Origin: Ignavibacteria bacterium
GTDB taxonomy: Bacteria > Bacteroidota > Ignavibacteria > UBA10030
Assembly: GCA_016873805.1 (NCBI GenBank)
Contig: VGVZ01000003.1
Location: 1-64,000, forward strand
Length of the DNA: 64,000 nt
Reading direction: 5' to 3'
Both the position numbers and the translations under genes were made by a program. Below are positions 1-64,000 of this stretch, piece after piece; position 1 is the stretch's first letter; the number at the start of each line of letters is the position of its first letter. The notes under the pieces were generated by a model, which was not told where the DNA came from, did no database searches, and saw only the letters and a list, made by a program, of their open reading frames with translations.

Positions 1-3000
1 TTTTGCCGTTACGGTTCCCTTCACCGCACCGAAGAAAACAATGTTGTTGCCAGCCGTTGTGCTGAAGTTTGCGCCGGTGATCGTCACCGTTGTGCCAATG
101 GGGCCGGACTTCGGCGTGAAATCAGCGATCGTCACGACTGGAGATGCAGCGCCTGTCGTCGTGAATCTCCAACTTCCCGAGAAGCTGCCCCACCCGACAG
201 AATTCCCTGCACGCACGCGCCAGTAGTACGTTGTGCCGTTCACCAAAGGACCGACGGACTTTGATGTCTCGGTGATAGTGGAGTCATCAACAACAGTCGC
301 AAGGAATGAAGAACTCGTCGACACCTGCAACCGGTATCTCGTGGCGTCGAGAGCGGCATTCCATTGGAGCGTGAGCGTGGATGGTTGATCGATTTGTCCG
401 TCGGCAGGTGAGTTTAGCGTCGGCGCTGCCGGCGTCTCATGGACATAAGGGACGTTGAGTCTGTAGATCGTGAATTGGTCATCCTGAGCAAACCAGAGGC
501 TTTCGCCGTCCCATGCAACGTACCCGGTACCGTTGGACGACGCATTCGGAACAGCGGCACTGTACACTAACTGGCCGATCGTCGAGTATTTGCTGATGAC
601 GCTCTTGTGCCCGATCCAGAGGTTTCCCCCATCGTACGAAAGGGAGTTCGGTCTAGCAAAGCTTATGCTCACTCCGAAATTAAGGAGTGCTTTTCCATCA
701 CGCGTATGTTTGTACACCAACGAACTGTTATAGTCACTCACCCAGAAGTACTTCCCATCCCAATCGAATCCACTCAGCGCCCAGTGGTAGACCCGCAACG
801 TATCCATCGGCTTCCCGAGTGTGTCGACTTTTATCTTGTTGCCTACATCGATCCAGAGACCGGTGCCATCCCAGCTTAGGTCGCCATCGGGATAGCCGGG
901 ATAAACGTAAGTGTGAAGCACATTCCCTGAGGTATCCATCTTGAAGACGTTTTTCAAGTTGTCGACCATCCACAAATGGCTTCCGTCCCATGCTAACCCG
1001 ATCGGCCTGCTTCCGGGTGAACTGAACGATTTTCTTACGGCGACGGTGGAGTAATCCGGGGCCGGGATAGTGCTGAAGCTAAACGTAGAAGAGTATGCAC
1101 TCCAGCCTGAGGCGTTCTTTGCCCGCACCCGCCAGTAGTGTGTCCGGTTATTTTGTAGCGGGCCGGCCTGACGTGATGTTGCCGTGATTGTCGTGTCGTC
1201 GAAGACTGTTGTAGAAAACGACGAGCTTTGCGAGACCTGCAAGTGATACGCGGTTGCGCCCGAGGTGGCGGACCAGGCCAGCGTGGGGCGGGTGTTTTGG
1301 TTTGTTGATCCGTTAGTAGGAGATGAAAGCGTTGGAGCGGTTGGAGGCGCAGCAACAGTTGTAGTTAAGCTGACGATTGATCCTCGCGAAGTTTCCACGC
1401 TGTTCTGACCAACAACTCTATAGTAATATGTGGTATTCGCTGACAGCCCGGACAGATTGGCCGAAACAGAGACAGCAGTTGTGCCCGAGCCTATGGATTG
1501 AGCGGTAGTAGCGGTAAAGGTGGAAAGCGTGCTGCTCGTTCCCCACTCAAAGTAGGCCGTTGTGGCCACTCCATTCGGGTTCACACTCCCATTTAGCGTT
1601 GCCGAGCTCGACGTCACGGAACTCGCTGCACTGCTCGTCACCGTCGGTGCGATCGCGGGGCCGATGACGTTCCTCAACACCGAAACCGTGCTGGCGCTCT
1701 CATTCGCCACCGCAAGGTCGGGCTTCGCATCTCCATCGATGTCACCAACGGCGACGCTCCCAGGCCCGTTACCTGTCACATAGTCCACTTTCGATGCAAA
1801 GGAAATCGTGCCGCTTGTGCTCGTGTTTCGGAAGACCGAAACCGTGTTGCTGCTATAGTTTGTCACCGCAAGGTCGGGCTTCTCATCACCATCCAAGTCC
1901 CCAATGGCGACGCTCAAAGGATCGGTCCCTGTGGCATAATCCACTTTCGATGCAAAGGAAATCGTGCCGCTTGTGCTCGTGTTGCGGAAGACCGAAACCG
2001 TGCTGCTGCTATAGAATCCCACCGCAAGGTCGGGCTTCCCGTCACCATCCACGTCCCCGATGGCAACGCCCCAAGGATTGGTGCCTGTTGGAAAATCAAT
2101 TTTTGCTGCAAACGAGATTGTGCCGCTTGTGCTCGTGTTGCGTAAGACCGAAACCGTGCTGCTGCCATTGTTTGCCACCGCAAGGTCGGGCTTCTCATCA
2201 CCATCCAAGTCCCCAATGGCGACGCTCAAAGGATTAGTCCCTGTGCCATAATCCACTTTCGATGCAAACGAAATCGTGCCGCTTGTGCTCGTGTTGCGTA
2301 AGACCGAAACCGTGTTGTTACCCCAATTCGCCGCCACAAGGTCGGGCTTCCCGTCTCCATCCACGTCTCCAATGGCGACGCTCACAGGCCCGCTACCTGT
2401 CGCATAGTCCACTTTCGATGCAAACGAGATTGTGCCGCTTGTGCTCGTGTTGCGTAAGACCGAAACCGTGCTGCTGTTCACATTCGCCACCGCAAGGTCG
2501 GGCTTCCCATCTCCATCGATGTCACCAACGGCAACGATCCGAGGATTGCTCCCTGTCGCATTGTCCACTTTCGATGCAAACGAAATCGTGCCGCTTGTGC
2601 TCGTGTTGCGGAAAACCGAAACCGTGCTGGCGCTCTCATTCGCCACTGCAAGGTCGGGCTTACCATCTCCATCCAAGTCGCCAATGGAGACGCTCAAAGG
2701 AGTGCTCCCTGTCGTATAGTCCACCTTCGGAAGAAACGAAGAAGAGGTTATCGCACCACCGCCGGGGAAGGTGACAATGAAGGGCAGCCGCGAGTAACCC
2801 GTGAGACCGTTTACAGTCACAGTAATGGGCTGGTAGGTTGCACCGGTCGGTACGGTCACACTTAGCGAAGTCGAAGTGGCTGCCGTTACGGTTCCCTTCA
2901 CCGCACCGAAGAAAACAATGTTGTTGCCAGCCGTTGTGCTGAAGTTTGCGCCGGTGATCGTCACCGTTGTGCCAATGGGGCCGGAGGTTGGAGAAAACGA

Positions 3001-3096
3001 AGAGATCGTTGGAACTTGTGCTGCAGCAATGCTGAAACCACAAACGAACGTGAGAATACCGATGCGGTATGCAAGGATTTGATGGACGCTCCTCAT
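1..3096 (-). CDS. Large secreted VCBS/IPT/Fn3 repeat protein (3' end outside window)
   Basis: An open frame runs without a stop from an ATG at 3096, behind a GGGGAGGGG purine tract, to base 1, giving 1032 codons. The order is: signal peptide (about 1-26, ending SIAAAQ); an IPT/TIG Ig-like domain (about 28-110); seven tandem FG-GAP/VCBS repeats of 52 residues (about 117-480), each with a calcium-loop motif such as GDLDGDGKPDLAVAN; Fn3-like domains (about 485-660); a propeller-like WDG-rich segment (about 675-865); another Fn3 domain; and a second IPT/TIG domain cut by the window edge. Such proteins are exported to the cell surface, where the Asp loops bind calcium. Given the T9SS genes nearby, a C-terminal sorting domain outside the window is likely, but this is inference. 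Binding target unknown. Confidence 0.85.
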   Translation of the reverse strand, partial: MRSVHQILAYRIGILTFVCGFSIAAAQVPTISSFSPTSGPIGTTVTITGANFSTTAGNNIVFFGAVKGTVTAATSTSLSVTVPTGATYQPITVTVNGLTGYSRLPFIVTFPGGGAITSSSFLPKVDYTTGSTPLSVSIGDLDGDGKPDLAVANESASTVSVFRNTSTSGTISFASKVDNATGSNPRIVAVGDIDGDGKPDLAVANVNSSTVSVLRNTSTSGTISFASKVDYATGSGPVSVAIGDVDGDGKPDLVAANWGNNTVSVLRNTSTSGTISFASKVDYGTGTNPLSVAIGDLDGDEKPDLAVANNGSSTVSVLRNTSTSGTISFAAKIDFPTGTNPWGVAIGDVDGDGKPDLAVGFYSSSTVSVFRNTSTSGTISFASKVDYATGTDPLSVAIGDLDGDEKPDLAVTNYSSNTVSVFRNTSTSGTISFASKVDYVTGNGPGSVAVGDIDGDAKPDLAVANESASTVSVLRNVIGPAIAPTVTSSAASSVTSSSATLNGSVNPNGVATTAYFEWGTSSTLSTFTATTAQSIGSGTTAVSVSANLSGLSANTTYYYRVVGQNSVETSRGSIVSLTTTVAAPPTAPTLSSPTNGSTNQNTRPTLAWSATSGATAYHLQVSQSSSFSTTVFDDTTITATSRQAGPLQNNRTHYWRVRAKNASGWSAYSSTFSFSTIPAPDYSTVAVRKSFSSPGSRPIGLAWDGSHLWMVDNLKNVFKMDTSGNVLHTYVYPGYPDGDLSWDGTGLWIDVGNKIKVDTLGKPMDTLRVYHWALSGFDWDGKYFWVSDYNSSLVYKHTRDGKALLNFGVSISFARPNSLSYDGGNLWIGHKSVISKYSTIGQLVYSAAVPNASSNGTGYVAWDGESLWFAQDDQFTIYRLNVPYVHETPAAPTLNSPADGQIDQPSTLTLQWNAALDATRYRLQVSTSSSFLATVVDDSTITETSKSVGPLVNGTTYYWRVRAGNSVGWGSFSGSWRFTTTGAASPVVTIADFTPKSGPIGTTVTITGANFSTTAGNNIVFFGAVKGTVTAK
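4..107 (-). repeat. IPT-domain DNA repeat, copy 2 (copy 1 at about 2881-2984)
   Basis: About 104 bases starting at 4 (TGCCGTTACGGTTCCC) match the stretch starting at 2881 base for base by eye. Both encode the same IPT/TIG segment (GPIGTTVTITGANFSTT). The two copies are about 2.88 kb apart in one gene and in the same frame. This points to recent internal duplication or gene conversion of a domain. Confidence 0.9.
1646..2745 (-). repeat. Seven tandem 156-bp repeats encoding VCBS units
   Basis: The seven VCBS units are also repeats in DNA. The phrase GCCGCTTGTGCTCGTGTT recurs at a strict 156-bp step (for example near 1809 and 1965), with high identity between units. Variation sits mainly in the codons around the Asp loop and in the residues after AVAN. 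This suggests expansion by unequal recombination, so copy number may vary between strains or be collapsed in assemblies. Confidence 0.9.
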
Positions 3097-3142
3097 AACT
3101 GACCCCTCCCCGTTACCGACCGGTCGTTTCATAATAGCTAGG

Positions 3143-3163
3143 CGTCATGATGACGTGCGTCAT
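3143..3163. promoter_or_regulatory. Alternating CGTCAT/ATGACG half-sites (possible operator)
   Basis: CGTCAT-G-ATGACG-TG-CGTCAT places three 6-bp half-sites in alternating orientation 47 to 67 bases upstream of the ATG at 3096. The position fits a transcription-factor site for the repeat-protein gene. No regulator is assigned and the short length makes chance possible. Confidence 0.3.
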
Positions 3164-3735
3164 TGGCGCAACGTGATGACTCCGATACGCCGGAATTTCT
3201 TCCACCAGCTTCGATAGAAATACCAATACTGGCTTCCGACATCGGTGATCGCCAACACATGTTTCGTTGGTGGAGTCCTTTTCCGTACTATGTACTGAAT
3301 TGCAGGTCATTAGTATCCATGGCTTCGTTTCCTGTGGAACGGAGACTGCCTTCTGTGCGACAAGAAACAAACGAGCTTATGCTAGCAGGATGAACAGCTT
3401 TGAGATTCTTGGACACAGTTGGCAGAACCGCAGGAGATCTGGGACAGACAAAGAAGAATGGAATCCGGGATAGGCGACGCATCAACTGAATCCTCCGTTG
3501 TGTTCTGATTCAGTATTGAGATGATGCGAGAATTCGAGGAAGATCGGCCGGCAGCAAACTCCCTTCAACGATCGTCCCCGGTTGGGGAAGTCTTTGAATC
3601 ACCACATTCTATCGAAACGGCTCGAAAAAAGCAACATGTCGGGCGAGTGGGGGCTTGTCGTTCCCAGCGGTTAGGATGATCAGGGGATCACGCCTCGTTA
3701 GAAGTCCGCATGTCTATTGGATGGGATTCCTCGAA

Positions 3736-3850
3736 GGAGCGGATTCCGAGGTTGTCCAAAAAGGAGCAACTGTCATTCTTCGTCCCACTTGGGAAGCAGT
3801 GGGACTCAGAATGACTTTTTGGTAAGCCTCGACAGCCAGGCTGGAAAGAC
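3736..3850 (+). repeat. Direct repeat copy A (115 bp) with a strong hairpin
   Basis: This matches copy B (3983-4145) closely but lacks 48 bases. It contains a two-part hairpin: GTCATTCT (3772-3779) pairs with AGAATGAC (3808-3815), and inside it GTCCCACT (3782-3789) pairs with AGTGGGAC (3798-3805). TTTTT follows directly, so it could also act as a rho-independent terminator on the plus strand. Confidence 0.85.
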
Positions 3851-3933
3851 AGGGGTAAGTCAGATGCCCCGCCTTCAGCAGGCAACGGCATTCACGGAAA
3901 CGTCTGGGACAAAACCTCAATCCGCATATGTCA

Positions 3934-3952
3934 TTGCGGGCTCGACCCGCAA
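3934..3952. repeat. Short palindrome TTGCGGG/CCCGCAA
   Basis: TTGCGGG (3934-3940) and CCCGCAA (3946-3952) form a perfect 7-bp stem with a 5-base loop. The flanks read GTCAT before and TCTGC after, so the unit has the pattern GTCATTGCGGG...CCCGCAATCTG shared with the elements at 4019 and 7340. Confidence 0.7.
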
Positions 3953-3982
3953 TCTGCAACTCTCCCCGCTGGGCTTCCGAGT

Positions 3983-4145
3983 GGAGCGGATTCCGAGGTT
4001 GTCCAAAAAGGAGCAGCTGTCATTCTGAACGGAGCAAAGCGGAGTGAAGAATCTGCTTTTTTGAATCAGATTCTTCGTCCCACTTGGGAAGCAGTGGGAC
4101 TCAGAATGACTTTTTGGTCAGCCTCGACAGCCAGGCCGGAAAGAC
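3983..4145 (+). repeat. Direct repeat copy B (163 bp) with nested palindromes
   Basis: This is the same unit as copy A with 48 extra bases placed after TCATTCT. The extra part contains AGAATCTG (4049-4056) and CAGATTCT (4067-4074), a further 8-bp hairpin. The outer pair GTCATTCT (4019-4026) and AGAATGAC (4103-4110) is kept. ATTCT occurs at both edges of the extra block, so copy A can be explained as a deletion between short direct repeats. Confidence 0.8.
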
Positions 4146-4177
4146 GAGGGCAAAAGGTTGAAAAGTGGGGAAGACTT

Positions 4178-5173
4178 CTAGTTCTCGCGTGTAATCACGA
4201 AATCGACGAATTGGAGGAGAGAATCTTTCGCGGGAGAGTCTGAGATGGCGGTGAGGTCAGATCTCGCGAGGTCGGCGTATTCTTCGGCTTTCGCGAGAGA
4301 ATAATCAATTCCACCGTTGGTTCGCGCGAAATCGACTATCCAATCAACTTCCTTTCGCTTCGCGCCGTTCTTGACAATCGTTAACGCTTTGCGGGCGTCC
4401 GCGCGATCGGCAACGGTCAACGCATGGATGATGGGAAGGGTCAGTTTTTTTTCTTTCACATCGATTCCGGTGGGCTTCCCGATGATGCTGCGGTGACCGA
4501 GATAGTCAAGCAGATCGTCGCGAATCTGGAACGCCATCCCCACATGCTCCCCAAACTGTCGCAAGAGCCGCCGCTTCTCGTCATCTTCCGTCGTACTCGC
4601 GGCGCCGATATCGGTGCACGTCGAAAGCAATGATGCCGTCTTGTCGGCGATAATCTTGAAGTAGGTCGGCTCATCAATGTTCAACTGCCGGCTTTTCTGA
4701 ATCTGCAGTAATTCTCCTTCACTCATTCGCTTCACCGCGTTGGAGGTGGAATGGAGGAAGTAGTAATCCTTGTTCTCGAGTGACAGAAGAAGCCCCCGCG
4801 AGAGGAGATAGTCTCCCATCAGCACTGCGATCTTGTTCTTCCAGACGGCATTGATCGATGCGAGGCCGCGCCGCGTGTCGGCGTCGTCCACCACATCGTC
4901 GTGAACGAGCGTTGCCGTGTGAAGGATCTCCACAAGTGTTGCTGCCCGATACGATTTCTCGTTCACTTCCCCGCATGCCTTAGCGCTGAGCAGCACGAGG
5001 ATCGGTCGGACGCGCTTCCCTTTTTGTCGCACAAGGTATCGGGCGATGAGGTCGATCAGTCCCACTTTCGACCGCATTGCTTCCTTAAAGAACGTATTGA
5101 AAATCTTCAGTTCTTCGCTGATCGGCTCTTTGATCGTATCGAGTGAAGTGTTCTTCAGAGTCTGAAGGGTCAC
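4178..5173 (-). CDS. Trans-type polyprenyl diphosphate synthase
   Basis: The product (331 aa) is a trans-isoprenyl diphosphate synthase, which adds isopentenyl diphosphate units to an allylic primer to make the long chains used for quinone side chains. Both Asp-rich magnesium sites are present: DDVVD at 92-96, followed by the usual RRG, and DDLLD at 219-223 within FQIRDD. The KGKRVRP motif (about 51-57) fits the isopentenyl-diphosphate site. Length is normal for IspB/HepT/Dds-type enzymes; chain length cannot be read from sequence. The ATG overlaps the tatC stop by four bases (ATGA), so the two are translationally coupled. It is the last gene of the minus-strand run. Confidence 0.9.
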   Translation of the reverse strand: MTLQTLKNTSLDTIKEPISEELKIFNTFFKEAMRSKVGLIDLIARYLVRQKGKRVRPILVLLSAKACGEVNEKSYRAATLVEILHTATLVHDDVVDDADTRRGLASINAVWKNKIAVLMGDYLLSRGLLLSLENKDYYFLHSTSNAVKRMSEGELLQIQKSRQLNIDEPTYFKIIADKTASLLSTCTDIGAASTTEDDEKRRLLRQFGEHVGMAFQIRDDLLDYLGHRSIIGKPTGIDVKEKKLTLPIIHALTVADRADARKALTIVKNGAKRKEVDWIVDFARTNGGIDYSLAKAEEYADLARSDLTAISDSPAKDSLLQFVDFVITREN

Positions 5174-5979
5174 GAGTCTGGATCCCTCTTTGTCAGATCG
5201 GCGGTTGGTTGACTCTCGATCTTCGGCTTGATCGCCATCGCCGAAACCATGATGCTGATTTCATACAGCGCAAGCATCGGCACAGCGAGCATGACCTGTG
5301 TTATGATATCGGGGGAGGGTGTCACGATCGCAGCAATAATGAGGATCACCACGATGGCATGTCGACGATAGCGACGCATGAAGGGGGGGGTGAGGATCCC
5401 CATCTTCGAGAGCACATAGGTGATCATCGGGAGCTCAAAGACAAGTCCGGCTCCAACGAGCAATGTCAGCACGAATCCGATGTAGTGATCGATGGAGACA
5501 TTGAGATCAATGTTCTCGGTGCCGAAGGCCGCGAAAAACTGCAACGCGGTCGGTAAGAGAATGAAGTAGGCAAACGCGACCCCCACGAAGAAACAGAGAG
5601 AGGTCAGAGCCACAATTCTTGCGACGTATTTCCGCTCTCGTGGCAAGAGGCCTGGGGCCACGAATCGCCAGAGCCAGAACAACGTGTTGGGCATGCTGAT
5701 GATGAATCCACAGATGATCACTGTCTGCATATACAACAGAACAATCCCGTAGGGAGTGAGGACCTGCGCCTTCAATCCTGCCGCGCGCAGCGGTTGCATG
5801 AGGATGTCCTGAACAATGTAGTCGGCAAACACGGCGCAGGCGATCGAGGCAACAATGATCCCGACGACGATCTTGACGATGTTCCAGCGAAGTTCCTCCA
5901 GATGATCGAGGAAAGACATCTCAAGCGGGCCTGAGTCCTTGCCTTTTCTGAATGGGAGTTTTGCGAGAATGCGTGCCAT
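5170..5979 (-). CDS. tatC: Twin-arginine translocase subunit TatC
   Basis: TatC (269 aa) is the multi-spanning receptor subunit that recognises twin-arginine signal peptides and, with TatA, moves folded proteins across the inner membrane. The N-terminal MSFLDHLEELRW (about 20-31) is the family hallmark and is followed by six hydrophobic segments. The C-terminal part shows the expected helix pattern and the TPSPD loop. It starts 9 bases after the glyA stop and overlaps the next gene. A Tat-type signal (RRDFL) is carried by the PLP enzyme at 55341-56672. No tatA was seen in this window. Confidence 0.95.
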   Translation of the reverse strand: MARILAKLPFRKGKDSGPLEMSFLDHLEELRWNIVKIVVGIIVASIACAVFADYIVQDILMQPLRAAGLKAQVLTPYGIVLLYMQTVIICGFIISMPNTLFWLWRFVAPGLLPRERKYVARIVALTSLCFFVGVAFAYFILLPTALQFFAAFGTENIDLNVSIDHYIGFVLTLLVGAGLVFELPMITYVLSKMGILTPPFMRRYRRHAIVVILIIAAIVTPSPDIITQVMLAVPMLALYEISIMVSAMAIKPKIESQPTADLTKRDPDS

Positions 5980-5988
5980 CGGGTCGGT

Positions 5989-7287
5989 CTAGCCGAGGAG
6001 CTCCGGGTAAAGTGGGAATTGGAGACACAGGGTGCGAATGTCTTCGCTCACCTTTCGTCGGACTTCTTCGTTGGTCGGATCAGAGAGAATCTGGTTGATA
6101 TATCCGGCGACTTGCTGCATTTGCGGTTCCTTCATTCCCCGTGTCGTCAAGGCCGGACTACCGATACGAATCCCGCTGGTGATCAGCGGCGATTTGTCAT
6201 CGAACGGAACCGCGTTCTTGTTGACCGTGATGCCGGCGAGATCGAGCGTTTCCTGTGCGTCCTTGCCCGTCAGCTTCTTGTTCCTCAGATCGATGAGCAT
6301 CAAATGATTATCGGTTCCGTTGGAGATCACTTTGTATCCACGATCCACCAGCGCCTGTGCGAGCGCCTGTGCATTCTTGATCACCTGCTGGGAGTACAAC
6401 CGGAAGTCGGGTTGGAGATTTTCGAGGAACGCGACCGCTTTCGCCGCGATCACATGCATCAACGGGCCCCCCTGAATCCCCGGAATCACCATGGAATCGA
6501 TTAGTTCGGACATCATCTTCGTGCGACCCGATTTCGGAGCCACGGCGCCGAACGGATTCTCATAGTCTTTGCCGATCAGAATGAGGCCCCCGCGAGGTCC
6601 ACGTAACGTCTTATGTGTCGTTGAGGTTACGACGTGACAATGGGGGAGAGGATCATTCAGGAGCTTGCTGGCAATCAGTCCGGCAGGATGAGCGATATCG
6701 GCAAACAGGAACGCTCCGACCTTATCTGCGATTTCACGAAATGCTTTGTAGTCGATGTTGCGCGAGTACGCCGAGGCACCGACGGTAATCATTTTTGGCT
6801 TCTCGCGCTTCGCCATTTCCTCGACGTGTGTATAGTCGATGTATCCGGTTTCCCGCGAGACTCCGTACGCAACAAAATCATAAAGCTGACCGGAGAAGTT
6901 CACCGGCGAACCGTGGGTCAGGTGGCCGCCGTGAGAAAGGTCCATCCCGAGAACCTTGTCCCCCGGCTTCAGGAACGTGAAGTACACCGCCATGTTTGCC
7001 TGAGAACCGGAGTGAGGCTGAACATTGGCATACTCGGCTCCGAAGAGTTTTTTCACGCGAGCTCGCGCAAGATCCTCCGCGACATCGACAAACTCGCACC
7101 CTCCATAGTACCGCTTGCCCGGATATCCTTCGGCATATTTGTTGGTCAACGGGGAACCCATCGCCTGGAGGACGGCAAGACTCACGAAATTTTCCGATGC
7201 GATGAGTTCGAGCTTTGTGTTCTGACGATCGATTTCGCTGTGTATGGCTTGAAATACTTCGGGATCGTGCAGTTGCAGATTCCTCAT
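5989..7287 (-). CDS. glyA: Serine hydroxymethyltransferase
   Basis: GlyA converts serine and tetrahydrofolate to glycine and 5,10-methylenetetrahydrofolate using PLP. Family motifs are [10 protein letters not shown] near the N-terminus, [15 protein letters not shown], and the PLP-lysine motif [14 protein letters not shown] (about residue 230). The frame is open upstream to 7515, but that part crosses a palindromic intergenic repeat and has no homology. Homologues begin about 10-12 residues before the EVFQAI-like segment, which fits the ATG at 7287 (432 aa). The ATG at 7299 is an alternative. The gene lies 9 bases before tatC and about 250 bases after rpiB. Confidence 0.95.
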
Positions 7288-7339
7288 TGGACTTCTCATG
7301 AAGGATGATGATGGAAGGCCGGTGGGGCCGTACAAAAAG

Positions 7340-7386
7340 TCATTCCGGGCACCAAAGGCGTCCCTTCGGGACTTGACCCGGAATCT
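7340..7386. repeat. Palindromic intergenic repeat upstream of glyA
   Basis: ATTCCGGG (7342-7349) pairs perfectly with CCCGGAAT (7377-7384). A small inner hairpin TCCCttcGGGA lies between the arms. The flanks GTC before and CTG after give the same GTCATTCCGGG...CCCGGAATCTG pattern as the elements at 3934 and 4019. It lies between rpiB and glyA and argues against a longer GlyA N-terminus. Confidence 0.75.
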
Positions 7387-7543
7387 GATAATGGTCCAAA
7401 CCGCGTTGTTTTGTGGCCAAGCCACCACTTTGTGGCAGGCGCTGAACCCTGGCGGCAGGTCAGGGTTCAGCGCGACTGTTTCCTTTTTTGTACAGCTCCA
7501 ACGTGGTGCCGGCATGCTCGAAACAGGAAACCACGGAGCTCAA

Positions 7544-7987
7544 TCAGAGATTCGTGAGGGAATGAATCTTCGTCACGCGTCGTTGATGTCGCTCTCCCTC
7601 AAAGACGGTCTCCAAAAACGTCTCGATGATGTCGAGCGCAGTGTCCCAGCCGATGAGGCGCTGGCCGATGCAGAGAACGTTCGCGTCGTTGTGCTTGCGG
7701 GCGAGTTGTGCCGCCGTTGAGGATTCACAGACAGCGGCACGAACACCTTTATGCTTGTTCGCGATCATCGACATGCCGATCCCGGTGCCGCACACGAGGA
7801 TTGCCTGCGTGCACTCCCCCGATGAGATGGCCTGTGCAGCGAGATGTCCCCAATCGGGGTAGTCGGTCGAGGCCTCTGAGTCGGTGCCGAAATCACGAAA
7901 GGGGAGTTTCCATTCCGCAAGCAGCCTCTTGATCTGCTCCTTGTACGCGAAGCCGGCGTGGTCACTCGCAAGTCCAATCATAGGCAT
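7544..7987 (-). CDS. rpiB: Ribose-5-phosphate isomerase B
   Basis: RpiB interconverts ribose 5-phosphate and ribulose 5-phosphate in the non-oxidative pentose phosphate pathway. The RpiB/LacAB fold is clear: IGLASDHAGF at the N-terminus, FGTDSEASTDYPD, and the active-site segment VCGTGIGMSMIANK, where Cys acts as the general base. Length (147 aa) is typical. The ATG at 7987 follows the TPR-gene stop (7989-7991) by one base; a second in-frame ATG at 7981 is possible. No strong Shine-Dalgarno is visible, which fits coupling to the upstream gene. The longer frame to 8020 would overlap the TPR gene and adds no homology. Confidence 0.95.
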   Translation of the reverse strand: MPMIGLASDHAGFAYKEQIKRLLAEWKLPFRDFGTDSEASTDYPDWGHLAAQAISSGECTQAILVCGTGIGMSMIANKHKGVRAAVCESSTAAQLARKHNDANVLCIGQRLIGWDTALDIIETFLETVFEGERHQRRVTKIHSLTNL

Positions 7988-7988
7988 T

Positions 7989-9461
7989 CTAGAGAGATGG
8001 GACGGGCACTGATTCTCCAATCCAATCGTAGCAGGGTGATTGGAGCGTCATTTTGTTGTTCTGAATTCTGCTTCGGTAGAAGAAGAGATCCTCCTTCGCC
8101 GGTACCAGCGTGCTCAATTCCGTGATTCGTTGGTTTGCTTCTGCCGTAATCGCGGGCTCGATCGCTTTCGCCCTTGCGAAGTAATCCTGGGCAAGCTTGT
8201 AGACCAGCTTGTCGTCGATATCGAGCTTGGCCCAGTCGCCCCCTTTGGTCTGCATGATGCACCGTTCAACGGCGGCCTTGTAGATGTCGGCGATCACGAT
8301 GTAGGGTCTCCCCCAGCTCCGGTCGGCCTGCGCTCCCTTGAGCGCCGAGGCACGCGCCGCCGTGAAATTGCCAAGCATCCTGTGACAATCCGAAATGTTC
8401 AGATGATTCTCTTTCAGCGAGGAATTGAACTTGAGCGCATTCTCGTACGAATCGATCGCCTGTCGGAACTTCTGTTGACGTTGCTGGGCTTTCCCCAGTT
8501 CGTTCCAATAGGTCGAGTTCTTCGGTTCTTTCCTGACGAGCTTCGTCAGATGCCTCTCGGCCCCGGGCCAGAGTTCCGCTTCTCGGTTGGCTATCGCCGC
8601 TTCCCAAATCTTTTCCACGTTTTCGGGATCGTTCGCAAGGTCTTTCTCGGCATAGGTAACGAATTCCAGGGGATCGGTGACGAGCGCTTTGAGCCGCTGA
8701 ACCGGCAGGGGATTGTCATGATATTTCTCCTGCGCGCGTCGGTAAAGCGCAATCGCCTTCGACTTGAACTCCGGATTTGACTGGATGTTGTTTGCATACA
8801 GCACGCCGAGACGATCGATGTAGTAGAGATCCAAGCCGTTGAAATCGAGTTCAACCGACTTCTCGTACGCCGGGATGGCTTCAAGCTCGCGACCGTCGAA
8901 ATAGTTTTCCAGCGCAAAGCCGCGCAGGAGCCAGAACGATGCGGCGCGTTCGGGAACGTGCTTGATCCCGAGGTCGTAAATCATGACCATCGTATCGGCG
9001 TAGGCCTTCGGATTCTGGTACGAATCCTGGCGTTCGGTCCCCTGCAGCTTGTTGTCGACAAAGTAGAGAGCGGCCCGCTCGGCCTCATAGTTCCAGCGCA
9101 CAGCTTTGCTGTTTTTGTACTGGACATCCTGCTTGCCGGTCGGCTCTCCGAGTGTTTTCAGAATTTCGTCCGTCGTCATGCCCGGCTTCAGCTCTCCGAT
9201 GCGTGCCCGCTTGTAGAAACTGTAGTAGCATTCGGCCAGACGAGTGTAGAGTGTCTTGAAGCGCGCGGGATCAAGACGATACACGTTCCATCCGTAAGGG
9301 GCGGCACTGGCATACTCGCCGTTCTTGTGATACTCGGAAAAGAGACTCCAGTTTTCGCCAAGCGCCTTCTGGATCTCGCCCGATTCCTGAGCGTAGAGGG
9401 AGAATCCGAACATCACGATCAACACTGATGCGAGGGCGAGACCGACAATCGACTTTCTCAT
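7989..9461 (-). CDS. Exported TPR protein with a BamE/SmpA-like segment
   Basis: The product (490 aa) has a signal peptide (MRKSIVGLALASVLIVM..., cleavage after LYAQ), so it acts in the periplasm or at the outer membrane. Residues about 60-125 contain GMTTDEILKTLGEPTG followed by a W-x-Y and LYFVDNKLQG pattern, which resembles the BamE/SmpA-OmlA fold. After this come several TPR-like helix pairs (about 140-470), including NSTYWNELGKAQQRQQKF. The ATG at 9461 is preceded by GGAGG at good distance. The upstream TTG at 9470 overlaps that site and is less likely. Partner proteins are unknown; it sits between a barrel gene and rpiB. Confidence 0.75.
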   Translation of the reverse strand: MRKSIVGLALASVLIVMFGFSLYAQESGEIQKALGENWSLFSEYHKNGEYASAAPYGWNVYRLDPARFKTLYTRLAECYYSFYKRARIGELKPGMTTDEILKTLGEPTGKQDVQYKNSKAVRWNYEAERAALYFVDNKLQGTERQDSYQNPKAYADTMVMIYDLGIKHVPERAASFWLLRGFALENYFDGRELEAIPAYEKSVELDFNGLDLYYIDRLGVLYANNIQSNPEFKSKAIALYRRAQEKYHDNPLPVQRLKALVTDPLEFVTYAEKDLANDPENVEKIWEAAIANREAELWPGAERHLTKLVRKEPKNSTYWNELGKAQQRQQKFRQAIDSYENALKFNSSLKENHLNISDCHRMLGNFTAARASALKGAQADRSWGRPYIVIADIYKAAVERCIMQTKGGDWAKLDIDDKLVYKLAQDYFARAKAIEPAITAEANQRITELSTLVPAKEDLFFYRSRIQNNKMTLQSPCYDWIGESVPVPSL

Positions 9462-9489
9462 TGCTTTCAATACCTCCGTTGTGGATCAA

Positions 9490-10701
9490 TCATTCTTCTT
9501 CAAACGACAAGAACCACTCTTCGCTCGCGCTGAACGTCAATCCCAACCTCACAAATGTGTCCCTCTGCAGCGCATTGGACGTCGTGCCACGAATGCCCGC
9601 CTGGATACCGAGATTCAATCGAGCGTCGGGACCGATCGGGAGACCAATTCCCCCCGTGACAAAGTACTCGTTGATCGGCTCTCCCTTCATCATCAAATAC
9701 GTTTGATGGAACCCGGCGCCGAATCGGTAAAACGTGTTCGCCCAATACCCGCTTGCACCTCTGACAGGCTGAATCTCGAGACCCAACCCTGCCCGGACGC
9801 TGTTGCGATACGAGACCTCCCGATAGGCCTGGAAATCCGCCCGGCTCCATTCCTGGACGGTGAGATCACCCGCCAAAACGTAACGATTATTCAGTAAAGA
9901 AGAAAACCCCACGCCGTACGACAGAGGCCATCGGAGCGACCGGTCTGCGGTTGTCACCGTGTCGAGAAATCCATCGGAAGATATCAGGTTCTCATTTTTG
10001 ATCGAGAAGTGGGCGGGCGTTCCGACGGTCGCGCCGATCGTTGTACTCTTCGAAATCGAATAGACGGCACCCAGCGTGACGTTCACCGCACGATAGAAAT
10101 CAGAGTAGCGCAATTCGTTGTCTGTGTACAGCGGATCATCAAAATCGATCATCACCGTCTGACCGATGCGACCGAACAAGTAGTTGAGCTGTAATCCGAC
10201 GATGATGGTCGAGTCAATCCCGTACGACGATCCGATTGAGAACCGCGAGAGTCCGCCGTTTCCCAGAAACGTCTGACGCGAGGTAATCCCCATCCATGCA
10301 TCGGTTTCCTGCACCTTGTAGCTCACGGAGCTGAGAGGTGATGCGCTGAGCGTGAGGACCGCACCCCGGCTCCGTGCGATCGGGATGGCGACGGCAACAG
10401 CCTGGAACTCCCCGCGGGAAAAGTTCACATCACCCGACGGATCGGCGGACGTGACGTTTTGATATTCGAATGAACCGGAGAAGCGGGTGAAGGCGATCTC
10501 TGCATTCCCCGCGGGATTCGTCCGGTTGATGAATCCACTCCCCGTCAGACCGATGGATGTTCCTCCCATCGCGTAACTTCGGCTGCTGCCGAAAAGTCGA
10601 AGATCTCCGATCCCGTACCTGGAGTAAATCGGTCCGCCTGCATAGCTCTCCAGGGGAAGAAGCAGCAGTGTTGCCAGAAAGATGAGTGGAGATCGTTTCA
10701 T
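9490..10701 (-). CDS. Outer-membrane beta-barrel protein (FadL/PorV-like pattern)
   Basis: The product (403 aa) has a signal peptide ending near SYAG and then GGPIYSRYGIGDL. Next is a region (SYAMGGTSIGLTG...INRTNPAGNAEI) that resembles the N-terminus of FadL/OmpP1 and PorV-like barrels, where an AMG-A-A-ND-NPA type motif is common. The rest alternates polar and hydrophobic residues as in transmembrane strands and ends in WFLSFEEE. The ATG at 10701 is chosen because AGG lies six bases upstream; ATG 10707 is possible. The preceding gene is a lipoprotein, so the two may work together at the outer membrane. Substrate unknown. Confidence 0.7.
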   Translation of the reverse strand: MKRSPLIFLATLLLLPLESYAGGPIYSRYGIGDLRLFGSSRSYAMGGTSIGLTGSGFINRTNPAGNAEIAFTRFSGSFEYQNVTSADPSGDVNFSRGEFQAVAVAIPIARSRGAVLTLSASPLSSVSYKVQETDAWMGITSRQTFLGNGGLSRFSIGSSYGIDSTIIVGLQLNYLFGRIGQTVMIDFDDPLYTDNELRYSDFYRAVNVTLGAVYSISKSTTIGATVGTPAHFSIKNENLISSDGFLDTVTTADRSLRWPLSYGVGFSSLLNNRYVLAGDLTVQEWSRADFQAYREVSYRNSVRAGLGLEIQPVRGASGYWANTFYRFGAGFHQTYLMMKGEPINEYFVTGGIGLPIGPDARLNLGIQAGIRGTTSNALQRDTFVRLGLTFSASEEWFLSFEEE

Positions 10702-10730
10702 ATGCATCCTGAAAAAGCGTCCGGCGTCAA

Positions 10731-11927
10731 TTACCGGAGCGGTGAATACGTCACAGTGATTCTCGGCCGTTTGTTCTTGTCCGGCGAGGAAGATCCGTGG
10801 AATGCCATCACGTCAAACGCGTTTCCTTCGTTGATACCGGCGATCGCGAGTTGATACGGGAGACCTCCTCGAACCCATCGCTGCACAAACGTCTGCAGAG
10901 GGAACCGGAACACAGTCTGGCCGTCGATCGTGACCGGCGTCTCACTTGATTCGAAGATCGCCTCTACGTACCCGAAATCGGTCAGGTAGATCACAAAGAG
11001 CGAATCAACAGAGTATGAATTGCGAACGGATTTCGATTTGTCGAGGGTGAGTTCCAGAACGGCCCGATGCACCGGTGCACGGGGAGGGAGGGGCGAAATA
11101 TCGAATCCGACGACGCCCCGATAGACGAGTCCGTTGCGCACGTAGATCGTCGTGCTGTCGGTCAGCGACTGCCGGTTCTTCATCGTCGCGACATGGCGAG
11201 AGAATCCATTCATCAGGCTTGCGGACGCTACGGAAGAATCCTGCGGCCGTTTGTATGTGATCACGAGACGCGGGCGATGGGACGTATCCGCCGCAGTGAA
11301 CGAACTGAATCCCTTGATGACGGCAGAGTTGAGCGGCTCGAGGATCAATCCCTCATTGTTGGATGTGATCGCAAACAGCGAATCGATCCAGCGCTGAACG
11401 ACTCTTGGTTCGAGAGGAACCGAGATCCTCATTGAATCGCTGAGGCCGGAAAACTGGACGACGGGGCTCGTCGTCGCGGAAGAGAATCCGGCAGCTTTGA
11501 TCGAATCGTAGCTCAATGAGTCGCCCATCCATGACCGTTCGGCCCGATGGATACGAAACGCGAACGGCGCAAGCGAATCTCCATGGTGGTACGACGTCCT
11601 CAGGTGCAGCGATGCCTCCTGAACGACGATTCCATAGAGCGAATCGGGGATGGAGGTGAATCGAATCAAGCCCCATGATTCGTACTGAAGATTGTCGTTC
11701 CTCCCGATCAGCAGCCGGCTCTGCCCGAACGGGGCGTAGAGGGCAGGCTTCCCGAACGTCTTTGATGCGGAAAGCGTAAGGGTATCGAGTCTCAGGAGAT
11801 CGGCGCGTGGGAGCAACGACGATCCCACAGGGCTCGGCTCATCGACGCACCCGATTAACAGGAGCGACGCAAGCACGAGTCCGATGAAGAGCCATCGTTG
11901 TTTGATCGTGTGTGCTCGGTTGTTCAT
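10731..11927 (-). CDS. Lipoprotein with DNRLRE/DUF4270-like features
   Basis: The product (398 aa) has a lipoprotein signal peptide (FIGLVLASLLLIGC) with the lipobox Cys near residue 27, so it is probably anchored to the outer membrane. The start of the mature protein (PSPVGSSLLPRADLL) resembles DUF4270 lipoproteins of Bacteroidota. Two beta-rich blocks follow, each with Ser/Leu-rich strands ending in RPRLVITYKR and RPRITVTYS, the pattern of DNRLRE-type domains. The ATG at 11927 overlaps the upstream gene stop by four bases (ATGA), which decides this start over the longer frame. Function unknown; a surface or cell-wall role is inference. Confidence 0.7.
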   Translation of the reverse strand: MNNRAHTIKQRWLFIGLVLASLLLIGCVDEPSPVGSSLLPRADLLRLDTLTLSASKTFGKPALYAPFGQSRLLIGRNDNLQYESWGLIRFTSIPDSLYGIVVQEASLHLRTSYHHGDSLAPFAFRIHRAERSWMGDSLSYDSIKAAGFSSATTSPVVQFSGLSDSMRISVPLEPRVVQRWIDSLFAITSNNEGLILEPLNSAVIKGFSSFTAADTSHRPRLVITYKRPQDSSVASASLMNGFSRHVATMKNRQSLTDSTTIYVRNGLVYRGVVGFDISPLPPRAPVHRAVLELTLDKSKSVRNSYSVDSLFVIYLTDFGYVEAIFESSETPVTIDGQTVFRFPLQTFVQRWVRGGLPYQLAIAGINEGNAFDVMAFHGSSSPDKNKRPRITVTYSPLR

Positions 11928-12529
11928 ACTTCTCTCTGAGATCCTACGTGTTTCGACGAAACCCTGGTCTTGATGTGTACCCAACCCTGATAGAGATCAT
12001 CCGCAATATGTCCCACCTTCATTGTCTGGAGGCATTCATCTTTCTCCATCCTTCCATAACCCGTCAGCACAAGAACGGTGCCACAACCCGCATTGTGCCC
12101 TGCCTGTACATCGATACAACGATCCCCGATGACATAAGACGAATGAAGGTCGATGGAATGTTCCCGTGCGGCTTGGATGATCATTCCTGTCTTGGGTTTC
12201 CGACACGTGCATTCTTTTCTGTACAACGGGGGACCAACGTCGGGATGATGGGGACAGTAGTAGATCCCGTCGATGCGTGCTCCTTCGTTTGCCAGAAGCT
12301 CCGTCAACCTCGCGTTGACGCGCTCCAGATCGTCGGTCGTCAGCAGGCCGCGTGCGATGCCGGACTGATTCGAAACGATGCACACCTTGAGGCCGAGTTC
12401 ATTTGCTTCCCGGATTGCATCGGCGGCCTTCGGGATGAGGATGACCTCCTCCGGTTTGGAAAGGAAATCAACTTCCTGATTGATCGTGCCGTCGCGATCG
12501 AGGAAAAGACCGATGTGCTGCGGAGTCAC
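11924..12529 (-). CDS. gmhB: HAD phosphatase, GmhB-like (heptose 1,7-bisphosphatase family)
   Basis: The product (201 aa) belongs to the HAD-IIIA histidinol-phosphatase/GmhB group. It has the catalytic LDRDGTIN near residue 10, VSNQSGIARG (motif II region), a Cys/His zinc-loop pattern in YYCPHHPD and CTCRKPKTGM, and GDRCIDVQAG (motif IV). GmhB removes the 7-phosphate (C7) of heptose 1,7-bisphosphate in ADP-heptose synthesis for lipopolysaccharide core. It starts with GTG four bases after the glgA stop and overlaps the next gene. No other heptose genes were seen here, so the exact substrate is not certain. Confidence 0.85.
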   Translation of the reverse strand: MTPQHIGLFLDRDGTINQEVDFLSKPEEVILIPKAADAIREANELGLKVCIVSNQSGIARGLLTTDDLERVNARLTELLANEGARIDGIYYCPHHPDVGPPLYRKECTCRKPKTGMIIQAAREHSIDLHSSYVIGDRCIDVQAGHNAGCGTVLVLTGYGRMEKDECLQTMKVGHIADDLYQGWVHIKTRVSSKHVGSQREV

Positions 12530-12533
12530 GTGC

Positions 12534-14015
12534 TTAGCGTTTCAGCAATTCGCGATAGAGAGAGATATATTCCTTGGCGGAGTGTCCCCACGAGAAGTCG
12601 CGGTCCATCCCGTTGCGCATGATTTTCTTCCATTCGTCCGGCTGTTGGAAGAGCTTCACGGCACGGAGGATTGCTTTGAGAAACTCTTTGCTGTCGTACG
12701 CTTCGAATTTGAATCCGGTTCCTTTGCCGCCTCCCGCATAATCTTCCACTGTATCATCGAGTCCTCCGGTGGCGCGCACGATCGGAATGGTTCCATAACG
12801 CATACTGTACATCTGGTTGAGTCCGCACGGTTCGTAGCGTGACGGCATCAGGAACATATCGCTTCCCGCCTCAACCATATGCGCCAGCTCCACGTCGAAT
12901 CCGAAAAACAGTCCGATCTTCTTTGGATACTTCTTCCGGTAGTTCTCGTACAGCTTCTCCGTCTTCTTGTCGCCCGATCCGAGAAGAATGAAGACCACAT
13001 CTTCCTTCATGAGCTCATCCAAAATCTCCTCGAGGAGGTCGAATCCTTTTTGTTCGACGAGGCGGGAGATCGAACCCAGAACCGGCACCACAGGATCGAA
13101 GGGGAGTTTGAATCTCTCAAGGAGCGCCTTCTTGTTCTCGACCTTCGCCTCAATGGACTTCTGGTCGTACTTCCGGAAGACATAGTTATCGGTCGCGGGA
13201 TTCCACAGTTCGTCGTCGATACCGTTGGGGATGCCGTAGAGGTCCTTCCGCCGGTGGGCGAGGAGGCCGTTCAGTCCCGCACCGAGATTGTCGGAATTGC
13301 AGATCTCATCCGCGTATTTCTTGCTGACGGTGGTGATGATGTCGGCGTAGAACAAACCGGTTTTCAGGAAGTTGAATTGCCCGTACGCCTCGACTCCCTC
13401 TGCCCGGTACACCTCTTGCGGCAAGCCGGACTTTGCGAATGATTCCGGAGGAAAGGTTCCCTGATACGCCATGTTATGGATCGTGAAAATCGTCTTGACG
13501 GGCTTGAAGAACGGATCGTCTGCGTAGATGGTCTTGAGATAGGAGGGGATGAGACCGGTTTGCCAATCGTTGCAGTGAAGGATGTCCGGCTGCCATCCGA
13601 GGCGCTTCAGCGTCTCGAGGACCCCTCGTGCGAAAAACACAAACCGTTCGTCGTTGTCCTTGAAATCGCTCTTCGCATTGGGGCTCTGGTAGAGACCGTC
13701 CCTCCCGAAATATTTCTCGTTGTCGAGGAAATAGACCTGAATCTTGTCCTTCTGGTTTGTGATGAAGGACGATTTGACGTTGCCAACTTCCGTCGAGTCG
13801 CCGACCTGAATGGGGATATCCTTAAGTCGGATGATATCGTGCAGCTTGAACTTCCACTCGCTGATGAACTTATAGCGCGGCATCATGATCCGCACCTCGT
13901 GCCCGAGGTTCTTGATGGCCTTTGGAAGCGCACTGCAGACGTCCGCAAGACCGCCAGTCTTGGCAAAAGGATCGACTTCGCTCGAAACAAAAAGAATATT
14001 CAACGGCTTTGACAT
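12534..14015 (-). CDS. glgA: Glycogen (starch) synthase
   Basis: GlgA (GT5 family) transfers glucose from ADP-glucose to the non-reducing ends of glycogen. The N-terminal KTGGLADV (about 19-26) is the nucleotide-sugar motif. The GT5 catalytic domain (about 5-240) includes HCNDWQTGLIP and FTIHNMAYQG. The C-terminal GT1-type domain shows GSISRLVEQKGFDL, MPSRYEPCGLNQ and a TGGLDDTV segment. Length (493 aa) is normal. The ATG at 14015 has GAGGA upstream; the frame extends to 14078 without homology. It is the first gene of the minus-strand run and has its own promoter at 14047-14078. Confidence 0.95.
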   Translation of the reverse strand: MSKPLNILFVSSEVDPFAKTGGLADVCSALPKAIKNLGHEVRIMMPRYKFISEWKFKLHDIIRLKDIPIQVGDSTEVGNVKSSFITNQKDKIQVYFLDNEKYFGRDGLYQSPNAKSDFKDNDERFVFFARGVLETLKRLGWQPDILHCNDWQTGLIPSYLKTIYADDPFFKPVKTIFTIHNMAYQGTFPPESFAKSGLPQEVYRAEGVEAYGQFNFLKTGLFYADIITTVSKKYADEICNSDNLGAGLNGLLAHRRKDLYGIPNGIDDELWNPATDNYVFRKYDQKSIEAKVENKKALLERFKLPFDPVVPVLGSISRLVEQKGFDLLEEILDELMKEDVVFILLGSGDKKTEKLYENYRKKYPKKIGLFFGFDVELAHMVEAGSDMFLMPSRYEPCGLNQMYSMRYGTIPIVRATGGLDDTVEDYAGGGKGTGFKFEAYDSKEFLKAILRAVKLFQQPDEWKKIMRNGMDRDFSWGHSAKEYISLYRELLKR

Positions 14016-14046
14016 CGGTCCTCGCACAGAAATGTCACAAAACGAA

Positions 14047-14078
14047 CAAAAAATACTCATTTTTTCCTCCATTCGCAA
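14047..14078 (-). promoter_or_regulatory. glgA promoter (TTGCGA-N17-TATTTTTTG)
   Basis: Read on the minus strand, TTGCGA (14078-14073) is followed after 17 bases by TATTTTTTG (14055-14047). The -10 box fits the Bacteroidota-type TAnnTTTG element with one extra T. It lies 32 bases before the glgA ATG. Confidence 0.5.
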
Positions 14079-14254
14079 CCTAAAATCTCCGACCGTGATC
14101 TCTCACCCGCGTGGTCGTGGGCGCGTCACAGTTTTCGTCCACGCTCCATTGCGTCGAATCTTGTTCCGATTTCTGTACGCTGCGGGGTTTTCATTATTCC
14201 GCATCCCGGAAATACGTTTTTCTGTTCCGCCGCTCGGCTTCGAGCAGGGGGCAC

Positions 14255-14285
14255 TTGACTCTCAGCAATTCAATCTTTATTTTTG
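14255..14285 (+). promoter_or_regulatory. porU promoter (TTGACT-N17-TATTTTTG)
   Basis: TTGACT (14255-14260), a 17-base spacer and TATTTTTG (14278-14285) exactly fit the Bacteroidota TAnnTTTG type -10 element with a good -35 box. The site is about 210 bases upstream of the porU ATG. Confidence 0.55.
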
Positions 14286-14493
14286 CCGTGAGTTTAGATC
14301 AAGACACGCGGAGGATGTTCATCGGTTTTTGATAAAGGTTCGTTCCCTTCTGTGGAACTCGGTGAAGCGGTTGCGTTCTCGAGATGAAGAAAAGGCCTTT
14401 ATCGAATTCGGTGACGATCCGATGCGACATTTCGGAAACCGAATGGGAAGGCTATCGAACGGACCCATTCGGTTTTTCTGTTTATGGTGGATC

Positions 14494-17400
14494 ATGCGCC
14501 GATATCTTAGCGTCGTCATACTCCTGATACTGTGCACGACATCTGCGACTGCGCAAACATCGGTTGGTCTGTCGGCGACGCGACAACATCCGAACGAGAT
14601 CGTCATCCGGTTCGAGCCGATGTATACTCACGTCCCGGTCCTCACGTCGGAAGGACGCGAGCGCGTGCGTATCCGATTTGCCGGGGAGATGCATGACGAT
14701 CTCCGGAGCGGAATGCCGATACTGCCACACATCAGAAGGAGTGTTGATCTCCTGACGGCAAGCGCCCGCATCGAAATTGTTGAATCAGCGTACGAAGAGA
14801 GGCAACACGTTGATCTTTTGAAGTATCCCGTGCTCGTGAAGGATGAGGAGTTCGGTGCGGCGCACGAGTATGGTGCGGTGAGAGAGATGGAATCGACCGG
14901 ACGCCGCGACCTCGCAGAACTCGTGGATGTGGCTCGGAGCGGTGATCGGTTTGTGGGAACGGTAAGGATCAATCCGGTGCAGTACGATCCAGCACGAAGA
15001 GTTGTCCGATTCTATACGAAGGTGGTCGTGCGGGTCATGACGCAGGGAACGGAAAGCCCAAGAGTCGCCGAGTCCGTTCTCCAGGATTCGCCACTCCGCC
15101 AGGGTGATTGGTATCGGATGGATGTCAAGGACGAGGGAATCTACCGAATCGATCGAGCCTTTCTGCAGAGTGCGGGCATTCCGGCATCGCTCTTTTCAAA
15201 TATCAACGCCGTCCGGATCTTCGGGAACGGCGGGAGGATGTTGCCTGAGGATCTTCTCGCAAGCAGGCCGGCCGGACTGCAGGAAGTCGCACGTCACGTC
15301 GTGGATCGGAACGGCAACGGACAGTTTGATACCGACGACTATATTCTGTTCTACGGGCAATCGACGCGCGGATGGGATTATTCGGCGAAGACGAAAACGT
15401 TCTCTCACGTTATCAACCATTATACAGAAACAAACCGCTACTTCATCACGTTTGCCGGACCCGTGGGGAAAGGGATGGATTCGATCGCCTCGATATCGCT
15501 TCCGGGTGCAATCCGGCCGCCCGATTTTCAGGGTCGGGAATTTGTGGAAGAGGAACGATTCAATCTGTTCAAGTCAGGGCGTCAATGGTACGGTCAGATC
15601 TTTGATCCGTCGGCGAGCAGTGCCGTGATTGCCATCTCGCTCCCCGGCATTGACACCTCGAAGGCGGTCACCTATCGGATTGTGCTGCTCTCGCGGGCTG
15701 CTGTCGATGAATCGTTCAAGATCGAGGAGGGGAACTCGTTGTTGGGGCGAATCAGCACGTTCGGTGTGGACGTCGCCTCCATCGAATACGAATTTGCGTA
15801 TGTGACACCGGTCTCGACGTTCACCCGTCGTGGTCCGCTTCAGGATAGCCGGAGTCTGATCCGCGTAACCTATGAGCTGCAGAGCACGGCCTCGAGAGCG
15901 TGGCTGGATTGGATCGAAATTCTCTACCGGAGAAGATTCAATGCGGTCAACGATCTGCTCGCCTTTGCGACGCCGGATACTACCGGGGTTGTCGAATATG
16001 CGCTTTCGAATTTCAGTTCGCGGGATGTTCTCGTGTTCGACGTGAGCGATCATTCCGGTGTCCGACGAATAACCGGATTGACGATGGATCCTTTGGAGAC
16101 AGGGCGATTCAGCTTTCAGATGTCTCAGTCGGCAGGATCGGTGCGGGAGATTATTGCCGTTGGACCGAATGGATTCAAAACGCCGTCGGGAGTTCAGAAA
16201 GTGGAGAACTCGAATTTGTACGGCATCACGACTGGTGCGGAGTTCATTATCGTCACGCCAAAGGAATTCGTCGCGGAAGCTCAGCGATTGAAGAGCCACC
16301 GTGAGGCGCGCGATTCCTTGACCGTCATCATCGCAGAGGGGGACCAGGTTTTCAATGAGTTTTCGGGAGGCATCACCGATCCGATGGCTGTCCGCGATTT
16401 TCTTTATCGCGCCTACACCACGTGGAAGGTCAAAGCGAAGTACGTGCTCCTCTTCGGTGACGGACATTTTGATTACAAGAGTATCAGCACCACTGCGAGG
16501 AATTGGATTCCGCCGTACCAGACAAGCGAGTCGATTCACCAGATCCTCTCCTATGCGAGCGATGATCACTTCGTTATGCTGAATCCCGCGAATCCCCGCG
16601 TCTCGCTTGCGATCGGCCGGTTGGCGGCGAACTCCGTGAAGGAGGCTACCATCGTTGTGGACAAGATCATTCGGTACGAGACTCAATCGGCGACAGATCC
16701 GTGGAGAAACCGCGTAACCTATGTTGCCGATGACGGATTGACATCGACACGCGACGAGGGAAGCATCCACACCTATCAATCCGAGATTCTCGCGCAGCAT
16801 TTCACACCGCCGTCCATCGAGAAGCGAAAGATTTTCATTATTGAGTACCCCACGACCAGTAGCGCCTCCGGCCGCAGAAAGCCCGAGGCGAATCGGGCGA
16901 TCATCGACGCGATCAACCGCGGCACCCTCATCATCAACTACACCGGGCACGGGAATCCTCAACTTTGGGCTCATGAGGCGATCTTTACGCGTGAGGCCAG
17001 CCTGCCTCAACTGACCAACCGTGATCGACTGATGCTGCTCGTTGCGGCGACGTGTGACTTCGCCCGGTACGACAACCCGTCCGAGCAAAGTGCCGGAGAA
17101 GAAATCATCACGATGGAGAGGGGGGGAGCGATCGGTGTGATCACCGCCTCGCGTCCCGTCTATTCGTTTGAGAACTCACAGTTCAATAATTCCTACTACG
17201 CGGAACTCTTCACGCGTGATGCGAACGGGCGAATGCCGACGTTGGGCGACGCCATGTTTCGGACGAAACAGTTGCTCTACAGCGTCAACGACGTGAAATA
17301 CCATCTTCTGGCCGATCCCACCATGCGGCTCGCCGCACCCCCGATTCTCGCCTCCGTGGACAGCGTCAATGGAAAATCGCTGCGGGATGTGGTTGAGGTG

Positions 17401-18399
17401 CAGACTCTCGGGAAAGCCGACGTTGCGGGCACCATCCTCAATCAGCACGGCACGCGGTGGAATGAGTTCAACGGCCGTGCCATCGTTGAAGTGTACGATT
17501 CGAAGCGTACGGTAACTGTGGCGGAGTGGGGGAATTTCAGTTTCGACGTCAACGGCAGTTTGCTCTATCGCGGAGAGGTGACGGTGTCGAACGGGCGCTT
17601 CCGATCTGTCGTACCGATTCCAAAGGACGTTTCGTACGATAACAATCGGGCGCGCATTGCCGTATACGGTTGGACATCTGCTTCCGATGTTGTGGGCTAT
17701 ACGGAGAGCGTTTGGATCGCAGGAACGGACACTTCGGCCGCCAAGGACACGACCGGTCCGCGCATCGAGGTCTTTCTCGGACGAGAGTCATTCAGACCCG
17801 GGGATGTCGTTCCGCCGGACGTGATGCTTTATGTGAAGCTGCAGGATGTGAACGGGATCAACACCTCGACTGCCGGTGTGGGACACCGACTCGAAGCGTC
17901 GTTGCCGACCTTGCAGAGGTCGATCGATCTCTCCGACTACTATCGGAGTGATCTCGATACGTACCAGAGCGGAACCGTTTCCTATCCGATGACGCAGATT
18001 CCAGAGGGGAGACATTCGGTGCTCGTCAAAGCGTGGGATACCCACAACAATTCATCGGAGTTGGAGACGTTCTTTGAGGTGCGCGCAGAATCGATGCTCG
18101 ACCTCTACCACGTGTACAATTTCCCCAACCCGTTCCGCAGTGCCACGATGTTCACGTTTCAACGTTCATCCGGCGAACCGATCGATGTCGAGGTCAAGAT
18201 TTACACGCCGGCGGGGCGACTCATCGAAGCGATCCGGCGATTCGCGGTGAACGATCAGTTCGTTCAGATTCCGTGGGACGGGCGCGATCGGGATGGGAAC
18301 GAGGTCGCAAACGGGCTGTATTTCTACAAGATCATTGTCCGGTCGTTTGAGGAGGGGAGATCGAAGGAGGTGATCGGGAAGCTTTCGGTGTTGCGATAG
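14494..18399 (+). CDS. porU: T9SS C-terminal signal peptidase/sortase, PorU-like (C25 family)
   Basis: PorU sits at the cell surface, cuts off the C-terminal sorting signal of T9SS cargo and attaches the cargo to anionic lipopolysaccharide. The product (1301 aa) has a signal peptide (VVILLILCTTSATAQ), an N-terminal propeptide-like beta region, and a gingipain-type C25 domain (about 590-920). The catalytic dyad residues are visible as His819 in NYTGHGNPQ and Cys854 in ATCDFARYDNP. A C-terminal FlgD-like Ig domain (YNFPNPFRS...GLYFYKI) ends the protein. The ATG at 14494 has GGTGG just upstream and directly precedes the signal peptide; the open frame back to 13885 overlaps glgA. It is somewhat longer than the P. 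gingivalis enzyme. porV follows 82 bases later. Confidence 0.9.
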   Translation: MRRYLSVVILLILCTTSATAQTSVGLSATRQHPNEIVIRFEPMYTHVPVLTSEGRERVRIRFAGEMHDDLRSGMPILPHIRRSVDLLTASARIEIVESAYEERQHVDLLKYPVLVKDEEFGAAHEYGAVREMESTGRRDLAELVDVARSGDRFVGTVRINPVQYDPARRVVRFYTKVVVRVMTQGTESPRVAESVLQDSPLRQGDWYRMDVKDEGIYRIDRAFLQSAGIPASLFSNINAVRIFGNGGRMLPEDLLASRPAGLQEVARHVVDRNGNGQFDTDDYILFYGQSTRGWDYSAKTKTFSHVINHYTETNRYFITFAGPVGKGMDSIASISLPGAIRPPDFQGREFVEEERFNLFKSGRQWYGQIFDPSASSAVIAISLPGIDTSKAVTYRIVLLSRAAVDESFKIEEGNSLLGRISTFGVDVASIEYEFAYVTPVSTFTRRGPLQDSRSLIRVTYELQSTASRAWLDWIEILYRRRFNAVNDLLAFATPDTTGVVEYALSNFSSRDVLVFDVSDHSGVRRITGLTMDPLETGRFSFQMSQSAGSVREIIAVGPNGFKTPSGVQKVENSNLYGITTGAEFIIVTPKEFVAEAQRLKSHREARDSLTVIIAEGDQVFNEFSGGITDPMAVRDFLYRAYTTWKVKAKYVLLFGDGHFDYKSISTTARNWIPPYQTSESIHQILSYASDDHFVMLNPANPRVSLAIGRLAANSVKEATIVVDKIIRYETQSATDPWRNRVTYVADDGLTSTRDEGSIHTYQSEILAQHFTPPSIEKRKIFIIEYPTTSSASGRRKPEANRAIIDAINRGTLIINYTGHGNPQLWAHEAIFTREASLPQLTNRDRLMLLVAATCDFARYDNPSEQSAGEEIITMERGGAIGVITASRPVYSFENSQFNNSYYAELFTRDANGRMPTLGDAMFRTKQLLYSVNDVKYHLLADPTMRLAAPPILASVDSVNGKSLRDVVEVQTLGKADVAGTILNQHGTRWNEFNGRAIVEVYDSKRTVTVAEWGNFSFDVNGSLLYRGEVTVSNGRFRSVVPIPKDVSYDNNRARIAVYGWTSASDVVGYTESVWIAGTDTSAAKDTTGPRIEVFLGRESFRPGDVVPPDVMLYVKLQDVNGINTSTAGVGHRLEASLPTLQRSIDLSDYYRSDLDTYQSGTVSYPMTQIPEGRHSVLVKAWDTHNNSSELETFFEVRAESMLDLYHVYNFPNPFRSATMFTFQRSSGEPIDVEVKIYTPAGRLIEAIRRFAVNDQFVQIPWDGRDRDGNEVANGLYFYKIIVRSFEEGRSKEVIGKLSVLR

Positions 18400-18481
18400 G
18401 CGATTGTTGAATCTGGGTTGAATTCGGATTACCTTATCAAGCGCACGACGAGATTGCGCGTGCCACGTTTATCTTTGGAGG

Positions 18482-19600
18482 ATGAAGTCTATGTTCAGGA
18501 AATTTTGGATTGTAGTGATTCTTGCGGTATTCGCTCTGGTTGAAACTGCGCAAGCACAGCCGACGACTTCGGCGGTCCCTTTCTTGCTGATTGCGCCGAA
18601 TTCGCGCGCAAGCGGACTCGGAGAATCCGGGGTTGCTGTCGCCGATGATGCATGGGCGCAATATTGGAATCCGGCCGGACTCGCGTTCCAGACAGGATCG
18701 GAATTCAGTCTGTCGCACGCGAACTGGTTGCCCCAGTTTCAGCTTCCTGAACTCTGGATCGCACACGCAGTGTATAAACAGTATTTCGAGGAAGTGAATG
18801 GAACTGTCGCGTTGGGAATCGCATTCCTGAATCTCGGTGAATTCAACCGGACACTGCCGACGGGTCCCGAAGTCGTGGGAACGTTCAAGTCCTATGAGTT
18901 TGCGGTCACGGGCGGATACGGCACAAAGCTGAGCGACTCGTGGGGCATTGGAGTCAACGCAAGGTTTATCTACAGTCGACTCTCTCCATTCGGCACGGCG
19001 CAGGAACAGGGACGCGGAATTGCCTCCGGCTTCAGCTTCGACGCGGGATTCATGTACAAACCGAAGTACTTGATCTTCGAACGTCTCCCCATGGATGAAC
19101 GACTGAGCTTCGGACTGAATGTCTCAAACATCGGACCGAATCTTACGTACGTCGACAAAGCGCAGTCCGATCCCCTGCCGATGAATTTCCGAATCGGCGG
19201 CGCCTATCAAATCGTGAAAGACACCTACAACAGTCTTTCCTTCAACATCGATTTCAACAAGCTGCTGATCAGGCGCGACAGCACAGTCACCGACCCGTTC
19301 TACAAGGCGATTGTCACGTCGTGGTATGACAAGCCCTTTTCCAAGGAACTGCGCGAGTTTGTGACGGGTCTCGGATTGGAGTACTGGTACGACGATCCGC
19401 GCCTCGTGGGTCTGCGCGTCGGATACTTCTACGAAGATCCGGAATTCGGAAACCGGAAATTCCTCACGTTCGGGGCCGGCATCCGATACAACATGTACGG
19501 TTTTGATTTCAGTTACATCAGCACTTTTGAAGAGAGACATCCTCTCTCCGAGACGCTGCGTTTCACTCTGTCGATTGCCTGGGGGCGGGGGGGCGAGTAG
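18482..19600 (+). CDS. porV: T9SS outer-membrane protein PorV (LptO)
   Basis: PorV is a FadL-like barrel that carries cargo from the T9SS translocon to PorU. The product (372 aa) has a signal peptide ending AQAQP, then AVPFLLIAPNSRASGLGE and GVAVADDAWAQYWNPAGLAF, the defining PorV N-terminal motif. The remainder is a beta-barrel with strand-like alternation, ending FTLSIAWGRGGE. GGAGG lies directly before the ATG at 18482, so the second ATG at 18491 may be the true start. Its position right after porU supports joint function. Confidence 0.9.
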   Translation: MKSMFRKFWIVVILAVFALVETAQAQPTTSAVPFLLIAPNSRASGLGESGVAVADDAWAQYWNPAGLAFQTGSEFSLSHANWLPQFQLPELWIAHAVYKQYFEEVNGTVALGIAFLNLGEFNRTLPTGPEVVGTFKSYEFAVTGGYGTKLSDSWGIGVNARFIYSRLSPFGTAQEQGRGIASGFSFDAGFMYKPKYLIFERLPMDERLSFGLNVSNIGPNLTYVDKAQSDPLPMNFRIGGAYQIVKDTYNSLSFNIDFNKLLIRRDSTVTDPFYKAIVTSWYDKPFSKELREFVTGLGLEYWYDDPRLVGLRVGYFYEDPEFGNRKFLTFGAGIRYNMYGFDFSYISTFEERHPLSETLRFTLSIAWGRGGE

Positions 19601-19733
19601 CTCATCCGTGCCGATGGGGCCGGCCGATGATCGGGTATTCTCTTGAGACCCAGGTCGACGACGGTGGAATGGCGCTCGCCCGAACCCGAAGTCCGGCCTC
19701 GGAGATTATCCCGCGTCCTTGATCAATCCGGAA

Positions 19734-22700
19734 ATGCAAAAAGCAATGACCATGCGCATTCGAACGGCATTGTTGCTGCCGTTCTTCGTCTCTTCGATTC
19801 TTGTTGCTCAAATGAATCACGCTCTTCGTGCGGGAGCGCATGATGCCCAAGAAGCGCGACCCGTATTCATAGAGCGGACGTCGGGGCCGGGGGACACGGT
19901 TCGAGTCCTGGCGTTGATGGTTCAGTTCCGGCAAGACAGCGATCCGCGCACAACAGGTGACGGCCGCTTTCAGCTGACGGCCGGCAATCCATCATTGATC
20001 GATCCGCCTCCCCACGATGCCACCTACTTTTCCTACAAGCTCCGCTTTCTGGAAAACTACTACCGAAAGGTCTCAAACAGCAAACTGATCATCGCCGGTG
20101 AGGTCTTTCCTTCGATTGTTTCCCTCGCCGATTCGATGGCGGTCTATTCCCCGAGTCGTGACGGGAGCAATGCGCCCCTTGCCCGTCTCGCCGTGGACGC
20201 ATGGTCGGCAGCATCGAATGTCCAACCCACCTTCCCGTTTTCGCGCTTCAACGCATTCATCGTTTTTCACGCCGGCGCCGGGCGGGATATCGATCTGGTG
20301 AGTCAGCTGGGATTTGATCCGACACCGAACGATATTCCTTCGCTCTATCTGAGTCTCTCCGCGCTGCGGAAGCTCCTGAACAATCCGGCTTACGCCGGTA
20401 TTCCGGTCAACAACGGGGCATATCGCATTCCGCATACGCTCATTCTGCCCTCGACCGAAAGCAGGGTCCTGACAACCTCGCAGGGGCCCGATACGTTGCA
20501 GTTGGGTACGAATGGAATTCTCGCGGCGACATTTGGAAGCTTCCTTGGCCTTCCTGATCTGTTCAATACAAAGAACGGCCGCTCCGCGATCGGGCAGTTC
20601 GGGTTGATGGATGGCGCAGGGATGTTCGCTCTTCGCGGACTTTTTCCTCCCGAACCGTCGGCGTGGGAAAAGATCTATCTTGGCTGGACCGTCCCTTTGG
20701 TGATTCGGTCGAATGCGGAAATTCATCTTCCTGCAGTCAGCTTCACCTCCGCCGGCGGCGATTCGATCTACAAAATTCCCATTTCAAGCCGTGAGTACTA
20801 TCTCGTGGAGAATCGTCAGCGTGATCCACACCGCAACGGCCAGAGGTTGAACGTGTATCAGGGAGGCAAAGTTGTCGAGCGGTTCTTTTCGCAGGATACT
20901 GCCGGATTTCAGTTGAACGACGTTCGCGGGATTGGCGGGGTCGTTTTTGACGTTGAGGATTTCGATTGGGCGCTGCCGGGCGCGATGGCGCAGAAGGGAT
21001 TTGAGGGAGGAGGGATCCTCGTCTGGCATGTCGATGAAAAAATCATCGAAGAAAAACTCAATGAAAATGAAGTGAACGCTGATCCAAAACGTCGCGGCGT
21101 GCGATTGATCGAAGCTGACGGCGCGAACGACATCGGGGAGAATTATGCCCCCCTGCAGGCAGGGAGCGGGACCGAGTTCGGATGGCCGCTCGATTGCTGG
21201 TTCGCCGGCAACACCGCCCCACCATATCGGAACGTCTTCAACGAATCTTCGTACCCGAGCAGCCGTTCCAACAACGGATCACCGACGTTGATCACGCTGA
21301 AAAACTTCAGCGCTCCGGGAGCGCGCATGACGCTCACGCTCGAACTTGGTAACAGTTCCCTCCGACAGCTGGATGATTTCTCCCGTACCCTTGGTGCCTC
21401 TTCATCTTCAAAAGTATTTCACCCGGCCGTGACGAAATCCGGCATTTTCATTGGCATCGGGGAACATGTCTACGCATTTCGACGGGATGGAAGTTCAAAG
21501 ACGAAATCCCAATCCGGACTCCTCTCCGCGGTCGGCGGGGCATCCGGCGTTGCGGTCCTGGAAGAAGGCGGCGCAGAAACAATCCTTGCGGGAGCCGCGG
21601 CAAGAACTGTATACATCTGGCGGGCGAGCGATCTGAATGCCGACGGCGTCTTCGACACGGTATTGACCACCACGTATCAAACGAATGCTGATGTGTCGAC
21701 TTCCCCGTCGTTTCTCCGACAGAGTTCAGGATACAGCGTCGTCGTCGGGACCGCGGGGGGCGGGGTGCTCGTTATCGGCCTTGACGGCCAGTTGCGGGAG
21801 CGCATCCTCAGGTCCACCGGAACCGTCTCGTCGATCGCTCAGCTCCCGACAGGGAATCCCACGAGACCGTTTGCCATCTTTCAGTCGGTGGAGGGACAGC
21901 TCTACGGCGAAACCACCGCCGTTGCCTTCCCCGATTCGGCGCTGCCATGGATCATCGCAGGAGTGGTTACACCGGAGGGGAATCGAATCGTCGGCGTGGA
22001 GCGCGGCGGAAAGAAGATCGTCGCGTTCGATCAGTCGCTTGGGTCGAAGATCTTTCAAAATACGATTGACGTCGGGCTTATTCTGTCGGTCGGCGCGTCC
22101 GATATTGCCGGCGATGGAAAAAAGAACTTCGTCGTGCAGACCGATTCGGCCCTCTATGTGCTGAACGCACGCGGCTTCATTACCGATGGATTTCCCGTCA
22201 GACTTCCGGCCGGAGATACCTACGTCGAGAATGCCCTTGTCGGAGATGTTGACGGGGACGGTATCGCCGACATCATCAGCGTGAGCGGGCAGGGTCTGCT
22301 TGCCGCGGTCACGAACCGCGGAAAGCCGCTCGCCGCATATCCGGTCCAGGTATTCGAGCCGGTCGCGACGGGCATAGCGCTTTTCGAGACGCCTGCAGGA
22401 AAGGTCGGAATCGTCTCCGTGTCGAATACGGGGAGGATGCGAGCGTTCGAAACCCAATCCGTTTATGCTCCGGGGAAGCTTCTCTGGGGACAATTCCTCC
22501 AGAACGAACGGCGTTGGAATGCCGATACGACCGTCACCTTGTCGCCCCGTCCTCTCTCAAGCGAGTTCTTCCCGAAAGCACGCGTCTACAATTGGCCAAA
22601 CCCGGTGTACGGGAACAGCACGCAGATTCGGTTCTACGTTTCTGAGGATGCCGAGATCTCGATACGCATCTTCGATCTGGCCGGTCTCGAAGTCGCCAAA

Positions 22701-22847
22701 CTGCAATCGATGGCGCGGGCCGGCATCGATGGAGAGGTGACGTGGGAGGTGTTCGATATCCAGAGCGGAATCTATCTGGCGAGAATCGAAGCACGAGGAC
22801 GCTCGCGTACAGAAACTGCCGTCGTCAAAATTGCCGTTGTCAAGTGA
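19734..22847 (+). CDS. M6-like protein with degenerate metal site and T9SS sorting domain
   Basis: The product (1037 aa) has a signal peptide (RTALLLPFFVSSILVAQ). Residues about 60-360 follow the M6 metallopeptidase layout, including YYRKVSNSKL, NPVYG-like later domains and GLPDLF. At the place of the zinc motif HExGH, however, the chain reads A265-T-F-G-S269 before FLGLPDLF, so both His and the Glu are missing. The middle (about 560-930) is propeller-like with FG-GAP-type segments (GDVDGDGIADI). The C-terminus (VYNWPNPVYG...GIYLARIEA) is a T9SS type A sorting domain. The likely start is ATG 19734; ATG 19746/19752 or TTG 19719 are possible. It is probably secreted and non-proteolytic. Role unknown. 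Confidence 0.75.
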   Translation: MQKAMTMRIRTALLLPFFVSSILVAQMNHALRAGAHDAQEARPVFIERTSGPGDTVRVLALMVQFRQDSDPRTTGDGRFQLTAGNPSLIDPPPHDATYFSYKLRFLENYYRKVSNSKLIIAGEVFPSIVSLADSMAVYSPSRDGSNAPLARLAVDAWSAASNVQPTFPFSRFNAFIVFHAGAGRDIDLVSQLGFDPTPNDIPSLYLSLSALRKLLNNPAYAGIPVNNGAYRIPHTLILPSTESRVLTTSQGPDTLQLGTNGILAATFGSFLGLPDLFNTKNGRSAIGQFGLMDGAGMFALRGLFPPEPSAWEKIYLGWTVPLVIRSNAEIHLPAVSFTSAGGDSIYKIPISSREYYLVENRQRDPHRNGQRLNVYQGGKVVERFFSQDTAGFQLNDVRGIGGVVFDVEDFDWALPGAMAQKGFEGGGILVWHVDEKIIEEKLNENEVNADPKRRGVRLIEADGANDIGENYAPLQAGSGTEFGWPLDCWFAGNTAPPYRNVFNESSYPSSRSNNGSPTLITLKNFSAPGARMTLTLELGNSSLRQLDDFSRTLGASSSSKVFHPAVTKSGIFIGIGEHVYAFRRDGSSKTKSQSGLLSAVGGASGVAVLEEGGAETILAGAAARTVYIWRASDLNADGVFDTVLTTTYQTNADVSTSPSFLRQSSGYSVVVGTAGGGVLVIGLDGQLRERILRSTGTVSSIAQLPTGNPTRPFAIFQSVEGQLYGETTAVAFPDSALPWIIAGVVTPEGNRIVGVERGGKKIVAFDQSLGSKIFQNTIDVGLILSVGASDIAGDGKKNFVVQTDSALYVLNARGFITDGFPVRLPAGDTYVENALVGDVDGDGIADIISVSGQGLLAAVTNRGKPLAAYPVQVFEPVATGIALFETPAGKVGIVSVSNTGRMRAFETQSVYAPGKLLWGQFLQNERRWNADTTVTLSPRPLSSEFFPKARVYNWPNPVYGNSTQIRFYVSEDAEISIRIFDLAGLEVAKLQSMARAGIDGEVTWEVFDIQSGIYLARIEARGRSRTETAVVKIAVVK

Positions 22848-23555
22848 ATGTGTGTGCCTCAGCAGGGGCCGACCTTTGCATTGAACATTTTTCGATTTCT
22901 CATCTACTCTGCCGTTGCCGCCGCGGGGTTCTTGCTCGGCTGTGAGCGGGATCTCCCGATCGATCCCTCGAGCCGTGAGGTCGAGGGCTATCTCATCGAG
23001 GGACGCGTCACCAATCGCTTCGGCATCCCCCTGACCAACATCGATATCAGATTGGACTTCGACCTCATTCTGGTCGATCAGAATGATCCTGCTCCGCGTT
23101 ACTATATTGTCAGAAATCCGGGCGAGTTTGTGACCGTAGTGGTTCAGGAAGACCGCGGAGGAACTGTCCGTACGCTTGCATCAAATAACTATCCCGGAGG
23201 ACGAATCGAATACGCGTGGGACGAAAAACTGCCGGGGGGTGAATTGGCACCAAGCGGGCTCTATCATGTCCGATATCTTGTCAACGGCCAACCGCGTTAC
23301 TCGTATCCCGTTCTTGTCACGAACACGGTGACAGCTCGAACAAATGCAGAAGGATTGTTTGTGATCCCGGACCGCCGTCTGCCGATCGGGTACGAACCGG
23401 TTCCCGTCTACGGGAGCAACAATTCGTTCTTCTACGGGAATCATCGTGTGGGCACTCGCGTGTTCCTCGGGTTTCTCCTCGGCGGAAGAACCCGCGTGCT
23501 CTCTGTCCATCCGTCAAAGAATCGGGCGACCCGTTTCGACGTCATCATCAACTGA
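22848..23555 (+). CDS. Lipoprotein with a CarboxypepD-reg/transthyretin-like domain
   Basis: The product (235 aa) starts at an ATG immediately after the stop of the M6-like gene. Its signal peptide ends AAGFLLGC, a lipobox, so it is a lipoprotein with Cys near residue 31. The mature part (EGYLIEGRVTNRFGIPLTNI and later beta strands) resembles the Ig-like carboxypeptidase-regulatory or FlgD-type fold. No enzymatic motif is seen. Tight spacing to both neighbours suggests co-translation and a shared surface function. Confidence 0.65.
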   Translation: MCVPQQGPTFALNIFRFLIYSAVAAAGFLLGCERDLPIDPSSREVEGYLIEGRVTNRFGIPLTNIDIRLDFDLILVDQNDPAPRYYIVRNPGEFVTVVVQEDRGGTVRTLASNNYPGGRIEYAWDEKLPGGELAPSGLYHVRYLVNGQPRYSYPVLVTNTVTARTNAEGLFVIPDRRLPIGYEPVPVYGSNNSFFYGNHRVGTRVFLGFLLGGRTRVLSVHPSKNRATRFDVIIN

Positions 23556-23561
23556 TTGATT

Positions 23562-26500
23562 ATGAACAAGTGGCTTCATTTGCTTCTCGGTGTCGTGCTT
23601 GGGTACGCGCACGTGTATTCCCAGGAATCCCGATTCCCGCATCCGGAACTCGAATGGCAGACGATCGAAACGGCGCATTTCCTCGTTCATTATCACAACG
23701 GCGCGGAGCGAACGGCAAGGGAAGCGGCACGAATTGCGGAAGCGGTCTACAGGCCAATCACCGACCTCTACCGCCACGAACCGGATCAGAAAGTGAGCTT
23801 GGTCATCCGTGACCATGACGACTATTCTAACGGCGCGGCGTACTTCTACGACAACAAGATCGAGATCTGGGCTTCATCGATGGATTTTGAGCTCCGGGGA
23901 ACCCACCCGTGGCTGCAGAACGTGATCGCTCACGAATTCACGCACATCGTCCAGATTCAAACGGCGATGAAGCTCGGACGGACCATTCCGGCGATCTACC
24001 TCCAGTGGTTCGGGTACGAGTCGGAGCGCCGACCGGATGTCCTCTACGGTTTTCCCAACGCGCTCGTGTCGTATCCCTTCTCCGCGTTCGTTGTTCCGAG
24101 CTGGTTTGCCGAGGGAGTGGCGCAGGTGAATCATCCGGACCTGCGTGTTGACTATTGGGATTCTCATCGTGACATGATTCTCCGGATGTACATGCTCGAC
24201 GGCAATCCCCTGAGTTGGGAACAGATGGCGGTATTCGGCAAGAACAGTCTTGGAAACGAATCGTCATACAACGCGGGGTTTTCAATCGTTCAATACATCG
24301 TTGGAACGTACGGTGTGCAGAATCTCGAGGCGATTTCGCGTGCCCTTGGTCGTTCTACACGCGTGACGATCGACGGAGCCGTGCAGGAGGTGCTGGGAAA
24401 GAGCGGTAGCGAGCTCTTCGAAGAATGGAAGTCAGATCGGATGAAGAAGTATGCGGAGCAGGTAGGCAATCTGCGCATAGGAGTGAATGGAGGCCGGACG
24501 ATTGAGCCGGAAGGATTTGGAAACTTCTATCCCGTTTTCACCCCCGATGGAACCACGATCGCTTATGTGTCCAACAAGGGGAAAGACTACCTGTCACAGA
24601 GTTCTGTGTACTTGTTCGATCGGCGAACGTCAACCTCCAAAAAGATTCGAGACGGCGTGCGATCGACCCTTTCGTTTTCACCTGATGGAAAGTACCTTTA
24701 CTACTCGAAGATCACGACCGGCAATGCGTTTCACGCGAAGCTTGGCGACCTCTACCGGTTCGATCTCGCCGGAAAAAAGGAAGAGCGTCTCACGCAAGGT
24801 GCGCGGGCCCTCAATCCAAAGCTTTCTCCTGACGGAACGCGCCTGGCTTTCACGGTCGGACACGACGGAACACGTAACCTTGCGGTATCGGATGCCGACG
24901 GAAAGCACATCAAGCGTCTCACAAATTTCCGTGACGGCGAACAGGTCTATACACCGGCGTGGTCTCCCGACGGTCGGAAGATTGCATTTGGTTTTTCGGT
25001 CTCCCATCGTCAGAATGTCGCGGTGATGGATGTCGAAAGCGGGGACACGAGGTCCCTCGATCTTGAGGGAGACGCCAGAGACCCTCAGTTTTCCGGTGAT
25101 GGCACGTCGATCTACTTCGCGCACGATCGCAACGGCATCTTCAACATCTTCTCGCTCAATCTGACCACGCTCCAAATCAACCAGCATACACATGTGTTGG
25201 GGGGAGCGTTCGTTCCTGCCGTGAGCGCGACGGGGGACATCGCATACTCATCGTACACGTCGACAGGATACAAGATTGCACTCTTGGATGACCCGGGTGC
25301 GGATGTTCCTCGGTCAATGATGATTGGGTCGTTCCGTTCGCTCGATGTCAACTCCCTGGAGAAGTACTCCTCGCACCGGAGCGGCGGTGATTCGACGACA
25401 GCGGCGATGGATCGACTCTTCACGCGTCGAGGGGAGTCGGAATCGTGGACGGCACGGCCGTATCGGAACACATTTACCAGTCTCACCATTGTTCCTGTCC
25501 TGCGCGTGGACAACTACAATCCGCGCAACAAGGGGATTGACGTTGTCAAAGGAGGGCTGTACTTCAGCTCGTTCGAAATGTTGGACAAGCTTCAGCTGTT
25601 TGGAACTGCAGTCATCAATCGCAAGGCGGAACGCGACCTCTATCTCGGAATTGAATACGGCGGAAGAGTTCCGCTTCTCTACCACCTCGGATTTGATCCG
25701 ACTCTCTCATTGGAGATCTTTAACGTCTCCCGGACAACGGATTTTTCGTTCAATCTGTTTGTCGATCGGGAACGGACATTTTCAGCGGAAGTCACGTTCA
25801 GTTTGCTTGGAATCGATTTCTCGCTCAAACAGCCGCTCAGGAGTGAAAAGAGTCTTCTGACGCTGCGATATTCGTATCAACGGTATATCCAGGATTTCGG
25901 CACATGGTTTCATCCGACATTCGGCGTGATCCAAGGGTCGCGCGCGATCTATCTGATCGGTCATGCGTTCGATGCGACATGGCGCCTGAACGCGATCGAA
26001 CCTTCGGTGGATCAAGCGATCGCTCCCGTTGGCCGCTCGATTTCACTGAGCATGGCGTACGAGAGAAACCAATTCAATCCGGAAGACGACTTCAAAATCG
26101 AAAACGGTTTTCGCGTACCGGTCTATAGGCGCTACGATTTTCCGCGGATGCAACTCCGCTGGAGCGAGCATCTGTCCCTCCCCGTTCGCCATCACACGCT
26201 CTCGGTCGAGCTTCAGGCCGGGAGTATCCTGGGTCCCGCCGTTGATGACTTCTTTGATTTCTACGCCGGCGGTTTCATCGGCATGAAGGGATATCCGTTT
26301 TACGCATTGGGAGGAAATGAGACGGCCTCGCTGCATGCGGCGTACCGATTCCCGATTACGCGCACGCTTGATTTCCGGTTTCTCCAATTCTACTTCACCA
26401 AGCTCTACGCGTCGCTCTTTGGAGATTTTGGAAACGCATGGGTTGGCGCCGCCCCGCCGCTCGGGGAATGGAAAAAAGATGCGGGGATCGAATTGCGTCT

Positions 26501-26681
26501 CGAAGCGTTTTCGTTCTATTCGTACCCGACCCGCTTCTTCGTGAGCGGAGCATATGGATTCGACCGATTTGAGAAAATCGTAAACAATGTAAAGGTCACG
26601 TACGGCCAAGAGTGGCATTTCTATCTCGGAGTCCTCTTTGGATTTGAGATCCGGGAGCTTGTGTCGCCGCGTCTTCGGTGA
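23562..26681 (+). CDS. HEFTH metalloprotease-TolB propeller-beta-barrel fusion
   Basis: The product (1039 aa) has a signal peptide (LHLLLGVVLGYAHVYSQ). Residues about 20-290 are a gluzincin-type (peptidase MA-like) domain with H124-EFT-H128 and a downstream WFAE (E184), the pattern of a zinc metalloprotease. Residues about 305-590 contain repeated WSPDG/SPDGK blades of a TolB/WD40-like propeller. The last about 400 residues are an Omp85/BamA-type barrel, with AAYRFPITRTLDFRF and LFGDFGNAW. The ATG at 23562 is preferred over the in-frame TTG at 23556. It follows the lipoprotein gene by 6 bases. It likely spans the outer membrane with a periplasmic or surface protease head; substrate unknown. 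Confidence 0.75.
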   Translation: MNKWLHLLLGVVLGYAHVYSQESRFPHPELEWQTIETAHFLVHYHNGAERTAREAARIAEAVYRPITDLYRHEPDQKVSLVIRDHDDYSNGAAYFYDNKIEIWASSMDFELRGTHPWLQNVIAHEFTHIVQIQTAMKLGRTIPAIYLQWFGYESERRPDVLYGFPNALVSYPFSAFVVPSWFAEGVAQVNHPDLRVDYWDSHRDMILRMYMLDGNPLSWEQMAVFGKNSLGNESSYNAGFSIVQYIVGTYGVQNLEAISRALGRSTRVTIDGAVQEVLGKSGSELFEEWKSDRMKKYAEQVGNLRIGVNGGRTIEPEGFGNFYPVFTPDGTTIAYVSNKGKDYLSQSSVYLFDRRTSTSKKIRDGVRSTLSFSPDGKYLYYSKITTGNAFHAKLGDLYRFDLAGKKEERLTQGARALNPKLSPDGTRLAFTVGHDGTRNLAVSDADGKHIKRLTNFRDGEQVYTPAWSPDGRKIAFGFSVSHRQNVAVMDVESGDTRSLDLEGDARDPQFSGDGTSIYFAHDRNGIFNIFSLNLTTLQINQHTHVLGGAFVPAVSATGDIAYSSYTSTGYKIALLDDPGADVPRSMMIGSFRSLDVNSLEKYSSHRSGGDSTTAAMDRLFTRRGESESWTARPYRNTFTSLTIVPVLRVDNYNPRNKGIDVVKGGLYFSSFEMLDKLQLFGTAVINRKAERDLYLGIEYGGRVPLLYHLGFDPTLSLEIFNVSRTTDFSFNLFVDRERTFSAEVTFSLLGIDFSLKQPLRSEKSLLTLRYSYQRYIQDFGTWFHPTFGVIQGSRAIYLIGHAFDATWRLNAIEPSVDQAIAPVGRSISLSMAYERNQFNPEDDFKIENGFRVPVYRRYDFPRMQLRWSEHLSLPVRHHTLSVELQAGSILGPAVDDFFDFYAGGFIGMKGYPFYALGGNETASLHAAYRFPITRTLDFRFLQFYFTKLYASLFGDFGNAWVGAAPPLGEWKKDAGIELRLEAFSFYSYPTRFFVSGAYGFDRFEKIVNNVKVTYGQEWHFYLGVLFGFEIRELVSPRLR

Positions 26682-26715
26682 TCGCATCGCACGCGGATAT
26701 GGGAGATCGCAGAGC

Positions 26716-27648
26716 ATGAAGCGCACCTCTTTTTCGATTCTTGCATTCCTTCTGGTACTTCTCCAGTCGGAGGGGAGATCTCAGAGCGTTTCTCCACCCG
26801 ACGCCCGCGGCGACGGGATCGGAGGCCTGAGCGGGGTCCTCCGCTACGATTTGCTCCCGATCGAGTCGCGGGCAAATTATCGGCTGGGGGACGGGATCAG
26901 TGATAAGGCGGTGGAGCATGAGAAATCTCCACTCCGAGCGGCTTTCTATTCGGCGATCGTACCGGGTGCGGGACAATTCTATTCGGAGTCGTACTTCGCC
27001 GCGGCGGCGTTCGGTGCGGCAGAGATCGGGCTCTGGGTTGTCTACGGGATCTACGATGCGAAGGGGGACAAGCAGACGCGTGAGTATGAATCGTATGCCG
27101 ATCGGAACTGGTCCGTCGTGAAATATGCCGAATGGATTGAACGGTACGGTTCAACGCTCAATCCCAATGCGACCATCCTCCAGGGAACCGTGATCAGTCA
27201 AAATCCCAACCTTCCTCCATGGGATCGGGTCGACTGGGTGAAGTTGAATCGAAATGAGGAGGCGATCGGACTGAAGACCGGAACCGGATTCAGCCATCGG
27301 CTGCCCCGCCGACCGGAACAGCAGTACTACGAGGTCATCGGAAAGTACGAACAGTACACGTCCGGCTGGAGCGATTCGAATGTCGGCACGCAGGACTATC
27401 TAACGAACGTCTCGCCGCAGTTTCGATTCTATCGCGATATGCGGGGGAGAGCGAACGACCTCTTCATGGTGGCGGGAACTGCAGCGGGGATTCTTGTGGC
27501 GAACCACCTCTTCAGCGCATTGCACGCGGCCTGGAGCGCGCACACGTTCAACAAGTCGATGAGCGTCGATCTCCAACTTCGTTCGATCGAGCGCCGACCG
27601 GGATGGGCGGAGTATGTGCCGACAGCGACTGTCACTCTCCACTTCTGA
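26716..27648 (+). CDS. DUF5683-like membrane-associated protein
   Basis: The product (310 aa) begins with a signal peptide (KRTSFSILAFLLVLLQ). Residues about 75-115 contain SPLRAAFYSAIVPGAGQFYS followed by a hydrophobic segment, like the PG-GQ-Y motif of DUF5683 proteins in Bacteroidota. A second hydrophobic stretch (AGTAAGILVANHLFSAL) lies near residue 265. The start at 26716 is directly before the signal peptide; the upstream frame lies inside the preceding gene. Function is not known. Confidence 0.6.
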   Translation: MKRTSFSILAFLLVLLQSEGRSQSVSPPDARGDGIGGLSGVLRYDLLPIESRANYRLGDGISDKAVEHEKSPLRAAFYSAIVPGAGQFYSESYFAAAAFGAAEIGLWVVYGIYDAKGDKQTREYESYADRNWSVVKYAEWIERYGSTLNPNATILQGTVISQNPNLPPWDRVDWVKLNRNEEAIGLKTGTGFSHRLPRRPEQQYYEVIGKYEQYTSGWSDSNVGTQDYLTNVSPQFRFYRDMRGRANDLFMVAGTAAGILVANHLFSALHAAWSAHTFNKSMSVDLQLRSIERRPGWAEYVPTATVTLHF

Positions 27649-27761
27649 ATCCCATTTTTCTCTTTTGTCTGGTTGGCATTGTTGCCAAAATGCCGCGCTG
27701 GGGGACGACGATCATCTTCTCTCCCCCCTATGATGCAAATGAACTTCATCCACGAACGGGA

Positions 27762-30626
27762 ATGAAGAAACGAGTCAAACGAACAAGTGACGGGCGGACG
27801 AAGCGTCGGGAGAACGGCGCGCGTCACACTGGAGCGGAATCGCCTTCGAACAGACGATCGATTGTCGTCCGTGGCGCGCGCGTTCATAATTTGAAAAACG
27901 TCAACCTTGAGTTTCGAAGAAATCAGCTTGTCGTGTTCACCGGCGTGAGCGGATCGGGGAAATCGAGTCTGGCGTTCGATACGATCTACGCCGAAGGGCA
28001 GAGGCGGTACGTGGAAAGTCTATCGTCTTATGCGCGGCAGTTTCTGGAGCGCATGGACAAGCCGGATGTCGATTTCATCGAAGGGATCAGCCCGGCGATT
28101 GCCATCGAACAGAAAACAACATCCCGGAATCCGCGTTCGACGGTCGCGACGACGACGGAGATCTATGACTACCTCCGGCTCCTCTTCGGGAGAATCGGAC
28201 AAACGTATTGCCGTCAGTGCGGCGAGCGGGTTGAGCGTGATTCGGTCAGCACAGTCGTTGACCATCTTCTGGATCATGAGGGGCGAGTGTACGTGCTGTT
28301 TCCGCTTCATGCACACTCGGGACGGAGCGTGAAAGATGAACTCGATGCGCTCAAGAAACGCGGCTTCTTTCGGATTGTTGTGGATGGCGACATCATCGAT
28401 CTTAACGAGTCAGAATTCAAGGGGAAAGACAAGAACGTCATCAAGGTGCTCGTCGATCGGCTTGCAATTCGAAAAGATGATAAGGATGCTGCGTCGCGTC
28501 TTGCGGATTCGGTGGAAACGGCATTCCGCGAGGGGGACGGATACGCCCAGATCTTTCTTCTGGAGACCGGCGAGCTGTTGAAATTCAGCCAATACCTCGA
28601 TTGCCGGAACGATGGCATACGGTACGAAGATCCTGACCCGCGACTTTTTTCATTCAACAATCCGGTGGGGGCGTGCCCGACGTGCCAGGGCTTTGGACGT
28701 TCGGTCGGCATCGATATGGATCTTGTAGTGCCCGATCCCGCCAAATCGATTCGGTCGGGCGCGATTCATCCGTGGACGATGCCCCGATGGCGCGATAACC
28801 TTAAGGATTTGCTGGCGGTGGCGAAAGCCGCAGACCTGCCCGTGGACGTTCCGTTTCGGGATTTGACGGAGAGACAGGTCGAAGTGGTCATGAATGGATA
28901 TGATGGGTTCGATGGGCTGAAGAAATTCTTCGGGTACATCGAACGGAAGTCGTACAAACTTCATTACCGTGTCTTCCTGAGTCGCTACCGGGGGTACACG
29001 ACGTGCGTCGAATGCCGAGGTTCGAGATTGCGGAGCGACGTCATGAATATCCGCATTGCCGGCAGAACGATTCACGATATCGTTCGGATGACGGTTGCAG
29101 AGGCGCGGCGCTTCTTCGATTCGCTCAAGCTGTCGCGGTACGACGCTGATGTCGCAAAACGAATTCTCGAGGAGATTCGCAAACGTCTCGCGTTTCTGGA
29201 CGAGGTCGGCATCGGTTATCTGACCCTCGATCGAATGACGATGACCCTGTCGGGCGGCGAATACCAGCGCATCAACCTCGCCACCTCGCTCGGTTCTTCG
29301 CTCGTCGGCTCTCTCTACGTCCTCGACGAACCGACAATCGGATTGCATCCGCGTGACAATGAGAAGCTCATTGCGATCTTGAAATTACTTCGTGATGTTG
29401 GAAACTCCGTTCTGATTGTGGAGCACGACGAGTCGATGATCCGTTCCGCGGATCTGGTCGTCGATTTGGGACCCCGAGCAGGCGAACATGGCGGCGAGAT
29501 TGTTTTCAGCGGAAGACCGGGAGAGCTTGGTTCGAGAGGTCAGGGTTTGACGGCAGAATATCTGCGAGGGACAAAAAAGATACCGGTTCCGGCGAAGCGC
29601 CGGAAAGACTCTGAACGCTCCATTTTCATTCGCCACGCCGCCGAGCACAACCTGAAGCGCATCGATGTCCGGATTCCGCTGGAGATGTTTGTGTGTATCA
29701 CCGGAGTGAGCGGATCGGGAAAGAGTACGCTGGTCCATGACGTTCTCTACGCGGGATTGAAGAAAGCGAAAGGGGGATTTGAGGGGAGCGTCGGCAAACA
29801 TGCTGAAATCAGAGGGATCGAGCTCATTGACAAGATTGAGCTGGTGGATCAAAGTCCGATCGGTCGAACCCCGAGGTCGAATCCGGTTACGTATATCAAG
29901 GCATTTGATCTGATTCGGGATCTCTTTGCGGGTACGCATTCGGCGCGGGCACGCGGATACAAGCCGGGTCACTTTTCATTCAATGTGGCGCGAGGGAGAT
30001 GCGATGCGTGTGAAGGGGATGGTGTCCAGAAGATCGAAATGCAATTCCTCGCCGACATCTACCTGACGTGTGAGACATGCAAGGGGAAGAGGTACAAACA
30101 GGAGGTCCTTGGGATCAAGTACCGCGGTAAAAGCATCAGCGATGTGCTCGCAATGACGGTGACGGAGGCGATTTCCTTCTTTGCTTCGGCCGCGGAGGGC
30201 GGCCGCGCGGCGCAACGGCTCCGCGTCCTCGATGAAGTCGGACTCGGGTATCTCCGATTGGGACAACCTGCCACGACGCTCTCCGGAGGTGAGGCCCAGC
30301 GGATGAAGCTTGCTCATCACCTCACGGCCTCTCAGACCGAGGGAAGAATTCTCTTCGTCTTTGATGAGCCAACCACAGGTCTTCATTTTGACGATGTTGC
30401 GAAACTGCTCAATTGTTTCAATGCTCTGCTCGAAGCCGGGCATTCTCTGGTTGTGATCGAGCACAATATGCATGTGGTGAAATGTGCCGATTTTGTAGTC
30501 GATCTCGGTCCAGAAGGGGGTGAGGCAGGAGGTCATGTGGTTGCAGCCGGACGACCGGAGGATATCGCTGTGAACCGGAAATCCTATACGGGAAGATTTC
30601 TCAAAGAGATTCTCAATCATCGTTGA
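27762..30626 (+). CDS. uvrA: Excinuclease ABC subunit A
   Basis: UvrA is the DNA-damage-recognition ATPase of nucleotide excision repair. The product (954 aa, normal for UvrA) has two ABC halves. The first Walker A is GVSGSGKSSLAF (about 70), with signature LSGGEYQR; the second is [13 protein letters not shown] (about 650), with signature LSGGEAQRMK. Zinc-finger Cys pairs are seen, for example CRQCGERVER, CPTCQG, CDACEG and CETCKG. The ATG at 27762 gives a short basic N-terminal tail before RGARVHNLKNV; no strong Shine-Dalgarno is seen. It follows envelope genes but shows no functional link to them. Confidence 0.97.
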   Translation: MKKRVKRTSDGRTKRRENGARHTGAESPSNRRSIVVRGARVHNLKNVNLEFRRNQLVVFTGVSGSGKSSLAFDTIYAEGQRRYVESLSSYARQFLERMDKPDVDFIEGISPAIAIEQKTTSRNPRSTVATTTEIYDYLRLLFGRIGQTYCRQCGERVERDSVSTVVDHLLDHEGRVYVLFPLHAHSGRSVKDELDALKKRGFFRIVVDGDIIDLNESEFKGKDKNVIKVLVDRLAIRKDDKDAASRLADSVETAFREGDGYAQIFLLETGELLKFSQYLDCRNDGIRYEDPDPRLFSFNNPVGACPTCQGFGRSVGIDMDLVVPDPAKSIRSGAIHPWTMPRWRDNLKDLLAVAKAADLPVDVPFRDLTERQVEVVMNGYDGFDGLKKFFGYIERKSYKLHYRVFLSRYRGYTTCVECRGSRLRSDVMNIRIAGRTIHDIVRMTVAEARRFFDSLKLSRYDADVAKRILEEIRKRLAFLDEVGIGYLTLDRMTMTLSGGEYQRINLATSLGSSLVGSLYVLDEPTIGLHPRDNEKLIAILKLLRDVGNSVLIVEHDESMIRSADLVVDLGPRAGEHGGEIVFSGRPGELGSRGQGLTAEYLRGTKKIPVPAKRRKDSERSIFIRHAAEHNLKRIDVRIPLEMFVCITGVSGSGKSTLVHDVLYAGLKKAKGGFEGSVGKHAEIRGIELIDKIELVDQSPIGRTPRSNPVTYIKAFDLIRDLFAGTHSARARGYKPGHFSFNVARGRCDACEGDGVQKIEMQFLADIYLTCETCKGKRYKQEVLGIKYRGKSISDVLAMTVTEAISFFASAAEGGRAAQRLRVLDEVGLGYLRLGQPATTLSGGEAQRMKLAHHLTASQTEGRILFVFDEPTTGLHFDDVAKLLNCFNALLEAGHSLVVIEHNMHVVKCADFVVDLGPEGGEAGGHVVAAGRPEDIAVNRKSYTGRFLKEILNHR

Positions 30627-30648
30627 TTACCTATTGAAGGCCAGCTCT

Positions 30649-31131
30649 ATGTTCAAAAGATTCGCAATGATGCTCTGTGTCGTCGGGATGGTTATTCCCG
30701 TCCGTGCTCAGCAAGGAGAGATCGGCGTCGGTCTTATGGTCGGAGCCCCGACGGGTCTCACGGGCAAATACCTGCTCAGCAACAGCGAGAATGCGATCCA
30801 GGGATTCCTGGGGGGTGGGTTCGGTGGCATTTCGGTCGGCGGCGACTACCTCTACTATACGGACGCGTTCGATCATCCGGATTTTCCCTTCTATGTTGGC
30901 CCTGGCGCCTTCATCGGACCTTCCGCGGTGGGTGGACCGTCATTTGACCGGACCGGGACGCTTGGCCTCGGTGTCCGGGGAATCTTCGGCGTCAGCTATT
31001 TCTTCCCGAGGCATCCGTTCGAGATCTCGTTTGAGATTGGTCCGGTTCTCTATGTATCTCCCGCTGTGGATATGGGGCTTGGTGGTGGGCTGGCCTTCAG
31101 ATTCTATCCGGGCAGATTGCCAAGGAAGTAG
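30649..31131 (+). CDS. Small outer-membrane beta-barrel protein
   Basis: The product (160 aa) has a signal peptide (MMLCVVGMVIPVRAQ) and a Gly-rich mature chain with strand-like alternation (GEIGVGLMVGAPTGLTGKY, GLGVRGIFGVSYFF). It fits an 8-stranded OmpA/OmpX-size barrel. The ATG at 30649 has GAAGG about 8 bases upstream, better than the TTG at 30634. It follows uvrA by 22 bases. No family name is assigned. Confidence 0.65.
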   Translation: MFKRFAMMLCVVGMVIPVRAQQGEIGVGLMVGAPTGLTGKYLLSNSENAIQGFLGGGFGGISVGGDYLYYTDAFDHPDFPFYVGPGAFIGPSAVGGPSFDRTGTLGLGVRGIFGVSYFFPRHPFEISFEIGPVLYVSPAVDMGLGGGLAFRFYPGRLPRK

Positions 31132-31165
31132 AACGAAGACCTGATCAGGATCGCGAGGAAAAAAA

Positions 31166-31347
31166 GAAAGAGGCTGTTTCAAAAGATCACCGAGAGTCAC
31201 AGTGAGCGAAATCGTTGCTTCGACGGAGTCTAGCCCCGCCGCATACTTCGACTCCGCTTCCCGACGGGACCCCTTTGGGGCAGTATGACGGCGGGCCTCA
31301 GCCTGACGATTTCGCTCTAAGGCGAACTTCTGGGACAGCCCCTTTCC
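31166..31347. repeat. Nested inverted repeat (possible MITE) between convergent genes
   Basis: The outer arms are GAAAGAGGCTGTTTCAAAAG (31167-31186) and, on the other strand, GAAAGGGGCTGTCCCAGAAG (31327-31346), 16 of 20 matching. The inner arms GAGCGAAATCGT (31204-31215) and ACGATTTCGCTC (31306-31317) match perfectly. The outer arms resemble the ends of several DDE insertion-sequence families, but there is no transposase. The element fills most of the gap between the barrel gene and the symporter gene. Confidence 0.6.
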
Positions 31348-31384
31348 TCATTGTAGGAGGTGAATGGCTGGCCGTCACGACGAA

Positions 31385-32887
31385 TTACGCCGGCGTCGCG
31401 TCGACTTCCGTGGAGCTCGGTGCCGGCCGCGTCGCGAGGGAGACGGCCACGAGCACAACGAATCCGAGTGGTATGCTTACGATTCCCGGATTGTTGAGCG
31501 GGAAGATCGCGGATTCACCCATGAAAGTTGGACTGAGGAAAATGAGGATGATCGAGCTGATCAACCCGACAGCCATCCCCGAGTAGACCCCCACATCCGT
31601 TGTCTTTTTCCAGAACAGCGTGCACACGAGCGCGGGGAGATTGCACGAGGCAGCCACAGCGAACGCGAGGCCGACGAGGAACGCGACGTTCTGTCCCTTC
31701 ATCAGTATGCCGATTGCAATTGTGAGGAGTCCGACGACAACAGAAGTCACTTTGGAAACGAGAAGGGTCTTCTTTTCATTTCCTCTTCTTCCCATGAATT
31801 CTGTGTAGATGTCGTGAGCAACGGCGCCCGCAGAGGCCATGATCAGTCCGGCCACGGTACCGAGGATCGTCGCGAACGCGACAGATGAGATAAAGGCGAA
31901 GAAGAATTCGCCGCCGATGAATTCTGCCAGCAGGGGAGCCGAGAGATTCTGATTTGCCGGATCATATGCGCGGAAGAAATTCGAACCCAGGCCCAGGTAG
32001 AGGGTCATAAGATAGAACAAACCGATCGCCACAATCGCGATCACGGTCGATTTCCGGGCATCGGACGGTTTGGGAACCGTGTAGTATCGAATGAGAATAT
32101 GAGGAAGCGCCGCCGTCCCGAGGATGAGGGCCAGCGCGAGCGACGCAAAATCGAGAGGATCCTTGAACTTCATTCCCGGCGCCATGAACTGCTCGCCGCT
32201 TATGGTCTTGCCTGTGGGAAGAAGGATCTCCGGATTCTTGATGAAATGGGTGATGAATTCGATGGGGCCCATCCCGGCAACCATCAGGATTGCGACGGTC
32301 ATCGCAAGTGCAGCCACAAGGAGAAGGAATCCCTTGATGAATTGCACCCACGTCGTCGAGACCATTCCGGCGGTGGCCGTGATGATGATTACCACAATAC
32401 CCACGATGACGACTCCGACTTCATACGAAATTCCGATCAGGGGCTGGATAATGGAACCGGCGCCGACCATTTGAGGGATGAGATAGAAAATGCTGATCAC
32501 CAGTGCGCCGACCGAAGACATCAGCCTCACTTTCCGGCTCGGGAATTTGTAGGCCAATGCGTCGCCGAAGGTATATTTGCCGATGTTTCGCAATGGCTCG
32601 GCGATGAGAAACAATGCGACGATCCAGCCGGCGAGGAATCCGATTGCATACATGAAGCCGTCGTAGCCGGAGAATGCGACCATCCCCGCAATCCCGAGAA
32701 ATGAGGCGGCACTCAGGTAATCACCGGCGAAGGCGATTCCATTCATAAACCAGCGCACTTTCCCCCCGGCCACATAGAAATGGCCGGCCGTCTTCACTTT
32801 GCGCGAGGCCCAGAACGAAATGACCAGTGTCGTAAGCGTAATGACGGCGAACAGCGCAAACGCGAGAAAACGAAATTCGTATGTCAC
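31385..32887 (-). CDS. actP: Sodium:solute symporter, acetate permease-like (ActP)
   Basis: The product (500 aa) is a sodium/solute symporter of the SSS family with about 13 hydrophobic segments. Family marks are RKVKTAGHFYVAGG, AGDYLSAASFLGIAG and FPSRKVRLM. In ActP-type members the substrate is acetate or another short carboxylate, driven by a cation gradient across the inner membrane. The ATG overlaps the stop of the upstream DUF485 gene by four bases, the usual yjcH-actP pairing, which supports this assignment. No acs gene is in this window. Substrate is inference. Confidence 0.85.
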   Translation of the reverse strand: MTYEFRFLAFALFAVITLTTLVISFWASRKVKTAGHFYVAGGKVRWFMNGIAFAGDYLSAASFLGIAGMVAFSGYDGFMYAIGFLAGWIVALFLIAEPLRNIGKYTFGDALAYKFPSRKVRLMSSVGALVISIFYLIPQMVGAGSIIQPLIGISYEVGVVIVGIVVIIITATAGMVSTTWVQFIKGFLLLVAALAMTVAILMVAGMGPIEFITHFIKNPEILLPTGKTISGEQFMAPGMKFKDPLDFASLALALILGTAALPHILIRYYTVPKPSDARKSTVIAIVAIGLFYLMTLYLGLGSNFFRAYDPANQNLSAPLLAEFIGGEFFFAFISSVAFATILGTVAGLIMASAGAVAHDIYTEFMGRRGNEKKTLLVSKVTSVVVGLLTIAIGILMKGQNVAFLVGLAFAVAASCNLPALVCTLFWKKTTDVGVYSGMAVGLISSIILIFLSPTFMGESAIFPLNNPGIVSIPLGFVVLVAVSLATRPAPSSTEVDATPA

Positions 32888-33171
32888 CGGGCATCCCTTT
32901 CTTCTTCATGTTCAACTCGACCGGCAAACCAATTGAAACCGACTGCCATGACGATAGCGCCGATGATCAGCATCTTGCCGTAGAAAATGCCGACGTTTAA
33001 TCCAAAGAGATCGGCCTGAAACACATGATTGTAGAATGTGCCGGCGATCGTGAACGCGGCATATGCGAACGCGTAGAGGAGGAAGAGAAAGACACCGGCC
33101 TTGAACTTTCTTGATTGAAGAAGATCGCGTAACGGATGCTTCTCAGTATGCTTGGAATCCTCGACCATCAT
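32884..33171 (-). CDS. DUF485 membrane protein (YjcH-like)
   Basis: The product (95 aa) has two transmembrane segments (about 25-47 and 60-82) separated by a short loop, as in DUF485/YjcH. The family accompanies ActP symporters and its role is not settled; it may help their assembly or activity. It starts at ATG 33171 with AAGGAT upstream and overlaps the symporter gene by four bases. Confidence 0.85.
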   Translation of the reverse strand: MMVEDSKHTEKHPLRDLLQSRKFKAGVFLFLLYAFAYAAFTIAGTFYNHVFQADLFGLNVGIFYGKMLIIGAIVMAVGFNWFAGRVEHEEERDAR

Positions 33172-33269
33172 AAGTATCCTTTCGTATTTTCAGAGAGCGT
33201 TGACGTGCGGACAGATGGAATAATTGACTCTCTTGGTTGATGTGACATTCCTGCCGAGATCGCTCACGT

Positions 33270-34547
33270 TCAGAAGCAGAAATACTGGATCTGAAGAGTC
33301 ACTTCGCTGTTCCCGGCGGATTCGACCCGCGTCGGATCGAGCGCCGCCCGATGACGGTTCACCCGCTCATACAGGAGTTTCGCGGACGCTCCGTGGCCCT
33401 GGAGGAAGAAATTGATCCCGAATCCCACACGATCCCCGGAGAGAAGGCTGTTTCGCAACGCCAGCGTGCCCGACGTCGCGCCGACCTGGGCAAGGACCGT
33501 TGCATCGACAGTCTGCTTTTCGTACTTGAAGTACGGTTGGATCTTCCACTCCTTGAAAAAGTACCCGGCTTCCAGAAAAAAGATCGATTGCTTGGGGATC
33601 AGTCTCGTCATCGGGGTGATCGCCTGGTCGGTGCCTCCACCATCCAGATGCGTGTAGGCGATCGACGCGGTCACCGAGCCGATCGAGCCCGCCGGCAATT
33701 CCGCAAATCCATCGATTGCGGCTGCGCGATAGCTTCCCTGGAGATCGAGACCACCGCCGACGGTCAGGAGTTCGCTCTTCCCGAGGAATGTCCCGGTATA
33801 GAAAAATCCCTTCTCGCGATCCTTGAAATTGTAGTTCAGTCTCGTCGTCCATCGGTACGGCGAATACTGATTGAAATTCTTCCCGCTATACAGCCCCGTC
33901 CGATATTCCAACCGCTCATCAAGCAGAAAACCTCGCAGGCTCAGACCAAGATCACGACCGGCGATATTGTCCAGACGCTCTGCCGCGTAGTACTGATAGG
34001 TACCGAAGTTCAGTGCCATCAAGCTGGCGGCACTCTGGAGACCGTTGCGCGTGATTCCGACGAGCTGCAATCCAGCGACGAGAGATATCTCGGGACGAAA
34101 GACATGCTGGATCTGCGCGTCCTGGACGAACATGGCGACTTTCACGTTCTTCTTGCCATCGGAATCGATGGCGCCGATGCTCACCGCGTCCGACTCGAAG
34201 AAGTACGACGTCTGCGGTGACAGACTTCCTCCCACGAGGACGCGGAGTCGACGGAGCATCAGATTCCGATTCCAGTGTCTGGTGAATGAAGGATCTGCAT
34301 CCTGCGCTGCCGACGTTTGTTCCTGAACGCCTTGTGCCCAGAACTGGGACATTATTCCGACCTTCAGCGTCGGCGTAGACTCCGTTGAGGAAGCGGCGGA
34401 AGCATTCGAGGCAAGAACGTTTGGAACTTGAAATCGATTGAAGTCAGGATGCGAACTCAGAAGGGAGGAAGATGGTGATTGCGAGAGGGTAACGTGAAGA
34501 GCGCACACGACGCTGAGAATTGAAAAAAATGATTTGCTCCGAATCAT
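33270..34547 (-). CDS. Porin-like outer-membrane protein (OprO/OprP-like)
   Basis: The product (425 aa) has a signal peptide (SKSFFSILSVVCALHVTLSQ) and a Ser-rich linker. The mature barrel has LKVGIMSQFWAQ, a RRLRVLVGG segment and a last strand ending VTLQIQYFCF, an aromatic C-terminus typical of porins. The layout resembles phosphate-selective porins O/P, but the substrate cannot be read. The ATG at 34547 directly precedes the signal peptide; the frame extends to 34661 without homology and overlaps the promoter. It lies downstream of its own promoter and upstream of the DUF485-actP pair only in location, since it is transcribed before them on the minus strand only by read-through from the right. 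Confidence 0.7.
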   Translation of the reverse strand: MIRSKSFFSILSVVCALHVTLSQSPSSSLLSSHPDFNRFQVPNVLASNASAASSTESTPTLKVGIMSQFWAQGVQEQTSAAQDADPSFTRHWNRNLMLRRLRVLVGGSLSPQTSYFFESDAVSIGAIDSDGKKNVKVAMFVQDAQIQHVFRPEISLVAGLQLVGITRNGLQSAASLMALNFGTYQYYAAERLDNIAGRDLGLSLRGFLLDERLEYRTGLYSGKNFNQYSPYRWTTRLNYNFKDREKGFFYTGTFLGKSELLTVGGGLDLQGSYRAAAIDGFAELPAGSIGSVTASIAYTHLDGGGTDQAITPMTRLIPKQSIFFLEAGYFFKEWKIQPYFKYEKQTVDATVLAQVGATSGTLALRNSLLSGDRVGFGINFFLQGHGASAKLLYERVNRHRAALDPTRVESAGNSEVTLQIQYFCF

Positions 34548-35042
34548 GCAGGGAGTTCTCTTTCCAGAAGATGAACGGATGACGCGCGCCGTTTGCACGA
34601 CGTGGAGTGATCGACTCGTTACGCCGGATAGCCACGGAAGTATGCATATGCTTTCCAGCAAAATGTGGCTTTCAATATATCACTCGATTACTCTCCACTC
34701 AACGAAAAAAGGGTCGACGCGAGCAGAATGTGATCGCGATCGTGGTGTCGTTGTGTCCCCGATCTCAAACCTGAGAAGGAAGTGTGGAAAAAAAGCTCAC
34801 TCGGGATTCAATTGGGGACACGTGCAAGAACGCGAGAAAGGAATTGTCGAAACTGACAACCGAGATGTGAAATTGACGAGAGCACTGCGGAACGCTTAGT
34901 AAGGAGGTGGTAAGACTGAAAAGAGAGAAACTACGGAGAAACAAATCGAAGAGTCCTCCCGAGGATGAAGAAGATCTCCGACACGGACATTGTCGTTGAC
35001 GGAGAACCGGGTGAGCGACTTGCCTCGATTCGTCGGTGACGA
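34548..35042. other. Intergenic stretch between porin and barrel genes
   Basis: Apart from the porin promoter, no gene is supported here. AAGGAGGTGG at about 34901-34910 looks like a Shine-Dalgarno site but is followed only by frames of about 24-33 codons with no signature. The 121-codon plus-strand frame at 34534-34899 lies partly opposite the porin gene and has no family marks. Confidence 0.5.
34673..34702 (-). promoter_or_regulatory. Porin gene promoter (TTGAGT-N17-TATATT)
   Basis: On the minus strand, TTGAGT (34702-34697) is followed after exactly 17 bases by TATATT (34679-34674) and G. It lies about 130 bases upstream of the ATG at 34547. Spacing and boxes are close to ideal for a housekeeping sigma factor. 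Confidence 0.5.
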
Positions 35043-35780
35043 CTAGAAGATGGAGCCGAAATTCAAGGTGATGTACAATCCCCCGAACTCCTTTGTCTTT
35101 TTTCGCTCGACGACCTCAATCCCTTGTCCGAACGGGATGTAGTAATACCTCATGCTGATCCCCGAGAGCGTCCCCCTGTCGATTCCGAAGTACGCCCCGA
35201 ACCCCACGAATCCGCCGATTGAATAGTGTGGACGTCCCTTGCCGAGCGACTCAAAGAAATCGATCTGTTCGGTGAAGGTGAAGACTGTCCCGTCTGGACC
35301 GCGAATCTGTGTTACAGTCGAGTAAGGAGAAACGTAAATCATGGTCGGGCCGAGTCCCGCCATCACGTACGGGCGGAAGTTGTCCATGATATCGTCCTTG
35401 AAAAGCCGGTACTGCACTCCTCCCATGAGCGGAATGAGCAGTAGTCTGTTCTTCTTCCCGGGAATGAACGACTGGCCGAAGTAGTCGTAGTACTCAACTT
35501 CCGTTTCGTCTTTCACATCCGAAATGGCAAGTGTGATGAACCACGCAATCTCGTCGGAGTACTCTTTTCTAAAGAAGCCGCCGCCGGCAAAGCCGTTATT
35601 CGAAACCATGAGATCGATCCCCCAGGCGTTTCGCTTCGGCTGGTACGACTCAGTTTGGAGGAGATTCGGATTTGCGGGCTCGAAAACGATCGATGTATCG
35701 GTTCTTTCCTGCGCGGGTGCTGGGGACCCTGCGAGGAGGACCAGGCCGCATATGGCGATACATGTGATGAAGGGCTTCAT
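35043..35780 (-). CDS. Outer-membrane beta-barrel protein
   Basis: The product (245 aa) has a signal peptide (ITCIAICGLVLLAGSPAPAQ) and a barrel-like mature chain, with GFAGGGFFRKEYSD, VMAGLGPTMIYVSP and a final strand GGLYITLNFGSIF. The aromatic last residue fits recognition by the Bam machinery. The ATG at 35780 has GAGGT upstream, which decides it over 35819. It follows rlmI by 90 bases on the same strand. Function unknown. Confidence 0.7.
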   Translation of the reverse strand: MKPFITCIAICGLVLLAGSPAPAQERTDTSIVFEPANPNLLQTESYQPKRNAWGIDLMVSNNGFAGGGFFRKEYSDEIAWFITLAISDVKDETEVEYYDYFGQSFIPGKKNRLLLIPLMGGVQYRLFKDDIMDNFRPYVMAGLGPTMIYVSPYSTVTQIRGPDGTVFTFTEQIDFFESLGKGRPHYSIGGFVGFGAYFGIDRGTLSGISMRYYYIPFGQGIEVVERKKTKEFGGLYITLNFGSIF

Positions 35781-35870
35781 GGCTGACCTCGTGTAATGCT
35801 GGAGCTTCCATCTCTTCAAACCTTTCCGCTGGTGGGTTGGTTCCGTCCGTTGGAGAGGTCTTCTCTTTTC

Positions 35871-37040
35871 TCAGGAAACGGCAAAAATCGCGAACTTGAG
35901 ATACTTGGTCTCGGGCATTGCCGGCAAGACCGGATGATCCGGACTTGCGCCGGTCAATTCGAGAAGCTGGATCTTTCGCGACCGCTTGTGTGCCGATTCC
36001 TGCACCGCGGTGAGAAACGCTTCTTCGGTGATGTGATGCGAGCATGACGCCGTCACGAGAAATCCTGATGATCCGATCACATCGAGCGCGAGGCTGTTGA
36101 GCCGCTGATATCCTTTCAGGGCCGTCGCAATCGTCTTCTTGCTGCGCGTGAACGACGGCGGATCAAGAATGACAACATCAAACTGTCGTTTCTGTTCTCT
36201 CATCGCGTTCAATTCGTCGAACACATCACCGATATGATACGCAATTCCGTTCAAATGATTCAGCGTCGTATTGACTCGTGAGCGGGCGATCGCCGCTTCG
36301 GAGATATCAATAGCGGTGACCTCGACCGCTCCTCCGCGAAGGGCATTGAGAGCGAATCCTCCGTCGTTGCAGAAGCAATCGAGCACGCGGGCCCCGGCTG
36401 TGTACTTCCGAATCGTGAGCCGGTTCAGCCTCTGGTCAAGAAATCCGCCGGTCTTCTGCCCCTCGAGGATATCGACCTTAAGCATAAGACCGTTTTCCGA
36501 GATAATGGTTTGATGGTCCGATCCCCGAAGGGTCTCTTTTCTGAGAGGAAGATGTTCGAGGGAACGGACCGGCGATTCATTGCGGGCGACGATGGATTTC
36601 GGTTTGAAAATGGCGTCGATGGCATCCAAGATCATGCCGAGCCGCTTATCCATGCCGGCGGCCAGAATCTGGAGCGCAATGAGATCACCGTACTTGTCGA
36701 CGATCAGTCCGGGGAGGAAATCGCTTTCGCCGTAGACGACCCGGTAGCTGTCGCTATCGGGGAAGAGCCGCTTTCGCAATTCCAGTGCGCTGGCTATGCG
36801 CACGGCGAAGAAATCAGTCATGATGGGAATTTCTTCTTTATTGAGAAAACGGAATGCAATCAACGAATGGGGATTGAAGAATCCGATTCCGAGGAACCTG
36901 CCGTCATGACGCCGGAGTTCGACGACGTCGCCAACATCGGGACTGCCGTTGACGGACTTGATCTCGTTGCTGAAGATCCACTGATGTCCGTTGAGGAGCC
37001 GGCGTTCTTCGTTTTTCTTTAAGACTATTTGCTTTTCCAT
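35871..37040 (-). CDS. rlmI: RlmI-like 23S rRNA (cytosine-C5) methyltransferase
   Basis: The product (389 aa) has an N-terminal PUA domain (KNEERRLLNGHQWIFSNEI), an EEHVD-like middle domain and a Rossmann-type SAM methyltransferase domain. Motif I is VLDCFCNDGGFAL and the catalytic-loop region is ILDPPSFTRSKK, followed by TASCSHH with the conserved Cys. RlmI methylates C1962 of 23S rRNA in E. coli; close homologues are common in Bacteroidota and may target the same position. Length is normal. Confidence 0.9.
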   Translation of the reverse strand: MEKQIVLKKNEERRLLNGHQWIFSNEIKSVNGSPDVGDVVELRRHDGRFLGIGFFNPHSLIAFRFLNKEEIPIMTDFFAVRIASALELRKRLFPDSDSYRVVYGESDFLPGLIVDKYGDLIALQILAAGMDKRLGMILDAIDAIFKPKSIVARNESPVRSLEHLPLRKETLRGSDHQTIISENGLMLKVDILEGQKTGGFLDQRLNRLTIRKYTAGARVLDCFCNDGGFALNALRGGAVEVTAIDISEAAIARSRVNTTLNHLNGIAYHIGDVFDELNAMREQKRQFDVVILDPPSFTRSKKTIATALKGYQRLNSLALDVIGSSGFLVTASCSHHITEEAFLTAVQESAHKRSRKIQLLELTGASPDHPVLPAMPETKYLKFAIFAVS

Positions 37041-37160
37041 ACGAGGTCAAAGTAGACACTTTTGCGAAGAGATGCAAAGAATGTCTTGAGTGCCGGCGTG
37101 ATTCCGCTGGCAGGAAATGGGAGTGTCCGATTGACACAGTCGGTGCGTGGACGCGTTGTC

Positions 37161-37192
37161 TTGAAAGAGAGTCAAAGCTTTGATATATTTTG
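37161..37192 (+). promoter_or_regulatory. Aldolase gene promoter (TTGAAA-N17-TATATTTTG)
   Basis: TTGAAA (37161-37166), 17 bases, then TATATT (37184-37189) continuing as TTG. It lies about 60 bases upstream of the start codon, in the gap between divergent genes. Another TTGACA occurs at 37131 but has no matching -10 box. Confidence 0.55.
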
Positions 37193-37253
37193 TGGATTGT
37201 ATCGACGCATCAGTTCCATTTCTCCACATGTAGTCCAGCCTAAGGAGATGACT

Positions 37254-38303
37254 ATGACTGACATCGTAACGATGCTCGGCAACGACGCGAAGAATCTGCT
37301 CGATCATCAATGCAAGACAATTCCCAAAGAATCCCTCCATCTGCCGGGTCCGGATTTTGTCGATCGGGTATTTGCCCAATCAGACCGTCCGATCCCGGTG
37401 TTGCGAAGTCTGCAATCTCTCTTCAATACCGGCAGGCTCGCAGGAACGGGATTTCTCTCGATCCTGCCGGTGGATCAGGGGATCGAACACTCCGCGGGAG
37501 CGTCCTTTGCGCCGAATCCAACCTACTTCGACCCCGAGAGCATTGTTGAGCTTGCGATCGAAGGAGGATGCAACGCCGTCGCCTCCACCCTCGGAGTCCT
37601 CGGCGCGACGGCGCGGAAGTACGCGCACAAGATTCCGTTTGTGCTGAAGTTCAATCATAACGAGTTTCTCTCCTATCCCAATACGCATGACCAGTCGTTC
37701 TTCGCGAGCATCCGGCAAGCGTACGATATGGGCGCTGCCGCAGTCGGCGCCACGGTGTACTTCGGATCGCCGGAATCGCGCAGGCAAATCTGGGAGGTGA
37801 GTCAAGCGTTCGAAGAGGCCCACGCGCTGGGAATGGCAACTATCCTCTGGTGCTATACGCGCAACGCCGCGTTCAAGACGAAGGAGCAGGACTACCACGT
37901 CGCCGCCGATCTCACGGGTCAGGCGAATCACCTCGGCGTCACCATCGAAGCGGATATCATCAAACAGAAATTGCCGGAAAACAACGGCGGCTACACGGCC
38001 CTCAATTTCGGAAAGACTCACAAGAAGGTCTACGAGCAGCTCACATCGGATCATCCCATCGATCTTACGCGCTATCAGGTTGCGAACTGCTACATGGGAC
38101 GAATTGGGTTGATCAACTCCGGCGGACCGTCCGGCAAGAACGACATCGAAGAGGCCGTGAAAACGGCTGTGATCAACAAACGGGCGGGAGGCATGGGACT
38201 GATCTCCGGACGCAAGGCATTCCAGAGACCGATGAAGGAGGGTGTGCAGATCCTCAATGCAATTCAGGATGTCTACCTTTCCAAAGACGTAACGGTCGCC
38301 TAG
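37254..38303 (+). CDS. fbaB: Class I fructose-bisphosphate aldolase (FbaB/DhnA type)
   Basis: The product (349 aa) is an archaeal-type class I aldolase that splits fructose 1,6-bisphosphate through a Schiff-base lysine. Marks are [26 protein letters not shown] and [11 protein letters not shown], with the C-terminal phosphate-binding region [18 protein letters not shown] at 37242-37247 lies six bases before the ATG at 37254, which selects this start over the ATG at 37248; the frame back to 37062 crosses the promoter. The gene is monocistronic or followed weakly by the HAD gene 159 bases later, with a 12-bp inverted repeat between. Confidence 0.9.
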
Positions 38304-38365
38304 CGAAGAATTGCGTCGGAGCGGGTCGCTTCTCATCGCTGATCAGCCACACCGCGGCAGTGTGC

Positions 38366-38418
38366 AGGCGTCAAGTCATCCGAACTACTGTGAAGCATGC
38401 GGGGCGGACTTGACGCCT
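38366..38418 (+). terminator. Long-loop inverted repeat after the aldolase gene
   Basis: AGGCGTCAAGTC (38366-38377) and GACTTGACGCCT (38407-38418) form a perfect 12-bp stem with a 29-base loop. A short TTT run starts at the last base of the right arm. It lies between the aldolase and HAD genes and may reduce read-through. The loop is long for a classic terminator. Confidence 0.4.
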
Positions 38419-38462
38419 TTGCTGTTTCAATCCAACCAAATCGAGGAAGGGAGTTTTTGCTC

Positions 38463-39125
38463 TTGAGCCGGCTGAAGTGCGTCATCTTTGATATGGATGG
38501 AACGCTGACCGAGACGAACCAACTGATCTACGATTCGTTCAACCATATTGCCCGGCGCTTCGAAGGAAAAACCTATTCGGTTCCAGAGATCACGTCGATG
38601 TTCGGTCCCCCGGAGGAGGGCGCTCTCGCCCGAATCGTGGGAAGCGAACGACTGGATGTGGCGATGAACGAGTATCTCAGGTACTATCGCGCCAATCACA
38701 ACCGGCTCGCGCGACTCTATCCGGGGATCGTGGAAATCCTCTCGTACGTACGAGATCAATCGTGCCATCTCGCACTCTTCACCGGCAAAGGGATACACAC
38801 GACGAACATCACCCTCGAGGAGTTCGGTATCAAACGGTTCTTTGATTTTGTGGTCACGGGGAACGATGTCGTTTTGCATAAGCCCTCCGCGGAGGGAATC
38901 CAGAAAATCATCGATCACTTTCAGCTTCAGAAGCACGAAGTGCTCATGGTGGGGGACTCCGTTGCCGATCTCAAAGCATCGCGCGAGGCGGGAGTGGAGA
39001 TTGCGTCGGTGTTGTGGGATTCCTACGGCAAAGAGCAGGTTCTGCAGTTGAAATCGGATCACGAATTCCACAATGTCCAGGAATTTCACGACTGGTTGAG
39101 CAAACGGTTTGCAGAGCATCCGTGA
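38463..39125 (+). CDS. HAD-superfamily hydrolase, phosphoglycolate-phosphatase-like
   Basis: The product (220 aa) has HAD motif I FDMDGTLTE near residue 9, motif II LFTGKG, motif III Lys in LHKPSAEG, and motif IV MVGDSVADLKA, with a helical cap between motifs I and II. Such enzymes hydrolyse small phosphate esters; the substrate is open (phosphoglycolate, pyrophosphate or a sugar phosphate). The start is unusual: no ATG lies near, and TTG at 38463 (GGGAG 9 bases upstream) or TTG at 38457 is best. Its end overlaps the next gene's likely TTG start. Confidence 0.8.
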   Translation: MSRLKCVIFDMDGTLTETNQLIYDSFNHIARRFEGKTYSVPEITSMFGPPEEGALARIVGSERLDVAMNEYLRYYRANHNRLARLYPGIVEILSYVRDQSCHLALFTGKGIHTTNITLEEFGIKRFFDFVVTGNDVVLHKPSAEGIQKIIDHFQLQKHEVLMVGDSVADLKASREAGVEIASVLWDSYGKEQVLQLKSDHEFHNVQEFHDWLSKRFAEHP

Positions 39126-40620
39126 CATATCGCAAGATCCCCAAGCGGAGTTCCCCTCCGTGGCTCTGCGTTTCCTTCGCGTCGGTCTCCCGCTTGTGTT
39201 GCTGGCGTTCTATCTGGCGACAATTTCACATTTTGACTACACGCCTGACGACACCTACATCTATCTTCAATACGCGAAAAATATTGCGCGTGGGGAGGGA
39301 TTTGCATTCAATCAAGGGATCCCATCCTACGGAACAACCGGTCCACTCTGGGCTCTCCTCATTGCGGCGGGTGCAACGATCGGGCTCGATCCGTACATCG
39401 CGGCAAAGACACTCGATCTGGTCTTTGCAAGTCTTTCGATACTGGTGTTCTTCAACGTCGCGGTGTACACCCTGCGCAGTTTGCTCTATGGTATGACCGC
39501 TACACTGCTTTTCTCGTTTGATGTTTGGATGATTCGGTGGTCCGGAAGCGGGATGGAGAGTTCGCTGGCTGTCCTGCTGGCGCTCATCGCCTTTCGCTAT
39601 GTCTACAGGAACGACTACGTGCTGGCCTCCTTTGTTGCGGCTGTGCTGACGCTCGTACGTCCGGAAGGAGCGCTGTTCTTTGTCGTCATCATGGCTGACA
39701 ATTTCCTGAATTCGACGAAGCCGCGCCTGGCCGCGCGCGTTCTCGTCCGCTCGCTCCTTCTCTATGCCGTTGTCGTCGTTCCATGGATCCTCTTTGCCGT
39801 GATCCACTTCGGGACAATGATCCCGAACACGTTTGCCGCAAAGTCGGGAACGGCGTTTACGATCGCGGGGGTGGGGGAGACTTTTTGGTCGATCGCAATC
39901 ATCCTGGGGGCCTCCCAGGCGATCCCTCTCCTTCTCGTCGTAGCAGGATTGCCGTTGGTCGCCAAATGGTTCGGGTGGGGCAAGATCCGCAGCGAACAGC
40001 TCCCGATGCTCTGGGTTGTGGCCCTTGTCGCGTTCTATTCTCTCCAGGAGGTGCAGGTGGTCTCCCGCTATTTGCTGCTGACGATTCCGTTTCTGATCTT
40101 GCAAGCAATGTGGGTGATGAGCCGCATCGGCGGACATCGGCAGCTTACGCTGAAGAAAACCGCTTTTTTGCTCGGCCTGACCGCCGTGATTTCGCTTGTG
40201 CAGAATCAATTTGTCTACCAGACGAGAATTCGCCCGCACGTAAATCAGTTTGTGATCGGAATGAATCAAGCGATCAAGCCAATTGCCTTCTGGTTGAGGG
40301 AGAACGCGGAACAAGACGCAACGGTACTTGCACCCGATATCGGTCTTCTGGGCTATGTTTCCGATCGCACGATCTACGATGTCGCCGGCCTCGTCACGCC
40401 GGAAGTGAGAGGGACATTCCTCGGAGTTCCATACGACACGGCGATGCGGGAACGGAGATACGAGCGTGTGGTCAATCCGGATTACGTCGTCCATCGCTCG
40501 CCTTCGGGCGGTGGGATCGCGACGGATGCGCTTGTTCCCGTCATGACGACCGAATTTCCCGGTCTCGGCGTTACGAAACAGGACGTGCAGTACTACACAC
40601 TCTATCGGAGTGTTCGGTGA
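39109..40620 (+). CDS. GT-C-type membrane glycosyltransferase-like protein
   Basis: The product (503 aa) has about 10-11 transmembrane segments. The first periplasmic loop has DDTYIYLQYAKNIARGEGF, which holds the acidic pair expected of GT-C enzymes that use polyprenyl-phosphate sugars, and GTTGPLW further on. The C-terminal soluble part (about 385-503) includes VLAPDIGLLGYVSDR and a YDVAGL segment. The donor and acceptor are unknown. The TTG start at 39109 overlaps the HAD gene by 17 bases; GTG at 39160 is an alternative. It overlaps the next gene (GTGA), suggesting coupled expression with the T9SS plug protein. Confidence 0.65.
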   Translation: MQSIRDISQDPQAEFPSVALRFLRVGLPLVLLAFYLATISHFDYTPDDTYIYLQYAKNIARGEGFAFNQGIPSYGTTGPLWALLIAAGATIGLDPYIAAKTLDLVFASLSILVFFNVAVYTLRSLLYGMTATLLFSFDVWMIRWSGSGMESSLAVLLALIAFRYVYRNDYVLASFVAAVLTLVRPEGALFFVVIMADNFLNSTKPRLAARVLVRSLLLYAVVVVPWILFAVIHFGTMIPNTFAAKSGTAFTIAGVGETFWSIAIILGASQAIPLLLVVAGLPLVAKWFGWGKIRSEQLPMLWVVALVAFYSLQEVQVVSRYLLLTIPFLILQAMWVMSRIGGHRQLTLKKTAFLLGLTAVISLVQNQFVYQTRIRPHVNQFVIGMNQAIKPIAFWLRENAEQDATVLAPDIGLLGYVSDRTIYDVAGLVTPEVRGTFLGVPYDTAMRERRYERVVNPDYVVHRSPSGGGIATDALVPVMTTEFPGLGVTKQDVQYYTLYRSVR

Positions 40621-41831
40621 AAGCAATTCTCCTGATCGCAATGGTGATCTGTACGAGCGAGCTCGAGGCACAATTCGATCGCGTGAAGGGATTCCGTTTG
40701 TACGGAAGAGATGCATCGCAGCTTCCGATCGCATCGCTCGAAGGAGATCGATTCACGGTGGAGTTCGATATCTTCGAGGACGAACCGCCCGATCTCTACC
40801 TTCAATTCGTTCACTGCGATAAGAATTGGTCTCCGACATCAAGTCTCTTCGTGAACGATCCGATCAAACGGCGGACGAGGTTTCCGCTTCCGTTTCGTGT
40901 GGCCTCCGATGGGGTGAAGTACTACCGGTATCAATACCGGTTCGTGGTTCCGTCGGATCCCTTGTTCCCGACATTCATCCATTCCGGGAATTACGTCGTG
41001 GAGCTGCGGGACGGGAAAAACGACGATCTCCTTGCACGCGAGAAGGTTTTTGTGATCGAAAGGAAACTTCGTCCCGCGATGAGGATTTCTAATCGTTCGC
41101 TTCCATCGACCATCAATCCGTACAATGAAGCGCTTCAGGTGGAAGTCCGCGTTCAGATCCCGGAGATCGACAGTCTCACACGGGAGCCCTACATCCCGTA
41201 CAACCTGCGGACGGTGGTTCTCGTGCGCAATAAAGAGATCGAACGCGCGTGGAGAATCGATGTGGACGATCAGAACCCGGAAACCTATGTCGAGGGTTTC
41301 TCGTTGCGGCATCCGACCTTCGTGATCTCCGACGTGCCCGTGGGGACGGAGTACAGGCAGATGGACTTGCGCAACGTGACGGAATATCCGGAAGGATCGG
41401 TGCTGCGCCCCCGGCTTGGAGCCGATGTCAGCCGATTCCAGCAGCGACCGCGAGGCGACGCGGATGGAGGAGCGACGTATCGGCAGAACGATCGGTACTC
41501 CGACTACGTCGCATATCAGTTTGAATTGCTGTGGGACTCCCCGCCGGGGACAATCGTGCACGTTGTTGGTGATTTCAATGGCTGGCATCCCGACGAGCGA
41601 TCGAGAATGGTGCAGGAGGGAGGTCGGTTTCTCTGGAAAACCTGGTTGCGTCGCGGAATCTACGATTACCAGTACCTTGTGCGGAATGGAGATTGGATTA
41701 CCCTGGAGGGCAATGATTGGCGTTCGGTGAGCAACTTCACGGCATTCGTGTACTACCGTGACCCACGGTACGGTGGATTCGATCGAATTCTCGGCGTTGC
41801 TCGGGGGAGGAACAGGGGGGAATTGCAGTAA
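40617..41831 (+). CDS. T9SS plug protein (DUF5103 family)
   Basis: The product (404 aa) has a signal peptide (KAILLIAMVICTSELEAQ). Family marks are YLQFVHCDKNWSPT, then PTFIHSGNYVVEL, and a C-terminal Ig/CBM48-like domain with VVGDFNGWHPDERSRM, GIYDYQYLVRNGDW and AFVYYRDPRYGGFDRILG. This layout matches DUF5103, now known as the plug that closes the extracellular side of the Sov translocon in T9SS. The GTG at 40617 overlaps the previous stop. The longer frame upstream to 39783 is an overlap artefact. It places a second T9SS gene about 22 kb from porU-porV. Confidence 0.8.
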   Translation: MKAILLIAMVICTSELEAQFDRVKGFRLYGRDASQLPIASLEGDRFTVEFDIFEDEPPDLYLQFVHCDKNWSPTSSLFVNDPIKRRTRFPLPFRVASDGVKYYRYQYRFVVPSDPLFPTFIHSGNYVVELRDGKNDDLLAREKVFVIERKLRPAMRISNRSLPSTINPYNEALQVEVRVQIPEIDSLTREPYIPYNLRTVVLVRNKEIERAWRIDVDDQNPETYVEGFSLRHPTFVISDVPVGTEYRQMDLRNVTEYPEGSVLRPRLGADVSRFQQRPRGDADGGATYRQNDRYSDYVAYQFELLWDSPPGTIVHVVGDFNGWHPDERSRMVQEGGRFLWKTWLRRGIYDYQYLVRNGDWITLEGNDWRSVSNFTAFVYYRDPRYGGFDRILGVARGRNRGELQ

Positions 41832-41861
41832 CACTTTCTTCAATCATCAGAAAACGGCCTT

Positions 41862-42857
41862 ATGCGGAAAACCAAAGTTGGAGTTGTCGGCACGGGTCAT
41901 CTCGGCGCGCTGCATGCGAAAATGTATTCCCAGATTGAGTCAGCAGATCTGATTGGAGTGTATGATGCGGACGCGGGAAAGGCGAAAAAAGTCGCGGAGG
42001 ATTTCGGGACGCGCGCATTCGATCGGCTGGAAGACCTTCTTTCGGAGGCCGAGGCAACGAGTATCGTAACCTCGACGAAGGCGCATCATGAAGTTGCGAT
42101 GAAGGCCCTTCAGCACGGGTGTGACATCCTGATCGAAAAGCCGATCACCGAGACCATCGAGCAGGCACAAGAAATTGTTGCCGTCGCCGAACGGATGAAG
42201 AAAAAGGTGCAGGTGGGTCATATTGAGAGATTTAATGCCGCGATCATCGCGCTGGAGGAATACACGCTTGAGCCTCTCTTTATTGAATCGCACCGTCTCG
42301 CGCAGTTCAATCCGAGAGGCACAGATGTTGCAGTCGTCCTTGATCTCATGATTCATGACATTGATCTCATCCTGAGCCTGGTCAAATCTCCCGTCGCGAA
42401 AATCGATGCCAACGGTGTCGCAGTGGTCTCGGATAGTCTCGACATCGCAAACGCCCGTCTGCAGTTTGCAAACGGTTGTGTGGCAAATGTCACGGCCAGT
42501 CGGATCTCTCAAAATAAAATGAGAAAAATGAGGTTGTTTCAACGAGATGCCTATATTTCCGTCGATTTCGTTCAAGGTGTTGCGGAGGTCTTCCGGCTCG
42601 CAGACGAGATGCGCGCGGACGCCAAGGGGACGATGTTGCTGGGGAATGTCGACCAAGGTGCGCGCAAGCGCCTCGTTCTGTATGAGCAACCGGAGGTGAA
42701 GGAAGTTAATGCGTTGAAGCACGAGCTGACGCTCTTCTTGAGGTCCGTTCAGGAAGACAGAGATCCTCCCGTGACGGGCAAGGATGGAATCGAGGCACTG
42801 GCTGTCGCACAGGAAATCCTCAAAAGGATTGAATCACAAACCATCAGGAGTGTATGA
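41862..42857 (+). CDS. Gfo/Idh/MocA-family oxidoreductase
   Basis: The product (331 aa) has an N-terminal NAD(P)-binding Rossmann fold with GVVGTGHLGALHA, then the dinucleotide-fold motif LIEKPITE, and a C-terminal alpha/beta domain with HDIDLILSLV, which carries the catalytic-lysine partner region. Members oxidise or isomerise sugars and cyclitols; an acetylated amino sugar nucleotide substrate (as in GnnA-like enzymes) is possible but not shown. It starts 30 bases after the plug gene and overlaps cca by four bases. Confidence 0.85.
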   Translation: MRKTKVGVVGTGHLGALHAKMYSQIESADLIGVYDADAGKAKKVAEDFGTRAFDRLEDLLSEAEATSIVTSTKAHHEVAMKALQHGCDILIEKPITETIEQAQEIVAVAERMKKKVQVGHIERFNAAIIALEEYTLEPLFIESHRLAQFNPRGTDVAVVLDLMIHDIDLILSLVKSPVAKIDANGVAVVSDSLDIANARLQFANGCVANVTASRISQNKMRKMRLFQRDAYISVDFVQGVAEVFRLADEMRADAKGTMLLGNVDQGARKRLVLYEQPEVKEVNALKHELTLFLRSVQEDRDPPVTGKDGIEALAVAQEILKRIESQTIRSV

Positions 42858-44266
42858 AGGGTCCGGCTCACATCGACATCACTGATGATCTCCTGGAACG
42901 GATCGGCTCGATTGCGGATCGCGAATCAATCGAGGTGTACGTCGTTGGTGGGTATGTGCGCGATCTCTTGATGGGGCGGACTGTCAAAGATATTGATCTG
43001 GTCGTTATCGGGAGGGGAGTGGAATTCGCAAGACTCGTGGCGCGGGAACTGGATCGCACGAACCTCGTCGTGTTCGAGAAGTTCGGAACTGCCGCACTGC
43101 ACCTGGAGCGCTGTAAATTGGAGTTTGTCGGTGCGCGCAAGGAGAGCTACAACAAAGCTTCCCGGAAGCCGGTCGTTGAGGGAGGAACCCTGGAGGACGA
43201 CTTGGCGCGGCGTGATTTCACGGTCAATGCGCTCGCGGCGTCAATCAATGCTGGGAGCTGGGGCTCGCTGGTTGATCCCTTTGGAGGTGTCGCCGATCTC
43301 CATCGGCGGATTCTGCGCACCCCCCTCGATCCGAGGGCGACCTTCGATGACGATCCTCTGAGAATGATGCGTGCGATGCGCTTTGCCGCGCAGCTCAACT
43401 TCGAGATCGAGCCGGCGGTGCTGGATGCTTCGCGTGATATGAAGGAACGTCTTTCGATCGTCTCTCAGGAACGCATCACTGACGAACTGCTGAAACTTCT
43501 CTCCAGCTCCAAACCATCGATCGGTCTTCGGCTGATGCAATCCACCGGTGTGATGGGATTCGTCTTCCCTGAGGTCGCCGACCTCAGCGGCGTCGAACAA
43601 CGCGAGGAGTATCATCATAAAGATGTTTTCTTTCACACGCTCCAGGTTCTCGACAATGTCAGTGATTTGTCGGAGAACCTCTGGCTGCGGATGGCCGCCC
43701 TTCTCCACGATATTGCGAAGCCGAAGACCAAGGCGTTCGAGCCGGGAACCGGTTGGATGTTCCACGGGCACGAGGAGGCCGGCGCCCGCATGGTCAGGCC
43801 GATCTTTCGGAGGATGAAATTTCCGCTCGACCATCTTTCGTATGTCGAGAAGCTCGTGCGTCTTCACTTGCGTCCGATGGCGCTCGTCGATGAAATGGTC
43901 ACCGACTCTGCCGTACGTCGTCTTCTCTTTGAGGCTGGGGAGGATGTCGACGATCTGATGCTCCTCTGTCGGGCGGACATCACTTCCAAGAATCCGCGAC
44001 TCGTGAGTCAGGTACGGGCGAACTATGATCGCGTTGTGGAAAAAATGGAAGAGGTTGAGGAGAAGGATAGAATCCGGAACTGGCAGCCGCCGCTCCGCGG
44101 GGACGAAATCATGAAGATTTGCGGCATCGAACCGGGTCCAACGGTGGGAAGATTGAAGCAGGCGATCACCGATGCGATTCTCGATGGGATTATCCCGAAC
44201 GATCATGAAAGTGCGCTGGCGTATTTACTTAAAATCAAAGATGAGATTCTTCGAAACGGGTCGTGA
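42854..44266 (+). CDS. cca: CCA-adding tRNA nucleotidyltransferase with HD domain
   Basis: The enzyme adds or repairs the 3'-CCA end of tRNAs. The class II nucleotidyltransferase head shows VVGGYVRDLLMG and the metal pair in DIDLVVIG (about 44-49). ARRDFTVNALA and the DDPLRMMRAMRFAAQL region follow. A C-terminal HD domain (AALLHDIAKPK, about 280) is present, as in many bacterial PcnB/Cca proteins. Length (470 aa) is typical of this form. Its ATG overlaps the previous stop (ATGA). CCA versus poly(A) specificity is not decided by motif alone. Confidence 0.85.
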   Translation: MKGPAHIDITDDLLERIGSIADRESIEVYVVGGYVRDLLMGRTVKDIDLVVIGRGVEFARLVARELDRTNLVVFEKFGTAALHLERCKLEFVGARKESYNKASRKPVVEGGTLEDDLARRDFTVNALAASINAGSWGSLVDPFGGVADLHRRILRTPLDPRATFDDDPLRMMRAMRFAAQLNFEIEPAVLDASRDMKERLSIVSQERITDELLKLLSSSKPSIGLRLMQSTGVMGFVFPEVADLSGVEQREEYHHKDVFFHTLQVLDNVSDLSENLWLRMAALLHDIAKPKTKAFEPGTGWMFHGHEEAGARMVRPIFRRMKFPLDHLSYVEKLVRLHLRPMALVDEMVTDSAVRRLLFEAGEDVDDLMLLCRADITSKNPRLVSQVRANYDRVVEKMEEVEEKDRIRNWQPPLRGDEIMKICGIEPGPTVGRLKQAITDAILDGIIPNDHESALAYLLKIKDEILRNGS

Positions 44267-44343
44267 ATTCAGACTGGTCTTGACGACACGGCGACCGAGC
44301 TGGAGGGGGGAGATGCAAATAATTCTGCTGAAAATTGAAACTT

Positions 44344-44374
44344 TTGGGGAAATATGCCGTTGTACACTTAGAAT
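44344..44374 (+). promoter_or_regulatory. Possible promoter of the efflux operon
   Basis: TTGGGG (44344-44349), a 19-base spacer and TAGAAT (44369-44374) precede the tolC-like ATG by about 50 bases. The spacer is longer than ideal, so support is weak. The region between the cca stop and 44425 has no gene. Confidence 0.3.
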
Positions 44375-44425
44375 TTTGAATCCATTTCATCCACTCAAAA
44401 TTGAATTCCTCACGGAGATGCTTAC

Positions 44426-45778
44426 ATGAGAACCACCCTTGCCGTACTCTGCATGTCGCTGCTGGTCACAGGCGCATTCAGCCAGCCCAGTAGGTCTGCG
44501 CGAACCCTCTCGCTCGCGGACGCGGTGAATCTGGCGCTGGAGCAGAACTATCTCGTGCGTCAGGCCCAGAACAATGTCGACGCGGCTCAAAGCGCCGTCC
44601 TGAGTGCATACGGGAGTTACGCACCGACAGTCTCGGCATCCGGATCATGGAGCCGTCAGCAAACCGATCGCGCTGCGACGACGCAACTAATCGGCGGTCA
44701 GCCATTTACGCTCCCGGCATCTCAGACGATCACGAACAATTTTGCCACAAACCTGAGCGTGGGGTACACCGTGTTCGATGGATTCTCGCGTGAAGCGTCT
44801 TTTGCCCGAGCCAGTGCGAATGCCGTGGCAAGTGAGAATACGGCAATGCGGACGCGCCAAACGACTGTCTATCAGACCGAGAGCGCATACCTGAACGTTC
44901 TTCGAACCGAACAATTGGTCAAGGTGAGCGAAGAAAATTTGAAGCGCAGCCAGCGACAACTCGAGCGGATTACGGAGTCAAACCGTCTGGGGGCCCTTTC
45001 GATCGCCGACGTCTACCGTCAGCAGTCACAGGTTGCCAGTGACGAATTGAATGTGATTACGGCACAAAACAACCACAACAAGGCAAAGGCCGATCTTCTC
45101 GCGATCATTGCCCTCGACGTCGCGCAGGATTATCGGTTTGCGGATCCCACCATTACCACAGAACTCGCTCAGGCAGAGTTGGACGACGTTCTGCGACGGT
45201 ATGAGGGATTTGATGTGCTGAAGAATCGCGCCCTTTCATCCCGACCGGACTATATTGCTTCACAGGAATCGTACGACGCGGCGTCATGGGGAGTGACGGC
45301 TGCCCGCCGCACTTACTTCCCCAGCGTTTTTGCGAGCGGAGGATACAGTCTCTCAAGCAACAAGATCTCCAGACTCAATGACAGTAAGGGGCTTTCATGG
45401 GGTGTCGCCATCCGGTGGACTTTGTTTGACGGATTTGACACGAACCAGGCCATTCAGTCTGCGAAGGCTCTGGAGAGAAACGCGGAGCTCTCCCGTTTGC
45501 AACTGGAGCGCACGATTAACGTAGAACTGAAAAAAGCGCTGCTGGATTTGCAGGCTGCGGCGAAGCAGTACGAGGTCGCGCAGAAAGGACTTGTGTCCGC
45601 GACTCAAGATCGGAGGACGGCGGAAGAGCGATACAACGTCGGCTCCGGGACATTGCTCGACCTGCTTGTTGCCAACGCAAGCTACGTGAATGCAGAGGTC
45701 AACAAGATCAACGCCGCATATAACTTCATTATTTCGAAGCGGAATGTTGAATATGTGCTGGGTGAGCGATCTTACTGA
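44426..45778 (+). CDS. TolC-family outer-membrane efflux protein
   Basis: The product (450 aa) is a TolC-like channel subunit: a signal peptide (RTTLAVLCMSLLVTGAFSQ), then LSLADAVNLALEQNYLVRQ, the N-terminal repeat signature, and a second half with SSRPDYIASQESYDAA, which mirrors the first. Long heptad-rich helices form the periplasmic tunnel. It is the first gene of the operon with the adaptor (57 bases on), a TPR protein and the ABC subunits, so it should be the exit duct. Confidence 0.9.
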   Translation: MRTTLAVLCMSLLVTGAFSQPSRSARTLSLADAVNLALEQNYLVRQAQNNVDAAQSAVLSAYGSYAPTVSASGSWSRQQTDRAATTQLIGGQPFTLPASQTITNNFATNLSVGYTVFDGFSREASFARASANAVASENTAMRTRQTTVYQTESAYLNVLRTEQLVKVSEENLKRSQRQLERITESNRLGALSIADVYRQQSQVASDELNVITAQNNHNKAKADLLAIIALDVAQDYRFADPTITTELAQAELDDVLRRYEGFDVLKNRALSSRPDYIASQESYDAASWGVTAARRTYFPSVFASGGYSLSSNKISRLNDSKGLSWGVAIRWTLFDGFDTNQAIQSAKALERNAELSRLQLERTINVELKKALLDLQAAAKQYEVAQKGLVSATQDRRTAEERYNVGSGTLLDLLVANASYVNAEVNKINAAYNFIISKRNVEYVLGERSY

Positions 45779-45834
45779 ATAATCTAGCCGGCGGTGACCG
45801 TCGGTTCACCGAGAATCTCAGGGAGTCGGTCGAA

Positions 45835-47106
45835 ATGGCGAACGCAAACGCGAAAAAGAAAAGACGGAAGATCATTATCTTCAGCATCATCGGCGTGTTG
45901 GTAATTGCTCTCGGTGTCCTTGTGGTGATGGGGAGCAATCGGGAGAAAGTCCACACGATCCAAACGGAGAAAGCTGAGCTCAAGACGATTACTCAGGTCG
46001 TGACTGCATCCGGAAAGATCCAGCCGGAAGTTCAGGTGAAAATCAACGCCGAGGTAAGCGGCGAGATCATCGAACTCCCAGTGAGGGAAGGTCAGCGTGT
46101 GAAGAGGGGTGATCTCCTCGTTCGGATCAAGCCCGATGCGTACCAGGCACAGCTTGAGCGCGCGGAAGCATCGCTTGCCGTTGCACAGGCAAACCTTCAA
46201 AAGGCGGAGGCCGAATTCAAACGCGTGACGGATCTCTACGCGAAAAATCTCGTCTCGACGGCGGAGATGGATGTCGCGAAAGCGACCTATCTCAGTGCGC
46301 AGGCGACGTTTGCGCAGCAACAGGCAGTGTTGAAGGAGTCGCGGGAGACGCTCGGCAAGACGACAATTCGATCCCCGATGGATGGTGTCATCAGCCAACT
46401 CCGGTCGGAACTCGGCGAGCGCGTCAGCGGCAGCCAGTTTATGCAGGGAACGGAAATCATGACCGTCGCCGATCTCTCGCGCATGGAGGCCAGAGTCGAG
46501 GTCGGTGAGAACGATGTTGTGCTGGTCACACTCGGCGACACTGCGCGCATCGAAGTCGATTCCTATCCTGATCGAAAATTCGTCGGCGTTGTGAGTCAGA
46601 TCGCGAACACGGCAAGCACACGCGGGCTCGGAACGCAGGACGAGATAACGAATTTCCAGGTGCGAATCCTGATTAGCGCCCCCAGCGATGTGCGATTCCG
46701 ACCCGGGATGTCGATGACGGCAGATATCGAAACCGAAACCCGTCCAGGAGTTCTGGCGATCCCCATCCAGTCGGTCACGACCCGCCAACCGAAAGAAGAA
46801 AAGCAAGAAGGGGAGACCGTGGCCGAAGGAGAAGCGCAGGTGGCAAAAAAGGGGAAGACAAAGGATGAGCTGAAGATCGATGAAGTTGTGTTCGTGATCA
46901 CCGACGGCGTCGCCAAGACGAAAGTCGTCAAGCGAGGAATCAGCGATGATTCCTACGTGGAAATCACCGATGGACTCACGGAGGGAGCGGAGATCGTCTC
47001 GGGTCCATATCGGGCAATCAATCGCGATCTTGAGGACGGTGCCAAAGTAAAAATCGACAACGCAAAGACCAAGAAGACCGGATCCTCGATCTCGAGTCAG
47101 AACTAG
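45835..47106 (+). CDS. HlyD/MacA-like periplasmic adaptor
   Basis: The product (423 aa) has one N-terminal transmembrane helix (about 12-32) and then a barrel-sandwich half (GKIQPEVQVKINAEVSGEI), a long coiled-coil hairpin (about 105-165, AQLERAEASLAVAQ), the second lipoyl-like half and a beta-barrel and membrane-proximal domain. It links the inner-membrane MacB-like transporter to the TolC-like duct. An insertion rich in Lys/Glu (about 320-345) is unusual and charged. It starts 56 bases after the tolC-like gene. Confidence 0.9.
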   Translation: MANANAKKKRRKIIIFSIIGVLVIALGVLVVMGSNREKVHTIQTEKAELKTITQVVTASGKIQPEVQVKINAEVSGEIIELPVREGQRVKRGDLLVRIKPDAYQAQLERAEASLAVAQANLQKAEAEFKRVTDLYAKNLVSTAEMDVAKATYLSAQATFAQQQAVLKESRETLGKTTIRSPMDGVISQLRSELGERVSGSQFMQGTEIMTVADLSRMEARVEVGENDVVLVTLGDTARIEVDSYPDRKFVGVVSQIANTASTRGLGTQDEITNFQVRILISAPSDVRFRPGMSMTADIETETRPGVLAIPIQSVTTRQPKEEKQEGETVAEGEAQVAKKGKTKDELKIDEVVFVITDGVAKTKVVKRGISDDSYVEITDGLTEGAEIVSGPYRAINRDLEDGAKVKIDNAKTKKTGSSISSQN

Positions 47107-47109
47107 CCC

Positions 47110-48075
47110 ATGAATCGCTCAATCGTATTGCTGGTGACCGGTCTGCTGTGCGTTGTTGTTCAATCGACGCTCGCCCAGACCTTCGAAGAAGCCGCTTCGC
47201 TGTTCCAGAGGAGGAAGTTTGACCATGCAAAACCGATTCTGGAACAGGTCGTCAAGAGAGACAACAAGCACGCGCAAGCTCACTACTACTTGGCAACGAT
47301 TTGTCTGTTGCCGGCTCACCGCGACGATGACAGGGCCGTTGATCTTGCTGAGGTTGCGACCGAACTGGAACCGAACAACGCTGATTATCACTACATCCTC
47401 GGTGCTGCTCTCGGAACGAAAGCACGGGATGCGGGCATGATCAAGCAGGCGTTTCTCGCGCCGAAGATCAAGAACGCGTTTGCGCGGGCCGTGGAACTCA
47501 ATCCGAATCATACTCAGGCGCGTATCGGGCTCGCGCAGTACTATATGAACGCCCCCTCCATCATGGGAGGCGACAAAGCGAAGGCGGCGGAACATATCGA
47601 GGCGGTGATTTCGTTGGACGAAGTGGTGGGTCGTTCATACAAGGCGCGCATGCTGGAGTCCGAGAAGAAACTAGTCGAGGCAGAGCAGCAACTCACCACG
47701 CTCGTTCAGAACCGACCCTCCGATTGGCGCGGTTGGAAGAACCTCGGGTACTTCTCCGTGTGGACCGAAAAGCCCGAGAAGGCCATCGATGCATTCAGAA
47801 AGTATGTCGCGGCTAAACCTGATACCGCCGATGCCTACGACAGTCTCGCGGAAGGTTTTCTCAAGAAAGGAGAGGCTGATCAAGCGATTGTCCAGCTCAC
47901 GAAATCGCTCGAGCTTGATCAGACCTTCGCACCGTCGCTGATGAAGCTCGGACGAGCGTACGAAATGAAGAAACAACCAAAAGAAGCTCGAGAGGCCTAT
48001 CAGAAACTCCTTGCGGTTGATTCGAATCCGAATCGACGCAAAGAAGCAGAACAGAAACTCAAAGAACTGAAATAA
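47110..48075 (+). CDS. Exported TPR protein inside the efflux operon
   Basis: The product (321 aa) has a signal peptide (VLLVTGLLCVVVQSTLAQ) and about six to seven TPR motifs, for example YHYILGAALGTKARDAG and DAYDSLAEGFLKKGEADQ. It has no enzymatic motif. It lies only three bases after the adaptor gene and 18 before the ATPase gene, so it is probably part of the exporter system, for example a periplasmic substrate or assembly helper. This role is inference. Confidence 0.8.
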   Translation: MNRSIVLLVTGLLCVVVQSTLAQTFEEAASLFQRRKFDHAKPILEQVVKRDNKHAQAHYYLATICLLPAHRDDDRAVDLAEVATELEPNNADYHYILGAALGTKARDAGMIKQAFLAPKIKNAFARAVELNPNHTQARIGLAQYYMNAPSIMGGDKAKAAEHIEAVISLDEVVGRSYKARMLESEKKLVEAEQQLTTLVQNRPSDWRGWKNLGYFSVWTEKPEKAIDAFRKYVAAKPDTADAYDSLAEGFLKKGEADQAIVQLTKSLELDQTFAPSLMKLGRAYEMKKQPKEAREAYQKLLAVDSNPNRRKEAEQKLKELK

Positions 48076-48093
48076 GCCGGAAGGTTGGAAGAC

Positions 48094-48816
48094 ATGTCCA
48101 CAGTCATTAGTCTACGCGACATCACGAAGATTTATCAAATGGGTGATACTGAGGTTGGAGCTCTCCGGGGCGTCTCACTCGACATTCGGAAAAACGAATA
48201 CGTCGCCATCATGGGACCGTCGGGATCCGGGAAGTCGACGCTGATGAACGTGATAGGATGTTTGGACACGCCCACCTCCGGTTTGTATGAGTTCAACGGG
48301 ATCAACGTCAGTGACATGAATGATAACGAGCTCGCGAAAATCCGAAACAAGGAAATCGGCTTTGTATTTCAGACATTCAATCTTCTTGCGCGATCGGATT
48401 CCCTCCACAACGTGGAGTTACCCCTGATCTACGGCGGCATATCGTCCTCAAAGAGAAAACTGTTGGCCGAAGAGGCGATGGTCAAAGTCGGGCTGGGAGA
48501 CCGCATGCATCATAAGCCGAACGAGCTATCGGGCGGCCAGCGCCAGCGCGTCGCAATCGCACGCGCTCTGGTGACACGGCCGTCGATTATTCTCGCCGAT
48601 GAGCCCACCGGAAATCTCGACACGAAGACCGGCGATGAGATCATGAATCTCTTTGAAGATTTGCACGCCGATGGAAACACAATCATCCTCGTCACGCACG
48701 AAGAGTACATCGCTGAGCATGCCCATCGCATCATTCGTCTCCGAGACGGTCTCATCGAGCATGACGAAATCGTGAAGGAACGAGTATCCGCAAAGACCGA
48801 AAAGGTGATCGCGTGA
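48094..48816 (+). CDS. MacB/LolD-like ABC transporter ATP-binding protein
   Basis: The product (240 aa) has Walker [14 protein letters not shown], signature [15 protein letters not shown], Walker [12 protein letters not shown] and the switch His in THEEY. The fold is typical of the LolD/MacB/FtsE group, which works on substrates in the periplasm rather than transporting through the membrane. The ATG at 48094 is chosen over the TTG at 48085. It overlaps the first permease start (GTGA). Confidence 0.95.
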
Positions 48817-50045
48817 CGTTCGTCTATTTCCTCGCTCAGCTCAGGGAAGGACTCTTCATTTCCTTTCATGCGCTTCGAGCGAATAAGATGCGCTCAGTGC
48901 TGACGACGCTCGGCATCGTGATCGGAATCGTTTCCGTGACGCTCATGGGAACGGCCATCGAGGGGCTCGACCGTGCGTTCAATCGAAGCATTGCTGCCAT
49001 TGGAGCCGATGTCCTCTACGTGCAGAAGTTTCCGTGGTTCGCCGGTGAGGAATGGTTTACCATGCGCAATCGGCGGGACATCACGCTCGAACATGCAAAA
49101 ACCGTCGCACGCCAATCCAATCTCGCGGCGGCCGTTGCGCCCACCGTTGGGACAATGCGCCCCACCAAATATCGGGAAAAGGTTATCGAGGCAGTCTCGA
49201 TCATCGGTTCGACGGACGATTACATCTCGACGAGCGGTGCAAATGTCGCTATCGGACGCTTCCTGACAAGCGCAGAATCGGATGGCGGGAGACCGGTCGC
49301 AGTCATCGGATCCGATGTCGCGGAAAACCTCTTTTCGTTTGAGGATCCGATCGGAAAGACGATCAAAGTTGCCAACTACTCCTATCGCGTCGTTGGCGTT
49401 CTCGAGAAGCAGGGAAGCCTGCTCGGGATGGTGAGCCTTGACAACCGGGTGATTGTTCCTGTTTCCAGATTTTACAAGCAGTTCGGATCGAGGCGTTACG
49501 TGACCGTGACGGTCAAGGCACCAAGTATGGAGATGGTGGAAGAAACGAAGGAGGAAATTCGCGGAATTATGAGAAAGGCCCGCCGGCTCGATCCGGGTGC
49601 GCCCGATGACTTCGCCATCAATCAGCAAGAGGCGTTCATCCAGGTGTTCAACGGAATCGGCATCGTTGTCGCCGGCGTCGGATTGTTCATTACCGGTCTT
49701 TCGCTCTTTGTCGGCGGCATCGGCATTATGAACATCATGTTTGTCTCCGTAACGGAGCGCACGAAAGAAATCGGTATCCGGAAAGCTATCGGCGCTCCGC
49801 GCAAAATTATTCTCTTTCAATTCCTCACCGAAGCGGCGATGCTCTGTCTGCTCGGCGGTGTGATCGGACTTCTGATCGCGTTTCCTTTGAGCTTGATTAT
49901 CGATACCGTTCTCCCGACCGCCATGCCGATCAGCATCGTCGTCGTCGCTTTGATCGTTGCACTACTGGTGGGGATCTTTTCCGGATTTCTGCCGGCTTAC
50001 CGGGCATCGAGACTCGATCCGGTCGATGCCCTGCGCTATGAATAA
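48813..50045 (+). CDS. MacB-like ABC permease 1
   Basis: The product (410 aa) has the MacB/FtsX layout: transmembrane helix 1 ([17 protein letters not shown]), a large periplasmic domain (about 60-270), and three helices at the C-terminus with [20 protein letters not shown] and the last motif [10 protein letters not shown]. These are type VII ABC exporters that couple ATP hydrolysis to periplasmic conformational work. It has a GTG start overlapping the ATPase gene. Its periplasmic domain differs clearly from permease 2. Confidence 0.9.
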
Positions 50046-50072
50046 TGCACTGGAACGCTTCGAGAGGTCGAC

Positions 50073-51302
50073 GTGGAGATTCGAGAGATTCTGAGTATTG
50101 CTTTCTGGGCGGTTCGCGCGAACAAAGTTCGATCGGTCTTGACGATTCTTGGGATTGTGGTCGGTGTGTTTTCGATTATTGCAGTGATGACCGCCGTCCG
50201 TGTCCTCCAGAACAGCATTGAATCAGGACTGAGCCAGCTGGGTTCGCACACGTTTCAAATCCAGAAGTTCCCGATCATCATGGGGGGTAGTCACGCGGAA
50301 CGCGCCAAATACCGGAACCGCAAAGACATTACCTATGCGCAGGCGCTCCAGGTTGCCGAACAGATGACTCTCGCGAAGGAGGTGGGAATCGAAGGATGGG
50401 AAGCGTTCAAGGTCGTGAAGTCGGCAACGGACAAAACGAATCCGAGTGTGAGCCTCGTTGGTGAAACGATCAGTGGCTTTGCAACAAACAATTGGATTGT
50501 CGCGGACGGAAGACTCTTTACCGAATACGAGTTTCAACAGGGGCGCAGGGTCGCGGTGGTTGGCGAGAGGGTGCACAAAAAGGTATTCCCTCGCGGCGGT
50601 GCCGTCGGGAATCAAATCAAAATCGACGCGAATTGGTACACCGTGGTGGGTACGATTGAAGCCAAAGGGGGGGCGCTGGGGGGAAACCAGGACAATTTCG
50701 TTGCCATTCCGCTGTCGACATTCCTTGATACGTACGGGGACAGGCGGTCGCTGCACATCATGGTCACGGCGAAGTCGCCGGAGGTGTACGAGGAATCGAA
50801 GGAGCAGGCACGCTGGATTCTCCGAACAGCACGCCGTCTTGCGCCCGGTGCCGAGGATGATTTCGCAATCTTTTCCAACGAATCGCTCATCACCCAATTC
50901 AACGAATTTACGTACTATGTAAAGATGGGCATCGGATTCATCAGCGTCGTTGCCCTCATCGCCGCGGGTGTGGGAATCATGAATATCATGCTGGTTTCGG
51001 TCACGGAGCGAACACGCGAGATTGGCATCCGGAAGGCGGTTGGGGCGCAGAAGGGATCGATTCTCCGGCAGTTCCTTGCAGAAGCCGTGGTGTTGAGTCA
51101 GATCGGCGGTGTGGTCGGCGTGCTCGTGGGAATTCTGGCGGGAAATCTGGTGGCGGTCATCACGGAAATGCCCGCGGTGTTTCCTGTTGATTGGGCGATT
51201 ATTGGATTCGCGCTCTGTTCTCTCATTGGAATCGTCTTCGGCGTGTATCCGGCGTGGAAGGCCTCAAATCTTGATCCGATCGACGCGCTTCGGTACGAAT
51301 GA
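50073..51302 (+). CDS. MacB-like ABC permease 2
   Basis: The product (409 aa) shares the same layout: helix 1 (LTILGIVVGVFSIIAVMT), a periplasmic domain, then GVGIMNIMLVSVTERTREIG and the same final LDPIDALRYE. The GTG start at 50073 has GAGG five bases upstream and follows permease 1 by 27 bases. With one ATPase gene and two permeases, the transporter is probably a heterodimer. A terminator follows at 51325. Confidence 0.9.
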   Translation: MEIREILSIAFWAVRANKVRSVLTILGIVVGVFSIIAVMTAVRVLQNSIESGLSQLGSHTFQIQKFPIIMGGSHAERAKYRNRKDITYAQALQVAEQMTLAKEVGIEGWEAFKVVKSATDKTNPSVSLVGETISGFATNNWIVADGRLFTEYEFQQGRRVAVVGERVHKKVFPRGGAVGNQIKIDANWYTVVGTIEAKGGALGGNQDNFVAIPLSTFLDTYGDRRSLHIMVTAKSPEVYEESKEQARWILRTARRLAPGAEDDFAIFSNESLITQFNEFTYYVKMGIGFISVVALIAAGVGIMNIMLVSVTERTREIGIRKAVGAQKGSILRQFLAEAVVLSQIGGVVGVLVGILAGNLVAVITEMPAVFPVDWAIIGFALCSLIGIVFGVYPAWKASNLDPIDALRYE

Positions 51303-51324
51303 CAGCGTTTGTGATGAAGATAAG

Positions 51325-51356
51325 AACCCCCGATCTCTCTGGAGGTCGGGGGTTTT
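51325..51356 (+). terminator. Rho-independent terminator after the efflux operon
   Basis: AACCCCCGA (51325-51333) pairs with TCGGGGGTT (51346-51354), a 9-bp GC-rich stem, followed by TTTT starting within the right arm. It lies 23 bases after the permease 2 stop, and before the convergent Rossmann-protein gene. Confidence 0.9.
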
Positions 51357-51396
51357 GATTTATCTGACGGTTTGCTCGCGCGTGAGGATCGGATGG

Positions 51397-53106
51397 CTAC
51401 GCTTTCATCCGCTTTCCCTTTTCCTCATCTGTGAAAATCCAACCGACAAGTTTTCCGGGTTCGATCGTTGAGAGGTCTTCCCAGTACGTTTTGTTGCGCA
51501 TGTGTCGTGACGAGGTGTCGGTCGGCGACAGACTCTCGATATGAGTGCGAATCCCTTCAAACCTCTCTTTCCAGAGCCCCATGTTTGAGATCCGGAGATC
51601 GACCCATCCGTCGTGTGCCCAGGTTTCGAGCGATTTCCGGACGATCTTCAGTTCGTTCTCGCCTCGGTACGGAGGAATCTTGATCTCACTTCCGCGAAGC
51701 AGAGTCACGCCGTCGGCCATCAGAATGGGAATTCCGATCGAGATGATCTCCGCGCGCACCTGCTGGTCGGCGGTAATGATTGCGGTCAGTTTCTTCGACA
51801 TCTCGGAGGGCTTCGCCTCCAGGACGGCCTTCATACTCCCATAGGCGATCTTGAGGAGATGCGCTTCGTGCAGGAGTTTCGACAACCTCGGCGGTCCGAG
51901 GATTTCGAATGCCACACTCTCCTTCCTGTGTTTCCGCTCTAACCGTTTCATCTCCTGGAGTGCGCTTTCAAAAAGGAATCCGGCGCGATATGTGGGAGCC
52001 AGCGTCGCATTGTCGAGGGCGTTGATGATATCCCGACCGGTGTTTCCACCTTTGATTTCATAGACGACTGCTTCCGCGATTTCTTCCGGTGTCACATACT
52101 CCATCTGTCCGGGGGTCGAGATCGATTCAAACTCCCCTCGCGAAAACAATCCATTCTCACCGGTATCAATGAAGACGGACTCCAGCGATGTATGCAAAGG
52201 GGTCCAGCTTCTCTCTTCGGTTTTCAGCTTGAGTGTCTTCCCGAGCTTGATCCCTTGGTCCGGCGAACAGTCGACGAGCTGGATGGCCTTGTGACGCTTC
52301 TTGATTTCTCCATAGCCGATCCGCTTCCACGCGATGGCCGCCGTGGGCTTGATTTCCTTTGTGATTGGGGCGTCGGGTGTCCTTCCCATCAGGAACAGCA
52401 ACAGCGTGTGCGCTCCTGCCACTGACGATTTGCTCAGAAGGACTGACGACGGGCGTTCCTCACTATGGGTGTACGGAATGTTGAGTCCCATCCCCCCCGT
52501 GCCGCTGGTCCCGATTTTCACATAGATGCGAGAGCCGGACATCTGCATCGATCGATAGAGAAGCTGAACGTGTCGGATGAGCTGCGGAATGTAGAGCGTT
52601 GCGATTAAGCGTTCGGTCGATTCGATGAGGGCGCCGTGGTCGGATTCCGAAGATTTCCTCATCGCTTTGCGCGTCTCCCGGGCCGCGTGGAACAAATCCT
52701 GATAGGCGATCGCTGTCGCTGAATTGATGCAATCGACAACAATGTCCGGCTTATGGCGGTTCAGCAACTGATAGATCGTGGAACGTTCGATCACATCCTT
52801 GTTCAAATCATCCAGGAGATCGTCGATCAGCATCTGTCGCGTGGCATGGTGCTTCAGAATTTCTTCCCGCGGTTTGTCCTTGAGCTTGTGTCGGAGGAAT
52901 ATGTTTCCCCACCATGGGACAAACATACTTCTCTTTGATTTCGGGTATTCTTTTCGAAGGAGATCCACAGCTTCCTTGGCTTCCCATTCCTGGAGAGAGG
53001 CGATGACAATCTGCCGGGGCCCGTTTTCCATGATCTTCCGGCTGATGGCGGAGCCCACCAATCCCCATCCGCCAAGGATCAGTGCTTTCTTATTCTTGAT
53101 TTCCAT
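51397..53106 (-). CDS. Rossmann-fold protein of unknown function (extended-SDR-like)
   Basis: The product (569 aa) starts with KKALILGGWGLVGSAISRKI, a nucleotide-binding Rossmann motif like that of extended SDR enzymes. DIVVDCINSATAIAY (about 115) follows, but the canonical YxxxK catalytic pair is not clear. The C-terminal half (about 330-569) has no family match I recognise, and is rich in charged helices. The ATG at 53106 gives a good N-terminus. It is annotated in related genomes as short-chain dehydrogenase-like, but substrate and activity are unknown. Confidence 0.6.
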   Translation of the reverse strand: MEIKNKKALILGGWGLVGSAISRKIMENGPRQIVIASLQEWEAKEAVDLLRKEYPKSKRSMFVPWWGNIFLRHKLKDKPREEILKHHATRQMLIDDLLDDLNKDVIERSTIYQLLNRHKPDIVVDCINSATAIAYQDLFHAARETRKAMRKSSESDHGALIESTERLIATLYIPQLIRHVQLLYRSMQMSGSRIYVKIGTSGTGGMGLNIPYTHSEERPSSVLLSKSSVAGAHTLLLFLMGRTPDAPITKEIKPTAAIAWKRIGYGEIKKRHKAIQLVDCSPDQGIKLGKTLKLKTEERSWTPLHTSLESVFIDTGENGLFSRGEFESISTPGQMEYVTPEEIAEAVVYEIKGGNTGRDIINALDNATLAPTYRAGFLFESALQEMKRLERKHRKESVAFEILGPPRLSKLLHEAHLLKIAYGSMKAVLEAKPSEMSKKLTAIITADQQVRAEIISIGIPILMADGVTLLRGSEIKIPPYRGENELKIVRKSLETWAHDGWVDLRISNMGLWKERFEGIRTHIESLSPTDTSSRHMRNKTYWEDLSTIEPGKLVGWIFTDEEKGKRMKA

Positions 53107-53151
53107 ACATGAGGTTCTTTGTGAAGGTTTCTGGAGTAGTCGGTTTGTGAA

Positions 53152-53283
53152 TCAGTCTCTGCCAGTATCCGCTTGTTTGATCTTGTCGGCCTCGATGACG
53201 ACCGCTTTCTTCAGCTCCTTGCTCAGTTTGTAGGTGATCGTGGTCTTGCCGATTCCAGGCGCGCCGTTGATGATGATAATCAT
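53152..53283 (-). pseudogene. 43-residue P-loop mini-ORF (truncated kinase-like)
   Basis: The frame MIIIINGAPGIGKTTITYKL... (43 codons and a TGA at 53154-53152) carries a perfect Walker A motif, GAPGIGKTT, with the beta1-loop-helix start typical of small nucleoside or zeta-toxin-like kinases. It continues to VVIEADKIKQ and then stops. The usual protein is about 170-200 residues, and no continuation is seen in any frame before the next gene. It starts 14 bases after the thioredoxin-like gene and is most likely a 5' gene remnant, though a short peptide cannot be ruled out. Confidence 0.6.
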
Positions 53284-53296
53284 CTCTAAGGTCGGT

Positions 53297-54532
53297 CTAT
53301 TTCTGGCGGAGGAGATCCCGGACTGTCCTTGTATAGTTTTCGATCTCCCTCTGATAGTCTTCCCCCGTCCCCGGTCCGCTGAATCCAGGGTGAATCTTTT
53401 TCACCTTTCCGTCGCGACCGATGAAAATCGAGGTCGGATAGGCAAAGAAATCGTCAAGCTGGCTCCGTAATCGCTCGTCCACGTTCGATCGGTCGATTGA
53501 CCCGGCAAATAGGATCGGATACGTGATGCCGTGACGTTTCGCGTAGATACGGAAATTCTTCTGCGCGAGAGCGACATCGTTCTTCATTTCAAATGCCAGG
53601 CCGACAACTTCGAGTCCCTCATCGTTGTAATCGCTGTACAACTGCTGGAGGAGTGGGGCCGCATCGAGACAGTTGTGACACCACGTTCCCATGATGTCGA
53701 CGAGAATCACCTTTCCTTTGAATCGATCGTCGCCAGAGGTGATTGACTCCCCATCGGCCGTGGTTCCCTCAAATGTGAAGGGCACCTTCGGGTTCTTCAT
53801 CCGCGTGTTTCGTACGCCAACTGGTCGCGCAAGAAATTCCACTCTCGGTTCAAGGCGTACCGGCTGTGACGGAAGATTGCGCGTGAAGTACCGTCCTTCC
53901 CATCTCTCCTCCTCGTACTGAACGTCGAGGCGGTGGATTTGCCATCCCGTAAACCTGTGGAGGATCGCGCGATTGCCGGTCTGCACGCCTGCCAGGAGTC
54001 CGTGATCGCCGCTGGCCTCGAGGATCGTGCCGAAGATCGAGTCGTTCCTTGCCCAAAAAGTCGCGGCCATCGTCGTATCCGTGCCCCCGTCGCGACCAAA
54101 GAACGCCCGGAACCTTCCCACGAGTTTGGTCGAGGGCGTGGATGAGGGGGGAACGGTCGCCCCATACGGAGCCGATTCCTCCGCCGGAGACGCCTCGAAT
54201 TCCAGAAACGTCGTATCGGCACGGTAGCGATAGTAGCGTCCTTTGAGGGTGTCGCCGGTCCAACGCGATTTCATCTCGACGCCGTACTCAGAGATCACGA
54301 AAAAGAGAGAATCGCCCCGACGAATGATTTCCGGTATCTGCGTCTGCTCGTTTCCGACGAGAAAATACCCCGACGGGGGAGATACTGCCACGTCTAGGTA
54401 GAATCCCAGATCTACCGATTGTCCATCGGCGATCTTGATCGATCCTCTCCAAATCTTCTTCTCGGGGAGAGGAGTCTGGCAGGCAGAAACGAATACAGAG
54501 AAAACGAGAAGGATACACAGAGAGTATTTCAT
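53297..54532 (-). CDS. Lipoprotein with TlpA/ResA-like thioredoxin domain
   Basis: The product (411 aa) has a lipobox (VFSVFVSAC), so it is anchored in the periplasm. The first part (about 30-250) is a beta-rich domain of unknown function. The second (about 255-411) is a TlpA/AhpC-type thioredoxin fold with GTWC285HNC288LDA as active-site pair and YPTSIFIGRDG with the cis-Pro region. It probably reduces disulfides in envelope proteins. ATG 54532 has GGAG upstream; an ATG at 54544 that overlaps the previous stop (TGATG) is possible. Confidence 0.85.
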   Translation of the reverse strand: MKYSLCILLVFSVFVSACQTPLPEKKIWRGSIKIADGQSVDLGFYLDVAVSPPSGYFLVGNEQTQIPEIIRRGDSLFFVISEYGVEMKSRWTGDTLKGRYYRYRADTTFLEFEASPAEESAPYGATVPPSSTPSTKLVGRFRAFFGRDGGTDTTMAATFWARNDSIFGTILEASGDHGLLAGVQTGNRAILHRFTGWQIHRLDVQYEEERWEGRYFTRNLPSQPVRLEPRVEFLARPVGVRNTRMKNPKVPFTFEGTTADGESITSGDDRFKGKVILVDIMGTWCHNCLDAAPLLQQLYSDYNDEGLEVVGLAFEMKNDVALAQKNFRIYAKRHGITYPILFAGSIDRSNVDERLRSQLDDFFAYPTSIFIGRDGKVKKIHPGFSGPGTGEDYQREIENYTRTVRDLLRQK

Positions 54533-54543
54533 TGAGATCTCCA

Positions 54544-55050
54544 TCAACCAAAGAAGCCGACATGCTTGGCTGTGCCGAACACAGAGAGCGCCGCGATGCC
54601 CATGAGGAGGACGAACTGGACCACGTAGAAGAGCGTGACTTGGTTGTTCAGAACGGCAAAGTTGACTTCGGCATCGTGCGGAGGATTTCCGGCGGCGATT
54701 TCCTTCGCAGCGGTCATCCGGCGGCGGGCCAGACGCGGCCCGTAGATTGTTCCGTTGATGAGGAAGATGACGAACACAAGGAGCTTGGCGACGAGCCATC
54801 CTTCTGTGTACCAACGACTCATCGCGTCGGGATACCGGTGAAAGATGTTTCCAATGCCGGATATCAACAGAATGACGGCGGCGACTGGCGAAAGCAGCCC
54901 GATTGTCCGCATGAGACCTCCGACATAGAGCTGAATCTGGCGATCTTTCTCCCGCGCGAATCGGCGGTTGAGGATCCAGCCCGCAAGGATTACTGTGAAG
55001 ACAATGCCAAAGCCGATGAGATGAATAAGAAAAAGGATTGAGCCCGACAT
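54544..55050 (-). CDS. Four-helix inner-membrane protein (DUF2269/CopD-like)
   Basis: The product (168 aa) has four hydrophobic segments with His and Arg at helix ends (FLIHLIGFGIVFTVILAG, RTIGLLSPVAAVILLISG, LVAKLLVFVIFLING, VTLFYVVQFVLLMG). The layout is like DUF2269 or CopD-type membrane proteins. GGAGGGAA before the ATG at 55050 decides the start. It overlaps the thioredoxin-like gene region, so it may be a membrane partner in the same redox process. No cofactor site is proven. Confidence 0.6.
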   Translation of the reverse strand: MSGSILFLIHLIGFGIVFTVILAGWILNRRFAREKDRQIQLYVGGLMRTIGLLSPVAAVILLISGIGNIFHRYPDAMSRWYTEGWLVAKLLVFVIFLINGTIYGPRLARRRMTAAKEIAAGNPPHDAEVNFAVLNNQVTLFYVVQFVLLMGIAALSVFGTAKHVGFFG

Positions 55051-55081
55051 GAAACGTTCCCTCCGCCACAATTGATGAGTA

Positions 55082-55150
55082 CTAGCAGGTTATTGAAAAG
55101 ACTACCCTTGGTGGAATGACTGCTCCCCGGCTTTTTCAATAGTCTGCTAG
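55082..55150. repeat. Hairpin repeat CTAGCAG...CTGCTAG
   Basis: CTAGCAGGTTATTGAAAAG (55082-55100) and CTTTTTCAATAGTCTGCTAG (55131-55150) pair with two mismatches and one bulge over about 20 bases. The loop is about 30 bases. The arms resemble the ends of mobile elements seen in many genomes, but no transposase is present. It lies just upstream of the four-helix membrane-protein gene; the rest of 55151-55340 shows no gene, only a small CACGGA/TCCGTG hairpin. Confidence 0.6.
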
Positions 55151-55340
55151 GCAATCCACGAGCGGTAAGATAACAAATAGAGTTCAAAAGTGTGACCAAA
55201 TCTGCGTGACCGGCGTTCAATCGGCGTCGCCGTCACGGAACGGTCCGTGCCTCGGGCGCGGGAAGGGTTCGCTCAGCAGTCTATGGGACTCCCGGAAGGG
55301 AACAAGATCTCAAATTCGCGAATCGACTCAACAGCAAATA

Positions 55341-56672
55341 TCACTTCGGCAATCCGTTTTTTGCCACATCCCTCATCACTTCGCAGAATCGATCGAGCTC
55401 GTACAGGTTCGTGTAGACGTTTGGCGTGACGCGGATCCCCTTGAACTCGTCGTGGACGATGGCGGTCGTGAAGATCTTATGCTTCGACATGAGGTAGCTG
55501 GTGAGAGCCGGCGGCTCAATCCCGACAATCTCGACGGTAGCCAATCCGCACGATTGGTCGCTGTCGAACGAGGTGTGAAACCGAATATTCGGGAGATCTT
55601 TCAGATTGTTCATCCAGTACCGAGAGAGATATCGCATCCGCGCCTCTTTGCGTTTTGCGCCGATTCCGTGGTGAAACAGGATTGCCTCACCGATCGCCAA
55701 TCGCATCGCGGCAGAGTGCGTTCCGATTTCCTCAAATTTTCGGATGTCGTTGGTCTGCTTCTTTTCCGCGGCCATCAACGGCCATATCTTCTCGATCTTG
55801 TCCCGCTTCACGTAGAGCAGACCTGTTCCCTTTGGCGCAAAGAGCCACTTGTGCAGACTCGTTCCGAAGTAATCACACTGGAGATCGTTCTGTTTGAAGT
55901 CGATATGGGCAAACGTATGCGCTCCATCGACAATCACCTCGAGACCCCTCGCGCGCGCAAGTTCGCAGATTGATCTCACCGGGACGATCTGACCCGTAAT
56001 GTTCACCATGTGCGAGATGAGTATGAGCCTTGTCTTCTTCGTGATTGCTCGGGCGAATGCATCCGTAATTTCTTCGAGGTTCCTGGGAGGGATCGGGATC
56101 TTGATGAGCTTGAGAGCCAGTCCCTCTCTCAACTCTCTCTGACGAAATGTGGTGAGCATGCGCGGATAATCCTGAGTGGTCGTCAGGATTTCATCACCCG
56201 GTTTCAGATCCATGCCCATCTGGATGATCTCGAGCGATTCGGAGGCGTTGCGCGTGATGGCGATTTCTTCCGTGTCGCAGCCGAACAGCTCGGCCAGTCC
56301 CGCTCGAATCGTCTCTGATTGTGGCTCGAGGATCTGCCACATGGTGTAGGCGGTCGCGTCTTCCTGCTGCCACGTGTACCTCACAAATGCTTCTGTGACG
56401 ATGCGCGGGGAAGGGGAGACCCCGCCGTTGTTGAGATTGATGATGCCTCGGGTGACGGAAAACGAACGCTGGATTTCCGACCAGAAGTCCTCGTTCATGG
56501 CCGCTTGCTCGGGTGTCAGATGAGCAACGCGCGAGGTGGCAGCATGGAGTTGATTGAGAAGAGTACCGACCGTCGCGGACGTGAGGGCTGCAAGCCCCAG
56601 TCCCTTGCCGACAACCGAAAGAAAATCGCGGCGATTGTACTCAGCGGTGAAGGGATACCCTATCGATTCCAT
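55341..56672 (-). CDS. Tat-exported class V PLP aminotransferase-like enzyme
   Basis: The product (443 aa) has a twin-arginine signal (NRRDFLSVVGKGLGLAAL, about 13-30) and so should be exported folded by Tat. The enzyme domain is PLP fold type I class V (isopenicillin-N-epimerase or cysteine-desulfurase-like): NNGGVSPSPR, ITRNASESLEI, VDGAHTFAHIDF and the PLP lysine in TSLHKWLFAPKGTG. Export with a pre-loaded cofactor is typical for Tat. The substrate is unknown. GGAGG precedes the ATG at 56672. Confidence 0.85.
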   Translation of the reverse strand: MESIGYPFTAEYNRRDFLSVVGKGLGLAALTSATVGTLLNQLHAATSRVAHLTPEQAAMNEDFWSEIQRSFSVTRGIINLNNGGVSPSPRIVTEAFVRYTWQQEDATAYTMWQILEPQSETIRAGLAELFGCDTEEIAITRNASESLEIIQMGMDLKPGDEILTTTQDYPRMLTTFRQRELREGLALKLIKIPIPPRNLEEITDAFARAITKKTRLILISHMVNITGQIVPVRSICELARARGLEVIVDGAHTFAHIDFKQNDLQCDYFGTSLHKWLFAPKGTGLLYVKRDKIEKIWPLMAAEKKQTNDIRKFEEIGTHSAAMRLAIGEAILFHHGIGAKRKEARMRYLSRYWMNNLKDLPNIRFHTSFDSDQSCGLATVEIVGIEPPALTSYLMSKHKIFTTAIVHDEFKGIRVTPNVYTNLYELDRFCEVMRDVAKNGLPK

Positions 56673-56699
56673 AACAACCTCCTATGATGAAGAGAGATG

Positions 56700-56800
56700 G
56701 AACCGCGGATGACGTTGAAGAAACCGGACTGTTCACAGAATCGCGATCCGCAATCCGTGTCAATCCGCGCTTCTTCCGCGTAATCCGTGGCCAATATCAA
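56700..56800 (-). repeat. Short degenerate CGGAT repeats between two genes
   Basis: On the minus strand, blocks such as CCACGGATTACGCGG and GCGCGGATTGACACGGATTG recur four to five times between the aminotransferase and amidohydrolase genes. They are imperfect and share a CGGATT core. No gene is seen in this 133-base gap. Confidence 0.45.
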
Positions 56801-56805
56801 AAAGG

Positions 56806-58374
56806 CTACTTTTCCTTCGCTTCACGAACCATCCGGCGCACATCTGCAAGAAGCTTCTGTGCGTCGAACAGGATACCGTCCTTGATCGTATACTTCACTC
56901 CGCCCACTCGGACCGACTCGTTCTTGTCATTCAACTTGATCGCTCCGGTTCCATAGAGAACCTTGAAATTCACGAGAGGGTTTTCCTGGACGATCACGAG
57001 ATCGGCGAGTTTTCCCACCTCCACAGATCCGATCTGCTTTTCCATCCCGAGGGCTTCGGCGCCGTGAAGCGTTGCGGCGCGCACGACTTCGAGCGGATGG
57101 AAACCGGCTTCCTGAAGCAGCTCCAGCTCGCGAACATAGGCAAATCCATACGTTTTGAAGATGTAACCAGCATCGGATCCGGTCGTGACGCGACCGCCGC
57201 GATTTTTATATTCATTCAAGAATTGCATCCAGAGGCGATAATTTTCTTTCCACGCAATCTCATCCGCCGTCGTCCAATGGAACCAGTACGATCCATGCGT
57301 GTTCCGATCGGGCTGGAAGAATTTCCAGAGCGATGGCAAGGTGTATTCATCATGCCACTCGGCGCGCACTTCACGCATAAGATCGCGGCTGGCTTCATAG
57401 ATCGTCAATGTCGGATCAATCGTGAAGTCCCAGGTGATCAGTTCATCCATCACCTCATTCCATCGCTTCGAAAAGGGGGGAGCCGCCTGCCTCCAGAGAC
57501 GACCTGCCTCACCAAACCGGTGTTGTTCGTCATTGTAGTTGTAGTCGTGCGGATAGTCCTGCACGACCCGATCGGTGAACATCGCTTCCGGCAAACCATA
57601 CCAATGTTCCATGGAAGTGAGACCGGCTCGTGCCGTGTGCAGCACATTCATCCGGACGACGTGCAGCTGGGCGTGATGACATGCGGAACGAAGTCCTTGT
57701 TTCTTCGCTTCGTCGAGGGCGGCAAGAAATATGTCGGGGCGTGCGCCGAAGAACTTTATTCCATCACCCCCTTTCTTTTTGAGATCGATGACCCATGCGC
57801 GTGCCTGCTCGGGCGTCGCGATCGGACCCTGATTTCCCTGTCCGAAGTTTACGTACGCCTTGATACGCGGAGCGGTGATCTCGTTCTTTTCACTCTTTGA
57901 TCGGTGTTCCAGCGTCCAGTCCAAACCGTTTCCGCTTCCTGGCTCGCGAATTGTTGTCACGCCGTGTCCGAGCCATAACTTGTACACGTACTCGGCAGGA
58001 GTCCCCTGGGCAAAGCCCCCCGTGTGAGCATGCATGTCGATGAAGCCAGGGAGCACAAACATCCCGTGGGCGTCCAGCTCCTTATCGCCAGGTTGTGCTT
58101 TGAGCCGGCGATTCGGGTCGATGGGAACACCGGGGACTCCCGCGTTCCTGATCGCCACGATTTTGTTTTGTTCGACCACGATGTCAACGGGTCCGACCGC
58201 AGGTGCACCGGTGCCGTCGATCACGGTTGCCCCGCGAATGATCAGTCGGGCAAATGGTCCTTCCCCTTCGGCTCGCGGTGGTGCCTTCGGAACCACGCGT
58301 TGAGCCGTACCTGCCACAGGAAGGCACGTGAGGATGAACACGAGGGTGAGGACGTATCGTCTGGCGGATGTCAT
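56806..58374 (-). CDS. Exported amidohydrolase (metal-dependent hydrolase)
   Basis: The product (522 aa) has a signal peptide (YVLTLVFILTCLPVAGTAQ). The amidohydrolase TIM barrel shows the metal motif GFIDMHAHTGG (about 120-130), HHAQLH, a further His in SMEHWYG and the Asp in TTGSDAGY. The N-terminal beta-sandwich and C-terminal GKLADLVIVQENPL strands that close the fold are present. It is close to imidazolonepropionase/dipeptidase-like groups; substrate unknown. The ATG at 58374 has GAAGGA upstream. Confidence 0.85.
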   Translation of the reverse strand: MTSARRYVLTLVFILTCLPVAGTAQRVVPKAPPRAEGEGPFARLIIRGATVIDGTGAPAVGPVDIVVEQNKIVAIRNAGVPGVPIDPNRRLKAQPGDKELDAHGMFVLPGFIDMHAHTGGFAQGTPAEYVYKLWLGHGVTTIREPGSGNGLDWTLEHRSKSEKNEITAPRIKAYVNFGQGNQGPIATPEQARAWVIDLKKKGGDGIKFFGARPDIFLAALDEAKKQGLRSACHHAQLHVVRMNVLHTARAGLTSMEHWYGLPEAMFTDRVVQDYPHDYNYNDEQHRFGEAGRLWRQAAPPFSKRWNEVMDELITWDFTIDPTLTIYEASRDLMREVRAEWHDEYTLPSLWKFFQPDRNTHGSYWFHWTTADEIAWKENYRLWMQFLNEYKNRGGRVTTGSDAGYIFKTYGFAYVRELELLQEAGFHPLEVVRAATLHGAEALGMEKQIGSVEVGKLADLVIVQENPLVNFKVLYGTGAIKLNDKNESVRVGGVKYTIKDGILFDAQKLLADVRRMVREAKEK

Positions 58375-58412
58375 GCTGGCGTTTCCTTCAGAAAAGTGAT
58401 GAACAAACGGTA

Positions 58413-59042
58413 CTATTCCTTTGTGCCGATCTGGTTCCACCGATGGGAGAGCATCGCATAGACATTGAGATCGACGAAGTGATCATACAAGAATTCGGCT
58501 TCTCGCGTAATTCCCTCGAAACGGAATCCAAGTCGTTCCGGGACCCGACAGCTTCTCCGATTGCCTGTCGCACAGCGAATCACGATGCGATGGAGGGCAA
58601 GTTTCCCGAAGCCGAAGTCGACCAGAGCTCGGCACGCTTCGGTCATAATCCCTTTTCCCTGGTACGGTTCGGCAAGCCAATAGCCGATCTCGCCGGAGCG
58701 ATTCGAATGATCCAATGTACGAAACGCAGCGATGCCCGCCAGGATGTTCGGTGTTTGTGGATCTCCCTCGTGAGGAATCCAGAGACCGAAGGTGAACGCT
58801 TCGGATCGAAGGCGCTGTCCGATGGTGAAAAAAACGAATCGCCGGGAATCTTCGGAGGTCTTGTCCTGGTCCACCCAGGGCAACCACTCCCGGAGATATA
58901 AACGATTGGAATCAACGAGGAGGAAAAGAGGTTCAGCATCTTCCTCCCGCAATTCCCGCAATTCAATGTTGGCGCCTGCCTGAAGGACAATGGTTGAGTG
59001 AGCAGGTAGATCGTCGGGGTTGTCGGGCACGCGCACGTTCAT
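58413..59042 (-). CDS. GNAT-family acetyltransferase (RimJ/RimL-like)
   Basis: The product (209 aa) is a GNAT fold with IELRELREEDAEPLF (beta1/alpha1), GEIGYWLAEPYQGKGIMTEA (acetyl-CoA pyrophosphate loop, QGKGIM), and HRIVIRCATGNRRS. This is the RimJ/RimL branch that acetylates protein N-termini or small amines such as spermidine. GGAAGAG precedes the ATG at 59042. It lies 33 bases after the DoxX-like gene. Confidence 0.85.
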   Translation of the reverse strand: MNVRVPDNPDDLPAHSTIVLQAGANIELRELREEDAEPLFLLVDSNRLYLREWLPWVDQDKTSEDSRRFVFFTIGQRLRSEAFTFGLWIPHEGDPQTPNILAGIAAFRTLDHSNRSGEIGYWLAEPYQGKGIMTEACRALVDFGFGKLALHRIVIRCATGNRRSCRVPERLGFRFEGITREAEFLYDHFVDLNVYAMLSHRWNQIGTKE

Positions 59043-59075
59043 CTCTTCCCGGTGTGAATTGTGTGAGTCGTGAGT

Positions 59076-59546
59076 CTATTCGCCGGCCATCGACTCCGTG
59101 AGGTATCGCTGCAGTGAAAACCGCCTGGCCTTGGAAATCACGAGCACGATCCCCAGAAGCAGCAAGCCGGAGTTCTCGATGATCTTGCTCCAACCGATTC
59201 TCGAGGCACTGGGATCGAGTGTGTAGCAGCCGCACAGGATGTCCAATCCCCGCATCAGCGCCGAGAGAATGGCGATGATGAATACGAGCATGAGGGCGCT
59301 GATGAGCAGTGCGCTGCCGTGGACCAGTATCCCTATGAGGAGAAAAAGACCGCTGAGGAGTTCTATCCACGGAAGCACGGTCGCAACGCCCATGACGGCG
59401 AACGGGGGAAGCAGGCGATAGTTGGCAACCGATTCTGCGAACGCTCCGGGATCATGGATCTTCTCAATGCTCGCCATGATCAAGAGAAGTCCGAGGAAGA
59501 CGCGGAGGGCAAGCGCTCCATAGTCGCTATGAAGGATCTTCTTCAT
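59076..59546 (-). CDS. DoxX/MauE-like membrane protein
   Basis: The product (156 aa) has four transmembrane segments and the DoxX/MauE signature: ALRVFLGLLLIMASIEKIHDP at the N-terminus and LDILCGCYTL followed by IGWSKIIENSGLLLLG. The CGC pair is the MauE-type cysteine motif linked to disulfide handling. The start ATG at 59546 overlaps the rhodanese stop (ATGA), so the two are coupled. Confidence 0.8.
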   Translation of the reverse strand: MKKILHSDYGALALRVFLGLLLIMASIEKIHDPGAFAESVANYRLLPPFAVMGVATVLPWIELLSGLFLLIGILVHGSALLISALMLVFIIAILSALMRGLDILCGCYTLDPSASRIGWSKIIENSGLLLLGIVLVISKARRFSLQRYLTESMAGE

Positions 59547-60016
59547 CCGGGCGAAACCTGAGTCGGAAGGTCTTTGGATTTCCATTCATCCCATCCCCCA
59601 AAGAAGATATAGACGTTGGAGAATCCCCTCGATTGGAGCATTGCGGCGAGCTCAATACTCGAATTGCACTGCGCACCATCACAGTAGGTCACAATGGTCC
59701 GATCTCTGGAAAACCGATTAAGAGTGTCGATGTGTTGATCAAAATCGGCGAGAGGAAGGCTGTAAGCCCCGGCGATGTGACCCAGCCGGTAATCGAATTC
59801 ATGTCTTGCATCGATGAAGAGGGCCTGGCCAGATTCGTGAAGCTGGCGCGCTTTATGGATGTCGATAAGTTCTGCCGCAGCGACAGACGGACGCTTCTTC
59901 GAGGGAGGAGTGGATCCAAAGTATCCCTTTCCCGTCGAATAGGTGTAGACAAATCCAATGGAGAGGGAGAGGAGGAGGACGATGGTTGATTCGCGGACGA
60001 TGGATGAGAATTTCAT
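59543..60016 (-). CDS. Membrane-anchored rhodanese-like protein
   Basis: The product (157 aa) has one N-terminal transmembrane helix (STIVLLLSLSIGFVYTYS) and a rhodanese domain outside the cytoplasm. FIDARHEFDYRLGHIAGAYSLP and VTYCDGAQCNSSIELAAML are visible, with the catalytic Cys in the first position of the CDGAQC loop. It carries sulfane sulfur or acts as a thiol relay. The ATG at 60016 follows the DUF1573 stop with one base between. Confidence 0.85.
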   Translation of the reverse strand: MKFSSIVRESTIVLLLSLSIGFVYTYSTGKGYFGSTPPSKKRPSVAAAELIDIHKARQLHESGQALFIDARHEFDYRLGHIAGAYSLPLADFDQHIDTLNRFSRDRTIVTYCDGAQCNSSIELAAMLQSRGFSNVYIFFGGWDEWKSKDLPTQVSPG

Positions 60017-60017
60017 G

Positions 60018-60737
60018 TTACTGGCGGGTCGCAACGAAGGTGACGCGAAGGGGAACCCGCGGCTGATTCTTGCTGTCGGTATGGAGAACGAGATCGGCTG
60101 ATGCATAGCCCTCCTGGGCGGGCCGGAGGGTCACTGCAAACGTGACGGAGTCCCCCGGAGCAATCCGTTTCTTTCCGAGGGTCGTCGTCACGTGTGGCGA
60201 TGACGATGATGCTGAATTGACCGTTATCGGTCTTTTCGTGATGTTGATGTAGGTGAAGCTCTGCACGCTTGGCTTTCCGATCGGAACCGTCCCAAACCAA
60301 AGAAATGATGAACTGCCGGAGGGCATAAGCTCTTCGGCAACGTCTGCTGTCATTGGAATAGAGACGAACTTCGCGTCCGGATCGTCGGTCTCGATGCTTA
60401 TATATTTTGTCACGCGTCCGCGGAATCCGGTAGCGTCGAAACCTACGTCGAGAATATCCGACTCCCCGGGAAGGAGAATCTCCTTCGGTTTCCTGATGGT
60501 CGTGCACCCGCAGGAGGTCCGCACATTGTGGATGCGGAGCGTGTCTGAGCCGACATTCTTCAACGCTACCCGCGCCGTCTTTGAAGAACCGTTAAAGACC
60601 GTGCCGAGCTTGATCTCCCCGTTCGGGTACTGGAGTTTCGGTTGGCCGTTGAGAGGAGCTGGCGAGCACCAAACCAGCACTGTGCCGAGAATGATGGCCA
60701 GAGACAACCGATTGATCGCGCATACGAGAGTCTTCAT
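60018..60737 (-). CDS. Exported DUF1573 protein
   Basis: The product (239 aa) has a signal peptide (LAIILGTVLVWCSPAPLNGQ), then two Ig-like beta-sandwich repeats of the DUF1573 type, with LGTVFNGSSKTARVALKN and SCGCTTIRKPKEILLPGES, including the CGC pair. Such proteins are common in Bacteroidota and may interact with envelope partners. GGAG lies 9 bases before the ATG at 60737. It is coupled by spacing to the rhodanese gene. Function unknown. Confidence 0.8.
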   Translation of the reverse strand: MKTLVCAINRLSLAIILGTVLVWCSPAPLNGQPKLQYPNGEIKLGTVFNGSSKTARVALKNVGSDTLRIHNVRTSCGCTTIRKPKEILLPGESDILDVGFDATGFRGRVTKYISIETDDPDAKFVSIPMTADVAEELMPSGSSSFLWFGTVPIGKPSVQSFTYINITKRPITVNSASSSSPHVTTTLGKKRIAPGDSVTFAVTLRPAQEGYASADLVLHTDSKNQPRVPLRVTFVATRQ

Positions 60738-60762
60738 ACGACATTGCTCCGAGGCGTTTGTT

Positions 60763-61623
60763 CTATCTATGCGATGACGAATCGTCCGCTGACATCCGTT
60801 TCCACCACTCTCCCGAAACCGCAAGCTGGGAAAGAATCGGTGCGACGTGGTACCGCGGATCACCCAGATCCCGCTGGAGGGCATGAAGCACGGCGGCAAC
60901 ATGTTTCAACGACATCCGCGCTCCAAACGCAATCGGTCCGCGTGTCGAGCCCAGTGCAATCGAACCGGCCAGGTCCACATCGTGCGGATGGGCAACTTCT
61001 TCCTGACAAAGCAGAAGCGCCTCGTTGACGATCTGGCAGACAATCCGTGGTATCACCATGCCCACACAATCCTGGACGAATTCTGTTTCCTTCCCAAGCG
61101 ATCGAAAAAACAGTGAGACCTGCTCGAGCGTTTCCGACGAACTGAATACCGTTGGAGCGACTTCGACCCGATGGGATTTCCCAAATCCAGGCAACGCCGC
61201 AAATCCGACTAGACGATTTCGCGTTGCGAGCCACGACGACTGTTCGGTTGCCGAAACAGTCACAGAAGTGCTGAGGATCGGGATTGAAGCCGGGAGGATC
61301 CGGTCGAGAAATTCGAGGTTGTTGCGTTTGACCTCAATGTCGAGGTTTGAGAGTTCCAGGACCATTCTGGTCGAAGCGGGAAGCTTCTTCGGGAGAGCAG
61401 GTACGACACGAGGATGTTCGGCGAGGTCGTCTTCGCGACGAGTGATGAATTCGACGCAGTCGATATCGTGAGCCCCGCACACGTCCCCGTACTCGGTGAC
61501 CAGCATCTGATCACCGATGATCAGGAGGGTTGGCTGAGCGACGGGCGGCTTTTTCTTCCTCCCCTTCTTCGTCGTCGACGGACGAGGGATGGTTTTCTTC
61601 GATTTACTTGGTCTTCTTGGCAT
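60763..61623 (-). CDS. Degenerate 3-hydroxyacyl-CoA dehydrogenase paralogue
   Basis: The product (286 aa) has a Lys/Pro-rich N-terminal tail (PRRPSKSKKTIPRPS), then LLIIGDQMLVTEYGDVCGAH in place of the Rossmann GxGxxG and RLVGFAALPG where the active-site His of GMHF lies in the paralogue. The C-terminal 3HCDH helical domain (GMVIPRIVCQIVNEALLL, LGSTRGPIAFG) is intact. NAD binding and catalysis look lost, so it may be a regulatory or structural partner of the adjacent enzyme, with which it overlaps by 20 bases. Start ATG 61623. Confidence 0.75.
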   Translation of the reverse strand: MPRRPSKSKKTIPRPSTTKKGRKKKPPVAQPTLLIIGDQMLVTEYGDVCGAHDIDCVEFITRREDDLAEHPRVVPALPKKLPASTRMVLELSNLDIEVKRNNLEFLDRILPASIPILSTSVTVSATEQSSWLATRNRLVGFAALPGFGKSHRVEVAPTVFSSSETLEQVSLFFRSLGKETEFVQDCVGMVIPRIVCQIVNEALLLCQEEVAHPHDVDLAGSIALGSTRGPIAFGARMSLKHVAAVLHALQRDLGDPRYHVAPILSQLAVSGEWWKRMSADDSSSHR

Positions 61624-62467
61624 ATTGATAGAAGCCTTCTTGGGCAGCCAGGCCGGTCTTCCCGGAGTCAACAAGCCGTTTCAACATGAAGTGTGCCCTG
61701 TACCGCGTCTCTGCCGGATGAGCCTCGGAGAGAACCCGTGCCTGGATGAGAATCTGGTCGATGCCGATCGCGTCCATGGATTGAAACGGCCCTGAAGGCG
61801 ATCCAAGATGATCCTGTACGAGCCGATCGATCTGAGCCACAGATGCGATGGAATGGCCGGCGATGAGCAACGACTCGCCGCACCAGGTTTGGAACATGCG
61901 GTTGAAGATGAAGCCGGGGATGTCCTGCGTCACCACTGACGATATTGAAAGAAGATCTCCAATCCCTCTCGCTTTTTCTATTGAATCTTTCGAGGTGTAC
62001 GGCGTCTGCACGATTTCGAGTAGTCTGAGGGGCGGAACCGTCTGCGGAAAATGCATGCCCAGAACGCGTTCGGGTCGCGTGGCAGCCCGAGCAATCGCCG
62101 TTACGCAGAGGGATGGAGTCGTGGTGGCGAGAATCGTTCCCGCTTTGGCATCCTGTGAGAGGTGCTTGAAAAGATCCTTCTTCGTTGTCAGATCCTCAAT
62201 TGTCGCTTCGACGATGCATTCACAGACGCGAAGATCCGTCAGGTGGGTTCGCGGGTGGATGCGACTGAAGATTTCCCCCAGCGATTCCTGGATCAGCGAT
62301 CCCTCTCGGACGCGGCGTTGGAGATCCGAGCGGATTTGTTCGAGGGCCCTCCGAAGGAGGGTATCGTTGATGTCGTAAAGGACCACATCGATGCCGGAAA
62401 TAGCTGCTCGCTGCGCGAGCGCTGAACCAAGAGTTCCTGAGCCCACGATTCCAAGTTGTTTGGGCAT
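61604..62467 (-). CDS. 3-hydroxybutyryl-CoA/3-hydroxyacyl-CoA dehydrogenase
   Basis: The product (287 aa) has the Rossmann motif LGIVGSGTLGSALAQ, then VEATIEDLTTKKDLF, a TTTPSL segment and GMHFPQTVPPLRLLEIV, with the catalytic His in GMHF and Glu in LEIV. The usual NTSSL and NP neighbours are changed to TTTPS and PQT, so activity could be altered. The 3HCDH C-terminal domain has IPGFIFNRMF. It oxidises 3-hydroxyacyl-CoA in fatty acid or butyrate metabolism. It overlaps its paralogue. Confidence 0.85.
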   Translation of the reverse strand: MPKQLGIVGSGTLGSALAQRAAISGIDVVLYDINDTLLRRALEQIRSDLQRRVREGSLIQESLGEIFSRIHPRTHLTDLRVCECIVEATIEDLTTKKDLFKHLSQDAKAGTILATTTPSLCVTAIARAATRPERVLGMHFPQTVPPLRLLEIVQTPYTSKDSIEKARGIGDLLSISSVVTQDIPGFIFNRMFQTWCGESLLIAGHSIASVAQIDRLVQDHLGSPSGPFQSMDAIGIDQILIQARVLSEAHPAETRYRAHFMLKRLVDSGKTGLAAQEGFYQYAKKTK

Positions 62468-62630
62468 GCGGCCATGATCCGGGGAAAATGGGTATCAACG
62501 AATGACCATGAGGTGCTGGCGGGGACCGAACTCATCGGTCACTGAATGTGCGAACGTACTGAATAGACCAGAAAAAAACAACCTCGGATCCGCATCCGAT
62601 CAAATGAAAATGAGCCTCTTTTTTCATACT

Positions 62631-62636
62631 ATAATC
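62631..62636 (+). promoter_or_regulatory. TATAAT -10 box directly before glnE
   Basis: A perfect TATAAT lies seven bases before the ATG at 62644. Transcription from it would start at or next to the ATG, and no Shine-Dalgarno lies between. The -35 region (AAAATG at 17 bases) is weak. Confidence 0.35.
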
Positions 62637-62643
62637 GTGATCC

Positions 62644-64000
62644 ATGAAGACGCGCAAGAAGATAGCGAAGATTGATGCACTCGAATCAGGGATTTCCTCG
62701 CTGGGGAGAATGGTCGCCTCAGCCGGGCTGTCTCCTCAGACCGTTCTCGCCGGCTATCAAGCCGATCTGAAAAACACGCCCGATCCTTCACGGGCTCTAA
62801 CAAACTTCCTCAGGTACCTTGAATCGGGATTTTCCTCAAAGCTCCTCCGAGATTTTTCGGACCAGCGATTCCTCCAACAAATCATTCTGGAGCTGTTTGC
62901 GCAATCCCAATATCTCGCCGACATTATGATCCGCGATCCTGAGCTCTTTGCCTGGCTGACGCTCGGAGGTGCGCTCAAGCAAGCCCGCGGCCGGGAAGAT
63001 CTCCTGAGAGAAGCCCGCGCGGTGATGGAACCGTTTGGGCGGGTCGAAAAGCAGCTCGATGCCTTGAAGCGGTTTCACCGGCGGCAGATTCTCCGTCTCG
63101 GGGCACGGGAAATCTTGAAGGAAGCTGATATCGATGCCATCACCGCCGAGCTTTCATCCCTTGCCGAAGCCGTGATCCAGGCCGTTTTGGAACTGAGCGA
63201 CGCGGGACTTCGTGCAGCAACCGGCTACGATGGTCCCAACACCCTCGCAGTCGTCGGACTCGGTAAATTGGGGGGGTGCGAGCTCAACTTCAGCTCGGAT
63301 GTTGATCTCATGTTTGTCTATGAAGGAGAGGGGGAATTCCACGCGCCCCAGGAACGCATTCACTCGCTCCATGAATACTATTCACGACTTTCAGAACTTC
63401 TTCTCCGGCGGATTACGGAGTCGACTCACGAGGGGCACCTCTATCGCGTCGACATGCGCCTTCGACCGGACGGCAACGTGGGTCCGATCGCGATGTCTCG
63501 TGTCTCGTACCGGCACTACTACGAAAGTCGTGGTGAGCTCTGGGAGCGTCAGATGCTGACGAAGGCCCGGGTCGTCGCGGGCAATCAGGAGACAGGCGAG
63601 AAGTTCCGCTCGGATATTCGGCCGTTTGTCTATCCGCGTACGCACCTTGAAGATCCGCGGCGGGTGATTTATGGAATCAAACGAAAGATCGAGCTGAAAG
63701 TCCAAGTGATCGAGAATGTGAAATTGGGAAGCGGCGGCATCAGGGACATCGAGTTTATCGTGCAGGCGCTTCAACTCTTGTACGGCGGTGTGCGTCCCGA
63801 ACTCGATTCGACGGGAACGCTGCAGACTCTTCAGCACGTCTGGAAGGCCGATCTGATCGGCGATGGGGATGTGAAAGATCTGTCCCAGGGTTATCAGTTT
63901 CTCAGGATGGTGGAACATCGTCTGCAACTGTTGATGGGAAGGCAGACGCATGCGTTGCCTCAATCGGTGGAGGAAATCTTCCTCCTTGCCAAACGACTCG
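62644..64000 (+). CDS. glnE: Glutamine synthetase adenylyltransferase, N-terminal part
   Basis: GlnE adds and removes AMP on glutamine synthetase. The frame runs from ATG 62644 to the right edge (452 codons), so this is the first half of a protein of about 950 residues. The N-terminal nucleotidyltransferase domain, which in E. coli removes AMP, is clear: GLGKLGGCELNFSSDVDLMF carries the metal-binding Asp pair (about 217-236), followed by YRVDMRLRPDGNVGP and KLGSGGIRDIEFIVQ. The first 200 residues are helical. The neighbour on the left is divergently transcribed. Confidence 0.93.
   Translation, partial: MKTRKKIAKIDALESGISSLGRMVASAGLSPQTVLAGYQADLKNTPDPSRALTNFLRYLESGFSSKLLRDFSDQRFLQQIILELFAQSQYLADIMIRDPELFAWLTLGGALKQARGREDLLREARAVMEPFGRVEKQLDALKRFHRRQILRLGAREILKEADIDAITAELSSLAEAVIQAVLELSDAGLRAATGYDGPNTLAVVGLGKLGGCELNFSSDVDLMFVYEGEGEFHAPQERIHSLHEYYSRLSELLLRRITESTHEGHLYRVDMRLRPDGNVGPIAMSRVSYRHYYESRGELWERQMLTKARVVAGNQETGEKFRSDIRPFVYPRTHLEDPRRVIYGIKRKIELKVQVIENVKLGSGGIRDIEFIVQALQLLYGGVRPELDSTGTLQTLQHVWKADLIGDGDVKDLSQGYQFLRMVEHRLQLLMGRQTHALPQSVEEIFLLAKRL

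Follow-up and report, generated by a model that had tools for sequence, protein, structure and literature searches.

Gene Content of the Locus

The stretch of 64,000 nucleotides analysed here (the window) carries a run of plus-strand genes that begins with the T9SS genes porU and porV (Table 1). The porU open frame runs from 13885, and the start in the table was inferred from the methionine of the signal peptide. Alternative starts are possible for M6i (1042 residues) at 19746 or 19752, and Barrel (1041 residues) starts at 23556 or 23562. The original prediction described a surface module of three genes spaced 0–6 bases apart and a fourth 34 bases later. These four genes are real and lie where they had been placed, and the spacing was borne out: the gap is 0 bp between M6i and the lipoprotein gene, 0–6 bp between the lipoprotein gene and Barrel, and 34 bp between Barrel and the DUF5683 gene. 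The interval given for them, 18482–27648, had correct coordinates but begins at porV and therefore contains five genes rather than four; the four named genes occupy 19719–27648. A scan of the plus-strand junctions of the cluster gave no terminator-like match, which is weak evidence, and a UvrA-like gene (uvrA named from the sequence) lies 3′ of the DUF5683 gene.

A BamG homologue was also observed in the window, a few kb from the T9SS genes (9490–11984, minus strand; NF053685, 254.5 against a cut-off of 250). A DNRLRE-domain lipoprotein is encoded directly upstream of it, perhaps in the position of BamH in the Bacteroidota BAM complex.

Table 1. Genes and motifs of the locus, in window coordinates.
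Feature	Coordinates	Strand	Basis
porU, T9SS sortase, upstream neighbour	14494..18399	+	NF033707, 994 bits (cut-off 420)
porV, T9SS outer-membrane shuttle, linked neighbour	18482..19600	+	NF033710, 281 (cut-off 250)
M6i: signal peptide, M6-like domain without catalytic residues, beta-propeller, type A CTD	19719..22847	+	NF052323
Degenerate zinc motif of M6i, ATFGSFLGLPD	20526..20558	+	Column counts, 58 homologues
Type A T9SS C-terminal sorting domain (CTD) of M6i, last residues KIAVVK	22587..22844	+	TIGR04183
Lipoprotein, lipobox LLGC	22848..23555	+	PF13860, weak match
Barrel: signal peptide, Peptidase-MA-like zinc peptidase, TolB-like propeller, Omp85/BamA-like beta-barrel	23556..26681	+	AlphaFold2, Foldseek
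HEFTH, zinc-binding and catalytic motif of Barrel	23931..23945	+	64 homologues
WFAEG motif of Barrel, its Glu a probable third zinc ligand	24102..24116	+	64 homologues
DUF5683 protein, three hydrophobic segments	26716..27648	+	PF18935, hydropathy

The Inactivated M6 Protein

M6i matched the family of T9SS-dependent M6-like inactivated metalloproteases (NF052323) over its full length, with a score of 802.6 against the cut-off of 600. The earlier description of this protein as a pseudo-M6 homologue was correct; the HExxH motif was present in none of the 58 homologues. In the alignment columns, H270 was replaced by A, S, G or N, E271 by S, N, T or M, and H274 by S or N; G277 and D280 were kept, and Met297 was kept in 57 of the 58 sequences. 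The active M6 protein of a relative reads HEYGHIFGLPD at this site, with HExxHxxGxxD intact. The CTD scored 27.1 with TIGR04183 (cut-off 23) and 23.8 with PF18962, slightly under the cut-off of 27.

The AlphaFold2 model of M6i had a mean pLDDT of 90. Its Foldseek matches were propellers, with no M6 peptidase among the best 50, and a sequence search of solved structures returned only propellers and a weak match to the PorZ CTD. PorZ resembles M6i in having a propeller and a CTD, and M6i was considered as a stand-in for PorZ. This candidate was rejected because PorZ coexists with M6i, being encoded elsewhere in the carrier genomes, including that of the window (G000:C4:44966, away from the cluster). 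Moreover, the PorZ model NF052228 was not among the matches listed for M6i.

The Peptidase-Propeller-Barrel Protein

A peptidase domain, a propeller and a barrel were predicted in Barrel by AlphaFold2 (pLDDT 87.5, pTM 0.87). Foldseek searches with this model returned TolB (1.4e-14) and BamA (9hiv_A, 8.1e-9; 9n2d_A, 2.3e-9), as well as 7nre_A; the propeller scored 73 bits with PD40, and a GMRGY-type motif was present, as in Omp85 barrels. The H, E and H of the HExxH motif and the W, E and G of WFAEG were invariant in all 64 homologues. WFAEG had been one of the scan patterns for some loci, where its invariance is therefore partly selected, and it was also invariant in 17 sequences retrieved without selecting on it. 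The model, the structural matches and the motif conservation agree with the predicted HEFTH-propeller-barrel architecture, and with HExxH and the distal Glu kept, the zinc peptidase is seemingly working. Barrel scored 25.8 with Pfam Peptidase_MA_2, under the gathering score of 32.4, whereas its paralogue passes with 38. Similarly, PF01103 (Omp85) matched the paralogue but not Barrel of the window. No POTRA was seen in Barrel, and the TolB-like propeller stands in its place. The N-terminal domains of Omp85 proteins sit in the periplasm, as established for BamA, and by analogy a periplasmic location is expected for the propeller and peptidase of Barrel.

A TolB-like propeller followed by an Omp85 barrel is also found in the WD40-Omp85 cluster, in which this N-terminal fusion is reminiscent of BamA joined to BamB (Heinz and Lithgow, 2014, PMC4104836, as far as its available part goes). 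Barrel differs in having an N-terminal HExxH peptidase and a linkage to T9SS, neither of which is mentioned for WD40-Omp85 in that part. BamA of Escherichia coli is bound by BamB, a propeller, and outer-membrane proteins that have stalled are degraded by BepA, a zinc protease (PMC13067283). Barrel likewise unites an Omp85 barrel, a propeller and an HExxH protease at the outer membrane. However, it has all of them in one chain without a visible POTRA, its peptidase weakly matches Peptidase_MA and not the M48 family, and it co-occurs with T9SS parts.

The paralogue of Barrel in the window genome (L133:3743-7740) comprises an HELVH peptidase, a PD40 propeller and an Omp85 domain (PF01103). A BamB-like lipoprotein gene lies directly 3′ of it, and porZ is located ~4 kb downstream. 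At another locus (L129:10001-13108), a Barrel homologue was found with porU, porV, M6i and DUF5683 all absent within 10 kb. Barrel paralogues thus occur outside the module, and the fold alone does not imply work in T9SS.

The DUF5683 Protein and the Lipoprotein

The fourth predicted gene was rightly described as DUF5683-like, with a PF18935 score of 31.1 against the gathering score of 26.7; within this Pfam family, however, the window protein falls in a distinct subgroup linked to Barrel. Hydropathy over 16 homologues gave an N-terminal hydrophobic segment and two others at residues 94–112 and 249–274, which suggest that the protein may sit in the inner membrane. A sequence search of solved structures with the DUF5683 protein gave no match.

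The lipoprotein had weak FlgD-Ig-like similarity (PF13860, E 1.2e-5, under the cut-off). It was correctly described as a lipoprotein, but it was rejected as a core member of the unit: the gene was found in 18 of 80 named loci, every one belonging to a close relative of the window, and is a lineage-specific extra.

Gene Order in Relatives

Gene order was compared in 20 neighbourhoods from distant families and in 80 named loci, the latter retrieved by Barrel alone and including Ignavibacteria, Melioribacteraceae, 'Chrysopegis kryptomonas' and others; contig ends were left out of the counts. The order porU-porV-M6i-Barrel-DUF5683 was seen in most loci of both sets. Among the testable named loci, M6i was directly upstream of Barrel in 75/77, and in one of the two exceptions (L064) it was still present, farther off. 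porV lay upstream of M6i in 64/64, porU was upstream in 60/60, and DUF5683 was downstream of Barrel in 66/73. The median gaps were 57.5 bp (porU-porV), 11.5 bp (porV-M6i), 17.5 bp (M6i-Barrel) and 13 bp (Barrel-DUF5683). This order is more than chance because it was repeated in relatives whose Barrel is only 34–59% identical to that of the window. In 19 porU regions of genomes without the module, porV followed porU in 16, and no module gene was directly beside porU or porV; PorU went unrecognised by the script in one of these regions, and a distant Barrel paralogue lay four genes away in another.

Co-occurrence Across Genomes

All families were searched in the same fixed set of 148 Bacteroidota genomes. 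M6i was detected in 61 (57 above the curated cut-off and 4 as full-length relatives below it), with one full-length copy per carrier genome, and Barrel was detected in the identical 61 genomes with zero discordance. The DUF5683 clade was present in 60 of the 61 carriers, as well as in two genomes of family f20 without M6i and Barrel (L143:10187-10996; L144, in which the copy is in two frames). The translocon SprA was found in all 61 carriers and PorU in 57. The module occurred in 61 of the 117 SprA-positive genomes, and 46 PorU-positive genomes were without it; therefore, it is not a core part of T9SS. The refuting outcomes set beforehand in the original prediction, namely genes scattered among relatives with no co-occurrence or found without T9SS, were not seen for M6i, Barrel and DUF5683, which are linked to porU-porV, co-occur with hardly an exception and were never present without SprA.

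When mapped onto a tree of 38 PorU proteins, the distribution of the module requires a minimum of five gains or losses, which are forced by the starred branches, and each of them moves M6i and Barrel together. The 61 carriers fall into few clades, so the number of independent joint events is about 5 rather than 61. Moreover, six genomes of families f15 and f30 have kept M6i, Barrel and DUF5683 although the genes are no longer adjacent. Among all pairs, the partial distance correlation was highest for M6i-Barrel (0.54), a value that is suggestive only, the PorV distances being noisy. The three genes form a conserved module that deep Bacteroidota branches have jointly retained or jointly lost, and so they very probably act as one unit tied to T9SS. 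Joint descent without functional coupling might account for the concentration of carriers in few lineages and for the distances, all of which correlate with those of PorU, but it is very improbable in view of at least five joint changes, zero discordant genomes and the genes being kept jointly where the cluster has come apart.

It was also considered that M6i may be ordinary T9SS cargo, with Barrel as its dedicated maturation or anchoring factor and the porU-porV linkage as operon history. M6i does carry a type A CTD, and the genes of type B substrates are known to adjoin those of their shuttles (PMC12618676). Nevertheless, this reading is improbable given the single full-length M6i per carrier genome, a catalytic motif whose loss is fixed in deep lineages, and the joint loss of M6i and Barrel together with the persistence of both where they are unlinked.

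Genomes Without the Sortase

In four genomes (G061, G081, G108 and G119), PorU and PorZ were absent above the cut-off, and porV-M6i-Barrel-DUF5683 was intact and ordered. These genomes retain SprA and 7–31 CTD proteins. The module is therefore independent of the sortase, and its retention without PorU argues against an obligate step in sortase processing; a role of M6i as an obligate sortase accessory is likewise disfavoured, as all four genomes retain it.

The module resembles the PorU-PorV-PorQ-PorZ attachment complex (PMC5562754), in which surface CTD proteins are held by outer-membrane partners, but it differs in being kept where PorU and PorZ are missing and in that true PorZ is encoded elsewhere. 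Barrel and M6i might be imagined as a surface dock on which T9SS proteins are retained with no part played by sortase and A-LPS, with the peptidase trimming bound or inserted matter. The position of the module next to porV in these four genomes, which still carry CTD proteins, would fit such a dock, as would M6i being a single conserved CTD protein, with a CTD conservation near that of PorU (0.55 vs 0.57, in a comparison that had no cargo yardstick). However, 57 genomes with PorU, mostly with PorZ too, carry the module just as well, and the expected location of the peptidase and propeller is the periplasm, apart from secreted cargo. A dock of this kind is thus considered unlikely.

The loci L135, L136, L137 and L049 stand for four genomes of one family in which PorU and PorZ are missing while the T9SS translocon, PorV and CTD proteins are present, a natural sortase-less T9SS. 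Such PorU-less genomes allow one to ask what holds cargo there.

Proposed Role of the Module

The module is tentatively proposed to be a trans-envelope accessory of T9SS, probably in outer-membrane assembly or quality control. M6i carries a PorV-type export signal, and Barrel resembles BamA, BamB and BepA together; hence, a mechanism with M6i outside and the protease inside is thought most likely. Type A CTDs go to PorV (PMC12618676). M6i, Barrel and the DUF5683 protein would all be exported by Sec. The CTD would then take M6i through SprA across the outer membrane, and PorV would retain it on the surface, where it may be a non-catalytic binding partner of either Barrel, at its outer face, or the PorV/SprA exit. 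With the topology inferred from the Omp85 precedent, the Omp85-type barrel would have its propeller and zinc peptidase in the periplasm, where they would act like BamB, as a platform, and like BepA, as a protease, built into the same chain. Barrel may help to insert the outer-membrane parts of T9SS, or may clear their stalled forms or jammed cargo. The DUF5683 protein would connect the unit with the inner membrane, and the whole would work on the translocation/PorV side and not at the sortase step.

Quality control, anchoring and sensing fit the genomic data about equally well. In Porphyromonas, PorA acts upstream of PorXY-SigP. PorA is a CTD protein with a role in signalling, according to the available part of its source (PMC7712824), and M6i may by comparison report T9SS activity at the surface, with Barrel relaying the signal and cleaving a periplasmic regulator and the DUF5683 protein signalling to the inner membrane. 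The layout spans the surface, the outer membrane and probably the inner membrane, and an inactive protease domain and a propeller are both binding modules. On the other hand, a regulator gene was not observed among the conserved genes of the cluster, and to our knowledge no sensor is built like M6i-Barrel-DUF5683, which makes sensing an improbable role.

A further reading holds that M6i and Barrel are an obligate pair whose trans-outer-membrane complex would be a sortase-independent T9SS branch, with assembly, gating or proofreading of the PorV/SprA exit as its task. This is possible but doubtful. If true, a T9SS-exported pseudoprotease outside would be paired with an Omp85 barrel bearing a live zinc protease inside.

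Relation to Known Systems

Most of what is known about T9SS comes from Porphyromonas and Flavobacterium. The module points to an additional outer-membrane unit of T9SS in deep branches of the phylum, with strict co-inheritance, and it joins Omp85 biology (assembly and protease quality control) to T9SS. The propeller-Omp85 architecture is already known (2014, PMC4104836), and so is the M6i family, which NCBI curates as NF052323; the claim that the unit was unreported therefore fails for M6i. The window protein belongs to that family, but the model covers one protein only, whereas no family model was found for the orthologue group of Barrel and the module has none. In the open-access literature searched, which leaves most subscription journals outside its coverage, no paper on the module or on the group of Barrel was found, and nothing relevant was found on M6-like proteins with PorU, on PorU2, on DUF5683, or on M6 family metalloproteases with T9SS.

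A second C25 protein, which is PorU2-like, was observed at L134:5618-11106 on the minus strand (361.8 against a cut-off of 450). It comprises two open frames with a 4-base overlap, the second of which seems to carry a CTD, and may represent two genes or a frameshift.
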